Assembly: GCA_017537565.1 (NCBI GenBank)
Contig: JAFYKQ010000118.1
Span: forward strand, 67,578-116,365
DNA: 48,788 bases
Direction: 5' to 3'
Source of the DNA: Flavobacteriales bacterium
GTDB taxonomy: Bacteria; Bacteroidota; Bacteroidia; Flavobacteriales; UBA1820
Under the pieces are notes generated by a model, which saw only the letters and a list, made by a program, of their open reading frames with translations, was not told the origin of the DNA and did not search any database. The position numbers and the translations under genes are program-made. Shown in pieces: positions 1 to 48,788 of this stretch (its first letter is position 1; each line of letters opens with the position of its first letter).

Positions 1-342
1 GTCACGTTCTTCTGGACGACGAGATTCTTTTTCTGCATAGACAAAGTCTTTGATTTTTTCTACGCTTTCAAAAGAGTCGTTAAGCTGAAGAGCGTCCTCG
101 GTACCAAACTGAGCGGCAAACTCTCTTTTAGGTTTACCTACATATATGTAACTTACCAAGTTTTTACGTTCCAGTTTCTGCACTTCTGATGCTTCTGGTA
201 TCTTCTGGTCTACTTTAAGCGATGTATCACGCATCACAGTAGATATCATAAAGAAGAACAAAAGCATGAAGATAACGTCAGGAAGCGAAGCTGTAGAGAT
301 AGCTGGCACTCCACCTGATTTTTTCTTTTTAAATTTTGCCAT
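1..342 (-). CDS. exbD: ExbD/TolR-family biopolymer transporter, C-terminus cut by window edge
   Basis: This is an ExbD-type subunit of the inner-membrane proton channel that energises TonB. The start at 342 gives a short Lys-rich cytoplasmic tail (MAKFKKKKSGG), then one membrane segment at about residues 17-38. That segment contains the SLPDVIFMLLFFFM stretch, whose Asp is the proton-carrying residue typical of the family. A periplasmic part rich in charged residues follows. The frame is still open at base 1, so the C-terminus lies outside the window. It follows a longer exbD by 19 bp on the same strand. Paired, non-identical exbD genes are common in Bacteroidota and may form a heteromeric channel (inference). 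Confidence 0.9.
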   Translation of the reverse strand, partial: MAKFKKKKSGGVPAISTASLPDVIFMLLFFFMISTVMRDTSLKVDQKIPEASEVQKLERKNLVSYIYVGKPKREFAAQFGTEDALQLNDSFESVEKIKDFVYAEKESRRPEERD

Positions 343-361
343 AATTTATTCTCCTTTATAA

Positions 362-964
362 TTATTTGTTATAGTCAACTGGTTCAGCTTCAGAGATGTT
401 AAGAGGATAAGCATCTTTAATCTCTTTCAGACGAGCAGCTGTTTCTTCATCATCGGGGTTTTCCACTCCTACTCTCTGCAAATCTGCATAAGATTTGCCG
501 AAACGTTCTTTGGCATAACGGTCACGCAGTTCATTGTAAGCACCTACCACTTCGTTCTGTACGGCCACATAAAGTCCGTAAGAAGTAGAACGGTCATTGG
601 TAAGAGATACCACGGCTTTGGTTGGGTTGTCCGATGATGCAGGGTTTTTCATACCACGGCAGTGAGCACAAGTACCATCACCGTTGTTATCTATGAAATC
701 CAACACCTTGTTACGGATTTGTTCCACCTCGGCTATCTCATCGTCAATGAGCAACTGGTCATAACCATTTATCACTATCTGGAATATGTTACGTTTATAC
801 AGTTTCTGCTCCTCTTGTTGAGGTTCGTCCTGTATCTGTGGAAGACGACGCTGCAAACCTGTATCCACATCCATAGTAGTGGCTACCAAAAAGAATATCA
901 AGAGCAGGAAAGAAATATCGGCCATAGAGCCTGCATTAATTTCCGGTATATCTCTTTTTGCCAT
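362..964 (-). CDS. exbD: ExbD/TolR-family biopolymer transporter, long form with a CxxC insert
   Basis: This 200-residue ExbD protein is longer than the usual 130-150 residues. The N-terminus MAKRDIPEINAGSMADISFL carries the membrane-embedded Asp of the family, followed by the rest of a single membrane helix and a long periplasmic domain. The extra length includes the segment GDGTCAHCRGM at about residues 96-106, a CxxC pair that would face the oxidising periplasm. The C-terminal third is rich in charged residues and ends YPLNISEAEPVDYNK. It sits 6 bp after the small membrane-protein gene and 19 bp before the second exbD, so the cluster is almost certainly one operon. The family assignment is firm; what the Cys pair does is unknown. 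Confidence 0.92.
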   Translation of the reverse strand: MAKRDIPEINAGSMADISFLLLIFFLVATTMDVDTGLQRRLPQIQDEPQQEEQKLYKRNIFQIVINGYDQLLIDDEIAEVEQIRNKVLDFIDNNGDGTCAHCRGMKNPASSDNPTKAVVSLTNDRSTSYGLYVAVQNEVVGAYNELRDRYAKERFGKSYADLQRVGVENPDDEETAARLKEIKDAYPLNISEAEPVDYNK

Positions 965-970
965 ATTCTT

Positions 971-1420
971 TTATTTTTTCAATGATTTAAGGAATCCACC
1001 GAATACTACACAAAGTACAGTGATAGCACCTAGGAGATAAGTAGCCCAGATACCAAAATCTGCTATGAATGAGTCTGATTCAGTAGAGTATTTTCCGTTT
1101 GAGAGCAGTGTAGGATTGCTATCTGTAAGCAGATATGCTACACCTAGCACAGCTATAAAGCCTATGATATAAGGCAGAGCTACGATAAGAGATTTAGGAC
1201 TCTTAACCCAAGTTCTCAATACAAAGAACACGATGGCACCAGCAGCAATACCAAACAGAGCCCAAGTTATAGCAAATAGAGGTGCTATAGTAGAGTTCTG
1301 AAGCTCTTGGCTAGCAGCAATGGCATCATCTCCCTGTCCCCACATCATACCTACTAGAATAAGAGCAACAACTCCTACTGCTAGGGCAATCCATGTCAAT
1401 ATTTTAGATAATTTTTTCAT
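971..1420 (-). CDS. small four-helix membrane protein of the exbB-exbD cluster
   Basis: This 149-residue protein is mostly hydrophobic, with about four predicted membrane segments at residues 7-25, 45-67, 79-98 and 124-143. Polar loops separate them, and the tail is basic (GGFLKSLKK). I recognise no catalytic motif. It lies between exbB and exbD on the same strand. Small uncharacterised membrane proteins are often found at this position in Bacteroidota, so a role as an accessory to the ExbB-ExbD channel is a reasonable guess from context only. Confidence 0.75.
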   Translation of the reverse strand: MKKLSKILTWIALAVGVVALILVGMMWGQGDDAIAASQELQNSTIAPLFAITWALFGIAAGAIVFFVLRTWVKSPKSLIVALPYIIGFIAVLGVAYLLTDSNPTLLSNGKYSTESDSFIADFGIWATYLLGAITVLCVVFGGFLKSLKK

Positions 1421-1531
1421 TTGCTTTTTAAATTTACTTTGGTTAATCGATTTAATTTACCTCTCCACACCTAGTGAAGAGAAAGTTTTACAATATCCAC
1501 TCTTACGAGCGGTCGTTACCGAAAAAATCGA

Positions 1532-2344
1532 TTACTTATTGTATTTAACAAGCATGTCCATTAGAGAGATAGACGCATCTTCCATTTTGTTAACGATGTC
1601 ATCTACCATAGAAATGATGTAGTTGTAGAACAACTGAAGGATGATAGCTACGATAAGACCAAACAGAGTAGTCAAAAGAGCCACTTTAATACCACCTGCT
1701 ACAAGAGAAGGCTGGATGTCACCGGCAGCTTCGATAGCGTCAAACGCAGCAACCATACCTACCACTGTACCCATGAATCCCAACATAGGAGCAAGAGCGA
1801 TGAACAATGAAATCCAAGAGATGTTTTTCTCTAGACGACCCATTTCTACACCACCGTAAGATACAACAGATTTTTCTACCTGTTCTAGTGATTCACCATT
1901 TTCTAGACGTTCAAGACCCTGATAGAAGATAGATGCAACAGGACCACGAGTAGCACGTGCAACTTCTTTAGCAGCTTTAAGGTCGCCTTTCTTAAGAGCT
2001 TCTTCTATAGCAGCAAGAAGTTTTTCTGTGTTTGTAGAAGCAAGGTTAAGGTAGATGATACGTTCGATAGCGATAGCAAGACCCATTATCAAACAGATCA
2101 ATACTGTTGCCATAAATCCAGCACCACCTTCGATGAATTTTTGTTTAAGAACCTGGTGGAAAGAAGCTTCTGGTGCTTCTTCAACAGCTTCTTCTACTAC
2201 TGCTGGTGCTTCGGCAGCTGGTGCTTCAGCAGCAACAGAATCTTGTGCAACGGCTTCGGTTTGAGCAGCTGCTTCAGCTTCTTGAGCGTTTACTCCTAGA
2301 GTAAACATCATAGCGATAGACAGAATCAAAAAGAATTTCTTCAT
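1532..2344 (-). CDS. exbB: MotA/TolQ/ExbB proton-channel protein
   Basis: This 270-residue protein is the pore-forming scaffold that, with ExbD, uses proton flow to drive TonB. It has a cleavable-looking signal peptide (MKKFFLILSIAMMFTLGVNA), then an unusual Ala/Glu/Val-rich acidic linker at residues 21-60. A first membrane helix lies near 75-97, and the family core near 165-250 contains ISWISLFIALAPMLGFMGTVVGM and a Gly- and Ala-rich last helix. The signal peptide plus acidic linker is common in Bacteroidota ExbB proteins but absent from the E. coli protein. It is the first gene of the minus-strand cluster. About 110 bp separate it from the next gene, enough for some differential expression. 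Confidence 0.93.
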   Translation of the reverse strand: MKKFFLILSIAMMFTLGVNAQEAEAAAQTEAVAQDSVAAEAPAAEAPAVVEEAVEEAPEASFHQVLKQKFIEGGAGFMATVLICLIMGLAIAIERIIYLNLASTNTEKLLAAIEEALKKGDLKAAKEVARATRGPVASIFYQGLERLENGESLEQVEKSVVSYGGVEMGRLEKNISWISLFIALAPMLGFMGTVVGMVAAFDAIEAAGDIQPSLVAGGIKVALLTTLFGLIVAIILQLFYNYIISMVDDIVNKMEDASISLMDMLVKYNK

Positions 2345-2440
2345 TTTTAGTTGTATTAAATGATTTTTAATAATTATTTGAATTTTTGTTGTTTTATATT
2401 TCTAGTTTTTCTTTTTCTCAACTTTTCATCAACTCTCCAC

Positions 2441-2612
2441 CATCATCGTCTCCCTTTCTTTATCTCCTCTCCCTGCATCACCCTCTCATCTTTCAGGTCC
2501 TCTATCATCATCTCCTTTCCTTTATCTTCTCCCTGCATCACCCTCTCATCTTTCAGTCCCTCTGTCATCATCTCCCTTTCTTCATCTCCCCCCCCCTGCA
2601 TCGGCACTCTCT
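2441..2612. repeat. pyrimidine-rich tandem repeat, period about 60 bp, nearly three copies
   Basis: Three imperfect copies begin near 2441, 2504 and 2564. They share the core CATCATCTCC, then CTTTATCT, then CTCCCTGCATCACCCTCTCA. The first two copies match over the 26 bases from CTCCCTGCATCA to TTTCAG. The third is more diverged and holds a run of nine C at 2588-2596. The plus strand is almost pure C/T, so open frames across it are low-complexity and not credible genes. The repeat fills most of the 295-bp gap between exbB and tRNA-Ser, in which I see nothing else. Confidence 0.8.
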
Positions 2613-2639
2613 TCCTACTCTCCCTTCACTGCACCCCTG

Positions 2640-2726
2640 CGGAGAAAGGGGGATTCGAACCCCCGATACAGTTTCCCGTATACACACTTTCCAGGCGTGC
2701 GCCTTAAACCACTCGGCCATCTCTCC
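2640..2726 (-). tRNA. tRNA-Ser (anticodon GGA)
   Basis: On the minus strand the sequence starts GGAGAGATGGCCGAGTGG and ends GGTTCGAATCCCCCTTTCTCC plus a G discriminator. The 7-bp acceptor arms GGAGAGA and TTTCTCC pair with one G-U. The anticodon arm CACGC/GTGTG encloses the loop CTGGAAA, giving anticodon GGA for UCC/UCU codons. A long variable arm (TATACGGGAAACTGTATC) marks a class II tRNA, as expected for serine, and the G discriminator is the serine identity base. The 3' CCA is not encoded. Confidence 0.96.
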
Positions 2727-2777
2727 TCAATAGCACGCACGATGTATATATGGTCATTTTTTGTGTACAAAATACAT

Positions 2778-2792
2778 CACGCTTTCAGCGTG
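2778..2792 (-). terminator. hairpin between asparaginase and tRNA-Ser
   Basis: CACGCT and AGCGTG form a 6-bp stem with a 3-base loop, 34 bp after the asparaginase stop. Read on the minus strand it is followed by ATGTATTTTG, a weak T-rich stretch. It may end the preceding transcript or insulate the tRNA. The T-tract is poor, so this is tentative. Confidence 0.35.
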
Positions 2793-2825
2793 CTAAATAA
2801 CGAAAAAATTTCGGTATTAGAAAAT

Positions 2826-3872
2826 TTATTTGCTTTTTATTGCATTTATTTCTCCCCTCAAATCTTTTACATACAATTTGCAGAACTCTTCCATAGTTCT
2901 TTTACGTGGTAAAAGGTACATCATCTTGGTTATGGCAGCCTCCTTGGTCATATCTGCACCCGATATCACACCTATCTCTTTAAGTGTTTGACTCACGGCA
3001 TATTCCCCTTGTGAAACAGCACCTTTCAAGCACTGTGTAACGTTCACAATAGGTATTCCAGCATCTATTTTTTCTTTAAGTGCAGCCAAAAATTCGCCGT
3101 GTGTAGGAGCATTTCCCGCACCGTATGTAAGCAGTATAACACCCTCCAAATTTTCATATGCCAAGAGGTGTTTTACCAGTTCTATACTCATACCAGGGTA
3201 GATATGCAGCAGTAAAATCTGTGTAGAGAGGGCTGTCGTTACACCAAATTCGCTCATAGACGGCGTACGCAACATCTGATGATTAACACTCAAATGCACT
3301 CCCGAATGAGCCAACGGAGGGCAGTTTGGCGAGGCAAAAGCATTGAATTGTTCGGCATTGATTTTGGTTGAGCGATTACCTCTGTATAGTTCGTGTTGGA
3401 AATACAGACATACCTCGCGTATGAGTGGCATACCATCATCTCCCACAAGCGAAGCGAGCTCTATGGCTGTTATGAGGTTTTCTTTGGCATCGGTACGCAA
3501 GTGCCCTATCGGCAATTGAGACCCTGTAAATATCACTGGTTTTTCCAGTCCCGAAAACATAAAACTAAGTGCCGATGTCGTGTAAGCCATCGTATCTGTC
3601 CCGTGCAGCACCACAAATCCGTCATAAGAATAGTAGTTCAGCTCTATCACTCGTGCTATCTCTCTCCAGTTGGAAGGATTGATATTGGACGAATCCAGAA
3701 GTACTGGGAAAGAATAACTACTCAAATGACAGTCTATCATATTGATCTCGGGAATATGAGACATTATATTCTCAAAATCAAATGGATACAAGGCTCCGTC
3801 TTCGCCTTTTACCATACCTATCGTACCGCCCGTATATACCAGCAGTATGCGTGGTTTTTTATTTTTGCTCAT
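2826..3872 (-). CDS. ansA: type I (cytoplasmic) L-asparaginase
   Basis: The enzyme hydrolyses L-asparagine to aspartate and ammonia. The 348-residue protein has both asparaginase signatures: TGGTIG at residues 14-19 with the first catalytic Thr, and HGTDTMAYT at 90-98 with the second Thr-Asp pair. The C-terminal half contains GVILLTYGAGNAPT, typical of type I enzymes. There is no signal peptide, so it should be cytoplasmic. Its start overlaps the end of the upstream acyltransferase gene by 14 bp, implying translational coupling. Its product aspartate is the substrate of the aspartase at 47289, but the genes are not adjacent. Confidence 0.94.
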   Translation of the reverse strand: MSKNKKPRILLVYTGGTIGMVKGEDGALYPFDFENIMSHIPEINMIDCHLSSYSFPVLLDSSNINPSNWREIARVIELNYYSYDGFVVLHGTDTMAYTTSALSFMFSGLEKPVIFTGSQLPIGHLRTDAKENLITAIELASLVGDDGMPLIREVCLYFQHELYRGNRSTKINAEQFNAFASPNCPPLAHSGVHLSVNHQMLRTPSMSEFGVTTALSTQILLLHIYPGMSIELVKHLLAYENLEGVILLTYGAGNAPTHGEFLAALKEKIDAGIPIVNVTQCLKGAVSQGEYAVSQTLKEIGVISGADMTKEAAITKMMYLLPRKRTMEEFCKLYVKDLRGEINAIKSK

Positions 3873-4986
3873 ATTTATATCTGTTTATAACAGGATTGGC
3901 ATACATCGCTAGGAACAGTTCACGTTTTTCCTCATCATCACCACAGGCCTTTTCCATACGAGAGATAAACTGTTCTTTAAGCTGTGGAGTATAATGTGCC
4001 GCGTGTTCTTCTACACCATTTATCATATCATAAGCCACATAATTGGTATCATACAGGTGATACATACGGTGTATCTGTGTGTCCATATAACGAGCCACCT
4101 CCTTAAATATAACATTGGCATTTGCCTGCTCCTCTATGCGAGACAAATCGAGTCTTTCTCCCACAGCTATATGTATAGCTCCTTTATATCCACGCACACC
4201 TGTCATTATAGACTCAAAGTCTTCACCCGGAGCTTTCACATATTTCTCTCCCTTACGGGCAGCAAGCAGTGCAGGCAGTTTAAGGACATCGTTTGGGTCC
4301 CACTGGTATGATATAGCCATCGGCACCAGATGCAGACTATCCAGATACTCTCTCACATCTCCCTTGCGAGCCAGGCACATCATCTTGATTACTGCCGCAT
4401 CACTACGGTCATTACCGTCCTTGCTACGGCCTTCGCGTTGAGCTATCCATACGTTATCATTCTCATCATATATAACGTGATGTATATACGACGACATGAG
4501 CATCGATGATTTGAGCATTTCTTTGGGAGACAGGCTACGGAACACCACAAAGTTTTTAAGCAATTTGGAAACCGTGCGGGTCATTTCATCTGGCGTAAGG
4601 TTATCACCCGTGGCCGTCTGTGCCAGACCTATGCCATTCTCATAAGTAGATAGATTGAGCAGTATGGGGTCCATCACTATATCGCGATGGTTTGAAAAGA
4701 ATACATAACGCTCGTCTTTACACAGAGCGTCAAATCCGCTACTGGTAAGTCCGCTGGACGTATCACGCAACACCTGTTGTACTACGGGATAAGCCACCTT
4801 CACCACAAAATCATCGGTAGAATGGCAGTCTATGAGTATATTTTTTATATCATCATCTGTAAGAGTGGGCGTGCCGTACCTCATCACCATTTTCACATAG
4901 TCTTTTTCTCCCAGATGGGATTTAAGCATTTCAAATTCCTCATTTGAGAAGGGACGCATCGCCTTGTAAATATCTTCCTGTGGCAT
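3859..4986 (-). CDS. 1-acyl-glycerol-3-phosphate acyltransferase family protein
   Basis: This is a PlsC-like acyltransferase of 375 residues, expected to acylate lysophosphatidate or a related lipid at the inner membrane. The catalytic block is SNHRDIVMDP at residues 98-107. Its spacing is His-x5-Asp rather than the textbook His-x4-Asp, which I recall as the form seen in this long Bacteroidota subfamily. A second block, AQREGRSKDGNDRSD, matches the substrate-binding EGxR motif. No clear membrane helix is visible. It overlaps ansA by 14 bp and lies about 65 bp downstream of an App1-type phosphatase, so lipid metabolism fits the context. The exact acyl acceptor cannot be read from the sequence. 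Confidence 0.85.
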   Translation of the reverse strand: MPQEDIYKAMRPFSNEEFEMLKSHLGEKDYVKMVMRYGTPTLTDDDIKNILIDCHSTDDFVVKVAYPVVQQVLRDTSSGLTSSGFDALCKDERYVFFSNHRDIVMDPILLNLSTYENGIGLAQTATGDNLTPDEMTRTVSKLLKNFVVFRSLSPKEMLKSSMLMSSYIHHVIYDENDNVWIAQREGRSKDGNDRSDAAVIKMMCLARKGDVREYLDSLHLVPMAISYQWDPNDVLKLPALLAARKGEKYVKAPGEDFESIMTGVRGYKGAIHIAVGERLDLSRIEEQANANVIFKEVARYMDTQIHRMYHLYDTNYVAYDMINGVEEHAAHYTPQLKEQFISRMEKACGDDEEKRELFLAMYANPVINRYKYEQK

Positions 4987-5051
4987 TTTATTTTATTTAA
5001 TTTTATATCTGTACAAATGTAACAATATATTTTGAGATAATTTCCCTGTTT

Positions 5052-6017
5052 CTAGAAATTGGAGTCTAGGCGTGGGGCTATGAAAGACTTGATGTCATTT
5101 ATGGAACTGAAATATATCACAGGAACCCCATTCCAACACTTACGATGCAGGCTTATCTTATCGTGAATATCACGCAGGAACACATATAATATACGTCCCG
5201 GAAAATTTCTTATGATAGTGCGGTAGATAAGAGGGTCCCACTGCCCGTTATCTCCCACCAGTATAAATTTCTTATCTCTCTGTGTACGCAATATGAGAGA
5301 TATGGTACGCAATTTATGTGAAGTCTTACTACGTACCGTTTTCTTTTTACGTTTTAAGAAATGGGACAGAAGTTTATTCTTACGCAAAAAACAAGCCCCC
5401 TGTGGGAATTTATGATTACGCAAGAAAGTCTCTATAACAGGGAACAGATTGGCTTCACTGTTTGACACATAGAATGTTTTGGCCCCGTACTGGGTAAGAA
5501 GACGGAAGACCTCGGGCATACTTTCTATACATTTGCGTTGGTAGGAGCGAGTAAATATGATACGTTTTATACGTGGGAAAAGTGTAGTTGCTCCCGTATG
5601 CAGTATAGTATCGTCTATATCTGATATAAGACCATATTTATACCCGCGTATGGATATGCGTTCGTGATATACATTGGGGACATAGACAGAATACCCGTGG
5701 TTTTTTATCATCAGACGCATACGCACATCGTCTATGAGAAACTCTTCGCCGTCCTCGGGTAACATCGCCACAAAATTCCCTTTATAATCTATGTTGCAAA
5801 GTGTAAAAAAACCTTTATATTTGACTTCCAACATCACATTCTTATAAAAATGTGGTGTATAGAGTTTATAAAGATTTTTAACGTGCTGGAACACAGTGTT
5901 TTCACTACCTACGCATAGCATTTCGGCTGGAGCTTGAAGGATAGTCCCCGCAAAGCGTATCTGACGTCCCAACGACAGATAGTTGAAGTACGAGAGTATA
6001 GGTATGTGTCTATTCAC
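5052..6017 (-). CDS. App1-family (DUF2183) phosphatidate phosphatase
   Basis: The 321-residue protein carries the DUF2183/App1 catalytic signature SDIDDTILHTG, with the HAD-type DxDDT motif at residues 133-137. Later HAD motifs are FYVSNSEANLFP (motif II region) and FILVGDNGQWDPLIY (acidic motif III/IV). The family includes yeast App1, a Mg-dependent phosphatidate phosphatase that makes diacylglycerol. The N-terminal 120 residues form a separate mixed domain with no motif that I know. There is no signal peptide. The gene is divergent from a diacylglycerol-kinase-type gene, with only 39 bp between the starts. The family call is good; the substrate in this organism is inferred. Confidence 0.85.
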   Translation of the reverse strand: MNRHIPILSYFNYLSLGRQIRFAGTILQAPAEMLCVGSENTVFQHVKNLYKLYTPHFYKNVMLEVKYKGFFTLCNIDYKGNFVAMLPEDGEEFLIDDVRMRLMIKNHGYSVYVPNVYHERISIRGYKYGLISDIDDTILHTGATTLFPRIKRIIFTRSYQRKCIESMPEVFRLLTQYGAKTFYVSNSEANLFPVIETFLRNHKFPQGACFLRKNKLLSHFLKRKKKTVRSKTSHKLRTISLILRTQRDKKFILVGDNGQWDPLIYRTIIRNFPGRILYVFLRDIHDKISLHRKCWNGVPVIYFSSINDIKSFIAPRLDSNF

Positions 6018-6056
6018 AAGTGCAAATGTTTAATTAAATGTACATTCAGTAAAGCA

Positions 6057-6947
6057 ATGAAAGTCCTTTATATAGTGAACCCCATTTCTGGTGGTAAAGA
6101 TAAAGTTTATTTTGTAAATAACATTCATGATTATTGCTATACTTACGGTATAGAATATGATTTTTTTTACACCACTGGGGGAAATGATGTTCCGCTTATA
6201 CGTCAAAAAGCCATAGACTATCGTCCAGACCGTATTTTTTCAATAGGTGGCGATGGGACATTCCGTATTATATGTTCGGCAGTCAAGGGTATGGGGATAC
6301 CTGTGGGTTATATCCCCATAGGCAGTGCCAATGGCATGGGACGCGATATGCCATCAGGTGATGGGCCTTGGGAGTGTTTTGAAATGCTTATGAGTACATA
6401 CTACACCCGTCCTATGGATATTATAGACATAAACGGTGTAGACTGCACACACGTGGCAGACGTGGGAGTCAACGCCCAACTGGTAAAGGCTTATGACCAA
6501 GACAAGGGACGCGGCATACTCACCTATGCCAAATATCTATTTGGAGCGGTAAGAGCACAGGAACGATATAAATTTGACATAACGATAGACGGTGCCAAAT
6601 ATCACCGCAAGGGCTGTATGCTCGCCATAGCCAATGGAACGTGTTACGGCACAGGTATATCCTTTAACCCAAAGGGAAGCCCATTTGACGATGTGTTTGA
6701 CATAATAGTGATAGACCGCATAAACCTTAACCTGATAGTGAGAATGGGTTGGGCTTCGTTCTATGACCAGATGAAAAACACAGATACGTTCAAGGTCTCG
6801 GGACGAGATGCACACATAGGCATATCTCGCGTTACAACACTGCAAGTAGATGGAGAGATAGGAGGACGTTTTGATAGTCTTACGGTGAAAATGCAAGACG
6901 AAAAAGTCCCCGTTCTCATGTGCCGAGCACCAAAATCACACAGATAA
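6057..6947 (+). CDS. diacylglycerol/sphingoid-type lipid kinase (DAGK_cat)
   Basis: This protein is expected to transfer phosphate from ATP to diacylglycerol or a sphingoid base. Starting at the ATG at 6057 gives 296 residues beginning MKVLYIVNPISGGKDK, where the family signature starts. The frame stays open 123 bp further upstream, but that part overlaps the divergent phosphatase gene and has no family similarity. The ATP-binding GGDGT is at residues 64-68, and the loop GSANGMGRD at 89-97 resembles the sphingosine-kinase form more than the GTxND form of YegS/DagK. Since many Bacteroidota make sphingolipids, a sphingoid substrate is possible. The neighbouring phosphatase would act in the opposite direction. 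Confidence 0.88.
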   Translation: MKVLYIVNPISGGKDKVYFVNNIHDYCYTYGIEYDFFYTTGGNDVPLIRQKAIDYRPDRIFSIGGDGTFRIICSAVKGMGIPVGYIPIGSANGMGRDMPSGDGPWECFEMLMSTYYTRPMDIIDINGVDCTHVADVGVNAQLVKAYDQDKGRGILTYAKYLFGAVRAQERYKFDITIDGAKYHRKGCMLAIANGTCYGTGISFNPKGSPFDDVFDIIVIDRINLNLIVRMGWASFYDQMKNTDTFKVSGRDAHIGISRVTTLQVDGEIGGRFDSLTVKMQDEKVPVLMCRAPKSHR

Positions 6948-6970
6948 ACACTTTACTTTACATATCATAA

Positions 6971-7008
6971 AAAATACGGCAGCCTCGACGAGACTGCCGT
7001 ATTTTTTA
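6971..7008. terminator. bidirectional intrinsic terminator
   Basis: ATACGGCAG at 6974-6982 pairs with CTGCCGTAT at 6994-7002. A-rich and T-rich flanks give a U-tract in both directions. It lies between the lipid kinase (plus) and the M13 peptidase (minus), which converge here, and it can serve both. Confidence 0.88.
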
Positions 7009-7029
7009 TAAGAGAGTTTATTTCTATCA

Positions 7030-9069
7030 TTACCAAATGATAACTCTTTCTTCTGGTGCCATATACATAGCATCACCCTCTTTCACATCAAATGCTTCAT
7101 AGAATGTAGGAAGGTTTTTCACAGCGGCATTTACACGGTTTACACCCAGTGAGTGTGGGTCAACCTTTGTAAGGCGTAGGATTTCGGCATCGCGAATATT
7201 CTGTGCCCATAGACGTGCATATGCCAGGTAGAAACGCTGGTCTGGAGTAAATCCATCTATATTTTCTGTGTATGGGTTCTGTGCTTCGGCAGCCTTGAAT
7301 GCTGTGTATGCCACACGTAGTCCACCCTGGTCGGCTATGTTTTCACCCAGCGTAAAACGTCCATTGGCGTGAACTGTATCCAGCACCACGATAGCAGAAT
7401 ACTGGTCGGCCAAAACATCGGCACGAGACGTAAATTGTGCTGCGTCATCGGCTGTCCACCATTCGTTAAGGTTACCGTCCTTGTCAAACTGACGTCCCTG
7501 GTCATCAAATCCGTGTGTCATTTCGTGACCTATCACAACACCTATCGCACCATAGTTGATAGCGTCATCTCCTTCTGGATAGAAGAAAGGAGGCTGAAGT
7601 ATGGCAGCAGGGAAGCATATTTCATTGGTTGTAGGGTTATAGTATGCGTTCACTGTCTGTGGAGACATCAACCATTCGTCTTTATCTACTGGTTTACCTA
7701 GTTTTTCGTCCAGATTTTTCTGATAGAAGAAAGCCGAAACAGCCTTCATATTATCATATAGAGATAGTTCTGGATTTATTTCCAGTTCTGAATAATCTTC
7801 CCATTTATCTGGATAACCTATCTTAACGTGGAATGTAGACAGTTTTTCCTGCGCTTTGGCTTTGGTAGAATCACCCATCCATTCCAGTGCGTTTATGTGT
7901 TCTCCCAGCGCCACTTGCAGGTTTTTAACCAGCTGCACCATACGTTCTTTTGAAGAAGCTGGGAAGTATTTTTCTACATATATCTGTCCTACGGCCTCTG
8001 AAAGAACACCATTTACAGTACCCAACGCACGTTTCCAACGTGGTTGCTGAACTTCTGTACCAGAAAGAGTCTTACCATAGAATTCAAATGCCGCCATCTC
8101 AAAATCATCAGAAAGAGTACCTGTTGCTCCGTCCAATAGATTGAATGCCAGGTAGTCTTTGATTTCGTCCATAGAAGCACCCTTGATGACTTTATCCATA
8201 CCGTCTATGAATGGCAACTGGTCTACTACCAATTCTTTCTCGCCGTCAAATCCCATCTCGGTAAAGAACACGTCCCAATCAAATGCACTGGTACGAGCCT
8301 TGAATTCTTTTACAGTCATCTTGTTATAGTTCTTCTGTGGGTCGCGTTGCTCTTCACGAGAGAACTGTACACGCGCAAGTCCTGTCTCTATCTTCATCAC
8401 AGACTCTACTGCACGTTCTGCACGAGATAGGTCATAACCTGCCAGTGTAAATAGTTTTTTAATATACTCACGGTAAGCCTGCTGTATCTTCTGTGTAGAT
8501 TCATCATCTACCAGATAGTAATCGCGGTCACCCATATTTGTACCACCCTGATAGATGTCCAGGATATTCATAGAGCTATTTTTGGCATCGGCACCTATGT
8601 ATATACCAAAGAATGTTCCCACTCCTTCTTTATTCATAGAAACCACCATACGTGTAAGGTCTTCACGTGTAGAGATAGCGTCTATCGCTTTCAAATCTTC
8701 CAGTACAGGTGTAGCTCCCAATTCATTGCGACGAGTGCTATCCATCTTCATAGAATAAACGTCGGCTATTTTCTGTGCCACGCTACCCTTTTCGTTTTCT
8801 TGTGCAGCGATACCTTCTACCAGGTCTCTCAACTGTTCCTGTGTATCCAGACGCAACTGGTCAAAAGAACCAAAACGTGCATATTCTGCCGTAAGAGGAT
8901 TGTTCTTAATCCAACCTCCGCAGGCATATTTGTAAAAATCCTCCTGAGCCGCCACCGTAGTGTCCATATCTGTCATATCCAGACCGGCTCCCTTTTTGCT
9001 GTTGCCATCTGTGCAGGCACAGAAAGCCATCATAGCCAATGTCAAAGGCATAATAAAAGCTTTTTTCAT
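7030..9069 (-). CDS. pepO: M13-family zinc metallopeptidase (PepO/neprilysin type), lipoprotein
   Basis: This is a 679-residue zinc endopeptidase of the neprilysin family, which typically cleaves small peptides. The zinc-binding HEMTH motif is at residues 515-519. The third ligand lies in ENIADQGG at 576-583, and the substrate-binding NAYYNP is at 474-479, so the catalytic core is complete. The N-terminus is a hydrophobic signal peptide ending AFCACTDG. Cys19, preceded by Ala, is a likely lipidation site, which places the enzyme on a periplasmic or outer-membrane surface. It is a single gene between a shared terminator and a 407-bp intergenic region. The symbol is by family resemblance. Confidence 0.93.
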   Translation of the reverse strand: MKKAFIMPLTLAMMAFCACTDGNSKKGAGLDMTDMDTTVAAQEDFYKYACGGWIKNNPLTAEYARFGSFDQLRLDTQEQLRDLVEGIAAQENEKGSVAQKIADVYSMKMDSTRRNELGATPVLEDLKAIDAISTREDLTRMVVSMNKEGVGTFFGIYIGADAKNSSMNILDIYQGGTNMGDRDYYLVDDESTQKIQQAYREYIKKLFTLAGYDLSRAERAVESVMKIETGLARVQFSREEQRDPQKNYNKMTVKEFKARTSAFDWDVFFTEMGFDGEKELVVDQLPFIDGMDKVIKGASMDEIKDYLAFNLLDGATGTLSDDFEMAAFEFYGKTLSGTEVQQPRWKRALGTVNGVLSEAVGQIYVEKYFPASSKERMVQLVKNLQVALGEHINALEWMGDSTKAKAQEKLSTFHVKIGYPDKWEDYSELEINPELSLYDNMKAVSAFFYQKNLDEKLGKPVDKDEWLMSPQTVNAYYNPTTNEICFPAAILQPPFFYPEGDDAINYGAIGVVIGHEMTHGFDDQGRQFDKDGNLNEWWTADDAAQFTSRADVLADQYSAIVVLDTVHANGRFTLGENIADQGGLRVAYTAFKAAEAQNPYTENIDGFTPDQRFYLAYARLWAQNIRDAEILRLTKVDPHSLGVNRVNAAVKNLPTFYEAFDVKEGDAMYMAPEERVIIW

Positions 9070-9476
9070 TTTATCTATAATTGAAATATTACTTGTATGA
9101 TTATATTTTGTTTAAGAAAGGGCAAATTTAGATATTTTTCTCTTATACAGCTCATTTTACTATTTTTTTTATCTTTTCAATGGTTATATACTCTGTTTTC
9201 TCCCTCAAAAAGAGGCTTACCTACTTTTTAATATGTTAAATTTTTTACACAATACATTTATTTACAAAGGCGTAGCAGTCCACTATTAAAATTTTTCAAT
9301 TCATATTGTAACTTTTCTACAATAATCCACGTCTAATGCAGTAGAACGTTCTAATGAAAGTAATGTAATAAAAAGAAAACTTACCTTAAAAGTTAAATAA
9401 ATGTTAAATAGGGGGGGTAGATTACAAATAAAACATTACTCTACCTTTGCCTCGCTTAATAAAAAAAACACATATA
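9070..9476. other. 407-bp gene-free region between divergent peptidase and receptor genes
   Basis: No credible coding frame is present and the region is very AT-rich. It holds a minus-strand TAAATTTG box at 9123-9130 that could serve the peptidase, and a small hairpin ATTGTA/TACAAT at 9305-9323. There is a perfect 12-bp palindrome TAGAACGTTCTA at 9342-9353, with TCTAATG repeated on either side of it. A run of seven G lies at 9411-9417, and a TACCTTTG box before the receptor gene is listed separately. The palindrome is a plausible regulator site, but that is only inference. Confidence 0.6.
9442..9449 (+). promoter_or_regulatory. TACCTTTG -7 box upstream of the TonB receptor
   Basis: An exact TAnnTTTG match 28 bp before the ATG at 9477, which puts the transcript start near 9456. 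There is no clear TTTG at the -33 position, so an activator may be needed. A G7 tract lies 24-30 bp further upstream. Confidence 0.55.
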
Positions 9477-11864
9477 ATGAACAATAAAATTTTAGCAATA
9501 GCCATATCGCTACTGCTGTGCATAAAACTATCTGGACAGGTAGCCACATCATACACCATAGATGGGAATATCATAGATTCATCATCGAGGGAGGCTATCC
9601 CATTTGCCAATATATCCCTCACACAGAACGACAGCATTATCACAGGTGGTATAAGTGATGACAATGGACATTTCTCCATAACTGCTCCCGCTGGGAGATA
9701 TAGCCTATGCATAAGTTTCATAGGATACAAAAATCACTGTGAGCAGATAGCCTTAAACCAAGACACACATATAGGAATGATAGAATTGGGAAGGGACGCC
9801 ACTATGCTATCTGACGTTGTAATCTCCCAATCCCTCACCGAGCGTCGTGGCGACCGACTGGTGGTAAACCTGGCATCAAGTCCACTGGTGGAGGGTAAAA
9901 ACACCCGAGACATACTCAACTACACACCCGGTGTACACATAGACAATAGTGGGACGGTGAGCATTAACGGTGTGCAGAACGTACGTGTGATGATAAACGA
10001 CCGCGATGTAAAGATGAGCGGTGATGAATTACTATCATACCTGGAAAGCATAAACGCCAGCGACATACTCAAAATAGAGATAATACCTATGGCCGGTGCC
10101 GAATACGAAGCCGATAGTGCTGGTGGCGTCATACACATCACCCTTAAAAAGAAAGCCCTGGAAGGAGTAAACGCCACTGTGGGAATGAGCTACACACAGG
10201 GAGAGTATCTCGCACTTGCACCTTGGATAAAGGCAGCGTGGCGTAAGGACCGTTTAAGCATAAACGCACGTTATAACTACAACTATAACCAAAGTGTCAA
10301 TTCGCTTGAAGAATGGACAGATTACCTGCTCACTGGCACACATCACACATCTACCACACAGGTAAATGGCAAATCACAGTCCCACTATGCCACAATAGAT
10401 GCGGTATATGACCTATCTTCCCATAGTGAAGTAGGATTGGCCGTAGAGTACAACACCTCCAACACCAACAGCACAACCACCGGTAACACCATACAAGAAG
10501 GACATAGTGGCATAATGACCATACCAAACCATTTTACAGAACACGGTCCATATGATATGGTAAACCTCACAGCATACTACCGTATCAAGGTGGACACGCT
10601 GGGTTCTTACCTCAAAATAATGGCCGACTATACATCACGAGACCGTAGCAGCAGCGTACATTCGGCATCTGAATATATACAGAACGGGAACATCATAAAG
10701 TCAAACATATATGACTATCTATCTCCCACTTACATAGACCTGTATTCGCTACGTGCAGACTATGATAAAAAGACCCGTGGTAAGATTTCGTGGAGTATAG
10801 GCGGTAAATACAGCATAAGCGATATATCATCTGTGGCAGACTACCGTAGCTATGACGCTGGCAACTGGATAGAGGACGACCCTCGTGATAACACCTTTAC
10901 ATACAGGGAGAACGTGCTGGCAGGTTATGGTAAGATGAATATCTCACTGCCTCGTATGTGGGCAGCAACACTGGGTGTACGTATAGAACACACACACCTA
11001 GAGACACATTCGCTTACTATGGAGGAGAAAGATTCACAGGATTTTACAGACATTTTCCCACAGGTATCTATTATGAAATCATTTGGAGAGAAGAAAAACC
11101 ATAGTCTGTCTTTTAACTACACACGCCGTCTATCCCGCCCTTCATACAGCATATATAATCCATATATGATGCCCATAACAGAATTTTCTTCCATAGTAGG
11201 AAACCCAGACATACGCCCTTCATATATAAACCGTTATTCGCTCACAGGAGTATTGAGCGGGAAATACAGCCTCACAGCTATGTACAACAGCTCTCGCGGG
11301 GACGTGGCACAGATGGTGATGAGCGACCCTCAAAACCCAGATAAGACCATCTACCAACACGTCAATATGGGACGCTCATCTCAATGGATACTCTCGCTCT
11401 ATACTCCTGTGAAAATCACACCTTGGTATGGGATAGACCTCAATGCCACTGCTTACTATATGGAACAAGGCTATGAGGATAACACATCTTATAATGTAGC
11501 TACCAATGCTTATATCCAGAACAATTTTACCTGGGGAAAAGGGTGGAGTGCCACGATATCTGCCTGGGGAGTAACCCGCCAAAAACAAGCCAATATGGTA
11601 GTTGACCCTATGTGGGGTATGGATATAAGCGTGGTTAAAAAATGTATGGATAATCGTCTGGTTTTCTCGCTCAATGCCACAGACATTTTCAACACTATGC
11701 ACAATGTTATCTATTCCCACGGTGATGATTTTAGCAAGAAGACTATATCACGCTGGGAGTCACAGGGAGTATCACTGAGCGTGCGTTGGAACTTTATAAA
11801 CGGTAAAAAATCTAAAACCAAGACAGTAGAAAGTGGCGACAGTGAACAACGAGACCGCCTATAA
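9477..11864 (+). CDS. TonB-dependent outer-membrane receptor with CarboxypepD_reg-like N-terminus
   Basis: This is an outer-membrane beta-barrel protein for TonB-driven uptake. With the ATG at 9477 the protein has 795 residues and begins with a signal peptide (MNNKILAIAISLLLCIKLSGQ). The frame extends 30 bp upstream, but that would bury the signal peptide. Residues 25-110 look like a carboxypeptidase-regulatory beta domain (TIDGNIIDSSSREAIPFANI). A plug-like region follows (NYTPGVHIDNSGTVSINGV, then AGAEYEADSAGGVIHITLKK), and then about 570 residues of alternating beta strands as in OMP_b-brl_3 proteins. No SusD-like gene follows, so it is not a standard Sus pair. The ligand cannot be inferred. 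Confidence 0.88.
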   Translation: MNNKILAIAISLLLCIKLSGQVATSYTIDGNIIDSSSREAIPFANISLTQNDSIITGGISDDNGHFSITAPAGRYSLCISFIGYKNHCEQIALNQDTHIGMIELGRDATMLSDVVISQSLTERRGDRLVVNLASSPLVEGKNTRDILNYTPGVHIDNSGTVSINGVQNVRVMINDRDVKMSGDELLSYLESINASDILKIEIIPMAGAEYEADSAGGVIHITLKKKALEGVNATVGMSYTQGEYLALAPWIKAAWRKDRLSINARYNYNYNQSVNSLEEWTDYLLTGTHHTSTTQVNGKSQSHYATIDAVYDLSSHSEVGLAVEYNTSNTNSTTTGNTIQEGHSGIMTIPNHFTEHGPYDMVNLTAYYRIKVDTLGSYLKIMADYTSRDRSSSVHSASEYIQNGNIIKSNIYDYLSPTYIDLYSLRADYDKKTRGKISWSIGGKYSISDISSVADYRSYDAGNWIEDDPRDNTFTYRENVLAGYGKMNISLPRMWAATLGVRIEHTHLETHSLTMEEKDSQDFTDIFPQVSIMKSFGEKKNHSLSFNYTRRLSRPSYSIYNPYMMPITEFSSIVGNPDIRPSYINRYSLTGVLSGKYSLTAMYNSSRGDVAQMVMSDPQNPDKTIYQHVNMGRSSQWILSLYTPVKITPWYGIDLNATAYYMEQGYEDNTSYNVATNAYIQNNFTWGKGWSATISAWGVTRQKQANMVVDPMWGMDISVVKKCMDNRLVFSLNATDIFNTMHNVIYSHGDDFSKKTISRWESQGVSLSVRWNFINGKKSKTKTVESGDSEQRDRL

Positions 11865-11936
11865 GCCCACTGGGAGAGGTTCTGCACACATATACAGAGT
11901 TATTAAAAAAAGTTTTGATGAAAAAAGATTAAAGAG

Positions 11937-11966
11937 TTTGAAACTGAAGAAAAAGTTGTATATTTG
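11937..11966 (+). promoter_or_regulatory. Bacteroidota-type promoter of rpmH
   Basis: TTTG at 11937-11940 and TATATTTG at 11959-11966 are separated by 18 bp, a good match to the phylum's sigma-70 pattern. The predicted start is near 11973, leaving a leader of about 70 nt before rpmH. Confidence 0.75.
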
Positions 11967-12043
11967 CACCCGAATTAAATAGCAATCAAAGTTAAATGTC
12001 GGGAGACATCAGTTCTGCCTGCGAAAAGTAAATAAAATCAGAT

Positions 12044-12199
12044 ATGAAAAGAACATTCCAACCTCACAATCGCAAACGTGTTAACAAACACGGTTTCCGT
12101 GAACGTATGTCCACAGCCAACGGACGTAAAGTATTGGCCGCTCGCAGAGCAAAAGGACGTGCAAAACTTACAGTTTCTAGCGAACGCCACGGTAAATAA
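12044..12199 (+). CDS. rpmH: 50S ribosomal protein L34
   Basis: This short gene encodes 51 residues starting [20 protein letters not shown] and ending SSERHGK. The KRTFQP start, the GFRERM stretch and the [14 protein letters not shown] block are diagnostic for L34, a small basic protein of the large ribosomal subunit. It has its own promoter upstream and a strong terminator 23 bp downstream, so it is probably a single-gene transcript. dnaA or rnpA is not adjacent, unlike in many other bacteria. Confidence 0.97.
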
Positions 12200-12221
12200 T
12201 AGGCTCGTAGAACTTAACGAT

Positions 12222-12257
12222 ACAAAAAATGCTCGCCTTTTGGCGAGCATTTTTTGT
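12222..12257. terminator. bidirectional terminator between rpmH and tsaB
   Basis: An A-tract plus ATGCTCGCC pairs perfectly with GGCGAGCAT plus a T-tract around a TTTT loop. The 16-bp palindromic arms place a U-run after the stem on both strands, serving rpmH (plus) and tsaB (minus). Confidence 0.92.
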
Positions 12258-12272
12258 ATTTACTCATTTTTC

Positions 12273-12956
12273 TTATTTCTTCTTGGAAGGATTACCACCC
12301 ATAAAGTCTTTGAGATAATAAGGCTCAAAATAAGCCACATCTTCATAACGTCCTTCTTTGTAAAGGCGTTCTGCCTCCTCTCCCATCATTCTGGCCGAAG
12401 GATATATATCATCTACCCATCGTGCCGCTATATGTTTTATCACTTCGCGGCATTTATTCATACCGTCCCCACAGAAACACACCACTTTGTCTTCGGGCAG
12501 GAACTCATATGATGTCTCATCTACCACCACAGCCTCCACATCGCGTACTTTGTCCATACCTGCATCATAGACAGCACTATAAACCTCCATACGACGAGCG
12601 TCTATCATAGGAACATATAGGTCTGCCTCTGTCATTTTACGAGCAGCCATCGCCATCAGTTTCAATGTATCCACCGCTACCAATGGCACTCCCAGAGCAT
12701 AAGCCAATCCCTTGGCTGCCGAGACTCCTATTCTCAATCCCGTATATGACCCAGGCCCACGGCTTACCGCCACAGCATCTATCCCCTTAACGTCCAGTCC
12801 TGCTTCATCTATCGCTTCTCTCATATAGACGTGCAGGTTCTCGCTATGGGAATAGCCCCCCGTGTTACTCTCCTTTATGGATTTAAGTTCTCCATCTACA
12901 AAAACAGCCACGGAACAATTTACCGTAGCTGTTTCTATGCATAATATATTTGCCAT
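12273..12956 (-). CDS. tsaB: tRNA threonylcarbamoyladenosine biosynthesis protein TsaB
   Basis: TsaB is the non-catalytic partner of TsaD in making the t6A37 modification of ANN-decoding tRNAs. The 227-residue protein opens with ILCIETATVNCSVAV, the ASKHA-fold phosphate loop. It has the hallmark segment SRGPGSYTGLRIGVSAAKGLA at about residues 65-85, which is part of the TsaD interface. The metal-binding His pair of TsaD is absent, as expected for TsaB. It follows atpG by 69 bp on the same strand, with a 7-bp TACACGG/CCGTGTA hairpin in the gap, so it may be read from the ATP synthase transcript. Confidence 0.93.
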   Translation of the reverse strand: MANILCIETATVNCSVAVFVDGELKSIKESNTGGYSHSENLHVYMREAIDEAGLDVKGIDAVAVSRGPGSYTGLRIGVSAAKGLAYALGVPLVAVDTLKLMAMAARKMTEADLYVPMIDARRMEVYSAVYDAGMDKVRDVEAVVVDETSYEFLPEDKVVCFCGDGMNKCREVIKHIAARWVDDIYPSARMMGEEAERLYKEGRYEDVAYFEPYYLKDFMGGNPSKKK

Positions 12957-13025
12957 TTTATCAATATCTATATCTCTACACGGCTCCCCGTGTAATACAT
13001 CTCACCTTCCCGTACTACCGCTCTA

Positions 13026-13898
13026 CTAACCCAGAGCCTCGGCTCCGCTCACGATTTCTATAATCTGGTTTGTAATAGCAGCCTGACGTGCATTGTTGTA
13101 TTCCAGTGTAAGACGATCTTTAAGTTCTTTGGCATTGTCTGATGCTTTGTGCATAGCCGTCATACGAGCACCGTGTTCCGAAGCCACGCTGTCACGCATC
13201 ACGCGGAACATCTGCAAACGAAGACTCTGTGGCAACAGGCCTTCGATTATCGTCTTACTGTCTGGTTCCAATATGAAATCACCTACTGCCGCTGCGCCTT
13301 TTGCCTGTGTAGCCTTTATTTCCAGTGGAAGGAATTGTTCACACGTTACTATCTGTGTAGCAGCATTCTTAAAGCGGTTATACACCACCCATACGCTGTC
13401 ATATTTCTCAGTAGCATAGTCGTCCATTATACGGGTAGTCATTTGGCTTACATTTGAGAAAGTCATATCATCATACAGATATGAGTAGTCTGCCTCTATC
13501 GCGTGAACCTTTGAAAGCAGGTCGCGACCTTTGTTACCTACCGTCATAATATCCACCTGGCAGTCTGCCAAAGCGTTTGCAAGCATCTCTTTTACATTCT
13601 TGACAACGTTTGAGTTAAATGCACCGCACAGACCTTTATTGGACGTTACAACTACCACCAGCACTCGTTTAACATCTCTTACCACCGTGTATGGGCTTTC
13701 TATGTTTTCATCTGCCGACATAGCCGATGACACCTGTGCCAATATCTGTGAAAGTCCGTCTGAATATGGACGCATATGTGTGATAGCATCTGATGCTTTT
13801 TTGAATTTTGAGGCAGAAACCATCTTCATGGCCTGCGTTATTTTCATATTTGCACCTACCGATGCTATACGAGTACGTATTTCTTTAAGATTTGCCAT
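13026..13898 (-). CDS. atpG: F-type ATP synthase subunit gamma
   Basis: This is the central rotor shaft of F1. The 290-residue protein starts MANLKEIRTRIASVGANMKITQAMKMV in family style. The middle holds TSNKGLCGAFN near residues 89-99. The C-terminal helix segment KDRLTLEYNNARQAAITNQI completes the coiled coil that turns inside the alpha3beta3 ring. In most operons atpG directly follows atpA, but here more than 4.6 kb and four unrelated genes lie between them. A 48-bp gap separates it from the last lipoprotein gene, and I see no good promoter there. Its expression may depend on read-through or on the promoter of the inserted block. Confidence 0.96.
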   Translation of the reverse strand: MANLKEIRTRIASVGANMKITQAMKMVSASKFKKASDAITHMRPYSDGLSQILAQVSSAMSADENIESPYTVVRDVKRVLVVVVTSNKGLCGAFNSNVVKNVKEMLANALADCQVDIMTVGNKGRDLLSKVHAIEADYSYLYDDMTFSNVSQMTTRIMDDYATEKYDSVWVVYNRFKNAATQIVTCEQFLPLEIKATQAKGAAAVGDFILEPDSKTIIEGLLPQSLRLQMFRVMRDSVASEHGARMTAMHKASDNAKELKDRLTLEYNNARQAAITNQIIEIVSGAEALG

Positions 13899-13946
13899 TG
13901 TATAAAACTCTTATTTACAGACTGTTATGCTTAATGCGTATCAATC

Positions 13947-15044
13947 CTAATTATAGCTGTAAATATACACATTTTCAAAATCTAAATCACTATTCCAGGC
14001 ATATATTTTCTTATTATAAATATCTACCATACATTCACGTGCAGAAACCTTATCCAAATCATATCTCACGATGGGTTTCAATTCCCAGTCACACACATCT
14101 ACATATAGTCTGTGGGGGATTTCATTTATCGTTTTCTCTCCCTCTTCATCGATGACTTCTTCTATTTCATATTCACTTACCGAAAGATAAATATACTTAT
14201 CATCACAGGCTATAATATCACAATCTTTACGGCGATTTTTATATATATCTTTCCAATCCAAAGCCACGACTTCTTCAAACGTACGATGCTGCCCTATCTC
14301 TCCATAATTCTCTATATGCCCATCATTTACCGTGAATGTTTGCACAAAATCTATCCAAGGATAATATAACAAAACCCTATTTCCACATATAGCCGTAGCA
14401 GGGGCGTTTCTTATCCTCGCCAACAGAGATACCTGACCATTTTCATTGGTAGAGGTTTCTATTTCATTAAAAGAATATACAGCCATACTATCCTTGATGC
14501 TACCATCTGTGACATCTGTAACATATAGATAATCAGGGAAAATTTTATCTATATTATTCCAATCACCTCCGCTACTACGACGCTCCAGCGTATATCTATC
14601 GTCCATCATAGCAGCATCTACCATTATCCTCACTCCCGTTATATTCTGTGAATAGATAGTATCTATATTTATACTCCCTTCCTTGATAGACAATCTCAAC
14701 GTATTACCACGCATAATGTCTGTAATCCACACAGAATGTTCATCTGTATCCATAAATATGGGAAATCCCACATCTTCGGGACCTTCTCCACGAGACAGCA
14801 TCGTATCCACAAACGTCCATTCTGGCAAACGATAATGAAAAAGAGCCTTAGACGTATTTTCACTCACCAGCAGGACACTACCGTCCACCACTTTCCAAGA
14901 ATATGGATCCAATACTTCGTTTATCGCTACACTATCGGCACATAGAGAAATGGTCTTAAATTCCACATCTTTACTCCCCTCATTATCCGCACCCCCACAG
15001 GCTACCAATAGCAGAGGTATGATAAAGATTAAAATTCTCCTCAT
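13947..15044 (-). CDS. 6-bladed beta-propeller lipoprotein (BF3164-like), copy 3
   Basis: This is a predicted lipoprotein of about 365 residues. I chose the inner ATG at 15044 because it gives a compact signal peptide, MRRILIFIIPLLLVACGG, with lipobox VAC. An ATG four codons upstream is also possible. The mature part is beta-rich and carries the motifs shared by all three copies here: DSVAINEVL near the N-terminus, RGEGPEDVG about 65 residues later, and a C-terminal AWNSDLDFENVYIY. Such GxGPxE-containing propeller lipoproteins are frequent in Bacteroidota and have no settled function. It lies between its paralogue and atpG, within the ATP synthase operon. Confidence 0.82.
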   Translation of the reverse strand: MRRILIFIIPLLLVACGGADNEGSKDVEFKTISLCADSVAINEVLDPYSWKVVDGSVLLVSENTSKALFHYRLPEWTFVDTMLSRGEGPEDVGFPIFMDTDEHSVWITDIMRGNTLRLSIKEGSINIDTIYSQNITGVRIMVDAAMMDDRYTLERRSSGGDWNNIDKIFPDYLYVTDVTDGSIKDSMAVYSFNEIETSTNENGQVSLLARIRNAPATAICGNRVLLYYPWIDFVQTFTVNDGHIENYGEIGQHRTFEEVVALDWKDIYKNRRKDCDIIACDDKYIYLSVSEYEIEEVIDEEGEKTINEIPHRLYVDVCDWELKPIVRYDLDKVSARECMVDIYNKKIYAWNSDLDFENVYIYSYN

Positions 15045-15058
15045 AATATCACGCATTG

Positions 15059-16162
15059 TTACTCGGCAGATGGAGCGTCCAGTTTAAAGTCATAGACATA
15101 CACCTTTTCAAAGTCTTCTTTTTCATTCCAAGCATAGACCTTGTTACGATGCACATCTACCAGTACCGCATTGGCCTCTTTTTTATTGAGTTCTATCTCC
15201 TTGACAGGATTCATCTCCCAGTCATACACCTCTATGGATACTCCTTTCCATTTTATGACTTGGTCGCTCTCTCCTGTTTCTGGGTCTATCTCTTCTACAC
15301 GTTCATATTTTCTCTTACACATAAAGATATAATCGGCCGTGCAAGCTTTTACTTCGGTGTTAAATTCGGCACTCTGGTTTCTGGTCTTCCAATCTATATT
15401 TTTCACTTCATCATACGTGTACTCCTTACCATAAGTAGCCACATATTCCAACGTTCCATCTTCCTTTATATTATAGCGAATGCTCGTCCCCAACATAGGA
15501 TAAACACACATCATTCGAGAACCATAGATTGTGACATTAGGAGTATTGGTACTCACAGCTGCACGTCCTCCTCCTATCTCTTTAACTTCCACAAAGGCTA
15601 GTGTAGGTATAGAGTCCAGCACACGCATACTGTCTGAAATCGAAGCCACCACTATATGAGAACGACTTTCTTCCCAGTTGATATGGTCATATACTGCATA
15701 TTTGTTATTTACCACAGTAGAGTTAAAAGCATAGACAAAATTAACCACATCGTCCTTACCTATGACTTTGGTGACAGCTATTTCCTCTGGGCCTATATCA
15801 CATTTCTTTATCTCTAATTTATTCCCATCAAAGAACCAGAAACTACTTCCTGGAAGATTATTTTTCCACAGATATGGATACCCAACGTCTTCGGGGCCTT
15901 CACCACGGGTAAAGGTCGTATCCATAAATATGAATTCGGGGATAGAATAGCGATAGAGCACTTTTTTACTTCTTGGCGATAGGAATGCCACATAAAATTC
16001 GTTCATAAAAATATCATTCTCTCGCGGAGCGAGTATTTCATTTATCGCTACACTATCGGCCAGGCAGTATTCATACTGCGGAAAAGAACTCTTTTTCCCA
16101 TCACTACCACCACAGGCATACATAACAGCCGCTATGGCTATACATAAAATCACTTTTTTCAT
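15059..16162 (-). CDS. 6-bladed beta-propeller lipoprotein (BF3164-like), copy 2
   Basis: The 367-residue lipoprotein has signal peptide MKKVILCIAIAAVMYACGG, with lipid-attachment Cys after YA. It shares DSVAINEIL, TRGEGPEDVGYP and a terminal AWNEKEDFEKVYVYDF with the copies on either side, so the three arose by duplication. Divergence elsewhere is large, suggesting old duplications or different ligands. It is 2-14 bp from copy 3, depending on that gene's start, and 7 bp from the phosphoesterase gene, so all are clearly co-transcribed. Function is unknown; a cell-surface or periplasmic sensing or binding role is only a guess from the fold. Confidence 0.84.
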   Translation of the reverse strand: MKKVILCIAIAAVMYACGGSDGKKSSFPQYEYCLADSVAINEILAPRENDIFMNEFYVAFLSPRSKKVLYRYSIPEFIFMDTTFTRGEGPEDVGYPYLWKNNLPGSSFWFFDGNKLEIKKCDIGPEEIAVTKVIGKDDVVNFVYAFNSTVVNNKYAVYDHINWEESRSHIVVASISDSMRVLDSIPTLAFVEVKEIGGGRAAVSTNTPNVTIYGSRMMCVYPMLGTSIRYNIKEDGTLEYVATYGKEYTYDEVKNIDWKTRNQSAEFNTEVKACTADYIFMCKRKYERVEEIDPETGESDQVIKWKGVSIEVYDWEMNPVKEIELNKKEANAVLVDVHRNKVYAWNEKEDFEKVYVYDFKLDAPSAE

Positions 16163-16169
16163 ATCTACA

Positions 16170-17252
16170 CTATTTTTTTATCTTTATATCATATTGGTCG
16201 CACTCACCTGTGCGATGTGCTAGATGTTTGGTAGAAGGAGATATACCAAACAGCGGAGAATAAGTACGCACCTTGATAGTTTTACCGTCGGGCATAAATT
16301 CCAGTATTCTCACCCAACCATCACCGCCATTGCCTTCCCAGCCTCCGCCCAATATCTGGACGTTAAACATCATCTGGTGAACCTCGTGTCCCAACGAATT
16401 TTTATCCACACGGTATGCCACCGCATCTTCAAACGCACCAGGAGTACCCGTATGCCCACATATAACCATATCCACTCTTGCTACATTTATAAGTTTTTCC
16501 CATATATCCTGTCCCCAGTTACGAGGAGATATCTTATAACGCTCCTTCACCATACGTTCGGCAGTGCGATGTCTCAAGAAAGAATGTGTCATAAATATCA
16601 CCGTAGCATCGGCATATTCCTTTTTATTTATCACGCCCTTTGCCCACTGCAGCACTTCGTCTCGAGGAGCAAATTCGCTGGTGATAACCAAAACCTTACC
16701 CCAATTTTTGTCCTGAAATAAAAATGCAGCATTCTCCATAGACACGTCTCCGTTACGGTTTGGGAAATCGGCTACCAGACAATCTCTCCACGTGCTGTTT
16801 CTCTCAAATGGGAAATACTTTGGGAACATAGTCCTGCCGTTTTCTGCCGAACGATAACCATAATCGTGATTACCACAAGATATGATATATGGCACCTTGT
16901 CGTCCATACGAGCAAACGAACGAGATACCGACTCCCACATCTCTCTACTGGTCTGGTTGAGCATACTACGATTCATCGTGATGTTTTCATTCTGCTCGAC
17001 CAAATCCCCCGTACACAGCACCGCACGTATGTTGAGATGGTCTACGTTATCGGCTATCCAAGCCGTACACAACTCCAGCAGAGGCTGGTTAATGTCATAT
17101 TTCACATAACCCTGTGGGTCCCCCATCAGTATCATGGTGAACGCGTCTTTATCGGTTAGGCTCTGGCGGTCGGCACGATGCTGGGCTTGTGCTATCACAC
17201 AGGATAACATAAATGTCATCACCACAGCTGCACCCAAAATATATTTTCTCAT
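16170..17252 (-). CDS. exported calcineurin-like metallophosphoesterase
   Basis: This 360-residue protein has a signal peptide ending AQAQ. It shows the metallophosphoesterase motif series: GDPQ at 44-47 (Asp45, with Gln where Asp-x-His is usual), GDLVEQN at 82-88, GNHD at 127-130, FMTHS, and ICGHTG near the C-terminus. These ligate a two-metal centre that hydrolyses phosphomonoesters or diesters. The substrate is unknown; it would act in the periplasm or outside the cell. It sits between propeller lipoprotein genes with 7- and 34-bp gaps, so it is part of the block inserted between atpA and atpG. Confidence 0.87.
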   Translation of the reverse strand: MRKYILGAAVVMTFMLSCVIAQAQHRADRQSLTDKDAFTMILMGDPQGYVKYDINQPLLELCTAWIADNVDHLNIRAVLCTGDLVEQNENITMNRSMLNQTSREMWESVSRSFARMDDKVPYIISCGNHDYGYRSAENGRTMFPKYFPFERNSTWRDCLVADFPNRNGDVSMENAAFLFQDKNWGKVLVITSEFAPRDEVLQWAKGVINKKEYADATVIFMTHSFLRHRTAERMVKERYKISPRNWGQDIWEKLINVARVDMVICGHTGTPGAFEDAVAYRVDKNSLGHEVHQMMFNVQILGGGWEGNGGDGWVRILEFMPDGKTIKVRTYSPLFGISPSTKHLAHRTGECDQYDIKIKK

Positions 17253-17286
17253 ATCTACACTATGTTTAGATTAATCATTTTAATTA

Positions 17287-18345
17287 TTACAAGGTGTAAA
17301 TATACACATTTTCAAAATCTGCATCAAAATTAAACGCATAGACTTTTCCATCGTGACATATAAAGTTTGTAAGCAGACGGTCAAATGCCTTTACTCTTTT
17401 GACTCTACCCTGCATATCATACACCACAGCGTAAGACTTGATATTATCAAGGTCTTCCTCATCTATCGCCTCACTGCTACCTATATAATAAAAGACATAT
17501 ATCTCATCTTTATCTACACAGGATTTTGCTATCTCTATCCTCATAGGCATATTATCCCAATCAAGTGCCGATATTTCTTCCACCCCACGGGTATCTCCCA
17601 CAGCATATATTTTGTCTAGCTTTCCAGATGATGAAATAGAATAAGCCTCTACTCTATGCAGGTCTGAATATACTACCAGCAGAATATCCCCCGTCACCAC
17701 AATAGATGGCACGTTATAGATGTTACCCTGCACTCCCCACGAATGGTGTTTTACAATATTTACCACGTCCAGATATATAGAATCCACCACCTCATTTTTC
17801 ACATCGTCATATATAACCACCTGCTGTCTGCGACCTTTGCCAGACATATCTATAGCGACATTTGGAAAGGCATAGAAAGTCCCATCACCTACCCTTATAG
17901 GACCTTTTGATATTTCATCTATATAGCGGATATCATAAGATTTAACATCTACACATACTGCCGTGCTATCTCCCACGATATATTTTCTCATCTTGTTACG
18001 CATAGGCACACGCAATGTATCATCTCCTTCCCCAGAAAGACCAATGCCATAAGCCGTACCTTGGAAATCTTCGGGACCTTCACCCTGCACTCCCCATTTA
18101 TACAGGAAGTCAAAATCTGGAAAAGTATAGGTATATGCCACCGTGTCTGTCCCTTCTGAAAACAGCACTATTTTATCTTTCCCCACCCTATTCCAATACA
18201 CAGGTTTCAATATCTCATCTATCGCGATGCTATCGGTAGGATAGGCCACATCGGCAGCAGCAAAATCTGGTGCTACGCCTTCTTTTTTTTCTCCACAAGA
18301 AACCAGCAGTAATCCTGCCACTATCATTATAGCTATATTTTTCAT
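17287..18345 (-). CDS. 6-bladed beta-propeller lipoprotein (BF3164-like), copy 1
   Basis: The 352-residue lipoprotein begins MKNIAIMIVAGLLLVSCGEK, with a clear lipobox (LVSC). It shares DSIAIDEIL, QGEGPEDFQG and the C-terminal AFNFDADFENVYIYTL with the other two copies. It is the first gene of the four-gene block inside the ATP synthase operon, about 200 bp after atpA, and probably has its own promoter in that gap. The family is well represented in Bacteroidota but uncharacterised, so I give no function. Confidence 0.84.
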   Translation of the reverse strand: MKNIAIMIVAGLLLVSCGEKKEGVAPDFAAADVAYPTDSIAIDEILKPVYWNRVGKDKIVLFSEGTDTVAYTYTFPDFDFLYKWGVQGEGPEDFQGTAYGIGLSGEGDDTLRVPMRNKMRKYIVGDSTAVCVDVKSYDIRYIDEISKGPIRVGDGTFYAFPNVAIDMSGKGRRQQVVIYDDVKNEVVDSIYLDVVNIVKHHSWGVQGNIYNVPSIVVTGDILLVVYSDLHRVEAYSISSSGKLDKIYAVGDTRGVEEISALDWDNMPMRIEIAKSCVDKDEIYVFYYIGSSEAIDEEDLDNIKSYAVVYDMQGRVKRVKAFDRLLTNFICHDGKVYAFNFDADFENVYIYTL

Positions 18346-18549
18346 ACTTTTTATTTATTGTTGTTTATCATTCTGTTTGTTATTTACATTAAAGTAGTAT
18401 ACTACCACTGGCTATTTTAAAACCAGCGGCAGGGCTTCCCTGCAAAGGTTACAATTTTTTCTACATTTTTTCTTCCCATCACACATATATATAAAAAGAG
18501 GGTAGTAATTAATTACCCCCCCCCCGCTAAATATTTGCGTTTCAATATT
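18346..18549 (-). promoter_or_regulatory. 204-bp gap after atpA with a promoter-like box, a 12-bp palindrome and a C10 tract
   Basis: On the minus strand, AACCTTTG at 18450-18443 is one base from a TAnnTTTG box and is correctly oriented for the lipoprotein block. Further upstream lie a perfect palindrome GTAATTAATTAC at 18505-18516 and, joined to it, a run of ten C on the plus strand at 18516-18525 (ten G in the transcript sense). GGGTA and TACCC also flank the palindrome, so it could form a weak hairpin after atpA. The region could separate expression of the inserted block from atpA. Confidence 0.45.
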
Positions 18550-20127
18550 TTACATATCTGCAGAAACCTGTGCTGCTACCTTTTTAAGAGTTTCCTCTAT
18601 TTCATCATTTAGGATACCCTTGTGAAGGTCGGCCATCACCGCCTTGTGAGAAGTAGTAAGTTCTGTCAAGTATTTTTCTTCCCATTCTTTTACCTTCTGT
18701 ACAGGAACCGTACGTAGAAGGTTCTGAGTACCTGCATATATCACAGCTATCTCTTCCTCTACCGAAAGCGGAGTATTTTTACCCTGTTTCAACAGTTCCA
18801 CATTGCGACGACCTTTGTCTATCACGTTCTGTGTAGCAGGGTCAAGGTCACTACCAAACTTAGCAAATGCTTCCAAGTCTTTATATTCTGCCTGGTCTGT
18901 ACGAAGCGGACCAGCCACTTTTTTCATCGCCTTAACCTGTGCGTTACCACCCACACGAGACACCGATATGCCGGCGTTAATCGCTGGACGTACACCACTG
19001 TTGAACAATTCACTTTCCAGGAATATCTGTCCGTCTGTAATCGAAATAACGTTCGTTGGGATATAAGCCGATACGTCACCTGCCTGAGTCTCGATGATAG
19101 GAAGAGCCGTAAGCGAACCACCACCCTTGACCATACCCTTCAACGAAGGTGGAAGGTCATTCATCTGTGCAGCAATCGTATCATCTTTTACTATCTTGGC
19201 AGCACGTTCCAAAAGACGAGAGTGTAGATAGAAGATATCACCAGGATAAGCCTCACGTCCAGGTGGACGACGAAGTAGAAGTGATACCTCACGATATGCT
19301 ACAGCCTGTTTTGAAAGGTCGTCATATATGATAAGAGCATCGCGTCCGCTATCACGGAAGAACTCACCTATCGCCGCACCGGCCATAGGAGCCAAGTACT
19401 GCATCGCTGCTGGGTCTGATGAGTTGGCAGCCACGATTATAGTGTAAGGCATAGCACCCGCGTCTTCCAACGTTTTATAAAGTTGTGCCACAGTAGATGC
19501 TTTCTGTCCTACCGCAACATATATACAGTAAACAGGAGCACCAGCCTCATAGTTCTGTTTCTGGTTAATGATAGTGTCTATCGCGATAGTAGATTTACCC
19601 GTCTGACGGTCACCGATGATAAGCTCACGCTGACCACGTCCAATAGGAATCATCGAGTCAATAGCCTTGATACCTGTCTGCAAAGGCTGGTTCACAGGCT
19701 GACGATAGATAACACCAGGAGCTTTACGTTCTATAGGCATCTCGTATGTCTGTCCCGCTATATCACCTTTACCGTCTATAGGGTAACCCAGTGTGTTGAT
19801 AACACGTCCCAACATACCTTCGCCCACCATAATAGATGACACGCGACCTGTACGATAAGCCTTTGAGCCTTCGGTGATGTCACCATAAGGGCCCATAAAC
19901 ACCACGCCTATGCTTGATTCGTCCAAGTTCAAGGCAATGGCTTCGGTACCATTTTCAAAACGGATGATTTCACCCAAACGGGTTTCGCTCAATCCATAGA
20001 GCTGGGCAATACCGTCTCCCACCACCAGTACCGTTCCCACTTCCTGTGCAACAGGAGCAGATGAACCTACGGCAGAAAGCTCTTCTTTGAGGATAGCAGA
20101 TACTTCTGCTGGATTTATATTTGCCAT
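18550..20127 (-). CDS. atpA: F-type ATP synthase subunit alpha
   Basis: This is the non-catalytic nucleotide-binding subunit of the F1 hexamer, 525 residues long. The Walker A loop GDRQTGKST is at residues 172-180. The family signature [14 protein letters not shown] is present around residue 380, and the stretch [14 protein letters not shown] matches the conserved alpha-subunit block. Sequence and length are normal. It follows atpH by 47 bp and is the last of the contiguous synthase genes before the inserted lipoprotein block. Catalytic subunit beta (atpD) is not in the window. Confidence 0.98.
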
Positions 20128-20174
20128 ATCTTATTTTATTTTTTCTTTCTATTATTCTACTTTAAGATAATCGA

Positions 20175-20705
20175 CTACTGGAATTTCTTTTTGATTTCGT
20201 CCAGTCGTCCACGTAGGCTACCGTCCCACACTCTATCATCTATCGTAATCTTCATACCACCCAGTAGTTTTTCATCTACCGTAGCGTGCAGCACTACTCG
20301 CGAAGCACCAGTGGCTTGTTTCATACGTTTTTCTATTTCTGCCATCTGTACTGCAGTGAGCGACACCGCTGTCTCGACAGCCACGTGGCATATATTTTTA
20401 ATAGAGTCGTTTAATTTATCTACCGCCGTAAGTATATCTGAAAGGTATTCGGCACGGCCTTTTTCTATGATAAGATTCACAAAATTTTCAACCGCCGTCT
20501 TTCCTTTCACCGCTTCCGCAAGACCTTTTATCTTCTCCTCGCGGCTCACAAGTGGAGATAACACCATCTGTGCTACCTGTTCGTTTTCAAGCAGATACAC
20601 TCCCAAGGCCTTTGCTTCTTCCACAGCCTTGTCCAGTTCTCCCTTCTCTATCGCCAGCTCTACATAAGCCTTGGCATAACGTGTACACAATGATATATTT
20701 TTCAT
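20175..20705 (-). CDS. atpH: F-type ATP synthase subunit delta
   Basis: The 176-residue delta (OSCP-like) subunit joins the peripheral stalk to the top of F1. The N-terminal helical domain starts ISLCTRYAKAYVELA, matching the RYAxAL-type start of the family. The C-terminal part contains KLLGGMKITIDDRVWDGSLR, the typical GGxxxxxxxxxxDxS(L/V) block near the end. It is separated from atpF by 30 bp and from atpA by 47 bp. Confidence 0.95.
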   Translation of the reverse strand: MKNISLCTRYAKAYVELAIEKGELDKAVEEAKALGVYLLENEQVAQMVLSPLVSREEKIKGLAEAVKGKTAVENFVNLIIEKGRAEYLSDILTAVDKLNDSIKNICHVAVETAVSLTAVQMAEIEKRMKQATGASRVVLHATVDEKLLGGMKITIDDRVWDGSLRGRLDEIKKKFQ

Positions 20706-20735
20706 TCCTTGACGTCTGTGTAAAAGGGTGAAGAA

Positions 20736-21227
20736 CTATAGTTTCATCTCTTGGATAGATTTTTCCAGTGATTCCTGTTGTTTTTTGGAATCTGCTAGTT
20801 CACTACCCAATACTTTTTCTGCCAAACCAACAGATATTTCTGCCAATTCCTTTTTAAGGTCTTCTTTGGCCATACGTTTTTCACGTTCTATAACCGCATT
20901 GGCATCTTTTATGATACCAGCCGCCTGAACAGAAGCTTCAGCACGAGCTGCCTCTATCATACGCGCACCTTCTTCTTTGGCACCACGCAATATAGCATCG
21001 CGTTCACCACGAGCCTCACGCAATATGTTTTGGCTTTCTTGTTTTACACCTTGTAGTTCTCCGCGAGCTTTCTGTGCATCATCTAGAGCCTCCTCTATGC
21101 TTTTATCTCTCTCGTCAAGCATCTTAAGGATAGGTTTCCAAGCCATTTTTGTAAGAACAGCAACCGTAAGCAGGAAAAACAACGTATTCCATACCAGTGT
21201 TCCTAATCCGGGTAATAGTAAGTCCAT
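20736..21227 (-). CDS. atpF: F-type ATP synthase subunit b
   Basis: This 163-residue subunit forms the peripheral stalk. One N-terminal membrane helix (GLGTLVWNTLFFLLTVAVL, about residues 6-24) is followed by a long charged amphipathic helix. That helix is rich in Ala, Glu, Lys and Arg and contains the family-typical WKPILKMLDERDKSIEEAL. Length and layout are normal. The gene is 96 bp after atpE. Only one b-type gene is present, so the stalk is probably a b homodimer. Confidence 0.95.
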   Translation of the reverse strand: MDLLLPGLGTLVWNTLFFLLTVAVLTKMAWKPILKMLDERDKSIEEALDDAQKARGELQGVKQESQNILREARGERDAILRGAKEEGARMIEAARAEASVQAAGIIKDANAVIEREKRMAKEDLKKELAEISVGLAEKVLGSELADSKKQQESLEKSIQEMKL

Positions 21228-21323
21228 ATAGATATTTTTTTATTTTATTTCACATAGATTTTAACTGGAAAAGCATTCGGGGAGAAGCAACCCTTCGCCC
21301 CATGCGAATGCTTTTTCTTTTTA

Positions 21324-21551
<228 letters not shown>

Positions 21552-21597
21552 TTATTTAATGAGTTAAAAATATGTTCGTTTATTCTATTCCTTATTA

Positions 21598-22701
21598 TTA
21601 ATGGTGTTCGTGTTCTTCGACCTTGGCCATACCTATGTACAACGCTGTAAGCAACGTGAAGATATAAGCCTGGATAACTGCCACCAGTATTTCTATAAGA
21701 TACATAAAGCTTATAAAGAGACCCGATGCTGGAACAACCACCCACATCTTAAACATAAAGATAAGCAGCAACAGACTCAATATAATAATGTGTCCACCCA
21801 TAATAGCCGCAAACAAACGGATAGTAAGAGCAAATGGTTTTGTGAACAATCCCAAAAACTCTACCGGAGCCAATATCAGCATCACAGGTTTTGGCACACC
21901 AGGCATAGACACTATTTCCTTCCAGTAGGCCTTCGTTCCGCTGAACTGTACAATTATAAACGTAAGCAATGCCAATGCCATCGAATATGACGTATTACCC
22001 GATATATTGGCACCAAATGGGAAGAACGGTATAAGACCAAAAAGGTTGGTAAACATCACAAAGAAGAACAGCGTCAATAGATATGGAGTGTATTTCTTAT
22101 AATGTTTCTCGCCTATGTTTGGCAGTGCTATCTCATCACGTATGTATATAACCAGCGGTTCAAAAAGCGAAGCTATACCACGTGGAGCTTTTGCTACGTT
22201 TGATTTCTTGCGATAGAAAGCACCCATCGTTACAAATATAGCCAACATCGTCAGCACCACCATCACCAGTGTTACCACGTTTTTGGTGATAGAGAAATCT
22301 AGCGGAGTTTCAGATATAACCTTTCCATTTTCATCACGCAACAGGTATGAACCATCTGCCTGGACTTCATCGGCAGCCTTATACACCTTTTCGTTAAATC
22401 CATCAAAATACAGCACAAAACGCTGTCCATCTTTCTCTACCACGTGATGTCCTGCCGTATCGTGATGAAAATCACCAGACATAAATGTTACCAGTTTCCC
22501 ATCAGACCACAATATAACAGGAAGCGATACGCCCACAGCGTGCCCGTCTATATCACATATATGAAAACTATGGGAGTCACGTATGTGTCCCATTATAAAT
22601 GCCGTCTGGTCTATTTTTCCGTCTTCTGCCGCAGCATCAGATGCGTAAAGATTGTAAAATCCTAATGTAAAGAACAATACAAACAGTAATCTTTGTGCCA
22701 T
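21598..22701 (-). CDS. atpB: F-type ATP synthase subunit a
   Basis: The 367-residue membrane stator subunit forms the proton half-channels. The C-terminal 200 residues hold the canonical core, including PFALTIRLFAAIMGGHI with the essential Arg in the fourth core helix, followed by a polar helix near the end. A signal peptide (ending YASDAAAE) and a periplasmic domain of about 130 residues precede the core. This N-terminal extension is usual in Bacteroidota but absent from E. coli AtpB. The tail is His-rich (KVEEHEHH). It starts the classic B-E-F-H-A order. Confidence 0.96.
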   Translation of the reverse strand: MAQRLLFVLFFTLGFYNLYASDAAAEDGKIDQTAFIMGHIRDSHSFHICDIDGHAVGVSLPVILWSDGKLVTFMSGDFHHDTAGHHVVEKDGQRFVLYFDGFNEKVYKAADEVQADGSYLLRDENGKVISETPLDFSITKNVVTLVMVVLTMLAIFVTMGAFYRKKSNVAKAPRGIASLFEPLVIYIRDEIALPNIGEKHYKKYTPYLLTLFFFVMFTNLFGLIPFFPFGANISGNTSYSMALALLTFIIVQFSGTKAYWKEIVSMPGVPKPVMLILAPVEFLGLFTKPFALTIRLFAAIMGGHIIILSLLLLIFMFKMWVVVPASGLFISFMYLIEILVAVIQAYIFTLLTALYIGMAKVEEHEHH

Positions 22702-22828
22702 ATATCTATGTATTACCTTATTCTGGGTATGATTTTCACTATGTTAATTTAATTTGCCAAAGGTATGATTTTTCAGCGACATGCCAATGACTTTTTATGC
22801 ATTTACTCATCTATTAACATTACAAATG

Positions 22829-23209
22829 TCAAGATGCCTTATTTTTTATCCTCATCAGGTATAGCAGCATAGAGACAGCATAGATTCCCATCACACAGAA
22901 AATCAAGTTCATACCATCAAAACTGCCCTTCTCTCCCATCACCACAGGATAAAAGACCACTACCAGTACCCCTATCATACGCACGGCCGCTCCACCTACA
23001 TAAGAGAACAAAACGCGATATGGGTCTGTCGTATCTAGTGACACCCCTATACGGAACGAGAGCATAAAAACAGCCCACATTATCACACACAACAGCCAAG
23101 GGCTATAAAATATCCTCCACGTCTCTGGTACTAAAATCTGTCCTACTATTGCCATCACGGCCATCACAGCCGTATAAATACCATATAATATCTTATTGCT
23201 TTTTATCAT
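22829..23209 (-). CDS. small membrane protein between atpZ and atpB
   Basis: The protein has 126 residues and about four hydrophobic segments, near residues 8-26, 36-51, 72-90 and 101-119. I see no conserved catalytic residue. It overlaps the end of atpZ by 17 bp and precedes atpB by about 127 bp. This is the position of the AtpI-type assembly factor in many bacteria, and a role in c-ring assembly or Mg handling is possible by context. I do not recognise the AtpI sequence itself, so it is left unnamed. Confidence 0.7.
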   Translation of the reverse strand: MIKSNKILYGIYTAVMAVMAIVGQILVPETWRIFYSPWLLCVIMWAVFMLSFRIGVSLDTTDPYRVLFSYVGGAAVRMIGVLVVVFYPVVMGEKGSFDGMNLIFCVMGIYAVSMLLYLMRIKNKAS

Positions 23210-23513
23210 TTTTACCTTCTTCTCTACGGCGACGTTCGGCCTCCATACGTTTATTGAAATTCTGCATTGCCACCAGTGATTTAAACAACATCAGCAGTGA
23301 TAGCACCACCCCAAGCAGCGAAAAAACAACCGTCCACACTGGCGAAGTATCATATTTACCATCTAGATACACTCCCAGATAGGCTCCGCCACCTATAAGT
23401 ACTATCATCTGTATAGCCAGTCCAGAATAACGAGCATACGCCTGTATGTATTCCTGCGTACGACGACGTTTTTCTTCAGATGACAGTTCGCTGAATTTTT
23501 TGCGATTTTCCAT
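23193..23513 (-). CDS. atpZ: AtpZ/AtpI-family protein
   Basis: This 106-residue protein has a charged N-terminus (residues 1-25), two membrane helices at about 31-49 and 59-80, and a highly basic tail. The first helix contains the Gly-rich GGGAYLGVYLDGKYDTSP, the family hallmark. AtpZ-type proteins accompany ATP synthase operons and are thought to help c-ring assembly or ion supply. It is 1 bp from the bactofilin gene and overlaps the next gene by 17 bp, showing tight coupling. Confidence 0.85.
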   Translation of the reverse strand: MENRKKFSELSSEEKRRRTQEYIQAYARYSGLAIQMIVLIGGGAYLGVYLDGKYDTSPVWTVVFSLLGVVLSLLMLFKSLVAMQNFNKRMEAERRRREEGKNDKKQ

Positions 23514-23514
23514 A

Positions 23515-23883
23515 TTATTTGTTTTCTGTGTTCATTCTACACGATGTAACATCTAGCACAGCACCCACCTCTACCGATAGTCTCGCCGTGGTTATCTCTC
23601 CCTTTACCACCGCCGTGCCTTTAAGCGAGAGTATATCTCCCACATACAGCATTCCTATGACCGTACCTTCGATTTCGGCAGCCATACATCTTATATCTCC
23701 CGTTACGGTAGCACCAGCACCCACCACTATACGTCCTGCCGTAGTGATATTACCGTTCACCGTTCCATCTATACGGAAGTCCCCGTCTGATGTTATATCG
23801 CCCGTGATAACCGTTCCACCAGATATTTTACTCAGGTGAGTGAGTGTCCCACCCAGCAGTTGTTCTTGTTTATTTTGTCCCAT
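23515..23883 (-). CDS. bactofilin (polymer-forming cytoskeletal protein)
   Basis: The 122-residue protein is made of short beta repeats with regular Gly and Val: TVITGDITSDGDFRIDGTV, then GNITTAGRIVVGAGATVTGD and EGTVIGMLYVGDILSLKGT. This matches the right-handed beta-helix of bactofilins, which polymerise without nucleotide at the membrane. It leads the ATP synthase operon, one base before atpZ. I recall a bactofilin ahead of the ATP synthase genes in Flavobacteria-type genomes, but a functional link is not established. Confidence 0.9.
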   Translation of the reverse strand: MGQNKQEQLLGGTLTHLSKISGGTVITGDITSDGDFRIDGTVNGNITTAGRIVVGAGATVTGDIRCMAAEIEGTVIGMLYVGDILSLKGTAVVKGEITTARLSVEVGAVLDVTSCRMNTENK

Positions 23884-23918
23884 AGTTTACTCTTTATTTC
23901 TCTCTTTATGAGAACAGA

Positions 23919-23926
23919 CAAAAATA
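23919..23926 (-). promoter_or_regulatory. TATTTTTG -7 box upstream of the bactofilin-atp operon
   Basis: On the minus strand TATTTTTG fits TAnnTTTG and lies 36 bp before the bactofilin start. No TTTG is visible at the -33 position, so support is partial. Confidence 0.4.
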
Positions 23927-23936
23927 ATAATTTTTA

Positions 23937-23968
23937 TTGATTTTATAGCGATTAAACTCGTACTTTTG
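23937..23968 (+). promoter_or_regulatory. promoter of the DUF2461 gene
   Basis: TTG at 23937-23939 and TACTTTTG at 23961-23968 are spaced 21 bp, matching the Bacteroidota pattern, with the ATG 26 bp downstream. It is back to back with the putative atp operon promoter. Confidence 0.6.
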
Positions 23969-23993
23969 AAGAGAAAAAAACTAGAATAAATAT

Positions 23994-24689
23994 ATGATAA
24001 AACAGATACTTGATTTTCTTTCGGCACTAGATAAGAACAACGACCGGGATTGGTTTTTGACACACAAAGGCGAATACCTACGAGCCAAAGAAGCATTTGA
24101 AGAACTAGTGGCTAGGCTTATCCCCATAGTCCAAGAGATAGACCCTACGGTAGGACATCTAGAGGTAAAAGACTGCACATACCGCATATACCGCGACGTG
24201 CGTTTTTCTCACGACAAACGCCCATACAAGACTCATATGGGAGCATACATCAACCGCCGTGGCAAAAAGAGCCCCTATGCTGGCTATTACATTCACCTAG
24301 ACCCCACACACGGTTCGCTATGGGGAGGTGGTCTTTACTGTCCCGATGCCGCCCTTCTCAAGGCCGTACGATGGGACATATATGACAACATAGACGAATT
24401 TTTGGATTTGAATAATTCTTTGGAAAGAGAAGGTTTTACACTTTCTAGGGAAGACATGTTGAAAAAAACACCACAAGGATTCCCAAAGGATTTCCCATAT
24501 AGTGATTTCCTTAAAATGAAACACTATGATATGTATCGCACTATAACAGATGATGTTTTATATGACGAAAATCGCCTCATAGAAGAAACACGCCGTGCTT
24601 TTGCTGCGATGAAAAATATGAACCGTTTTCTCAACTACACGATAGACGAGACTCTTCCAAATATAAATCGTATGGACAGTTATAGATAA
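23994..24689 (+). CDS. DUF2461 (TIGR02453-type) protein
   Basis: The 231-residue protein is a conserved cytoplasmic member of the DUF2461 family, whose function is unknown. Typical family features are the N-terminal FLSALDKNNDRDWFLTHK, the central YRIYRDVRFSHDKRPYKTHMGAYI at residues about 63-86, and the Gly-rich GYYIHLDPTHGSLWGGGLY. There is no signal peptide or membrane segment. It is a single gene divergent from the ATP synthase operon. The family assignment is firm; I give no function. Confidence 0.88.
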   Translation: MIKQILDFLSALDKNNDRDWFLTHKGEYLRAKEAFEELVARLIPIVQEIDPTVGHLEVKDCTYRIYRDVRFSHDKRPYKTHMGAYINRRGKKSPYAGYYIHLDPTHGSLWGGGLYCPDAALLKAVRWDIYDNIDEFLDLNNSLEREGFTLSREDMLKKTPQGFPKDFPYSDFLKMKHYDMYRTITDDVLYDENRLIEETRRAFAAMKNMNRFLNYTIDETLPNINRMDSYR

Positions 24690-24755
24690 AATATATACAA
24701 GAGTAGAAAGATAAAAACACCTCACACTCTTTCTGGATATAGAAAATTTTATAAT

Positions 24756-24785
24756 TTTGTAAAAACACAAAAAAAAATTCATTTG
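24756..24785 (+). promoter_or_regulatory. candidate promoter just upstream of the nested inverted repeat
   Basis: TTTG at 24756-24759 and TTCATTTG at 24778-24785 are 18 bp apart, the same spacing as the rpmH promoter. The -7 box has one mismatch to TAnnTTTG. The predicted start is near 24792, about 10 bp before the first arm of the inverted repeat. Confidence 0.45.
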
Positions 24786-24801
24786 CCTATGAAACACCGC
24801 G

Positions 24802-25022
24802 TATAGACAGATACGCATATTTTAGACATATTGGAAAAGCGTTTTAGCTTTATTCTGCATTCCCAGAAGTTTGGCGACTATATAGGAAAATCTGCAAGAA
24901 TATAGCATAAATGCTCACGTTATAGGCGTGGGCTTTTGGTTATTCTGCAGATTTAGGTTACGCCAAACACCTTGGGAAGCGAGTACACTGAAAGTGCCAC
25001 GCTTTTTTTATGCGTATCTATA
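24802..25022 (+). ncRNA. candidate structured RNA: nested inverted repeat of about 220 nt
   Basis: Four or more arms nest around one centre. AGATACGCATA (24809-24819) pairs with TATGCGTATCT (25009-25019). AAAAGCGT (24835-24842) pairs with ACGCTTTT (24999-25006). TCCCA and GTTTGGCG (24861-24876) pair with CGCCAAAC and TGGGA (24961-24977). AAATCTGCA plus GAATA (24888-24902) pairs with TATTC plus TGCAGATTT (24941-24954). GCTCACG (24913-24919) pairs with CGTGGGC (24927-24933) around a 7-base loop. A T7 run at 25003-25009 sits in the 3' half. A promoter-like sequence ends 16 bp before the element. It may be a free RNA, a leader of the gene at 25094, or a small mobile-element relic. It occupies most of the 404-bp gap at 24690-25093. 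Confidence 0.5.
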
Positions 25023-25093
25023 ACATAAATCCAGGCACACATGGAGTAACCGAAATGCCACAAAGTGAGTAGGAAATTTCAACAACAAAAAAA

Positions 25094-25660
25094 ATGAAAA
25101 GAATTTTATTAATTACCATTACTATATTATCGACACTCTATAGTCCAAGTGTCCTCTCACAAAATCTTTCAGCCTACGGAGTTACGTTAGGCGAAGACAA
25201 GTATGATGTTGAAAACGTATTAGAAAACAAAGGGAAGAGCATCAAATATGATACAAATAAAAAAGGAAATGCTGTATTAAGAATTTCCTATCCACGCATT
25301 GGAGATGCGGATTTTGATAATGGAACATTCGTATTTAACGATGATGACGAATTATACTCGATAAGTTTTAGTTCTGTCGATGGTGGCACAGGAAATCCAG
25401 GAATGCCCTGGGAAGCCAAGTTTCATAGAAAAGCTGAAGAATGCAAAAATGCTTTTCTAAAAATGGCTCAAAATTTATTAACTAAATATGGCTCCCCCGA
25501 TACTTACTCAAACACCAGTGCAATATGGCAAAAAGGAAATGAAAGAATCTCTTTAGAATATGATTATAAATATGAATATAATCAGTTTGGTTGGGTAGAT
25601 CATCACGTGAGTGTCTTACTCAAATACGAACAGATAGATTTAGACAATGCGGATTATTAA
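25094..25660 (+). CDS. exported protein of unknown function
   Basis: The 188-residue protein has a signal peptide (MKRILLITITILSTLYSPSVLSQ) and a mature part rich in Asp, Asn, Tyr and Lys. The phrase GVTLGEDKYDVENVLENKG near the N-terminus is followed by alternating beta-like stretches. It resembles in outline small Bacteroidota proteins in which a short sequence near the start predicts folding of a disulfide-free beta domain, but I cannot name the family. The gene is visibly more AT-rich than its neighbours and follows the nested inverted repeat by 71 bp. It is 115 bp upstream of another small exported protein. Recent acquisition is possible. Confidence 0.7.
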   Translation: MKRILLITITILSTLYSPSVLSQNLSAYGVTLGEDKYDVENVLENKGKSIKYDTNKKGNAVLRISYPRIGDADFDNGTFVFNDDDELYSISFSSVDGGTGNPGMPWEAKFHRKAEECKNAFLKMAQNLLTKYGSPDTYSNTSAIWQKGNERISLEYDYKYEYNQFGWVDHHVSVLLKYEQIDLDNADY

Positions 25661-25775
25661 ATAATCACTATATTGGTAAAATACACTCTTTGACAAGAAG
25701 AATCCTTGGAATAAATAAACAAACATTAAACACATTTAACATATAAGTAATAAACACAATAAATATAATTATCAT

Positions 25776-26216
25776 ATGAATAAAATCTCATTTACATTAA
25801 TTTACATAATGTCTATCTTATTGATATCCTGCACAGGAAGTAACCAAAAAACCTATTATAACAACCCCGAAGAAGAACTTTGTGCAATGATGGAAGAACA
25901 AGGTTGGGAACAAATTTCCAATAGCACCAATGTCTATCGGAAGGATCTTGATAAAATAACAACAGATGGTAAACGAACTTATAAAACAACTTATTGGTAT
26001 ACAGCTGCAGTGTATTGCAAAAAATCTGGAGACAAGACTAAATACATAATAGCAAGACCTGTCTATTCTTCTGAAGACAATGTACAAAGATTGAATGATG
26101 GAAAACTAAAATATAAATCTTTCTCCATTATTGACTGCCAATATACAGATAAATATGGCACCACATACAATGGCTATATTAGCGATGGTGGATCTACCGC
26201 TTATCTCAACTATTGA
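25776..26216 (+). CDS. small lipoprotein of unknown function
   Basis: This 146-residue predicted lipoprotein has lipobox LISC (Cys19, MNKISFTLIYIMSILLISCTG). The mature part begins with a Ser/Asn/Tyr-rich tether and then has a compact domain with EEELCAMMEEQGWEQI and several Lys/Tyr-rich strands. I recognise no motif or family. Codons are AT-rich like those of the preceding exported protein, and the two look like one small unit between an inverted repeat and a terminator. Confidence 0.7.
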   Translation: MNKISFTLIYIMSILLISCTGSNQKTYYNNPEEELCAMMEEQGWEQISNSTNVYRKDLDKITTDGKRTYKTTYWYTAAVYCKKSGDKTKYIIARPVYSSEDNVQRLNDGKLKYKSFSIIDCQYTDKYGTTYNGYISDGGSTAYLNY

Positions 26217-26259
26217 TTTTGTAGATAAAAAAAGACCATTCTTTATCACATAATAATAC

Positions 26260-26290
26260 AAAATACGCCGCCCAGTGGGCGGCGTATTTT
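26260..26290. terminator. bidirectional terminator
   Basis: AAATACGCCGCCC and GGGCGGCGTATTT form a 13-bp GC-rich stem with an AGT loop, flanked by A on one side and T on the other. It lies between the convergent lipoprotein (plus) and SGNH hydrolase (minus) genes. Confidence 0.9.
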
Positions 26291-26310
26291 ATTACCGTGA
26301 ATGCTTTTTA

Positions 26311-27015
26311 CTATTTAAGGACTTCCTGCACCAGTTTTTCCATCACCTCATATCCTGCGGCAGTAGGGTGGACACCATCATAAGTATAAGCAGGGTTAAG
26401 TTCGCGTTTCTCGCCATAGACCATAGGAGTGTAGTAATCTATGTATGGGATTTTTTCTTTCTGTGCATATGCCTTTATGCGGGCATTGAGTGCTTCTATT
26501 TTAACCGGAGCGTCTTTCATATCCTTACGCCAAGAAAAACCAGCGGCAGGTAGCACCGATGACAATATGACTTTTATCTTATATGCTCGTGCCAATTCCA
26601 CCATAGACACTATATTTCCAAATGTATAGTCTTCGTCATATGGGCGGGTATTTTCGGCTATGTCGTTTGTGCCTACGTTTATGATTACTTTGGCAGGGTG
26701 TAGGTTTATCACATCACTACGGAAACGCAAAAGGAACTGTTCCGATGTCTGACCGCTTATACCGCGATTTACATAGTTTTTGTTCTCTTCAAAAAATACC
26801 TTGTGATGTTTTGCCCAGCCTTCTGTTATGGAATTACCTAGGAAAACTACTCGTTTTTCTCCTTTGGAGGGAGCAGGGAGAGATTCGTTGGCTTTTGCAT
26901 AGCGGGCTAACCCTGCAAAGTCTTTACTCTTCTGTGCCGTAGCCGTAGGGCTAGATATGCATACACACACTATCGCTACAAGTATTCCCCACAAAATGTT
27001 CTGATGTTTTTTCAT
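26311..27015 (-). CDS. exported SGNH/GDSL-family hydrolase
   Basis: The 234-residue protein has a signal peptide ending ATAQ and all four SGNH blocks: GNSITEGW (catalytic Ser62), NRGISGQ (Gly85), GTNDIAEN (Asn117) and DGVHPT (Asp213, His216). These hydrolases remove ester-linked acyl groups from lipids or glycans. In Bacteroidota, exported members often deacetylate carbohydrates, but no carbohydrate-active genes are nearby, so the substrate is open. It is a single gene ending at a strong shared terminator. Confidence 0.92.
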   Translation of the reverse strand: MKKHQNILWGILVAIVCVCISSPTATAQKSKDFAGLARYAKANESLPAPSKGEKRVVFLGNSITEGWAKHHKVFFEENKNYVNRGISGQTSEQFLLRFRSDVINLHPAKVIINVGTNDIAENTRPYDEDYTFGNIVSMVELARAYKIKVILSSVLPAAGFSWRKDMKDAPVKIEALNARIKAYAQKEKIPYIDYYTPMVYGEKRELNPAYTYDGVHPTAAGYEVMEKLVQEVLK

Positions 27016-27063
27016 ACTACTAATGTTTATTTTTATCTAGTTATGACATTATCTATCTGTAAT

Positions 27064-27897
27064 CTACCAGCTACCACCGGCACCTCCGCCGCCGAAGCCT
27101 CCGCCACCAAAACCGCCAGAAAAGCCTCCGCCACCGAAGCCTCCACCACCGAAGCCTCCACCAAATCCTCCCGAGGAATAGCCTCCTCCTCTAGAGCGTC
27201 CAGCACTGCCAAGTAGCATTCCCAGTAGCATAGCTTCGCCAGCAGTCATACCTCCGCCGCCATTACCACCAGAAGACGGGCCATTGCCACCTTTTTTATT
27301 ATCTGATGCACTGCTCGCTGCGATAACCACCACTATAAACACAATTATAGGCAGTAAGGCTACCAGTGGACTAGTATCATCATCACTCTTTGCCGATGCA
27401 GAAGATTTGAACTGCCCTGTAAGAGTCTCAAATATAGCGTCAACTCCCGCCATCAGCCCCCCGTAATAGTCTCCACTACGGAAATATGGCAGTATTCGTT
27501 CTTCTATTATACGGCGAGTCATAGCATCGGTAAGAGAGCCCTCCACACCATAACCCGTAGCGATGAATATCTTACGTGCAGCAGGCGAAAGCAGTATAAA
27601 GACTCCGTTATCTTCCTTTTCCTGTCCTATGCCCCACTCGTGTGCCCAGTTTATGGCCAACATAGATATGTCATTACCACACAGGTCGTCTTTTATGGCA
27701 ACCACTATCTGTGTAGATGTACTGTCTGAATATGCTATGAGCTTCCTCTCCAGAGCCATCTTCTGCACATCTGAAAGCAATGCCGAATAATCATATACCG
27801 ATGTCTGCAATTGGGGCTTGGCAGGGATACAATCACTCTTACCCCACATAGGGACAGAAAACAGCACACATACTATTACATATATATATCTATACAT
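27064..27897 (-). CDS. TPM-domain (YgcG-type) protein with Gly-rich tail
   Basis: I chose the ATG at 27897, which overlaps the upstream TPM gene by 8 bp and starts a signal peptide directly (MYRYIYVIVCVLFSVPMWG); a start ten codons earlier is possible. The 277-residue protein has a TPM domain at about residues 30-150 (VYDYSALLSD, then GVFILLSPAARKIFIATGYGVEG). One membrane helix follows (VALLPIIVFIVVVIAASSAS), then a tail of GGGFGGGG repeats ending GGAGGSW. YgcG-type proteins commonly travel with LemA, as here. Suggested roles include membrane stress and repair of complexes, but the biochemistry is unsettled. Confidence 0.86.
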   Translation of the reverse strand: MYRYIYVIVCVLFSVPMWGKSDCIPAKPQLQTSVYDYSALLSDVQKMALERKLIAYSDSTSTQIVVAIKDDLCGNDISMLAINWAHEWGIGQEKEDNGVFILLSPAARKIFIATGYGVEGSLTDAMTRRIIEERILPYFRSGDYYGGLMAGVDAIFETLTGQFKSSASAKSDDDTSPLVALLPIIVFIVVVIAASSASDNKKGGNGPSSGGNGGGGMTAGEAMLLGMLLGSAGRSRGGGYSSGGFGGGFGGGGFGGGGFSGGFGGGGFGGGGAGGSW

Positions 27898-28339
27898 TGC
27901 CTCTGGATATTTCATCAGATAATTCATTTACATCGTCACTGCGGTAAGGGAAATACTCTTTGAGTTGGGCTCCTATCTGTTCTATAACCTCGACCAATCC
28001 TTCTGCTACCCTGCCGCTGCGGAAACGGTCTCTTATGAGCATATATGTATCATTCCAAAAACCTTCGGGTACCACAGCATCTATGCCACGACCACCCCAC
28101 ACAGCAAAACCGTGATGAGCCACATCTATATACAGTAATACAGCATTACCTTCGCGAGTGGCGTGCATTCCCAGCGTTTCAAATACTCGCGAGGCACGTA
28201 CCAGCGGTGGCAACAATCCATCTCCCGCCTCTATATGCACACGTATCTCTCCCGATGTATTGAGTTCGGCACGGCGTATGGCCTCTATGACACTGCGTTC
28301 GCCTTCTGGTGAAAGGAAATCTCTTACTATATCACTCAT
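27890..28339 (-). CDS. TPM-domain protein without membrane anchor
   Basis: The 149-residue protein consists of a TPM-type domain alone. GERSVIEAIRRAELNTSGEIRVHIE and NAVLLYIDVAHHGFAVWGGRGID give the core. There is no signal peptide, no Gly-rich tail and no clear membrane helix, unlike the next gene. It lies between LemA (36 bp upstream) and the YgcG-type gene, which it overlaps by 8 bp. The LemA-TPM-TPM order is common in Bacteroidota and suggests a membrane-associated unit whose function is not firmly known. Confidence 0.86.
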   Translation of the reverse strand: MSDIVRDFLSPEGERSVIEAIRRAELNTSGEIRVHIEAGDGLLPPLVRASRVFETLGMHATREGNAVLLYIDVAHHGFAVWGGRGIDAVVPEGFWNDTYMLIRDRFRSGRVAEGLVEVIEQIGAQLKEYFPYRSDDVNELSDEISRGNV

Positions 28340-28374
28340 TATTTATCTCTATTTATTAAAGACAATCTACCCCA

Positions 28375-28989
28375 CTAAAACTCTACTTTGGGAGCGGTGG
28401 CAGCAGCTTCGTCTGCCTTAAAGAGAGGTGATTTTTCAAATCCTGTAATGCCTGCTATGATATTTCCAGGGAATTTCATTATGTATGAATTGTATCTGGA
28501 AGCAGCCTCGTTATAACGCTGACGCGCTACCTGTATACGGTTTTCTGTGCCTTCCAGTTGGGAAGATAGTTCGCGGAAGTTTTCATTGGCTTTAAGGTCT
28601 GGATAACGTTCTGCCACCACCATAAGACGTCCCAATGCCTGTGACAACTGACCCTGTGATGCTTGGAATTTCTGCAATGCTTCGGGTGTAAGCTGTGATG
28701 GGTCTATGGTCATCTGTGTGGCTGCTGCACGCGCTTCGACAACCTCAGTAAGAGTTTTTTCCTCGTGAGTGGCATAGCCTTTGACCGTAGCTACCAGATT
28801 TGGTATAAGGTCATTACGACGTTGGTACTGGCTCTCTACATCTGCCCAAGCCTTTTCATACCCTGTCTCACCGCTACGCAATTCCACCATAGTGTTGTAT
28901 TTGCCTACTCCCCAAGCAAATATAGATATAACTATAAGCAACAGTCCTGCTGCTACTATACCAGCTATTACACAACCTTTGTTCTTCAT
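28375..28989 (-). CDS. lemA: LemA-family protein
   Basis: The 204-residue LemA protein has one N-terminal membrane helix (residues 6-27), then a long, mostly outside helical domain. The core contains YNTMVELRSGETGYEKAWADVESQYQRRNDLIPNLV, of which the short block QRRNDLIPNLV is the family hallmark, and later RQRYNEAASRYNSYI. The tail is Ala-rich. It is the first gene of a LemA-TPM-TPM operon with a strong promoter. The family is common and widely conserved, but its function is uncertain. Confidence 0.92.
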   Translation of the reverse strand: MKNKGCVIAGIVAAGLLLIVISIFAWGVGKYNTMVELRSGETGYEKAWADVESQYQRRNDLIPNLVATVKGYATHEEKTLTEVVEARAAATQMTIDPSQLTPEALQKFQASQGQLSQALGRLMVVAERYPDLKANENFRELSSQLEGTENRIQVARQRYNEAASRYNSYIMKFPGNIIAGITGFEKSPLFKADEAAATAPKVEF

Positions 28990-29045
28990 TTCTTTTCTTA
29001 ATTTTTAAGTGTTGATATTGATTTATTGTTTCTCTTTATATCGTA

Positions 29046-29077
29046 CAAATATACGATTTTTTTATCATCACGTCAAA
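29046..29077 (-). promoter_or_regulatory. promoter of the lemA-TPM operon
   Basis: On the minus strand TTTG (29077-29074) and TATATTTG (29053-29046) are 20 bp apart, an exact Bacteroidota sigma-70 match. TCGTA/TACGA at 29041-29056 also form a short inverted repeat over the -7 box. Confidence 0.75.
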
Positions 29078-29082
29078 AGCCT

Positions 29083-29913
29083 TCACTTATCATACACATC
29101 TAGCACCTTACGGGCAAAATCCCCCTGACGAGTCCCCACATAAAGCGACCTCACCGCCCGCATAGAACGCACCATAGACTCCTTGCCATAAAGGCGGCCA
29201 CGACACAATGCCAAAAGAAGATGAAATTTTGCCTTATCATCTACCATCAAGCCACCATCTTTCAGTATATCCTCTATTACAGATTGGGCAGCAGAGTATT
29301 GACCGGCAGTATAGAGTTCATACACCTCTTTATACTTTCTTTTAAATAAAATAACTGATGCTGCATCTACACCATCTATCCTCGCCGTATCTACCACCAG
29401 CACATATTTGTTTTTATAATCTGGGAGGCTGACACACATAGTATCTATACCGGCCATCACATCGGGATAATTACTCACCGCCCAATCGAGATCTATCCTC
29501 TCCTTATAGAACACCGCTCGATTTCTGTTTTCTTCACACAAGGCCAGCACTGCATACCACAATGCCGCCCGCGAAGGTTTTACATCTGGAGATATAACAG
29601 AATAAGCATCGTCATACCGTCCCAATGCCATATATATACGTGCCAGCTCCATATATATTTTTTCATCGGCTACACCTCGCTCTACACAACGATGTAGAAC
29701 TACCGAAAGCGAGAGAAGAGTATCTGTAAGGGGTGGCTGGACTCTCCATCGCATAGAATATTTAACAGTGTCTGGCAGATTATTCCTTTCTCTTACACTA
29801 TCTACATAATCCCACACATCTTTTATATGATAATATAGATTATAAGGTGGACGCTTTCCGTACAACACAGTCGGGAATAGTAAAAACATCACATACAGGA
29901 AAACACGACACAT
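29083..29913 (-). CDS. exported TPR-like protein of unknown function
   Basis: With the ATG at 29913 the protein has 276 residues and a signal peptide (MCRVFLYVMFLLFPTVLYG); a start nine codons upstream is possible. The mature part is helical, and the repeats LARIYMALGRYDDAYSVI and YELYTAGQYSAAQSVIEDIL look like degenerate TPR units. I see no catalytic motif. It follows tatD by 8-35 bp, depending on the start chosen, on the same strand and is probably co-transcribed, perhaps as an envelope scaffold or interaction protein. Confidence 0.72.
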   Translation of the reverse strand: MCRVFLYVMFLLFPTVLYGKRPPYNLYYHIKDVWDYVDSVRERNNLPDTVKYSMRWRVQPPLTDTLLSLSVVLHRCVERGVADEKIYMELARIYMALGRYDDAYSVISPDVKPSRAALWYAVLALCEENRNRAVFYKERIDLDWAVSNYPDVMAGIDTMCVSLPDYKNKYVLVVDTARIDGVDAASVILFKRKYKEVYELYTAGQYSAAQSVIEDILKDGGLMVDDKAKFHLLLALCRGRLYGKESMVRSMRAVRSLYVGTRQGDFARKVLDVYDK

Positions 29914-29948
29914 AGCAGGGCTTTTACCCCAATATAGCAAATACTGTC

Positions 29949-30731
29949 TTAAAGTACTATACCAAAAACACTCTCTACGTTTTTCTGTGCAGCACTAGCT
30001 AGTTCTGCAATGGACACCCCTAGATATTCTGAAAGATAAGCCACTATGTGAGGGATATAAGAACTCTCGTTACGTTTACCTCTGTAAGGTACTGGTGGCA
30101 GATAAGGAGCATCTGTCTCATATACTATATGCTCATAGCCCACCGTGCGTATTATCTCCCTCATAAGATTAGTTTTATATGTTACAGTCCCTCCAACACC
30201 TATTTTAAGCCCCATATCTATCACCTTGCAGGCTTGGGAGAATGTGCCAGAAAAACAGTGCATCACCCCTTTTACCTTATATGAAGACAATATCTCCAGC
30301 GTCCTGTCCATCGCCTCGCGGCTATGTATAGACACAGGCATCTCTCGCTCCACCGCCCACGACAACTGACGTTCAAATGCCTCCTCTTGCTCTTTTTTAT
30401 ATGTAGTATCCCAATAAAAATCCAGTCCTATCTCTCCTATCCCTATCCAGGCGCCTCTATCCAAGTGCTCTCTCACTACCTCCAACTCTCTTTCCACGTT
30501 TTCACTCGTTATAGAAGTAGGGTGAAGACCTATCATCATCTCAAATACATGTGGATACTGCTCTCCAAGCGCCAACATTCTATCTATAGTGCTACTGTCC
30601 ACAGCAGGCAATATAATTTTCCCCACGCCACTATCCACAGCGCGATTTATAACATCAAGTATGTCATTATCAAACACTTCATCATACAGATGAGAGTGAG
30701 TATCTACATATAAAAATCCTTTTTTCTCCAT
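29949..30731 (-). CDS. tatD: TatD-family metal-dependent hydrolase
   Basis: This TatD-type deoxyribonuclease or hydrolase should have 260 residues. I chose the ATG at 30731 (MEKKGFLYVDTHSHLYD) because the 20 codons before it have no family similarity. Metal ligands are in DTHSHLYD near the N-terminus, GEIGLDFYWD, IHSREAMD, MHCFSGT and ETDAPYLPP, so the two-metal site is complete. Family members act as 3'-5' exonucleases on DNA or RNA and are linked to DNA repair. The next gene downstream is the TPR-like protein. Confidence 0.93.
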   Translation of the reverse strand: MEKKGFLYVDTHSHLYDEVFDNDILDVINRAVDSGVGKIILPAVDSSTIDRMLALGEQYPHVFEMMIGLHPTSITSENVERELEVVREHLDRGAWIGIGEIGLDFYWDTTYKKEQEEAFERQLSWAVEREMPVSIHSREAMDRTLEILSSYKVKGVMHCFSGTFSQACKVIDMGLKIGVGGTVTYKTNLMREIIRTVGYEHIVYETDAPYLPPVPYRGKRNESSYIPHIVAYLSEYLGVSIAELASAAQKNVESVFGIVL

Positions 30732-30772
30732 AAAGACAAAATTATGAAAAATTTTTTCTAGCAAACATATAG

Positions 30773-30800
30773 TTTGGCACGGTTTTTGCATATATATTTG
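30773..30800 (+). promoter_or_regulatory. promoter of tonB
   Basis: TATATTTG at 30793-30800 is an exact -7 box 40 bp before the tonB ATG. A TTTG at 30773-30776 is 16 bp further upstream, slightly short of the usual 18-21 bp spacing. Confidence 0.6.
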
Positions 30801-30840
30801 CAGAGAAAAATATCTAATAATCTATAAAAACATTATTACA

Positions 30841-31563
30841 ATGGAACCAAAGAAAACCCCAAAAGCCGACCTAGAACGTCGCAAGGGTCTGTTCCTTCAA
30901 ATAGGTCTTATAGTTACACTTTTTGTAACTTTTATAGCATTTGAATGGAAGTCTTATGACAATTCAGACCTTGACCTAGGTAAGGTATCTCTTAATCTAG
31001 ACGATGAAGAGGTTATGATTACAGAACGTCCACTGGACACTCCTCCTCCTCCACCTCCACCACCAGCGGCTCCAGAGCAGATCATCATAGCCGAAGACGA
31101 TGAAGAAATCGAGGAAATGGAAATCCAGTCTGCCGAAACATCTGCTGCCGAAGTAGTTGAAGTGGTAGAAGTGGTAGCCGTAGAAGAAGAAGTGGAAGAA
31201 GTAGTGCCTTTCACTGTCATCGAGGATAAACCTATCTATCCTGGCTGCGAACGTTTCAAGGGTAAAGACGAAAAACTCCTAGAATGTACAAACAAAAAAC
31301 TTAACGAAGTGCTTTCTAGAAACATCGTTTACCCACAGATATGTCTTGAAATGGGTATCACAGGTCGTGTTTACGTGAAACTTACCATCAAAAAAGACGG
31401 TACTGTAAAAGGAGAAATAGCTCGTGGTGTTGATAAAAACCTAGACGCAGAAGCATTGCGTGTGGTTTCAAAAATCAAACCTTTCACTCCTGGTAAACAG
31501 CGTGGTAAACCAGTAGAAGTATCTTATATGCTTCCTGTGAACTTTACACAGCAGTCACGTTAA
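30841..31563 (+). CDS. tonB: energy transducer TonB
   Basis: This 240-residue protein links ExbB-ExbD to outer-membrane receptors. It has a short basic cytoplasmic tail, one membrane helix (residues 17-35), and a periplasmic linker with eight prolines in a row at 68-75. An acidic Val/Glu-rich region at 83-122 takes the place of the usual Pro-Lys/Pro-Glu repeat. The C-terminal domain at about 128-236 carries the Cys pair Cys136/Cys149 (YPGCERFKGK ... ECTNKKL), NIVYPQ and TPGKQRGKPVEVSYMLPVNF. This matches Bacteroidota TonB proteins. It has its own promoter and terminator. Confidence 0.94.
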   Translation: MEPKKTPKADLERRKGLFLQIGLIVTLFVTFIAFEWKSYDNSDLDLGKVSLNLDDEEVMITERPLDTPPPPPPPPAAPEQIIIAEDDEEIEEMEIQSAETSAAEVVEVVEVVAVEEEVEEVVPFTVIEDKPIYPGCERFKGKDEKLLECTNKKLNEVLSRNIVYPQICLEMGITGRVYVKLTIKKDGTVKGEIARGVDKNLDAEALRVVSKIKPFTPGKQRGKPVEVSYMLPVNFTQQSR

Positions 31564-31578
31564 TAACCGTTACATATA

Positions 31579-31606
31579 ATCCCCGACATCGTCGGGGATT
31601 TTTTTT
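31579..31606 (+). terminator. intrinsic terminator of tonB
   Basis: ATCCCCGAC pairs with GTCGGGGAT around an ATC loop and is followed by a run of eight or more T. It starts 16 bp after the tonB stop. Confidence 0.92.
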
Positions 31607-31613
31607 ACATTTG
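31606..31613 (+). promoter_or_regulatory. TACATTTG -7 box of the small TonB-like gene
   Basis: An exact TAnnTTTG match directly after the tonB terminator, 42 bp before the next ATG. Its -33 position falls inside the terminator and has no TTTG. Confidence 0.45.
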
Positions 31614-31654
31614 TAGCACATACACATAACATAGTCACATTATAAATAAACATT

Positions 31655-32119
31655 ATGAAAAAAATTTTATCCCTTATGGTATTTGCGTTGTTGGCCTCAT
31701 CGCTACACGCCCAAGTGGTATATCCACCCGTATATAACAAAGCCTGCTTGAGATATGTAGGAGACAACTCCCGCTTGCATAAATGCAACCAAAAACAGAT
31801 ATACAAAGACATAACACGTAACATCGTATATCCAGAAGGTTTTACACACAGAATGAACGGTGGAAGAGTATTGGTTAAAATACTGATAGAAACAGATGGG
31901 ACATTCAGTATAGAGATAATAAAATCATCACATCACGATTTCAGCGTGGCTGTATGGAATGCTTTCCAAAAGATGAACCCTTGGCTGCTGGGAGCGACCA
32001 TTGGCGAGAAAAAGACACAATATGTGTTTATGTTACCCGTATCATTTGCCAAAGGAAGCACTACTCCTACCACCACATCGGCCTCCCCAAAATACAGCAA
32101 TATAACAGGAATGAGATAA
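31655..32119 (+). CDS. secreted protein related to the TonB C-terminal domain
   Basis: The 154-residue protein has a signal peptide (MKKILSLMVFALLASSLHAQ) and then a domain that aligns with the adjacent TonB. The Cys pair Cys31/Cys44 has the same 13-residue spacing, CLRYVGDNSRLHKCNQKQI against CERFKGKDEKLLECTNKKL, followed by the shared NIVYP and a terminal MLPVSF against MLPVNF. It lacks the membrane anchor and linker, so it cannot carry energy from ExbB-ExbD itself. It may bind receptors or TonB, or be a duplicate in decay. The C-terminal tail (residues 134-154) is Thr/Ser-rich and has no equivalent in TonB. Confidence 0.8.
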   Translation: MKKILSLMVFALLASSLHAQVVYPPVYNKACLRYVGDNSRLHKCNQKQIYKDITRNIVYPEGFTHRMNGGRVLVKILIETDGTFSIEIIKSSHHDFSVAVWNAFQKMNPWLLGATIGEKKTQYVFMLPVSFAKGSTTPTTTSASPKYSNITGMR

Positions 32120-32136
32120 AAACTTTATCACTGTAA

Positions 32137-32169
32137 AAAAAAAGCGGCTGCCTTGGCAGCCGCTTTTTT
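32137..32169. terminator. bidirectional terminator
   Basis: An A7 tract plus GCGGCTGCC pairs with GGCAGCCGC plus T6 around a TT loop. It lies between the convergent TonB-like gene (plus) and fabG (minus). Confidence 0.92.
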
Positions 32170-32195
32170 ATCGTCAATACTTTATAATCTCTATA

Positions 32196-32942
32196 CTATG
32201 TAAGCATACCTCCGTTTACAGAAAGCACCTGCCCTGTAACATATGTTGAAAGGTCACTTCCCAGATATAGACAAGCATTTGCTATGTCTTCTACCGTACC
32301 TGCACGTTTAAGAGGTATAGACTCTACCCAGCCTTCTACCACTTTGGCGTCCAGCGCTCCTGTCATTTCTGTCTCTATAAATCCTGGAGCTATGGCATTA
32401 CAACGTATTCCACGTGAACCCAGTTCCAGTGCAACAGATTTGGTAAAACCTATGATACCAGCCTTTGATGCGGCATAGTTTGCCTGGCCTGCATTACCTT
32501 TTATTCCCACTACAGATGACATATTTATTATCGAACCACTGCGTTGACGCAACATAGTACGCTGCACAGCGTGAGTAAGGTTAAATACAGAATCCAGATT
32601 GGTCTTGATGACAGCGTCCCACTGGTCTTTGCTCATACGCATAAGCAGACCATCGCGTGTTATTCCAGCATTGTTCACCAAAATATCCAAACGACCGAAG
32701 TCTTTTACTACCTCATCGGCCAGTGCGTGAGCTTGGTCATAGTCCGATGCATCACTGCGATATCCCTTGGCTGTGATACCATAGGCAGATAGTTCTGCTT
32801 CCAGAGCCTGCCCTTTTTCTACCGATGATAGGTATGTAAAGGCCACATTGGCACCGTGAGCAGCAAAAACCTCGGCTATACCACGAACTATACCCCTAGA
32901 CGCTCCTGTTATAAGAGCTACTTTTCCTTCCAAAAGTTTCAT
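32196..32942 (-). CDS. fabG: 3-oxoacyl-[acyl-carrier-protein] reductase with an altered glycine motif
   Basis: FabG reduces 3-oxoacyl-ACP with NADPH in each cycle of fatty acid elongation. The 248-residue short-chain dehydrogenase has the catalytic residues Asn, Ser (INMSSVVG), Tyr and Lys (YAASKAG) and the NNAGITRDGLLMRM block. The N-terminal cofactor loop reads TGASRGIV, with Val19 (codon GTT) where almost all family members have Gly (TGxxxGxG). One base change would explain it. It overlaps aroK by 4 bp. The name is well supported by the rest of the sequence, but activity with normal NADPH affinity is uncertain. Confidence 0.9.
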   Translation of the reverse strand: MKLLEGKVALITGASRGIVRGIAEVFAAHGANVAFTYLSSVEKGQALEAELSAYGITAKGYRSDASDYDQAHALADEVVKDFGRLDILVNNAGITRDGLLMRMSKDQWDAVIKTNLDSVFNLTHAVQRTMLRQRSGSIINMSSVVGIKGNAGQANYAASKAGIIGFTKSVALELGSRGIRCNAIAPGFIETEMTGALDAKVVEGWVESIPLKRAGTVEDIANACLYLGSDLSTYVTGQVLSVNGGMLT

Positions 32943-33484
32943 ATATCTACATTATTTGTTGTTAATATTTTTTCTTTTATAAGCGAAAGCAAAACCCTGG
33001 CACTATCCTCGATAGATAGCGTTTCCACACTTACCGTATAATGTGCTCTTTTATAGTAAGGTTCTCTTTTCTCTATGTTTTCTCTCACATAGTCTATGAG
33101 TTCTTCGCGGCTTTTACCCACCACCAACGGGCGAGGATTACGACTGCGGGAAAGTCTGTCTACCAGCGTCATTACCGATGCACACAGATAAATCACTTTA
33201 CACTTTCCCGTTATATAATCCATATTATTCCCCCACACAGGTGTACCTCCACCCAATGAAAGAACCACATCATCATCTCCTTCCAGTACCTCACGCAAAC
33301 ATCTGCTCTCTATCTCTCTAAAACCCCGCTCGCCACTTTCCTTAAAAATATCTGGGATAGAACGCCCCTCACTTTTTTCTATATAGCTATCCAGGTCTAT
33401 ATGCCTCACACCCAAGGACGCACTCACAGCACGTCCCATAGCACTCTTACCACTGGCCATATATCCTACTAGAGCTATCTTCAT
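32939..33484 (-). CDS. aroK: shikimate kinase
   Basis: The enzyme phosphorylates shikimate at the 3-hydroxyl in chorismate biosynthesis. The 181-residue protein has a P-loop GYMASGKSA near the N-terminus, HIDLDSYIE, where Asp contacts Mg and shikimate, and the shikimate-binding FREIESRCL and SLGGGTPVW. The lid carries RNPRPLV, where an Arg contacts ATP. It overlaps fabG by 4 bp and follows the efflux adaptor by 4 bp, so the four genes are coupled though functionally unrelated. Confidence 0.93.
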   Translation of the reverse strand: MKIALVGYMASGKSAMGRAVSASLGVRHIDLDSYIEKSEGRSIPDIFKESGERGFREIESRCLREVLEGDDDVVLSLGGGTPVWGNNMDYITGKCKVIYLCASVMTLVDRLSRSRNPRPLVVGKSREELIDYVRENIEKREPYYKRAHYTVSVETLSIEDSARVLLSLIKEKILTTNNVDI

Positions 33485-33488
33485 ATCT

Positions 33489-34736
33489 TTATTTTACTTC
33501 TTTGGCCGTTTTTACTTTTGAACCCTGAGCCAATGTCTTGGAAACGGCAGTATAAGGCCCTGTTATAACCACATCACCCTCTTTTAATCCTGCCAAAACC
33601 TCTATATTTTCATCGTCCTGTATGCCTGTCTCAACCTCACACTGGACAGCCTCGCCACCACGCATCACAAACACCACTTGACGTAATTCACTCACGCCCG
33701 TCGTGTCTTTTACCACACGTGTAGTAACCGCCTTGACCGGCACAGAAAGGACTTTTTCCTTACGTGCAGTCTCTATCTCTACCGATGCAGTCATACCTGG
33801 TTTAAATGGTGTATGGGCAAGTTTCTTTTCTTCTGCCAATGCTTTATATGAGTCTTCCAGTAGCAGTATCTTCACCGCAAAATTGGTTACCTGGTCCACC
33901 GATGCCGATGCATCTGATGACGAAGAGGCTATTTCTTCCACCACTCCGCGGAACTTACGTCCCCAGTATGCATCTACCTCTACCACCACAGGATTACCTA
34001 CGGCCAGTTTTACTATATCTGTCTCACTTACCGTTACCTCTACCTCCATCACGTCGAGGTCTGCCACACGCAATACCTCGGTACCGGCCATCGTAGCCGT
34101 ACCTACCACGCGTTCTCCCTTCTCTACATTAAGACGAGATATCGTTCCCGTAATAGGAGCATATATACGCGTACGGGTAAGGTTGTCTTCGGCCTCGGTA
34201 AGGGAAGCCTTGGCACTTTCCAGTTGGGATTCGGCAGCCTCGTGATTAAGCACCGCCACGCGGTATGATGTTTCTGTTGCCTCCCAATCACTACGGGATA
34301 TCGTTCCACTCTCAAACAGAGACTTGGAACGCAGGTATTCGTTATTGGATTCTTTAAGACGAGCAGCCGACTGTTCCAGTGACGCCACCGACTGTTTGAC
34401 AGCAGCATTGGCACGATTGACTGCCGATAGGTAAATGTCTGGCTTTATCTGTACCAGCAACACGCCTTTACGCACCTCATCTCCTTCTTTCACCGTGAGT
34501 TCTATAATCTCACCCGATACCTCGGGAGCTATCTTGACCTCGGTCTTGGGCTGTATCTTACCCGATGCCGTAACTTTCTGTACAATGGTCTGTCGCTGTG
34601 GTTCTATGGTAGTAACCTCCATAGAGATATCATTATTACCTATCACGCCCGTACTTTTAAGAACCGTAAGTAGGAGTATCACAGCCACCACAATAGCCGC
34701 CAATAGATATTTTAATTTGAATTTTCCTTTCATCAT
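33489..34736 (-). CDS. HlyD/MacA-type periplasmic adaptor of an efflux pump
   Basis: The 415-residue membrane-fusion protein has one N-terminal membrane helix (LKYLLAAIVVAVILLLTVL). A lipoyl half-motif (KVTASGKIQPKTEVKIAPEVSGEI) is followed by an alpha-helical hairpin rich in Ala, Ser and Glu at about residues 100-200. The second lipoyl half (TRIYAPITGTISRLNVEKGE) and beta-barrel domains follow (KPGMTASVEIETARKEKVLSV). This layout fits MacA/RND adaptors. It is 21 bp after the TolC-family gene. No inner-membrane ABC or RND pump is in the window, so the partner must be elsewhere. Confidence 0.9.
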   Translation of the reverse strand: MMKGKFKLKYLLAAIVVAVILLLTVLKSTGVIGNNDISMEVTTIEPQRQTIVQKVTASGKIQPKTEVKIAPEVSGEIIELTVKEGDEVRKGVLLVQIKPDIYLSAVNRANAAVKQSVASLEQSAARLKESNNEYLRSKSLFESGTISRSDWEATETSYRVAVLNHEAAESQLESAKASLTEAEDNLTRTRIYAPITGTISRLNVEKGERVVGTATMAGTEVLRVADLDVMEVEVTVSETDIVKLAVGNPVVVEVDAYWGRKFRGVVEEIASSSSDASASVDQVTNFAVKILLLEDSYKALAEEKKLAHTPFKPGMTASVEIETARKEKVLSVPVKAVTTRVVKDTTGVSELRQVVFVMRGGEAVQCEVETGIQDDENIEVLAGLKEGDVVITGPYTAVSKTLAQGSKVKTAKEVK

Positions 34737-34757
34737 CTCGAGAGTAAAATTATATGT

Positions 34758-36122
34758 TTATATCTTGATTTTCTGTGAATGATAGTATTCCAGGAGGAAT
34801 GTCTTGAAAATATAGTCATATTTGGCACGTAGGACATCTGTCTGGCTACGCAAGAGCTGATTTTTGGCAGTTTCATATTCATATGCCGAAAGTTTGCTCT
34901 GTTCAAATTTGGCAGTAGCATAACGCAACGCTTCGGCCGATGCAGCAGCTGCTTTTTCGGCAGCACGATAGCTCTGTAACGAAGATGTAGCATCGGCATA
35001 GGCCTGTTCTATCTTTTGTTGCAATGCCAGACTGGTTTCGTTTAACGTGTATTCTGCCATCATAAGGTTTATCTTACTATGCTGCACCGACGTAATGGTA
35101 GACATACGATTAAAGATAGGTATGGACAGCACTACTTGAAAATAATGTCGAGAGTTATTTCTCCACTGGTCTCCTATGGTAATAGGGTCTCCCGTCGCTG
35201 GATTTCTATAATCAAACGTAAAACTGTTTGACCAGCTGTATCCTGCATTTATGGTAGGGGAGTATCCGCTGCGGGCTATGGCCAGATTACGCGAAGCAAC
35301 CTCAACGTCCTTGCGGGCCTTGTTCATCTCGGGAAGCCCCTCCATAGCCTTCACATATATCTCATATGGCGTGTGATTAAGAACCTCTACACGGGATAGT
35401 TTTTCATAGCTTACAGGCACTATTTCTAACGGAGCATCTATATCCAGCGACAGCAACTGACGAAGTGCAATATAGGCCATCGTCTTCTGGTTACGGGCAT
35501 CTACCAGCGACTGTTCATCACGAGCCAATGTCGCCTCTACCTCATAGAGGTCTCCCTGTGCATTTTTACCCACCGCTATAAGACGATTCATACGTTCTAC
35601 CTGTAATCTGGATAGTTCACACTGGCTTTCGGTTACTTTTTCATATTCTATGGCCGACAGGACAGTGAGATATGCCGATACCACATTGAGTTTTACATCG
35701 CTCAGTATCTTTTCATTTTCATATCTGGCGGCAGCCAACGACAGTTGTGAACGACGATAATTATTAAGGTCACGTAAACCGTTAAAAACATTGAGCGAAA
35801 GCCCTGCACTCACACTCATAGCCTGTTGTGTAGATGTGGTACGTTGGTTGGTATTGGCATCAAAACTGAAACCCTGACTATGGTTATAGTTTGACGAAGC
35901 CGTAACACTAGGCAAGAACGCTCCCCAAGCATCACGTCTATCCACAACCGAACTATTGACATTAAGTTGAGATTTGGCTATAGATATATTATGAGCCAAA
36001 GCATAGTCCACACACTGTTCCAATGTAGCAGGAACAGGAAGAGACTCCATAGATGTCTGCCCCTCCAATCCTCCCACACAAACTATAAACAGCAGCAGAA
36101 ATATATTTTTTTTATATGACAC
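34758..36122 (-). CDS. TolC-family outer-membrane efflux protein
   Basis: The 454-residue protein has a signal peptide and the repeated helical organisation of TolC channels. The first half opens PVPATLEQCVDYALAHNISI, the second half has a similar MNKARKDVEVASRNLAIARSG, and both contain long Ala/Gln/Ser/Glu-rich helices. It would form the outer-membrane exit duct for the adaptor encoded 21 bp downstream. Substrate is unknown. It starts a four-gene minus-strand unit continuing through the adaptor, aroK and fabG. Confidence 0.9.
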   Translation of the reverse strand: MSYKKNIFLLLFIVCVGGLEGQTSMESLPVPATLEQCVDYALAHNISIAKSQLNVNSSVVDRRDAWGAFLPSVTASSNYNHSQGFSFDANTNQRTTSTQQAMSVSAGLSLNVFNGLRDLNNYRRSQLSLAAARYENEKILSDVKLNVVSAYLTVLSAIEYEKVTESQCELSRLQVERMNRLIAVGKNAQGDLYEVEATLARDEQSLVDARNQKTMAYIALRQLLSLDIDAPLEIVPVSYEKLSRVEVLNHTPYEIYVKAMEGLPEMNKARKDVEVASRNLAIARSGYSPTINAGYSWSNSFTFDYRNPATGDPITIGDQWRNNSRHYFQVVLSIPIFNRMSTITSVQHSKINLMMAEYTLNETSLALQQKIEQAYADATSSLQSYRAAEKAAAASAEALRYATAKFEQSKLSAYEYETAKNQLLRSQTDVLRAKYDYIFKTFLLEYYHSQKIKI

Positions 36123-36160
36123 TTTTACAATAATATGTTTATTATCTTTTTACAAAAACA

Positions 36161-36838
36161 TTATTCAGACTTGGGATATGAAATAGAAAAACACACCGAC
36201 ATATCTACACTCAATGTTATATCTACTGGTTTATCAACATATTCTTTTGCATCTTTTCTAGTCCCATACCCCACTATAACTGCCTTATTTTGAGCATATG
36301 ACATACGCACATTCTGGGCATTGATATATAGTAGTTTCCCTACTTCGGCTTCGCTATCTTTAAGTATAGCTTCGGCCATAGATCGAGCGTTTTTCATAGC
36401 TTCGGGCAGTAGTGCCAGTTTCACTTCATCTTCTTTGGAGTATTTTGTAGAATTTATACGAACGCTTTGTATTCCTTTGAAATCCAGTTCACGAACTATG
36501 TCATAGTATTTTTTATAATTATCCAACGTAAAACTTATAGTTTTTCGGATATATACACGTCCACCTTCGCCTTGTGACGAATTTTCTTGTACAGAAACAT
36601 CTTTCTTTATATCAAGGCCGTTCTCCTTCAATACTTTGATGACTTTCTGTTCCAGGTCTTCTATGTTCTGTTTTCCAAAGAATTCCTTATTCTCTCCAAA
36701 ACTAACAGATACATTTATTATGTCTGGAGTTACTTTTATAGACGCATAACCACTAACGTCCATATATGGATAAGGTTGAGCGTTTACCGATAGGACAGTA
36801 ATAAATGCAAAAAACGACAAAATAACAAGTTTTTTCAT
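36161..36838 (-). CDS. SIMPL-domain (DUF541) exported protein
   Basis: The 225-residue protein has a signal peptide ending SVNA. A SIMPL/DUF541 domain starts with YMDVSGYASIKVTPDIINVSVSFGE, the family's usual opening, and ends VDITLSVDMSVCFSI. Members such as E. coli YggE are periplasmic proteins linked to oxidative stress tolerance. It is 38 bp before the efflux operon on the same strand and could be co-transcribed. The family call is firm and the function is general. Confidence 0.88.
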   Translation of the reverse strand: MKKLVILSFFAFITVLSVNAQPYPYMDVSGYASIKVTPDIINVSVSFGENKEFFGKQNIEDLEQKVIKVLKENGLDIKKDVSVQENSSQGEGGRVYIRKTISFTLDNYKKYYDIVRELDFKGIQSVRINSTKYSKEDEVKLALLPEAMKNARSMAEAILKDSEAEVGKLLYINAQNVRMSYAQNKAVIVGYGTRKDAKEYVDKPVDITLSVDMSVCFSISYPKSE

Positions 36839-36900
36839 GTTCTACATTTTATGTTTGTTACAATTTGCTAATTTAAGCCAATTTCATCATTTCTTATCAC

Positions 36901-36908
36901 TATTTTTG
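36901..36908 (+). promoter_or_regulatory. TATTTTTG -7 box of the SpoU methyltransferase gene
   Basis: An exact TAnnTTTG match 25 bp before the ATG at 36934. No TTTG is seen at the right -33 spacing. Confidence 0.5.
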
Positions 36909-36933
36909 CAAAAAATTAAAATTTATCATTTCT

Positions 36934-37473
36934 ATGCAAAAACTCACAAGCAATGATTTGGGACGACTCACAGTAGATGACTTCAAAAAATCTACAAAAA
37001 CGCCTCTGTATGTAGTTCTGGACAATGTACGCAGTCTTAATAACATAGGTTCGGTATTCCGTACTTGTGATGCTTTTGCGGTGAAAAAACTGCTCCTGTG
37101 TGGCATAACAGCAACCCCTCCTCACAAGGACATAAATCGTACTGCACTGGGAGCGACAGAATCGGTAGAGTGGGAGTACTTTCCTACCACAGCCGACGCC
37201 ATCACTTCCCTTAAAGAAAAAGGAGTATCAATACTGGCCGTAGAACAAGTAAGCGGCAGTACGTCCCTTGAAAAATTCTATCCTGCACAACAGACAGAAT
37301 ATGCACTGGTCTTTGGCAACGAAGTATTTGGCGTAGAACAAGATGTAGTCAATATGTGTGATGCTGCACTGGAAGTACCACAGGCAGGCACCAAACATTC
37401 GCTCAATATAGCCGTATGTGCAGGTGTAGTGATATGGGATATGTTTTCTAAGATAGTATATCGTAATAAATAG
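36934..37473 (+). CDS. TrmH/SpoU-family RNA methyltransferase
   Basis: This 179-residue SAM-dependent 2'-O-ribose methyltransferase has the SpoU motifs NNIGSVFRTCDAF (with the catalytic Arg), ALVFGNEVFGV and LNIAVCAGVVIWDMF, which together form the trefoil knot. It lacks an N-terminal substrate-binding domain, so it is one of the short forms. The target may be a tRNA or rRNA ribose and cannot be chosen from the sequence. The last 26 bp overlap the end of the convergent AddB-like gene. Confidence 0.9.
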   Translation: MQKLTSNDLGRLTVDDFKKSTKTPLYVVLDNVRSLNNIGSVFRTCDAFAVKKLLLCGITATPPHKDINRTALGATESVEWEYFPTTADAITSLKEKGVSILAVEQVSGSTSLEKFYPAQQTEYALVFGNEVFGVEQDVVNMCDAALEVPQAGTKHSLNIAVCAGVVIWDMFSKIVYRNK

Positions 37474-40270
37474 TTCCCAGCTCTACATAAGGCTCATCTT
37501 TATTTATCATCTCTCGTAGCACATCATATAAGCTACGTTCATATTCGGCAATATCCATAGCAGAAAACTGTTCTCTACCATTTATTTTAAGAGGCATTAC
37601 TCCTCCCGCTGGTTTGCGTAAGGAGTCTATTCCCACACCAAAACTATCTATCTTTACACCTTGCCTGTCCTTCATCTTTATATAGACATAGGCATAGAAC
37701 ATCAATTGGAAAAATTTACCATAGGAGAAGATATGTTCCACTTTCTCATCGTCCACATAAGACGACCGCAAAACACTCATATCCTCTACTTTAAGGTCTT
37801 TTTCATCTACCTTACCCGTCTTGTAATCCACCACACGCAACACACCGTTATACATATCTATACGGTCTGCCACACCATAGAGTCTTACCTTAACACCGTC
37901 CAGTTCTATCTCTACGTCAAGTTTTTCTTCCAGTCCCACAGGGCATATATCATTGCCCTCCTCTATCTCCTTCATCTGGCAGGACAGATAGTTATGGATT
38001 ATTCTTTTTACAGCCTGGAAGGCGAGAAAATTGGTTCCTGTTTTATAAGAACGCCCCGTGAGTAATTCATCAAAGGCACATTTCACCTCTTTATCTACCC
38101 ACACCTGCATCTTTTTAATGCTATCTACCGTGAGAGTCGTATTTAAGAACGGAGTATATAAAACCTGCAACACACGATGAATGATAGACCCCATAGTATT
38201 GGCTTCGGCAGTTTCATCTACCGTTTCCACATCACCCATATCCAGCACTCGTTTATAATAAAAATCCATAGGACAGGACATATAGCTTATAATAGCAGAT
38301 GGCGAGATTCCCCTTTTCATTATATCCAGCGTACGAGATATGGCATAGGGAGATTTGGGTAGTGTGGTTATCCTTACAGGCAAGGCTCCCGTAGGTGTTG
38401 CTATCACCTCTTCCTTTATATCCCACAGGTCTCTCATATCGTGTTTGAGTTGTTGAACATACCGCGAAGGTTCCATCACTCCCTTGGAACTTTCATCGGC
38501 ATCATAGATAACGCTTATGTGTGATGCCCCCTGTAACAGACGGAAGAAATGATAGGAATATATGGCGTCCTTTTCACTATATGTAGGCAGGCCATAGTAA
38601 CGTTTTACATCGTGAGGGATATAAGTATTCTCATTGCGGGCAGCAGGCAACGTACCTTCGTTCACTCCTGTGATGATGACATTCTTGAAATTGAGCAAAC
38701 GCGTTTCCAGTAGTCCCATCACCTGTAATCCCTCCAATGGTTCTCCATAGAAATCTACCGTCTGACTACTACTCAACTGACGATACAGTTGTCCCATCGT
38801 ATATATGCTCTCCACATATGGATAACGCATCATATAGTCGTGTAACATCTTAAATATCTCATAGCTGTAATAGACATACTCCATACTCATATCATCATAA
38901 CTATCACTCATCTGTTTTATGGAAAGAAGTATATCCTGTATCTTTTCACAGCAGGAGATAGGGGTAGCATCTACCTTCCCCAGCAATAGATTGAGCCTAG
39001 ATATTACATCATCTGGCAGTTTATTTTTCTTTTCTTTACGTGCATACCACTTATAGAATCCTTCCAATGAAAAATCGACTGCATTCTCACTTATGACATA
39101 AGATTTAATAGGTATAGTGTAATCAATGCCGTTATATGTAAGCCATCTGTGTGTAAGGCTATGTGACAGCACCTTCATCACATCCTTGTGATAATAACCC
39201 GATAGATGCAGTCGCCGAGGTGTAGTATGCATATCCATAACCGCCTCTACCCAACCCGAAGCTGGAAGCATAGACAGAGGATACCCCATCGTTACATTGA
39301 CGGCTTTTATACACTGTGGAATAGAGGATAGCATAGGCACCAGCTGTTTTTCATCGGCCAGGACCACTACCGTGTCTTTCATATCGCTATCCTGTTCATA
39401 CAGTCGTTCCAATACTCTACTGGCTGCTTTGCTCTGTGTGACCGTGCGTGTAACGGCTATAACCTCCATCTTCTTTCGTTCACGCATACTATTCTCCACC
39501 CACGTAAAACCACGACCTAATACACCATTTTCCTTTAATCGTCGTAGGAAAAGCCCCGCACTATGACCTTCGCTCATATAATAATCATCACAATGATAAT
39601 ATATATGTGCATCTTTTTTCTCTATGTAATATGATATGATTTCTTCCTCGGCACGGCTCATAGCATTAAGCCCGGCAAATACCCACTGCCTATCATCTAT
39701 CATTGATGCCGCACTGCGTGTAGCATTCTCCCCTGCACGACGGAATATCATACCCGAATACCCTATACCCTGTCCCAATAGTCTTTCACGGAAACAATGA
39801 TACAGTCCTTCGCTCATCTTCCAGAACTCTTTATGACTCTTCATAAGAGGAGAAAGCGGCATCTCCAAATCCCAACCTTCTATACGTTCTACTTCACGCA
39901 AGGTAGCAAATACATCATCTGCCAAAAGCATATAACGGTCTATCTCGTTAAAGTCAGACATAAGAGTAGGCGCCCATTTCATAAAAACATCAAACGCATC
40001 ACACTTGTCCTCGCCACACATCGTTCTATATGCTGCATAAAACTCAAAAAGCAATGTCGTCATAGAGGCTCGGGTAAGGTGAGACATATCCTGCGCCAAA
40101 TCCTCTATCGTACATATATGAGGAGCTATAAAGGGTGTAGTATGTCTTGATGCCAGTTCTTTTTTTATAAAAAGAGCCGCACGACGTGCTGGAACGACTA
40201 TACTTATCTCGTGTAAAGGTCGTCCCATCGTCATTATACTATCACATAGACGAGAGATAAAAGTGTGCAT
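37448..40270 (-). CDS. AddB-like protein with C-terminal PD-(D/E)XK nuclease domain
   Basis: The 940-residue protein resembles the AddB half of AddAB recombination nucleases. The C-terminal nuclease carries GSIIHRVLQVLY (nuclease His) and VVDYKTGKVDEKDL, the Asp and Lys of the active site, near residues 720-830. The N-terminus begins like an inactive UvrD-type helicase (EISIVVPARRAALFIKKEL), where a canonical Walker A GxxGxGKT is missing. Nearby FAGLNAMSRAEEEIISYY resembles the Walker B region of AddB. No AddA helicase gene is adjacent. It should act in processing of DNA ends, provided AddA is made elsewhere. Confidence 0.85.
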   Translation of the reverse strand: MHTFISRLCDSIMTMGRPLHEISIVVPARRAALFIKKELASRHTTPFIAPHICTIEDLAQDMSHLTRASMTTLLFEFYAAYRTMCGEDKCDAFDVFMKWAPTLMSDFNEIDRYMLLADDVFATLREVERIEGWDLEMPLSPLMKSHKEFWKMSEGLYHCFRERLLGQGIGYSGMIFRRAGENATRSAASMIDDRQWVFAGLNAMSRAEEEIISYYIEKKDAHIYYHCDDYYMSEGHSAGLFLRRLKENGVLGRGFTWVENSMRERKKMEVIAVTRTVTQSKAASRVLERLYEQDSDMKDTVVVLADEKQLVPMLSSIPQCIKAVNVTMGYPLSMLPASGWVEAVMDMHTTPRRLHLSGYYHKDVMKVLSHSLTHRWLTYNGIDYTIPIKSYVISENAVDFSLEGFYKWYARKEKKNKLPDDVISRLNLLLGKVDATPISCCEKIQDILLSIKQMSDSYDDMSMEYVYYSYEIFKMLHDYMMRYPYVESIYTMGQLYRQLSSSQTVDFYGEPLEGLQVMGLLETRLLNFKNVIITGVNEGTLPAARNENTYIPHDVKRYYGLPTYSEKDAIYSYHFFRLLQGASHISVIYDADESSKGVMEPSRYVQQLKHDMRDLWDIKEEVIATPTGALPVRITTLPKSPYAISRTLDIMKRGISPSAIISYMSCPMDFYYKRVLDMGDVETVDETAEANTMGSIIHRVLQVLYTPFLNTTLTVDSIKKMQVWVDKEVKCAFDELLTGRSYKTGTNFLAFQAVKRIIHNYLSCQMKEIEEGNDICPVGLEEKLDVEIELDGVKVRLYGVADRIDMYNGVLRVVDYKTGKVDEKDLKVEDMSVLRSSYVDDEKVEHIFSYGKFFQLMFYAYVYIKMKDRQGVKIDSFGVGIDSLRKPAGGVMPLKINGREQFSAMDIAEYERSLYDVLREMINKDEPYVELGTIYYDILS

Positions 40271-40382
40271 ATATCATTATATTATGCATCAAATGTAGTG
40301 AAAATATACAACACATAACTACCCCTTCAAAAATTTTTACGACACAGGAGGCTCACATAGGCAAAATCCCAATATAAAAGAC

Positions 40383-40390
40383 TATCTTTG
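40383..40390 (+). promoter_or_regulatory. TATCTTTG -7 box of the RluB-like gene
   Basis: An exact TAnnTTTG match 80 bp before the ATG at 40471. A short hairpin CTGTC/GACAG at about 40439-40451 lies in the predicted leader. No TTTG stands at -33. Confidence 0.45.
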
Positions 40391-40470
40391 CAGTGCAGAA
40401 TATGGGGCAGCATACAGAATACCCCAATAACACATTACTGTCTTGAAGACAGCAACTTAAATACATTTAT

Positions 40471-41616
40471 ATGATACAACGCAAAGGTCGTAACACCTCT
40501 ACATCATCATCACCATCTCGTAACAGGAACGAGAAATCTTCATCTAGCGACAACAAAACTCCACGTCGCAATGCTCATAGTTCCAGAAAGACAGACGGAA
40601 TGGAAAGCATAAAAACTGGCAACCGCAAAAGCGTATATATCTCTCCCGAAAAACGTGCCGAAATGGCTCGTGAGGCAGAACGTGCACGCAAGGCTCGTAC
40701 AGATAACCGCCACGACAACCCAGAAAAACGTCGCGAAGACCGTGTGCGTTCGGCGGCTGCACTATCCAAAGAACGCCTATCACACTCAACTCCTAAATCT
40801 CCACGTCCTTCTACACGTGCTACAAGTGCACTAAACTCACGTCGTGGCAAAGACGATGGAGGTATGCGTCTTAATAAATTTATCGCTCACGCTGGTATAT
40901 GCTCACGCCGTGATGCAGATATGTACATACGCAGCGGAAATGTAACCATAAACGGTGAAGTAGTTACCGAGATGGGATACAAGGTCCAGCCGACAGACCG
41001 CGTATGTTTTGATGGAGTGGAGCTGAAAGCCGAAAAGAAAGTATATGTCCTACTCAACAAGCCTAAAAACTACATCACCACGACAGACGACCCAGAAAAA
41101 CGTCGTACGGTGATGGACCTTATAAAGAATGCTTCGCGTGAGAGAATATATCCAGTAGGTCGTCTAGACCGTTCTACTATGGGACTGCTGCTCTTTACAA
41201 ATGACGGCGAGATGGCCAAAGGCATAATGCACCCTTCCAGCAACATCAAAAAAACATATCAAGTAACACTGGACCGCAACCTTACGGCACAGGATATGGG
41301 GAATATACGTTCGGGTATAGAACTGGAAGACGGCATAATACAGGTAGACAACATATCTTATATCCCAGATGCACGCCACAACGAACTAGGAGTGGAACTA
41401 CATTCGGGACGTAACCGTATCGTCCGTCGTATATTTGAGCATTTGGGTTACCAGGTAGTTAAACTGGACCGCGTACAACTGGGTCCTCTTACCAAAAAGA
41501 ACCTAAGTCGTGGTATGTGGCGTTTCCTTACACAGAGCGAGATAAATATGCTAAAGATGTTGTCATCTGGCAAGACAAATGCAGATTACAATGAAGATTC
41601 ATTTGAACTAGAATAA
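40471..41616 (+). CDS. rluB: RluB/RsuA-type pseudouridine synthase with basic N-terminal extension
   Basis: This enzyme converts a uridine of rRNA (probably 23S) to pseudouridine. The 381-residue protein has a low-complexity Arg/Ser/Lys-rich extension at residues 1-130. An S4 RNA-binding domain starts MRLNKFIAHAGICSRRDAD (residues 132-180), and a catalytic domain with GRLDRSTMGLLLFTNDGEMA places the catalytic Asp at residue 233. RNRIVRRIFEHLG follows, as in the RsuA group. The extension is about 100 residues longer than in E. coli and probably adds RNA binding. The CWC gene follows by 13 bp. Confidence 0.9.
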   Translation: MIQRKGRNTSTSSSPSRNRNEKSSSSDNKTPRRNAHSSRKTDGMESIKTGNRKSVYISPEKRAEMAREAERARKARTDNRHDNPEKRREDRVRSAAALSKERLSHSTPKSPRPSTRATSALNSRRGKDDGGMRLNKFIAHAGICSRRDADMYIRSGNVTINGEVVTEMGYKVQPTDRVCFDGVELKAEKKVYVLLNKPKNYITTTDDPEKRRTVMDLIKNASRERIYPVGRLDRSTMGLLLFTNDGEMAKGIMHPSSNIKKTYQVTLDRNLTAQDMGNIRSGIELEDGIIQVDNISYIPDARHNELGVELHSGRNRIVRRIFEHLGYQVVKLDRVQLGPLTKKNLSRGMWRFLTQSEINMLKMLSSGKTNADYNEDSFELE

Positions 41617-41629
41617 AATACATTATACT

Positions 41630-41833
41630 ATGGAAAAGACCTGCCCACGATGCGGCAAGACGTTTACTTGCCTACACGAAGACATAGAAAACTGCTGGTG
41701 TATGAGCACAGAATTTCACCCAGATGTAATAGCTTACATATCTGGAGAATACACCGGTTGCCTATGTAAAGAATGTCTGGAAGAGCTTAACCGTCGCGCC
41801 AGACTAAAACTACCACTGGATAAAAAGAAATAA
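41630..41833 (+). CDS. cysteine-rich CWC-family protein
   Basis: The 67-residue protein begins MEKTCPRCGKTFTCLHEDIENCWCMS, the Cys pattern of the CWC family (PF14375), with a further C-x2-C pair later (CLCKECLEEL). The Cys clusters suggest a small zinc-binding fold. The function is unknown. It is 13 bp after the pseudouridine synthase on the same strand, likely co-transcribed, and ends at a strong terminator. Confidence 0.88.
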   Translation: MEKTCPRCGKTFTCLHEDIENCWCMSTEFHPDVIAYISGEYTGCLCKECLEELNRRARLKLPLDKKK

Positions 41834-41843
41834 AATATATCCC

Positions 41844-41877
41844 TTAAAAAACGGCACCCGAGGGTGCCGTTTTTTAA
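41844..41877. terminator. bidirectional terminator
   Basis: TTAAAAAACGGCACCC and GGGTGCCGTTTTTTAA form a 16-bp stem with a GA loop. It lies between the CWC gene (plus) and mazG (minus), which converge here. Confidence 0.93.
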
Positions 41878-41896
41878 GATTCACAGTACATATATA

Positions 41897-42676
41897 CTAT
41901 TTTTCATATTCTTTGGCACGTTGCCAGAACACTTCCATATCGTTCACATTCATCTGTGATAGATTTTCTCCTGCCTCGTCTATAAGACGTTCCATAGTCA
42001 TAAAACGGGATATGAATTTTTTGTTGGTACATTCCAGTGCTTCTTCGGCATTGATACCTAGATGTTCGGCATAGTTAACCAATGAAAAGAACACATCTCC
42101 CAATTCCTTTTTCATAGCCTCTTTATCGCCACGTTCCACTTCGTCGTGCAGTTCTCCCATCTCTTCACATACTTTATCCCATACTCCGCTGGCATTTTCC
42201 CAATCAAATCCTACACCCTGGGCTTTTTCCTTTATACGCTGGGCTTTAATCATCGCTGGCAGGCTGCGTGGTACTCCCGATAGTACAGACTTGCGACCCT
42301 CGGTGAGTTTTATCTTCTCCCAGTTCTTTTTTACAGTCTCACTATCCTGGGCACACACATCTCCATAGACGTGAGGGTGGCGACGTATGAGTTTTTCACA
42401 CTCCCCGTCCAGTATTTCACTCATCGTAAAGGCACCTCGTTCACGTCCCATAATGGCATAGAATATAACGTGAAGCATCACATCTCCACATTCCTTGCGT
42501 ACCTCATCCATATTTTCATCTATAATGGCATCTGCCAATTCATAGACTTCCTCTATGGTGTTTGAACGCAGACTCTCAAATGTCTGCTTACGGTCCCAAG
42601 GACACTTCTCTCGCAATTCCTCCACTATGTCATACAGTCTGGAAAATGCCTCTTGTGCTTTCTTTTTCTCCTCCAT
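41897..42676 (-). CDS. mazG: nucleoside triphosphate pyrophosphohydrolase MazG
   Basis: MazG hydrolyses NTPs to NMP and pyrophosphate, cleaning the pool and lowering ppGpp. The protein of about 259 residues has two MazG domains. The first carries CPWDRKQTFESLRSNTIEEVYELADAI with the metal-binding EExxE motif, and the second GELHDEVERGDKEAMKKELGDVFFSL. I chose the second in-frame ATG (42676), but the one two codons earlier is equally possible. The gene follows yajC after a hairpin and has no obvious own promoter. Confidence 0.92.
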   Translation of the reverse strand: MEEKKKAQEAFSRLYDIVEELREKCPWDRKQTFESLRSNTIEEVYELADAIIDENMDEVRKECGDVMLHVIFYAIMGRERGAFTMSEILDGECEKLIRRHPHVYGDVCAQDSETVKKNWEKIKLTEGRKSVLSGVPRSLPAMIKAQRIKEKAQGVGFDWENASGVWDKVCEEMGELHDEVERGDKEAMKKELGDVFFSLVNYAEHLGINAEEALECTNKKFISRFMTMERLIDEAGENLSQMNVNDMEVFWQRAKEYEK

Positions 42677-42693
42677 ATACATATATATATCCC

Positions 42694-42725
42694 AAAAGAG
42701 CCTGCACTTTAAGCAGGCTCTCGTT
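42694..42725 (-). terminator. terminator after yajC
   Basis: On the minus strand AGAGCCTGC pairs with GCAGGCTCT around a 7-base loop and is followed by TTTTGGG. It lies between yajC and mazG and should limit read-through into mazG. Confidence 0.75.
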
Positions 42726-42744
42726 TCTACTTCCTTTATTATGA

Positions 42745-43062
42745 TTATTTGGCTTCTTTGTTACCGTAACGTGCCAGTGTAAGGTCACGAGATATAGCAG
42801 ATAGTTCAAATACTATATGACCAGCCTTTGTATCTATTACAGCAGTAGAGTCATTTATCTCTACCAAACGACCGTGGATACCACCTATGGTTACAACCCA
42901 CTGTCCTTTCTGCAATTCTTCTCTGAATTGTTTTTCCTGTTTCTGACGTTTCTGTTGAGGACGTATCATAAGGAAATACATAATGGCTATAAATGCCACG
43001 AGCATGATTATCATACTCATACCGCCACCACCAGCGGCTGCTTGAAGGATAATTTGATTCAT
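42745..43062 (-). CDS. yajC: preprotein translocase subunit YajC
   Basis: This 105-residue accessory subunit of the Sec translocon has one membrane helix (residues about 15-36, including MLVAFIAIMYFLMIRPQQKR, the family hallmark). A small soluble domain follows, with GQWVVTIGGIHGRLVEI. It is downstream of the DUF1573 gene by 32 bp in the usual Bacteroidota order nusB-DUF1573-yajC. Confidence 0.94.
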   Translation of the reverse strand: MNQIILQAAAGGGGMSMIIMLVAFIAIMYFLMIRPQQKRQKQEKQFREELQKGQWVVTIGGIHGRLVEINDSTAVIDTKAGHIVFELSAISRDLTLARYGNKEAK

Positions 43063-43094
43063 TTTATTTAAGAATTAAGTTTATGATTTCTGTG

Positions 43095-43535
43095 TTATTT
43101 GGGGTCGACGATATTACCAGTGATATATAGTATCTCACGACCTTCGCGGGTATTTACCGTAAGGGTTACCGATTTGGTAAAACGGTCCCAACCTTCGCCA
43201 TTAAACGTAACCTTGACCTGTGATTCATCTCCTGGCATTATAGGTTCGCGAGGGTATTCGGGCATAGTACAACCACACGACGTTGCGACATCTGCTATGA
43301 TGAGCGGAGCATTACCCGTATTCTTAAACTTAAAGACGTGTGATACTTTTTTACCACGTTCTATATCACCAAAGTCCCATTTGCGGGCATTGCGTTCCCA
43401 GGCCATAATGGCACGCTTTTCTTTTTTGACCTCGGTCATCTGTGCATCTTTTTTACCTCCTTTGCTTTGAGGTTCTGCTCCGCACATACTCACCGTCAGT
43501 CCCAATGCTACTATTAGCAGTAATACCTTTTTCAT
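43095..43535 (-). CDS. DUF1573-domain exported protein
   Basis: The 146-residue protein has a signal peptide (MKKVLLLIVALGLTVSMCGA) and a DUF1573 domain: WDFGDIERGKKVSHVFKFKNTGNAPLIIAD, then ATSCGCTMPEYP with its conserved CGCT. The domain is Ig-like (ASH/MSP-type) and the family is abundant in Bacteroidota. Function is unknown; its place between nusB and yajC is a conserved neighbourhood. Confidence 0.9.
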   Translation of the reverse strand: MKKVLLLIVALGLTVSMCGAEPQSKGGKKDAQMTEVKKEKRAIMAWERNARKWDFGDIERGKKVSHVFKFKNTGNAPLIIADVATSCGCTMPEYPREPIMPGDESQVKVTFNGEGWDRFTKSVTLTVNTREGREILYITGNIVDPK

Positions 43536-43595
43536 CTTTTATATCTCGTATTTGGGTGAGGTTGTAAAAATACAAAATTTATGTAACACAACCAA

Positions 43596-44540
43596 CTACA
43601 TAAGGCCTCTGCCCGATTTCTGGATTTTTCCTTCTTTTGTCAAACTTTCCATCAGACGGTCCAATACACCATTTATAAACACACTGCTTTTAACCGTAGA
43701 GTATTCCTTGGCCACCTCTATGTATTCGTTAAGTGTAACCTTGGCTGGTATGGTATTAAAGAGCATAAATTCCACCACAGCCATCTCCATCAGGATAAAG
43801 TCCACCATCGCTATGCGTTCGGCGTCCCAGTTTCTTAATTTTTCTTCTATCATAGGTCTATATGATGGCCCTTTCTCTATGGTGCGTTCCAGTAGTTTTA
43901 CCGCAAAGTCCCTATCCAGAATATCCTTAAACAGTGTAGGTATCTCCATCTCATCTACCGGTATATCTTCATAGATATCGGTTATGGTTTTAAGCAGCAT
44001 ACTATTGGCTACCTGCAAGTCTCCTACCCATTCCTTATGGCAATCTTCATAATAGTCTGCCACAGCTTCCATAGGAGCTATTATCTTTTTGAAGAGGAAT
44101 ATCACTATCTTTTTATGAGCTATAAACGTAGGTGTTTCCTCCTGCATATATTCTTCATATTCGCTCGACTGCAAAAACTCGTTATAACACAGTTCCACAT
44201 ACTCGCTGCGGTCCTGCCAAGGCGAAGAAAAACGTTCTGCAAGACGGCGTAGAGTCTTATTTTCTTCCAGAAAAGCAAATACAGGATTCTCTACAAAACG
44301 CATATTTGGATTAAGGTCTTCGGCTGTAGCCAGACGTTTGCCGCGACGGGCTTCTATACGGGCTGATGCCATATCCTTTACCGCCAGCAACAACGAATAC
44401 TGATATGAATACAGTTCTTCTATCTTTTCTATTCCCAGTATGAGATTCTTACGAGCTACGGCTATATCCTGCATATCTGACTGTCTATAAGCATAGACCG
44501 CCTGCATTACTTTGGCTCTTATATGACGACGTGTGAGCAT
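43596..44540 (-). CDS. nusB: transcription antitermination protein NusB, long form
   Basis: NusB binds boxA RNA with S10 in rRNA antitermination. The 314-residue protein has the N-terminal MLTRRHIRAKVMQAVYAYRQS, and the real NusB fold lies in the C-terminal half (LLERTIEKGPSYRPMIEEKLRNWDAERIAMVDFILMEMA). It is about twice the length of E. coli NusB because of an inserted or added helical region at residues 50-180, which is normal in Bacteroidota. It starts the nusB-DUF1573-yajC operon. Confidence 0.93.
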   Translation of the reverse strand: MLTRRHIRAKVMQAVYAYRQSDMQDIAVARKNLILGIEKIEELYSYQYSLLLAVKDMASARIEARRGKRLATAEDLNPNMRFVENPVFAFLEENKTLRRLAERFSSPWQDRSEYVELCYNEFLQSSEYEEYMQEETPTFIAHKKIVIFLFKKIIAPMEAVADYYEDCHKEWVGDLQVANSMLLKTITDIYEDIPVDEMEIPTLFKDILDRDFAVKLLERTIEKGPSYRPMIEEKLRNWDAERIAMVDFILMEMAVVEFMLFNTIPAKVTLNEYIEVAKEYSTVKSSVFINGVLDRLMESLTKEGKIQKSGRGLM

Positions 44541-44587
44541 ATTTTATGTTTTATTCTATATTATGACATCTTTATAGACGTACCCTG

Positions 44588-44595
44588 CAAAGGTA
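44588..44595 (-). promoter_or_regulatory. TACCTTTG -7 box of the nusB operon
   Basis: On the minus strand an exact TAnnTTTG match lies 48 bp before the nusB start. No TTTG is visible 18-21 bp upstream. Confidence 0.5.
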
Positions 44596-44703
44596 ATACA
44601 TTATTTTTTTCTTTTCATATGATATTTTGCTTTTTACTTTGTACATTTATAAAGAAAATCGGTCGTAAAGGTTCTACCTTGTGGCCCACACACCAACCTT
44701 ACT

Positions 44704-45075
44704 ATGAACACCCCTACACCCAAACGCCATTTCTTCCCTTCAAAATCATCGAGCAAGACATTTAAAAAACGTCCATCTGCCTCATATGACCCCTCTCTTA
44801 AAAATTTCTCACGACTTTCCAGCGAAATCCACATCTATGGTATAGACGACCCTATGACCATAGAACACGCCATAGAACACTCTATACGCATACTACTTAA
44901 CAACCATCTCCCTACCGATGAACACCTGCAAAACATATGGATAGCCGATACCCGTGGCATAACACGTGTATGGGAGATGAGCGAGACGGCCTATCGTCTC
45001 ACCCTTATAAACCTGGCATCACAATCCCCACGACTATCACAGATGCTCATACGCCACATCAAATTTTTTAAATAA
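44704..45075 (+). CDS. hypothetical protein with basic N-terminus
   Basis: This 123-residue protein of no known family has a basic Ser/Lys-rich start (residues 1-35) and no signal peptide or membrane segment. The middle reads IHIYGIDDPMTIEHAIEHSIRILLNNHLPTDEH and is probably helical, followed by IWIADTRGITRVWEMSETA. It precedes yciH on the same strand by 73 bp. It may be a small regulatory or DNA/RNA-binding protein, but that rests on charge alone. The codons look like those of neighbouring genes, so it is likely a real gene. Confidence 0.55.
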   Translation: MNTPTPKRHFFPSKSSSKTFKKRPSASYDPSLKNFSRLSSEIHIYGIDDPMTIEHAIEHSIRILLNNHLPTDEHLQNIWIADTRGITRVWEMSETAYRLTLINLASQSPRLSQMLIRHIKFFK

Positions 45076-45086
45076 TCTCCTCTACC

Positions 45087-45107
45087 ATATACGCAAATTG
45101 CGTATAT
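45087..45107. promoter_or_regulatory. 21-bp perfect palindrome overlapping the yciH promoter
   Basis: ATATACGCAA, one central A and TTGCGTATAT form a perfect inverted repeat with odd centre. The last five bases overlap the TATATTTG box at 45103-45110. Its size and place suit an operator for a dimeric repressor of the yciH gene. Confidence 0.55.
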
Positions 45108-45110
45108 TTG
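45103..45110 (+). promoter_or_regulatory. TATATTTG -7 box of yciH
   Basis: An exact TAnnTTTG match 38 bp before the chosen ATG at 45149. It supports the shorter start, because a start at 45098 would lie at or before the predicted transcript start. Confidence 0.6.
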
Positions 45111-45148
45111 ACATATCTATCTACTATTATATAGATAGGCATAACTGT

Positions 45149-45493
45149 ATGGCAAAAAACATATCACATTCGTTTGAAGAGCTGGGAGGATTGGTATTCT
45201 CTACCGACCGCACTATGGACCTCTCCCCTGCGGAGGAAGAAGTAGAAACACTTACCGCCGATGCTCAACGACTCAAAGTAAAACGCGACGCCAGCGGGCG
45301 ACGTGGAAAGGTCGTTACCATCATAGAAGGATTTGTAGGGAGTGATGAAGACCTCGAAGAACTAGGCCGCAAGGTAAAAAAACACTGTGGTGTAGGTGGC
45401 AGCGTGAAAGACTCACAGATAATAATCCAAGGCGAGCTTACAGACAAGATACGCACATTCCTCATAGGTCAAGGCTATACTCGTACCAAATAA
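45149..45493 (+). CDS. yciH: SUI1/YciH-family translation factor
   Basis: The 114-residue protein belongs to the SUI1/eIF1-like family. I chose the ATG at 45149 (MAKNISHSFEELGGLVFSTD) because the region upstream overlaps the promoter and has no family similarity. The SUI1 core is in the C-terminal half: RRGKVVTIIEGFVGSDEDLEEL, then KKHCGVGGSVKDSQIIIQGE. YciH is thought to influence start-site fidelity and stress responses, but its role in bacteria is not fully settled. The nucleoside phosphorylase gene begins 2 bp after its stop. Confidence 0.9.
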   Translation: MAKNISHSFEELGGLVFSTDRTMDLSPAEEEVETLTADAQRLKVKRDASGRRGKVVTIIEGFVGSDEDLEELGRKVKKHCGVGGSVKDSQIIIQGELTDKIRTFLIGQGYTRTK

Positions 45494-45495
45494 TA

Positions 45496-46386
45496 ATGAA
45501 CGCTATGAATACCATTAAAGAATCTGAACTTATCATCACACCGCAAGGTCAGATATACCACATAGGATTACGTCCAGAAGAATGTGCCGATACGGTCATA
45601 TTGGTAGGAGACCCTGCCCGTGTGGAACGCGTATCACGACATTTTGATAGTATAGAACACCGCAGTTCTCATCGCGAGATGGTTGTAAATACAGGCACTT
45701 ACCGCGGTGTGCGTATGACGGTACTATCCAGCGGTATAGGACCCGATAACATAGATATAGTCATAAACGAACTAGACGCTCTTAAAAACATAGACTTCGA
45801 TACCCGTAGCATAAAACCCACACATACCTCTATGCGTATAGTACGCATAGGAACATCGGGTTCATTGCAGAAGGAAATACCTGTGGATAGTTATGTGGTG
45901 TCTAGATATGGACTGGGGCTGGACGGCGTCCTGCATTTCTATGACAGCCAGCACGTACGCAACATAGAACTGGAAAACGCATTTATAGAGCAGACATCGT
46001 GGAACAAACTCCTATCCAGACCCTATGTTGTAAGTGGCGACGAGGCTCTCTTTACAGCACTTAGCAGCGAGAACACCCACGCAGGCTTTACAGCTACCGC
46101 CATCGGTTTTTATGGACCACAAGGCAGGGTGTTGAGATTGCCATTGGCACAGGAGGATATGAACTCTCGCATAGAGGGATTCACACATAATGGTTTACGT
46201 ATCACAAACTATGAGATGGAGACATCTACCATCTATGGACTTGCCGCTCTTTTGGGACACCGAGCCTGCTCCATAAACTGCATCATAGCCAATCGTGCAG
46301 CAGGGACTTTTTCCTCCCACCCACTAGAATCGGTAGACAATATGATAAAATACACACTGGATAAATTGGCCGATATGCCACTGTAA
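45496..46386 (+). CDS. nucleoside phosphorylase (uridine-phosphorylase-like)
   Basis: This 296-residue enzyme splits a nucleoside with phosphate into base and ribose 1-phosphate. Its family motifs are ILVGDPARVERV near the N-terminus (phosphate site), VVNTGTYRGVRMTVLSSGIG, IGTSGSLQKEIPV, and NYEMETSTIYGLAALLG, the typical E-M-E-x-x segment that holds the ribose. The closest match in style is uridine phosphorylase, but the base specificity cannot be fixed. It is 2 bp after yciH and 3 bp before trmD, so all three are probably one transcript. Confidence 0.88.
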   Translation: MNAMNTIKESELIITPQGQIYHIGLRPEECADTVILVGDPARVERVSRHFDSIEHRSSHREMVVNTGTYRGVRMTVLSSGIGPDNIDIVINELDALKNIDFDTRSIKPTHTSMRIVRIGTSGSLQKEIPVDSYVVSRYGLGLDGVLHFYDSQHVRNIELENAFIEQTSWNKLLSRPYVVSGDEALFTALSSENTHAGFTATAIGFYGPQGRVLRLPLAQEDMNSRIEGFTHNGLRITNYEMETSTIYGLAALLGHRACSINCIIANRAAGTFSSHPLESVDNMIKYTLDKLADMPL

Positions 46387-46389
46387 TAT

Positions 46390-47070
46390 ATGAGAATAGA
46401 CATTATAACCGCCGTACCGGCACTACTGGAAAGCCCCTTTGCACATTCTATAATGAAACGCGCACAGGACAAGGGATATGTAGAGATATATGTACACAAC
46501 CTACACGATTACTCCAAAAACAAATATCGCCAAGTGGACGATTATCAGTTTGGCGGAGGTGCTGGTATGGTGATGATGATAGAACCTATCGACAAATGCA
46601 TAGAACAACTCAAAAGTGAACGCCACTATGACAGCGTCATATATATGACACCAGACGGCCAGCAGTGGGACCAGCCTATGGCAAATACATTTTCTATGTA
46701 TGAAAACATCATCATACTATGCGGACACTACAAGGGTGTGGACGAACGCGTGAGAGAGCTGCACATCACACACGAGATATCGATAGGAGACTATGTGATT
46801 TCGGGAGGTGAACTGGCAGCGGCAATAGTGGCAGACAGCATAGTACGTCTTATTCCCGGTGTGTTGGGCGACGAACAGAGTGCTCTTTCAGATAGCCACC
46901 AAGACGGATTACTATCACCACCTATATATACCCGCCCGGTAGAATACAAGGGGCTGAAAGTACCCGATGTGCTTATGAGTGGAAATCACGGTGCGATAGA
47001 GAAATGGAGAGCCGAGGAAGCTATACGTCGCACACGTGAACGCCGCCCCGATATGTTAAAGGAGGATTGA
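46390..47070 (+). CDS. trmD: tRNA (guanine-N1)-methyltransferase
   Basis: TrmD methylates G37 in tRNAs with a G at position 36 and keeps the reading frame. The 226-residue protein starts [21 protein letters not shown], with [12 protein letters not shown] in the middle and [12 protein letters not shown]. The knot region [17 protein letters not shown] and the C-terminal [30 protein letters not shown] are diagnostic. Length is normal. It is not next to ribosomal genes rpsP/rplS as in E. coli. Confidence 0.96.
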
Positions 47071-47288
47071 AATAAAAAAAAAGAGTAGATAAAAAATCAT
47101 CAATCAAGTCATAAGACCTCATAAAGTGTAGATTTTACCCTCAAACGTTGAGTTTTCAGCAATATTTCACCACAAATGATGCAGTAGGTGTATTTATGAA
47201 ATAAAGTATGGCAAGGTGAAAAATCTTTTCTAAATTAGCACCCATAAACAATTAAATAACATATTAAAAACAAAACATTCTCAAAAAG

Positions 47289-48692
47289 ATGAAATACAGA
47301 ATAGAAAGCGACTCGTTGGGCGAGGTAAAAGTACCTGCTACGGCGTATTACGGAGTTCAGACACAACGTGCGATAGAAAACTTTGACATCTCTCGCATCA
47401 AGGTAAGCGACTACCGCGAATTGGTAAAAGCTCTTGGTATAGTTAAACTAGCTGCTGCTCGTGCCAACTACGCTCTAGGACTACTTCCAAAAGACATCTT
47501 CCAGGCTATGGAAGCTGCTTGCCAGAGAATCATTGACGGTGAATTTGACAAAGAATTCCCTGTGGACCTTATCCAGGGTGGTGCAGGTACTTCTACCAAT
47601 ATGAACGCCAATGAAGTTATTGCCAATATAGCTCTTGAATCTATGGGCAAAGAACGTGGCGATTACAAAACTATCTCTCCAAACGACCACGCAAACCTAT
47701 CACAGAGTACAAATGACGCATATCCTACTTCTCTTAAAGTAGCATTCATCTACTCAAACATAGAGCTTATAAAACACCTGGAAGGCCTTATCGCTTCTTT
47801 CCGTGCCAAAGGAAAAGAATTTGCTTCTATCCTTAAAATGGGCCGTACAGAAATGCAGGACGCTGTGCCTATGACAGTAGGACAGGAGTTTGAAGCATTT
47901 GCTGCTACTCTTTCAGAAGAAGTTGACCGTCTTAACCAGAATGCAAAACTATTCCAGGAAATAAACATGGGTGCTACTGCCATAGGTACTGGTATCAACT
48001 CTACTCCTGGATATGCAGAACTGGTTACTTCAAAACTTTCAGAGATAATGGGTATGACATTTATCAAGGCTTCAAACCTTATAGAAGCTACTCCAGATAC
48101 TGGTTCATACGTTATCTACTCTTCGGCTCTTAAACGTTTGGCTGTAAAACTTTCAAAGATAAGCAATGACCTTCGTCTGCTTTCTTCTGGTCCTCGTTGC
48201 GGTTTCAACGAAATCAACCTACCTTCACTTCAGCCAGGTTCTTCTATCATGCCAGGTAAAGTAAACCCTGTGGTTCCTGAAATGGTGAGCGAGGTATGCT
48301 ACAAGGTAATAGGCAACGACCTTACAGTTACATTTGCTGCAGAAGCTGGTCAGTTGCAGCTTAACGCTATGGAGCCAGTTATCGCCGAAGCTATACTGGA
48401 ATCTATCACATACCTATGCCGTGCTATGGATACACTATCACAGAAATGTGTAGATGGTATCACTGCCAATGTAGATGTATGCCGCAATATGGTGATGAAT
48501 TCTATCGGTCTTGTTACAGCTCTTAACCCATACATCGGTTACAAGAATTCGGCTATGATAGCCAAAGAAGCTCTTGCAACAGGTAAAGGCGTTTATGACC
48601 TGGTACTAGAACACAACATTCTAGCCAAAGACAAACTGGACGAAATCCTAGACCCAGAAAATATGATTGCTCCTCACCCATTTGAGAAATAA
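47289..48692 (+). CDS. aspA: aspartate ammonia-lyase (aspartase)
   Basis: Aspartase splits L-aspartate into fumarate and ammonia. The 467-residue protein has the superfamily signature GSSIMPGKVNP at residues 317-327, whose Ser is the catalytic base, plus GRTEMQDAVPMT and STNDAYPTSLK, all matching aspartase rather than class II fumarase. Codons favour T-ending forms more than many neighbours do, consistent with high expression. The stop at 48690-48692 lies inside a perfect palindrome running to the window end. The gene is preceded by a 218-bp gap with no clear promoter. Confidence 0.94.
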   Translation: MKYRIESDSLGEVKVPATAYYGVQTQRAIENFDISRIKVSDYRELVKALGIVKLAAARANYALGLLPKDIFQAMEAACQRIIDGEFDKEFPVDLIQGGAGTSTNMNANEVIANIALESMGKERGDYKTISPNDHANLSQSTNDAYPTSLKVAFIYSNIELIKHLEGLIASFRAKGKEFASILKMGRTEMQDAVPMTVGQEFEAFAATLSEEVDRLNQNAKLFQEINMGATAIGTGINSTPGYAELVTSKLSEIMGMTFIKASNLIEATPDTGSYVIYSSALKRLAVKLSKISNDLRLLSSGPRCGFNEINLPSLQPGSSIMPGKVNPVVPEMVSEVCYKVIGNDLTVTFAAEAGQLQLNAMEPVIAEAILESITYLCRAMDTLSQKCVDGITANVDVCRNMVMNSIGLVTALNPYIGYKNSAMIAKEALATGKGVYDLVLEHNILAKDKLDEILDPENMIAPHPFEK

Positions 48693-48788
48693 TCATAGGA
48701 CAGGATACTGATACAGTCCCGCCACACGCGCGTGTGGCGGGACTGTATCAGTATCCTGTCCTATGATTATTTCTCAAATGGGTGAGGA
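48671..48788. repeat. 118-bp perfect palindrome at the window end, likely fold-back artefact
   Basis: The sequence reads identically on both strands over two 59-bp arms, with the centre between 48729 and 48730 in CCACACGC/GCGTGTGG. The left arm includes the last 22 bp of aspA, and the right arm repeats them in reverse and stops exactly at the end of the window. A real terminator hairpin for aspA may lie at its centre (CAGTCCCGCCACACGC), but no T-tract follows. A palindrome that copies coding sequence back suggests a fold-back or graph-end artefact rather than biology. Confidence 0.9.

Follow-up and report, generated by a model that had tools for sequence, protein, structure and literature searches.

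What does a long, nested inverted repeat encode when it lies just upstream of two small genes in the genome of a Flavobacteriales bacterium? A first-pass annotation of the window, by which we mean the entire 48,788-nt stretch of DNA analyzed here, had flagged the repeat as a candidate undescribed structured RNA that could be a small RNA, a leader controlling the gene at 25094, or a relic of a mobile element. We found that it is one copy of a large family of structured RNAs in Bacteroidota, without a match in Rfam. The RNA nature of the element is supported well enough to be nearly certain, and its location in cis is likely. Our main reading, to which we assign a probability of roughly 0.55, is that the gene at 25094 has this feature as its 5′ leader and that the feature represents a new Bacteroidota family of cis-acting structured leaders, working as a switch of the kind proposed below. 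The architecture is unusual for such a leader. The RNA class is large and widespread, has apparently not been catalogued before, and belongs to a phylum in which few RNA regulators are known although it is dominant in the animal gut.

Anatomy of the element and selection on its RNA

The element is ordered from 5′ to 3′ as a TAnnTTTG promoter, a start-stop mini-ORF, an 11-bp outer stem (P1), a rod of ∼200 nt in which variable arms are combined with invariant loops, a U-run, a tertiary pairing, often a DUF805b-like module, and the gene, with RNA and downstream genes on the same strand (Table 1). All of the nested arms were recovered by inspection in the order and at the positions first proposed, including the perfect outermost pair, the 7-bp apical stem with its one G-U, and the run of seven Ts in the 3′ half. 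The 5′ strand of P2 opens a near-invariant box, AAAAGCGTTTTAGCTTTATTCT, that is conserved in 43 of 43 copies. Folding of positions 24780 to 25060 gave −85.7 kcal/mol, compared with −61.2 ± 4.2 kcal/mol for 200 shuffled sequences (z = −5.9), none of which was as stable, so the claim that the pairing exceeds chance held as well. The extent of the feature needed revision: the repeat is real, but the conserved unit is larger and adds the mini-ORF, the 3′ pseudoknot strand, and the DUF805b-like module.

Table 1. Features of the element and its downstream genes (positions in the window)
Feature	Position	Strand	Description	Basis
Probable −7 promoter box	24752..24759	+	TAATTTTG, Bacteroidota TAnnTTTG type	Read from sequence
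Start-stop mini-ORF	24789..24806	+	ATG AAA CAC CGC GTA TAG (MKHRV*)	Frame statistics
H1 hairpin	24799..24816	+	GCGTAT/ATACGC; 5′ strand inside mini-ORF, 3′ strand is the P1 5′ strand	
P1 outer stem, 5′ strand	24809..24819	+	Pairs with 25009-25019	95.1% paired
P2, 5′ strand	24835..24842	+	AAAAGCGT; pairs with ACGCTTTT, 24999-25006	Arms and consensus structure
Strand a	24851..24859	+	TATTCTGCA; 5′ copy of direct repeat D4; pairable with b, 24893-24902	
P3 rod	24857..24980	+		Strongest covarying column pairs of alignment; consensus structure
P3a	24857-24866/24971-24980	+	Variable helix	Within P3 rod
P3b	24869-24876/24961-24968	+	Conserved, GTTTGGCG/CGCCAAAC	Within P3 rod
P3c	24888-24902/24941-24954	+	Variable; includes arm pair 24888-24896/24946-24954	
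Apical hairpin	24913..24933	+	GCTCACG...CGTGGGC	Conserved 43/43; two-sided changes in several pairs
Pseudoknot strand 1	24994..24998	+	GTGCC, bulged beside P2	Complement test across 81 copies
T7 run	25003..25009	+	3′ side of P2	T run conserved 43/43
P1 outer stem, 3′ strand	25009..25019	+		Arm inspection and P1 covariation
Pseudoknot strand 2	25034..25038	+	GGCAC	Complement test across 81 copies
DUF805b-like module (RF02914)	25041..25075	+		20.0 bits, E 0.004, below cut-off of 35.6
First downstream gene, presumed regulated	25094..25660	+	188 aa, signal peptide	No Pfam match
Second downstream gene	25776..26216	+	146 aa, predicted lipoprotein; same acquired block	

The promoter also had to be reassigned. 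The sequence originally read as such, TTCATTTG at 24778 to 24785, is conserved leader sequence just 5′ of the mini-ORF, and the probable promoter is the next box upstream. In a set of 91 copies chosen by similarity around the ATG, a TAnnTTTG box occurred 22 to 52 nt 5′ of the mini-ORF in 60 copies, compared with 3.2 expected from shuffles. We had first suspected a leaderless mini-ORF, an idea that was abandoned once this box was located. Judged from the sequence, transcription would start near 24766, giving a 5′ UTR of ∼23 nt, which is the commonest 5′ UTR length in B. thetaiotaomicron (PMC7366714).

Support for an RNA fold came from aligning 43 diverse copies without reference to structure; in this alignment, 22 of 62 predicted conserved pairs carried two-sided compensatory changes, confirming the structured RNA that the first-pass annotation had proposed. 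A mutual-information scan that used no fold prediction peaked on the same helices, and P1 had two-sided changes in 5 of 9 pairs, a level reached in 0 of 500 shuffles. When a second subtype of 35 sequences was aligned separately, 14 of 22 predicted pairs showed two-sided changes. G-U outnumbered A-C in the conserved pairs (392 versus 23), and 163 G-U were still counted once pairs with G-U as their commonest state were excluded; the corresponding counts in the second subtype were 77 and 6. This large excess of G-U over A-C indicates that selection acts on the RNA made in the gene's orientation, rather than on a hairpin at the DNA level.

Covariation also extends to the tertiary pairing, in which GUnCC, adjacent to the U-run, pairs with GGnAC, 3′ of P1. 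This pseudoknot was tested on the sequences directly, since the aligner's placement of its 3′ strand was unreliable, and an exact complement was present in 56 of 81 copies, compared with 11.4 when partners were permuted (maximum of 25 in 2,000 permutations). The pairing reaches past the U-run.

Distribution of the family and history of the block

Three paralogues in the source genome (C66, C79, and C71) share short conserved boxes with the window copy, and their stem sequences differ yet still pair. Searches of relatives with blastn returned only scattered short matches outside the source genome because the stems diverge, so that finding copies required a gapped pattern, followed by a covariance model. 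The pattern AAAAGCGTTN(1-2)AGCTTTN(0-1)ATTCT, scanned across GTDB species genomes, identified more than 118 places among the matches listed, nearly all in Bacteroidota; groups represented among those matches were Rikenellaceae, Bacteroidaceae, Prevotellaceae, Muribaculaceae, Lentimicrobiaceae, Paludibacteraceae, Weeksellaceae, and Candidatus Symbiothrix. The few pattern matches outside Bacteroidota were without the rest of the structure, and one in Parasutterella was dismissed as chance, as the covariance model finds no copy there.

The covariance model built from the family (R1) already detects copies throughout the phylum. It scored the window at 196 bits, although the window belongs to its training set; outside that set, C79 scored 94.6 bits, C97 79.1, C71 55.5, and C98 49.3. 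Six clear copies and one weak copy were found in the source genome, and all 25 named Bacteroidota genomes tested contained copies, most of them 1 to 10. Copy number reached 19 in one Prevotellaceae MAG and 75 and 82 in two MAGs of the termite symbiont Candidatus Symbiothrix. A random draw across the phylum under strict prefilters gave copies in at least 17 of 296 genomes. The rod, but not the mini-ORF, was kept in distant copies from Flavobacterium-type genomes and others.

Some lineages showed peculiarities of their own. At Candidatus Symbiothrix loci, including L065 and L104, some copies are ∼700 bp apart and 5′ of similar small exported proteins (VTIG...GGLLLP); together with the copy number in these symbionts, this suggests an amplified surface-protein repertoire. 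In Flavobacterium-type copies (L182, L184 to L187, L197, and L198), the central arm is of another kind (AAAACTGGTAATTTT / GGTATACCAGTACC), and the strands of what may be the counterpart of P1, TTTGCGA / TCGCA, are >200 nt apart. The rteR sRNA (RF04181) occurs ∼1.4 kb upstream of one distant copy (L194:42-124), which suggests a conjugative-transposon neighborhood.

We compared the window with the closest relative (G002), in which the neighboring genes for bactofilin, DUF2461, and an SGNH hydrolase are present. Missing from that genome is a block of ∼1.6 kb between DUF2461 and a terminator, comprising the promoter, the RNA, and the two exported-protein genes. This lineage-specific block spans 24690 to 26260, and its flanking terminator is common to both genomes. 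The window RNA shares 91% identity with a Rikenellaceae copy over 235 nt, compared with 75% identity to the best paralogue in its own genome. Based on the absence of the block from the nearest relative and the identity to the Rikenellaceae copy, we conclude that the block was probably acquired horizontally. Transfer between orders is likely, given that a Weeksellaceae genome (L050/L124) belongs to the order of the source genome.

Such a history might be expected of a DNA-level element, that is, a hairpin recombination site or mobile-element end (attC-like, REP-like, or a transposon relic) that carries gene cassettes, and the lineage-specific insertion, the 91%-identical RNA in another order, and the 75 to 82 sometimes closely spaced copies in termite symbionts all fit that explanation. 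Against it stand the excess of G-U over A-C, which points to selection on the RNA of one strand, and the position of copies 5′ of genes with their own promoter. Neither a transposase nor constant ends accompany the element, no clear target duplication was seen at the block joints or at the empty site in G002, and plasmid and phage collections held no match to the family. We therefore regard a DNA-level element as very improbable. The idea of a mobile-element relic thus survives only in part: the RNA and its genes do form a lineage-specific insertion, but the repeat is not inert.

Downstream genes, alternative helices, and a proposed switch

The two genes that follow the element encode exported proteins, as had been predicted. 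In a Lentimicrobiaceae MAG (L088), a different copy of the RNA is likewise followed by a homologue of the first (34% identity, E 2e-19). Across the family, 75 of 83 first downstream ORFs (90%) were called exported, compared with 193 of 569 control ORFs (34%) from the same loci (Fisher p 1.5e-23), the call being an N-terminal signal sequence under a simple hydrophobicity rule. These downstream genes share no Pfam family; Big_2, PEGA, CsgG, Fib_succ_major, and DUF6567 were among the matches, and many had none. In the source genome, most copies are 5′ of genes for exported proteins or lipoproteins, and one precedes a nonexported GmrSD-like gene. Four distant copies (L188, L193, L199, and L201) are 5′ of genes for small proteins (68 to 95 aa) that belong to a single family (FTLMLNNGDIVKFTP-like) and appear to be cytosolic. 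The bias toward exported proteins suggests a shared signal for cell-surface remodeling.

These observations bear on whether the RNA could act independently of the gene. As a small RNA, the rod of ∼240 nt would end at the U-run and act in trans in the manner of 6S or FopS-type RNAs, with the gene reached by leakage; its own promoter motif, the rod fold with a conserved U-run, and the several paralogues per genome are consistent with this. However, P1 and the pseudoknot require sequence past the U-run, and both covary, so that conserved pairing extends toward a gene whose product is in most cases exported. In addition, the stems vary freely without a constant seed, and 6S, FopS, GibS, and other Rfam families were unmatched. 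A free-standing small RNA is thus a poorer fit, and we consider it unlikely; the leader controlling the gene at 25094 fits best among the three options raised initially.

The 5′ end of the leader carries the mini-ORF. In the 91 copies chosen by similarity around the ATG, a stop followed in frame within five codons in 90, whereas the other two frames had one in 7 and 46 copies. The encoded peptides were of 25 different kinds (MKHSV*, MKH*, MI*, MN*, MK*, M*, etc.), each of at most six codons before the stop. Some copies, those of the Flavobacterium type included, are without a mini-ORF.

Two sets of helices in the leader are mutually exclusive. H1 competes with P1; 87.7% of cells in the alignment are paired in H1, and its covariation was not above that of shuffles in subtype A. 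Similarly, strand b (24893 to 24902) can pair with either strand a (24851 to 24859) or strand a′ (24941 to 24954). The a:b helix was paired in 94.6% of cells, and doubly changed cells numbered 46, compared with 18 ± 6 in shuffles (0 of 500 as high), a covariation that may be partly secondary to b:a′. Prefix folding of the window RNA predicted H1 and a:b first, then b:a′, and then P1. One copy (L114:6248-6363, minus strand; R1 score, 77.7 bits) is missing the segment between two direct repeats (TTATTCTATC), which is what a deletion between strands a and a′ would give. No conserved local terminator hairpin was found before the U-run (mean z, −0.12), leaving simple attenuation by intrinsic termination unsupported.

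We conclude that the element probably acts as an RNA switch for its genes. In the mechanism that we propose, RNA polymerase would first transcribe the mini-ORF and next the rod; the early helices H1 and a:b would form and then yield to the later strands in P1 and b:a′, and the completed rod with its pseudoknot, formed or not, would decide whether the mRNA for the exported protein is produced or translated. By melting H1, a ribosome engaged on the mini-ORF would gate the strand exchange, so that the likely input would be translation or growth state, or else a ligand or protein at the invariant loops. The gated exchange suggested by the anatomy, with a ribosome or else a bound factor as the gate, is a tentative proposal that we place short of even odds. 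Given the Flavobacterium-type copies without a mini-ORF and the lack of H1 covariation in subtype A, gating by ribosomes would not be general.

The invariant loops might instead recruit a protein. Under that alternative, the rod would bind an RNA-binding protein or antitermination factor that stabilizes, localizes, or permits transcription of exported-protein mRNAs, and the alternative helices would be mere folding intermediates. Invariant internal loops between variable helices, a single class of cargo, and the lack of a common metabolic theme pointing to a ligand are in keeping with recruitment, but none of the copies is associated with a partner protein, and recruitment alone leaves the mini-ORF and the alternative helices unexplained; we give it a small probability.

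Under the switch that we favor, one common signal would coordinate several unrelated exported proteins per cell. Its broadest form, which we hold to be rather doubtful, is a phylum-wide switch in which ribosome occupancy of the start-stop mini-ORF, regardless of the peptide, would steer cotranscriptional strand exchange in the pseudoknotted rod, coupling translation or export state to unrelated exported proteins and spreading with its genes. The mini-ORF and the alternative helices make the idea of a shared signal directly testable.

Comparison with known systems

Known RNA families, whose exclusion the first-pass annotation had put first, did not account for the rod. At the gathering threshold, Rfam 15 returned only a distant tRNA in the window, and matches in 49 related loci were limited to tRNAs, one rteR, and one DUF805b, none of them over the rod; weak matches such as mir-2807 were discounted as chance. 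No prior description was found among the papers searched, and large motif catalogs may hold fragments. One microbiome RNA survey (PMC8040213) contains thousands of uncatalogued motifs, and this RNA may have had an earlier mention among them.

The Rfam family that comes closest in position is DUF805b (RF02914), as a DUF805b-like module is directly downstream of many copies of the RNA; in the window, this module separates the rod from the start codon. Within the source genome, the two highest-scoring DUF805b matches are both directly 3′ of RNA copies (26.5 bits at C66), and a Bacteroidales copy (L059) has DUF805b above the cut-off at the equivalent place. However, DUF805b is 35 nt long and covers none of the rod, which its model leaves unscored. 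Because the rod was upstream of none of the 30 top-scoring DUF805b loci, we consider the two to be separate elements that are often combined. DUF805b is common in this order, scoring above the cut-off in 98 of 296 genomes with up to ∼20 copies, and at L019 to L048 it is found a short distance 5′ of start codons, often those of genes for proteins with signal peptides; the large RNA is missing from the top loci. The name DUF805b reportedly goes back to a 2017 survey.

Other known systems share single traits with the family. The 6S RNAs, including 6S-Flavo, are likewise rods of ∼200 nt with their own promoter, but the RNA described here has many divergent copies per genome, each 5′ of an exported-protein gene, and the 6S and 6S-Flavo models gave no match up to E 10. 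The FopS/GibS small RNAs of Bacteroides are also a multicopy Bacteroidota family linked to surface proteins (PMC11697453). FopS, a trans-acting RNA with an Rfam entry, consists of a single-stranded seed and a terminator hairpin, whereas this RNA is a rod located in cis. Integron attC sites are likewise long imperfect hairpins repeated beside small genes; in contrast, the RNA is 5′ of genes with a promoter and is under selection for RNA pairing, and attC core sites were not recognized in its arms. Ribosome-gated attenuators (trp/his leaders and erm/tet translational attenuators) likewise place a short leader ORF before mutually exclusive helices. Unlike in those systems, the leader peptide is unconserved, with variants down to M-stop, which argues against codon or peptide sensing; no conserved local terminator precedes the U-run, and the leader contains a ∼200-nt rod with a pseudoknot.
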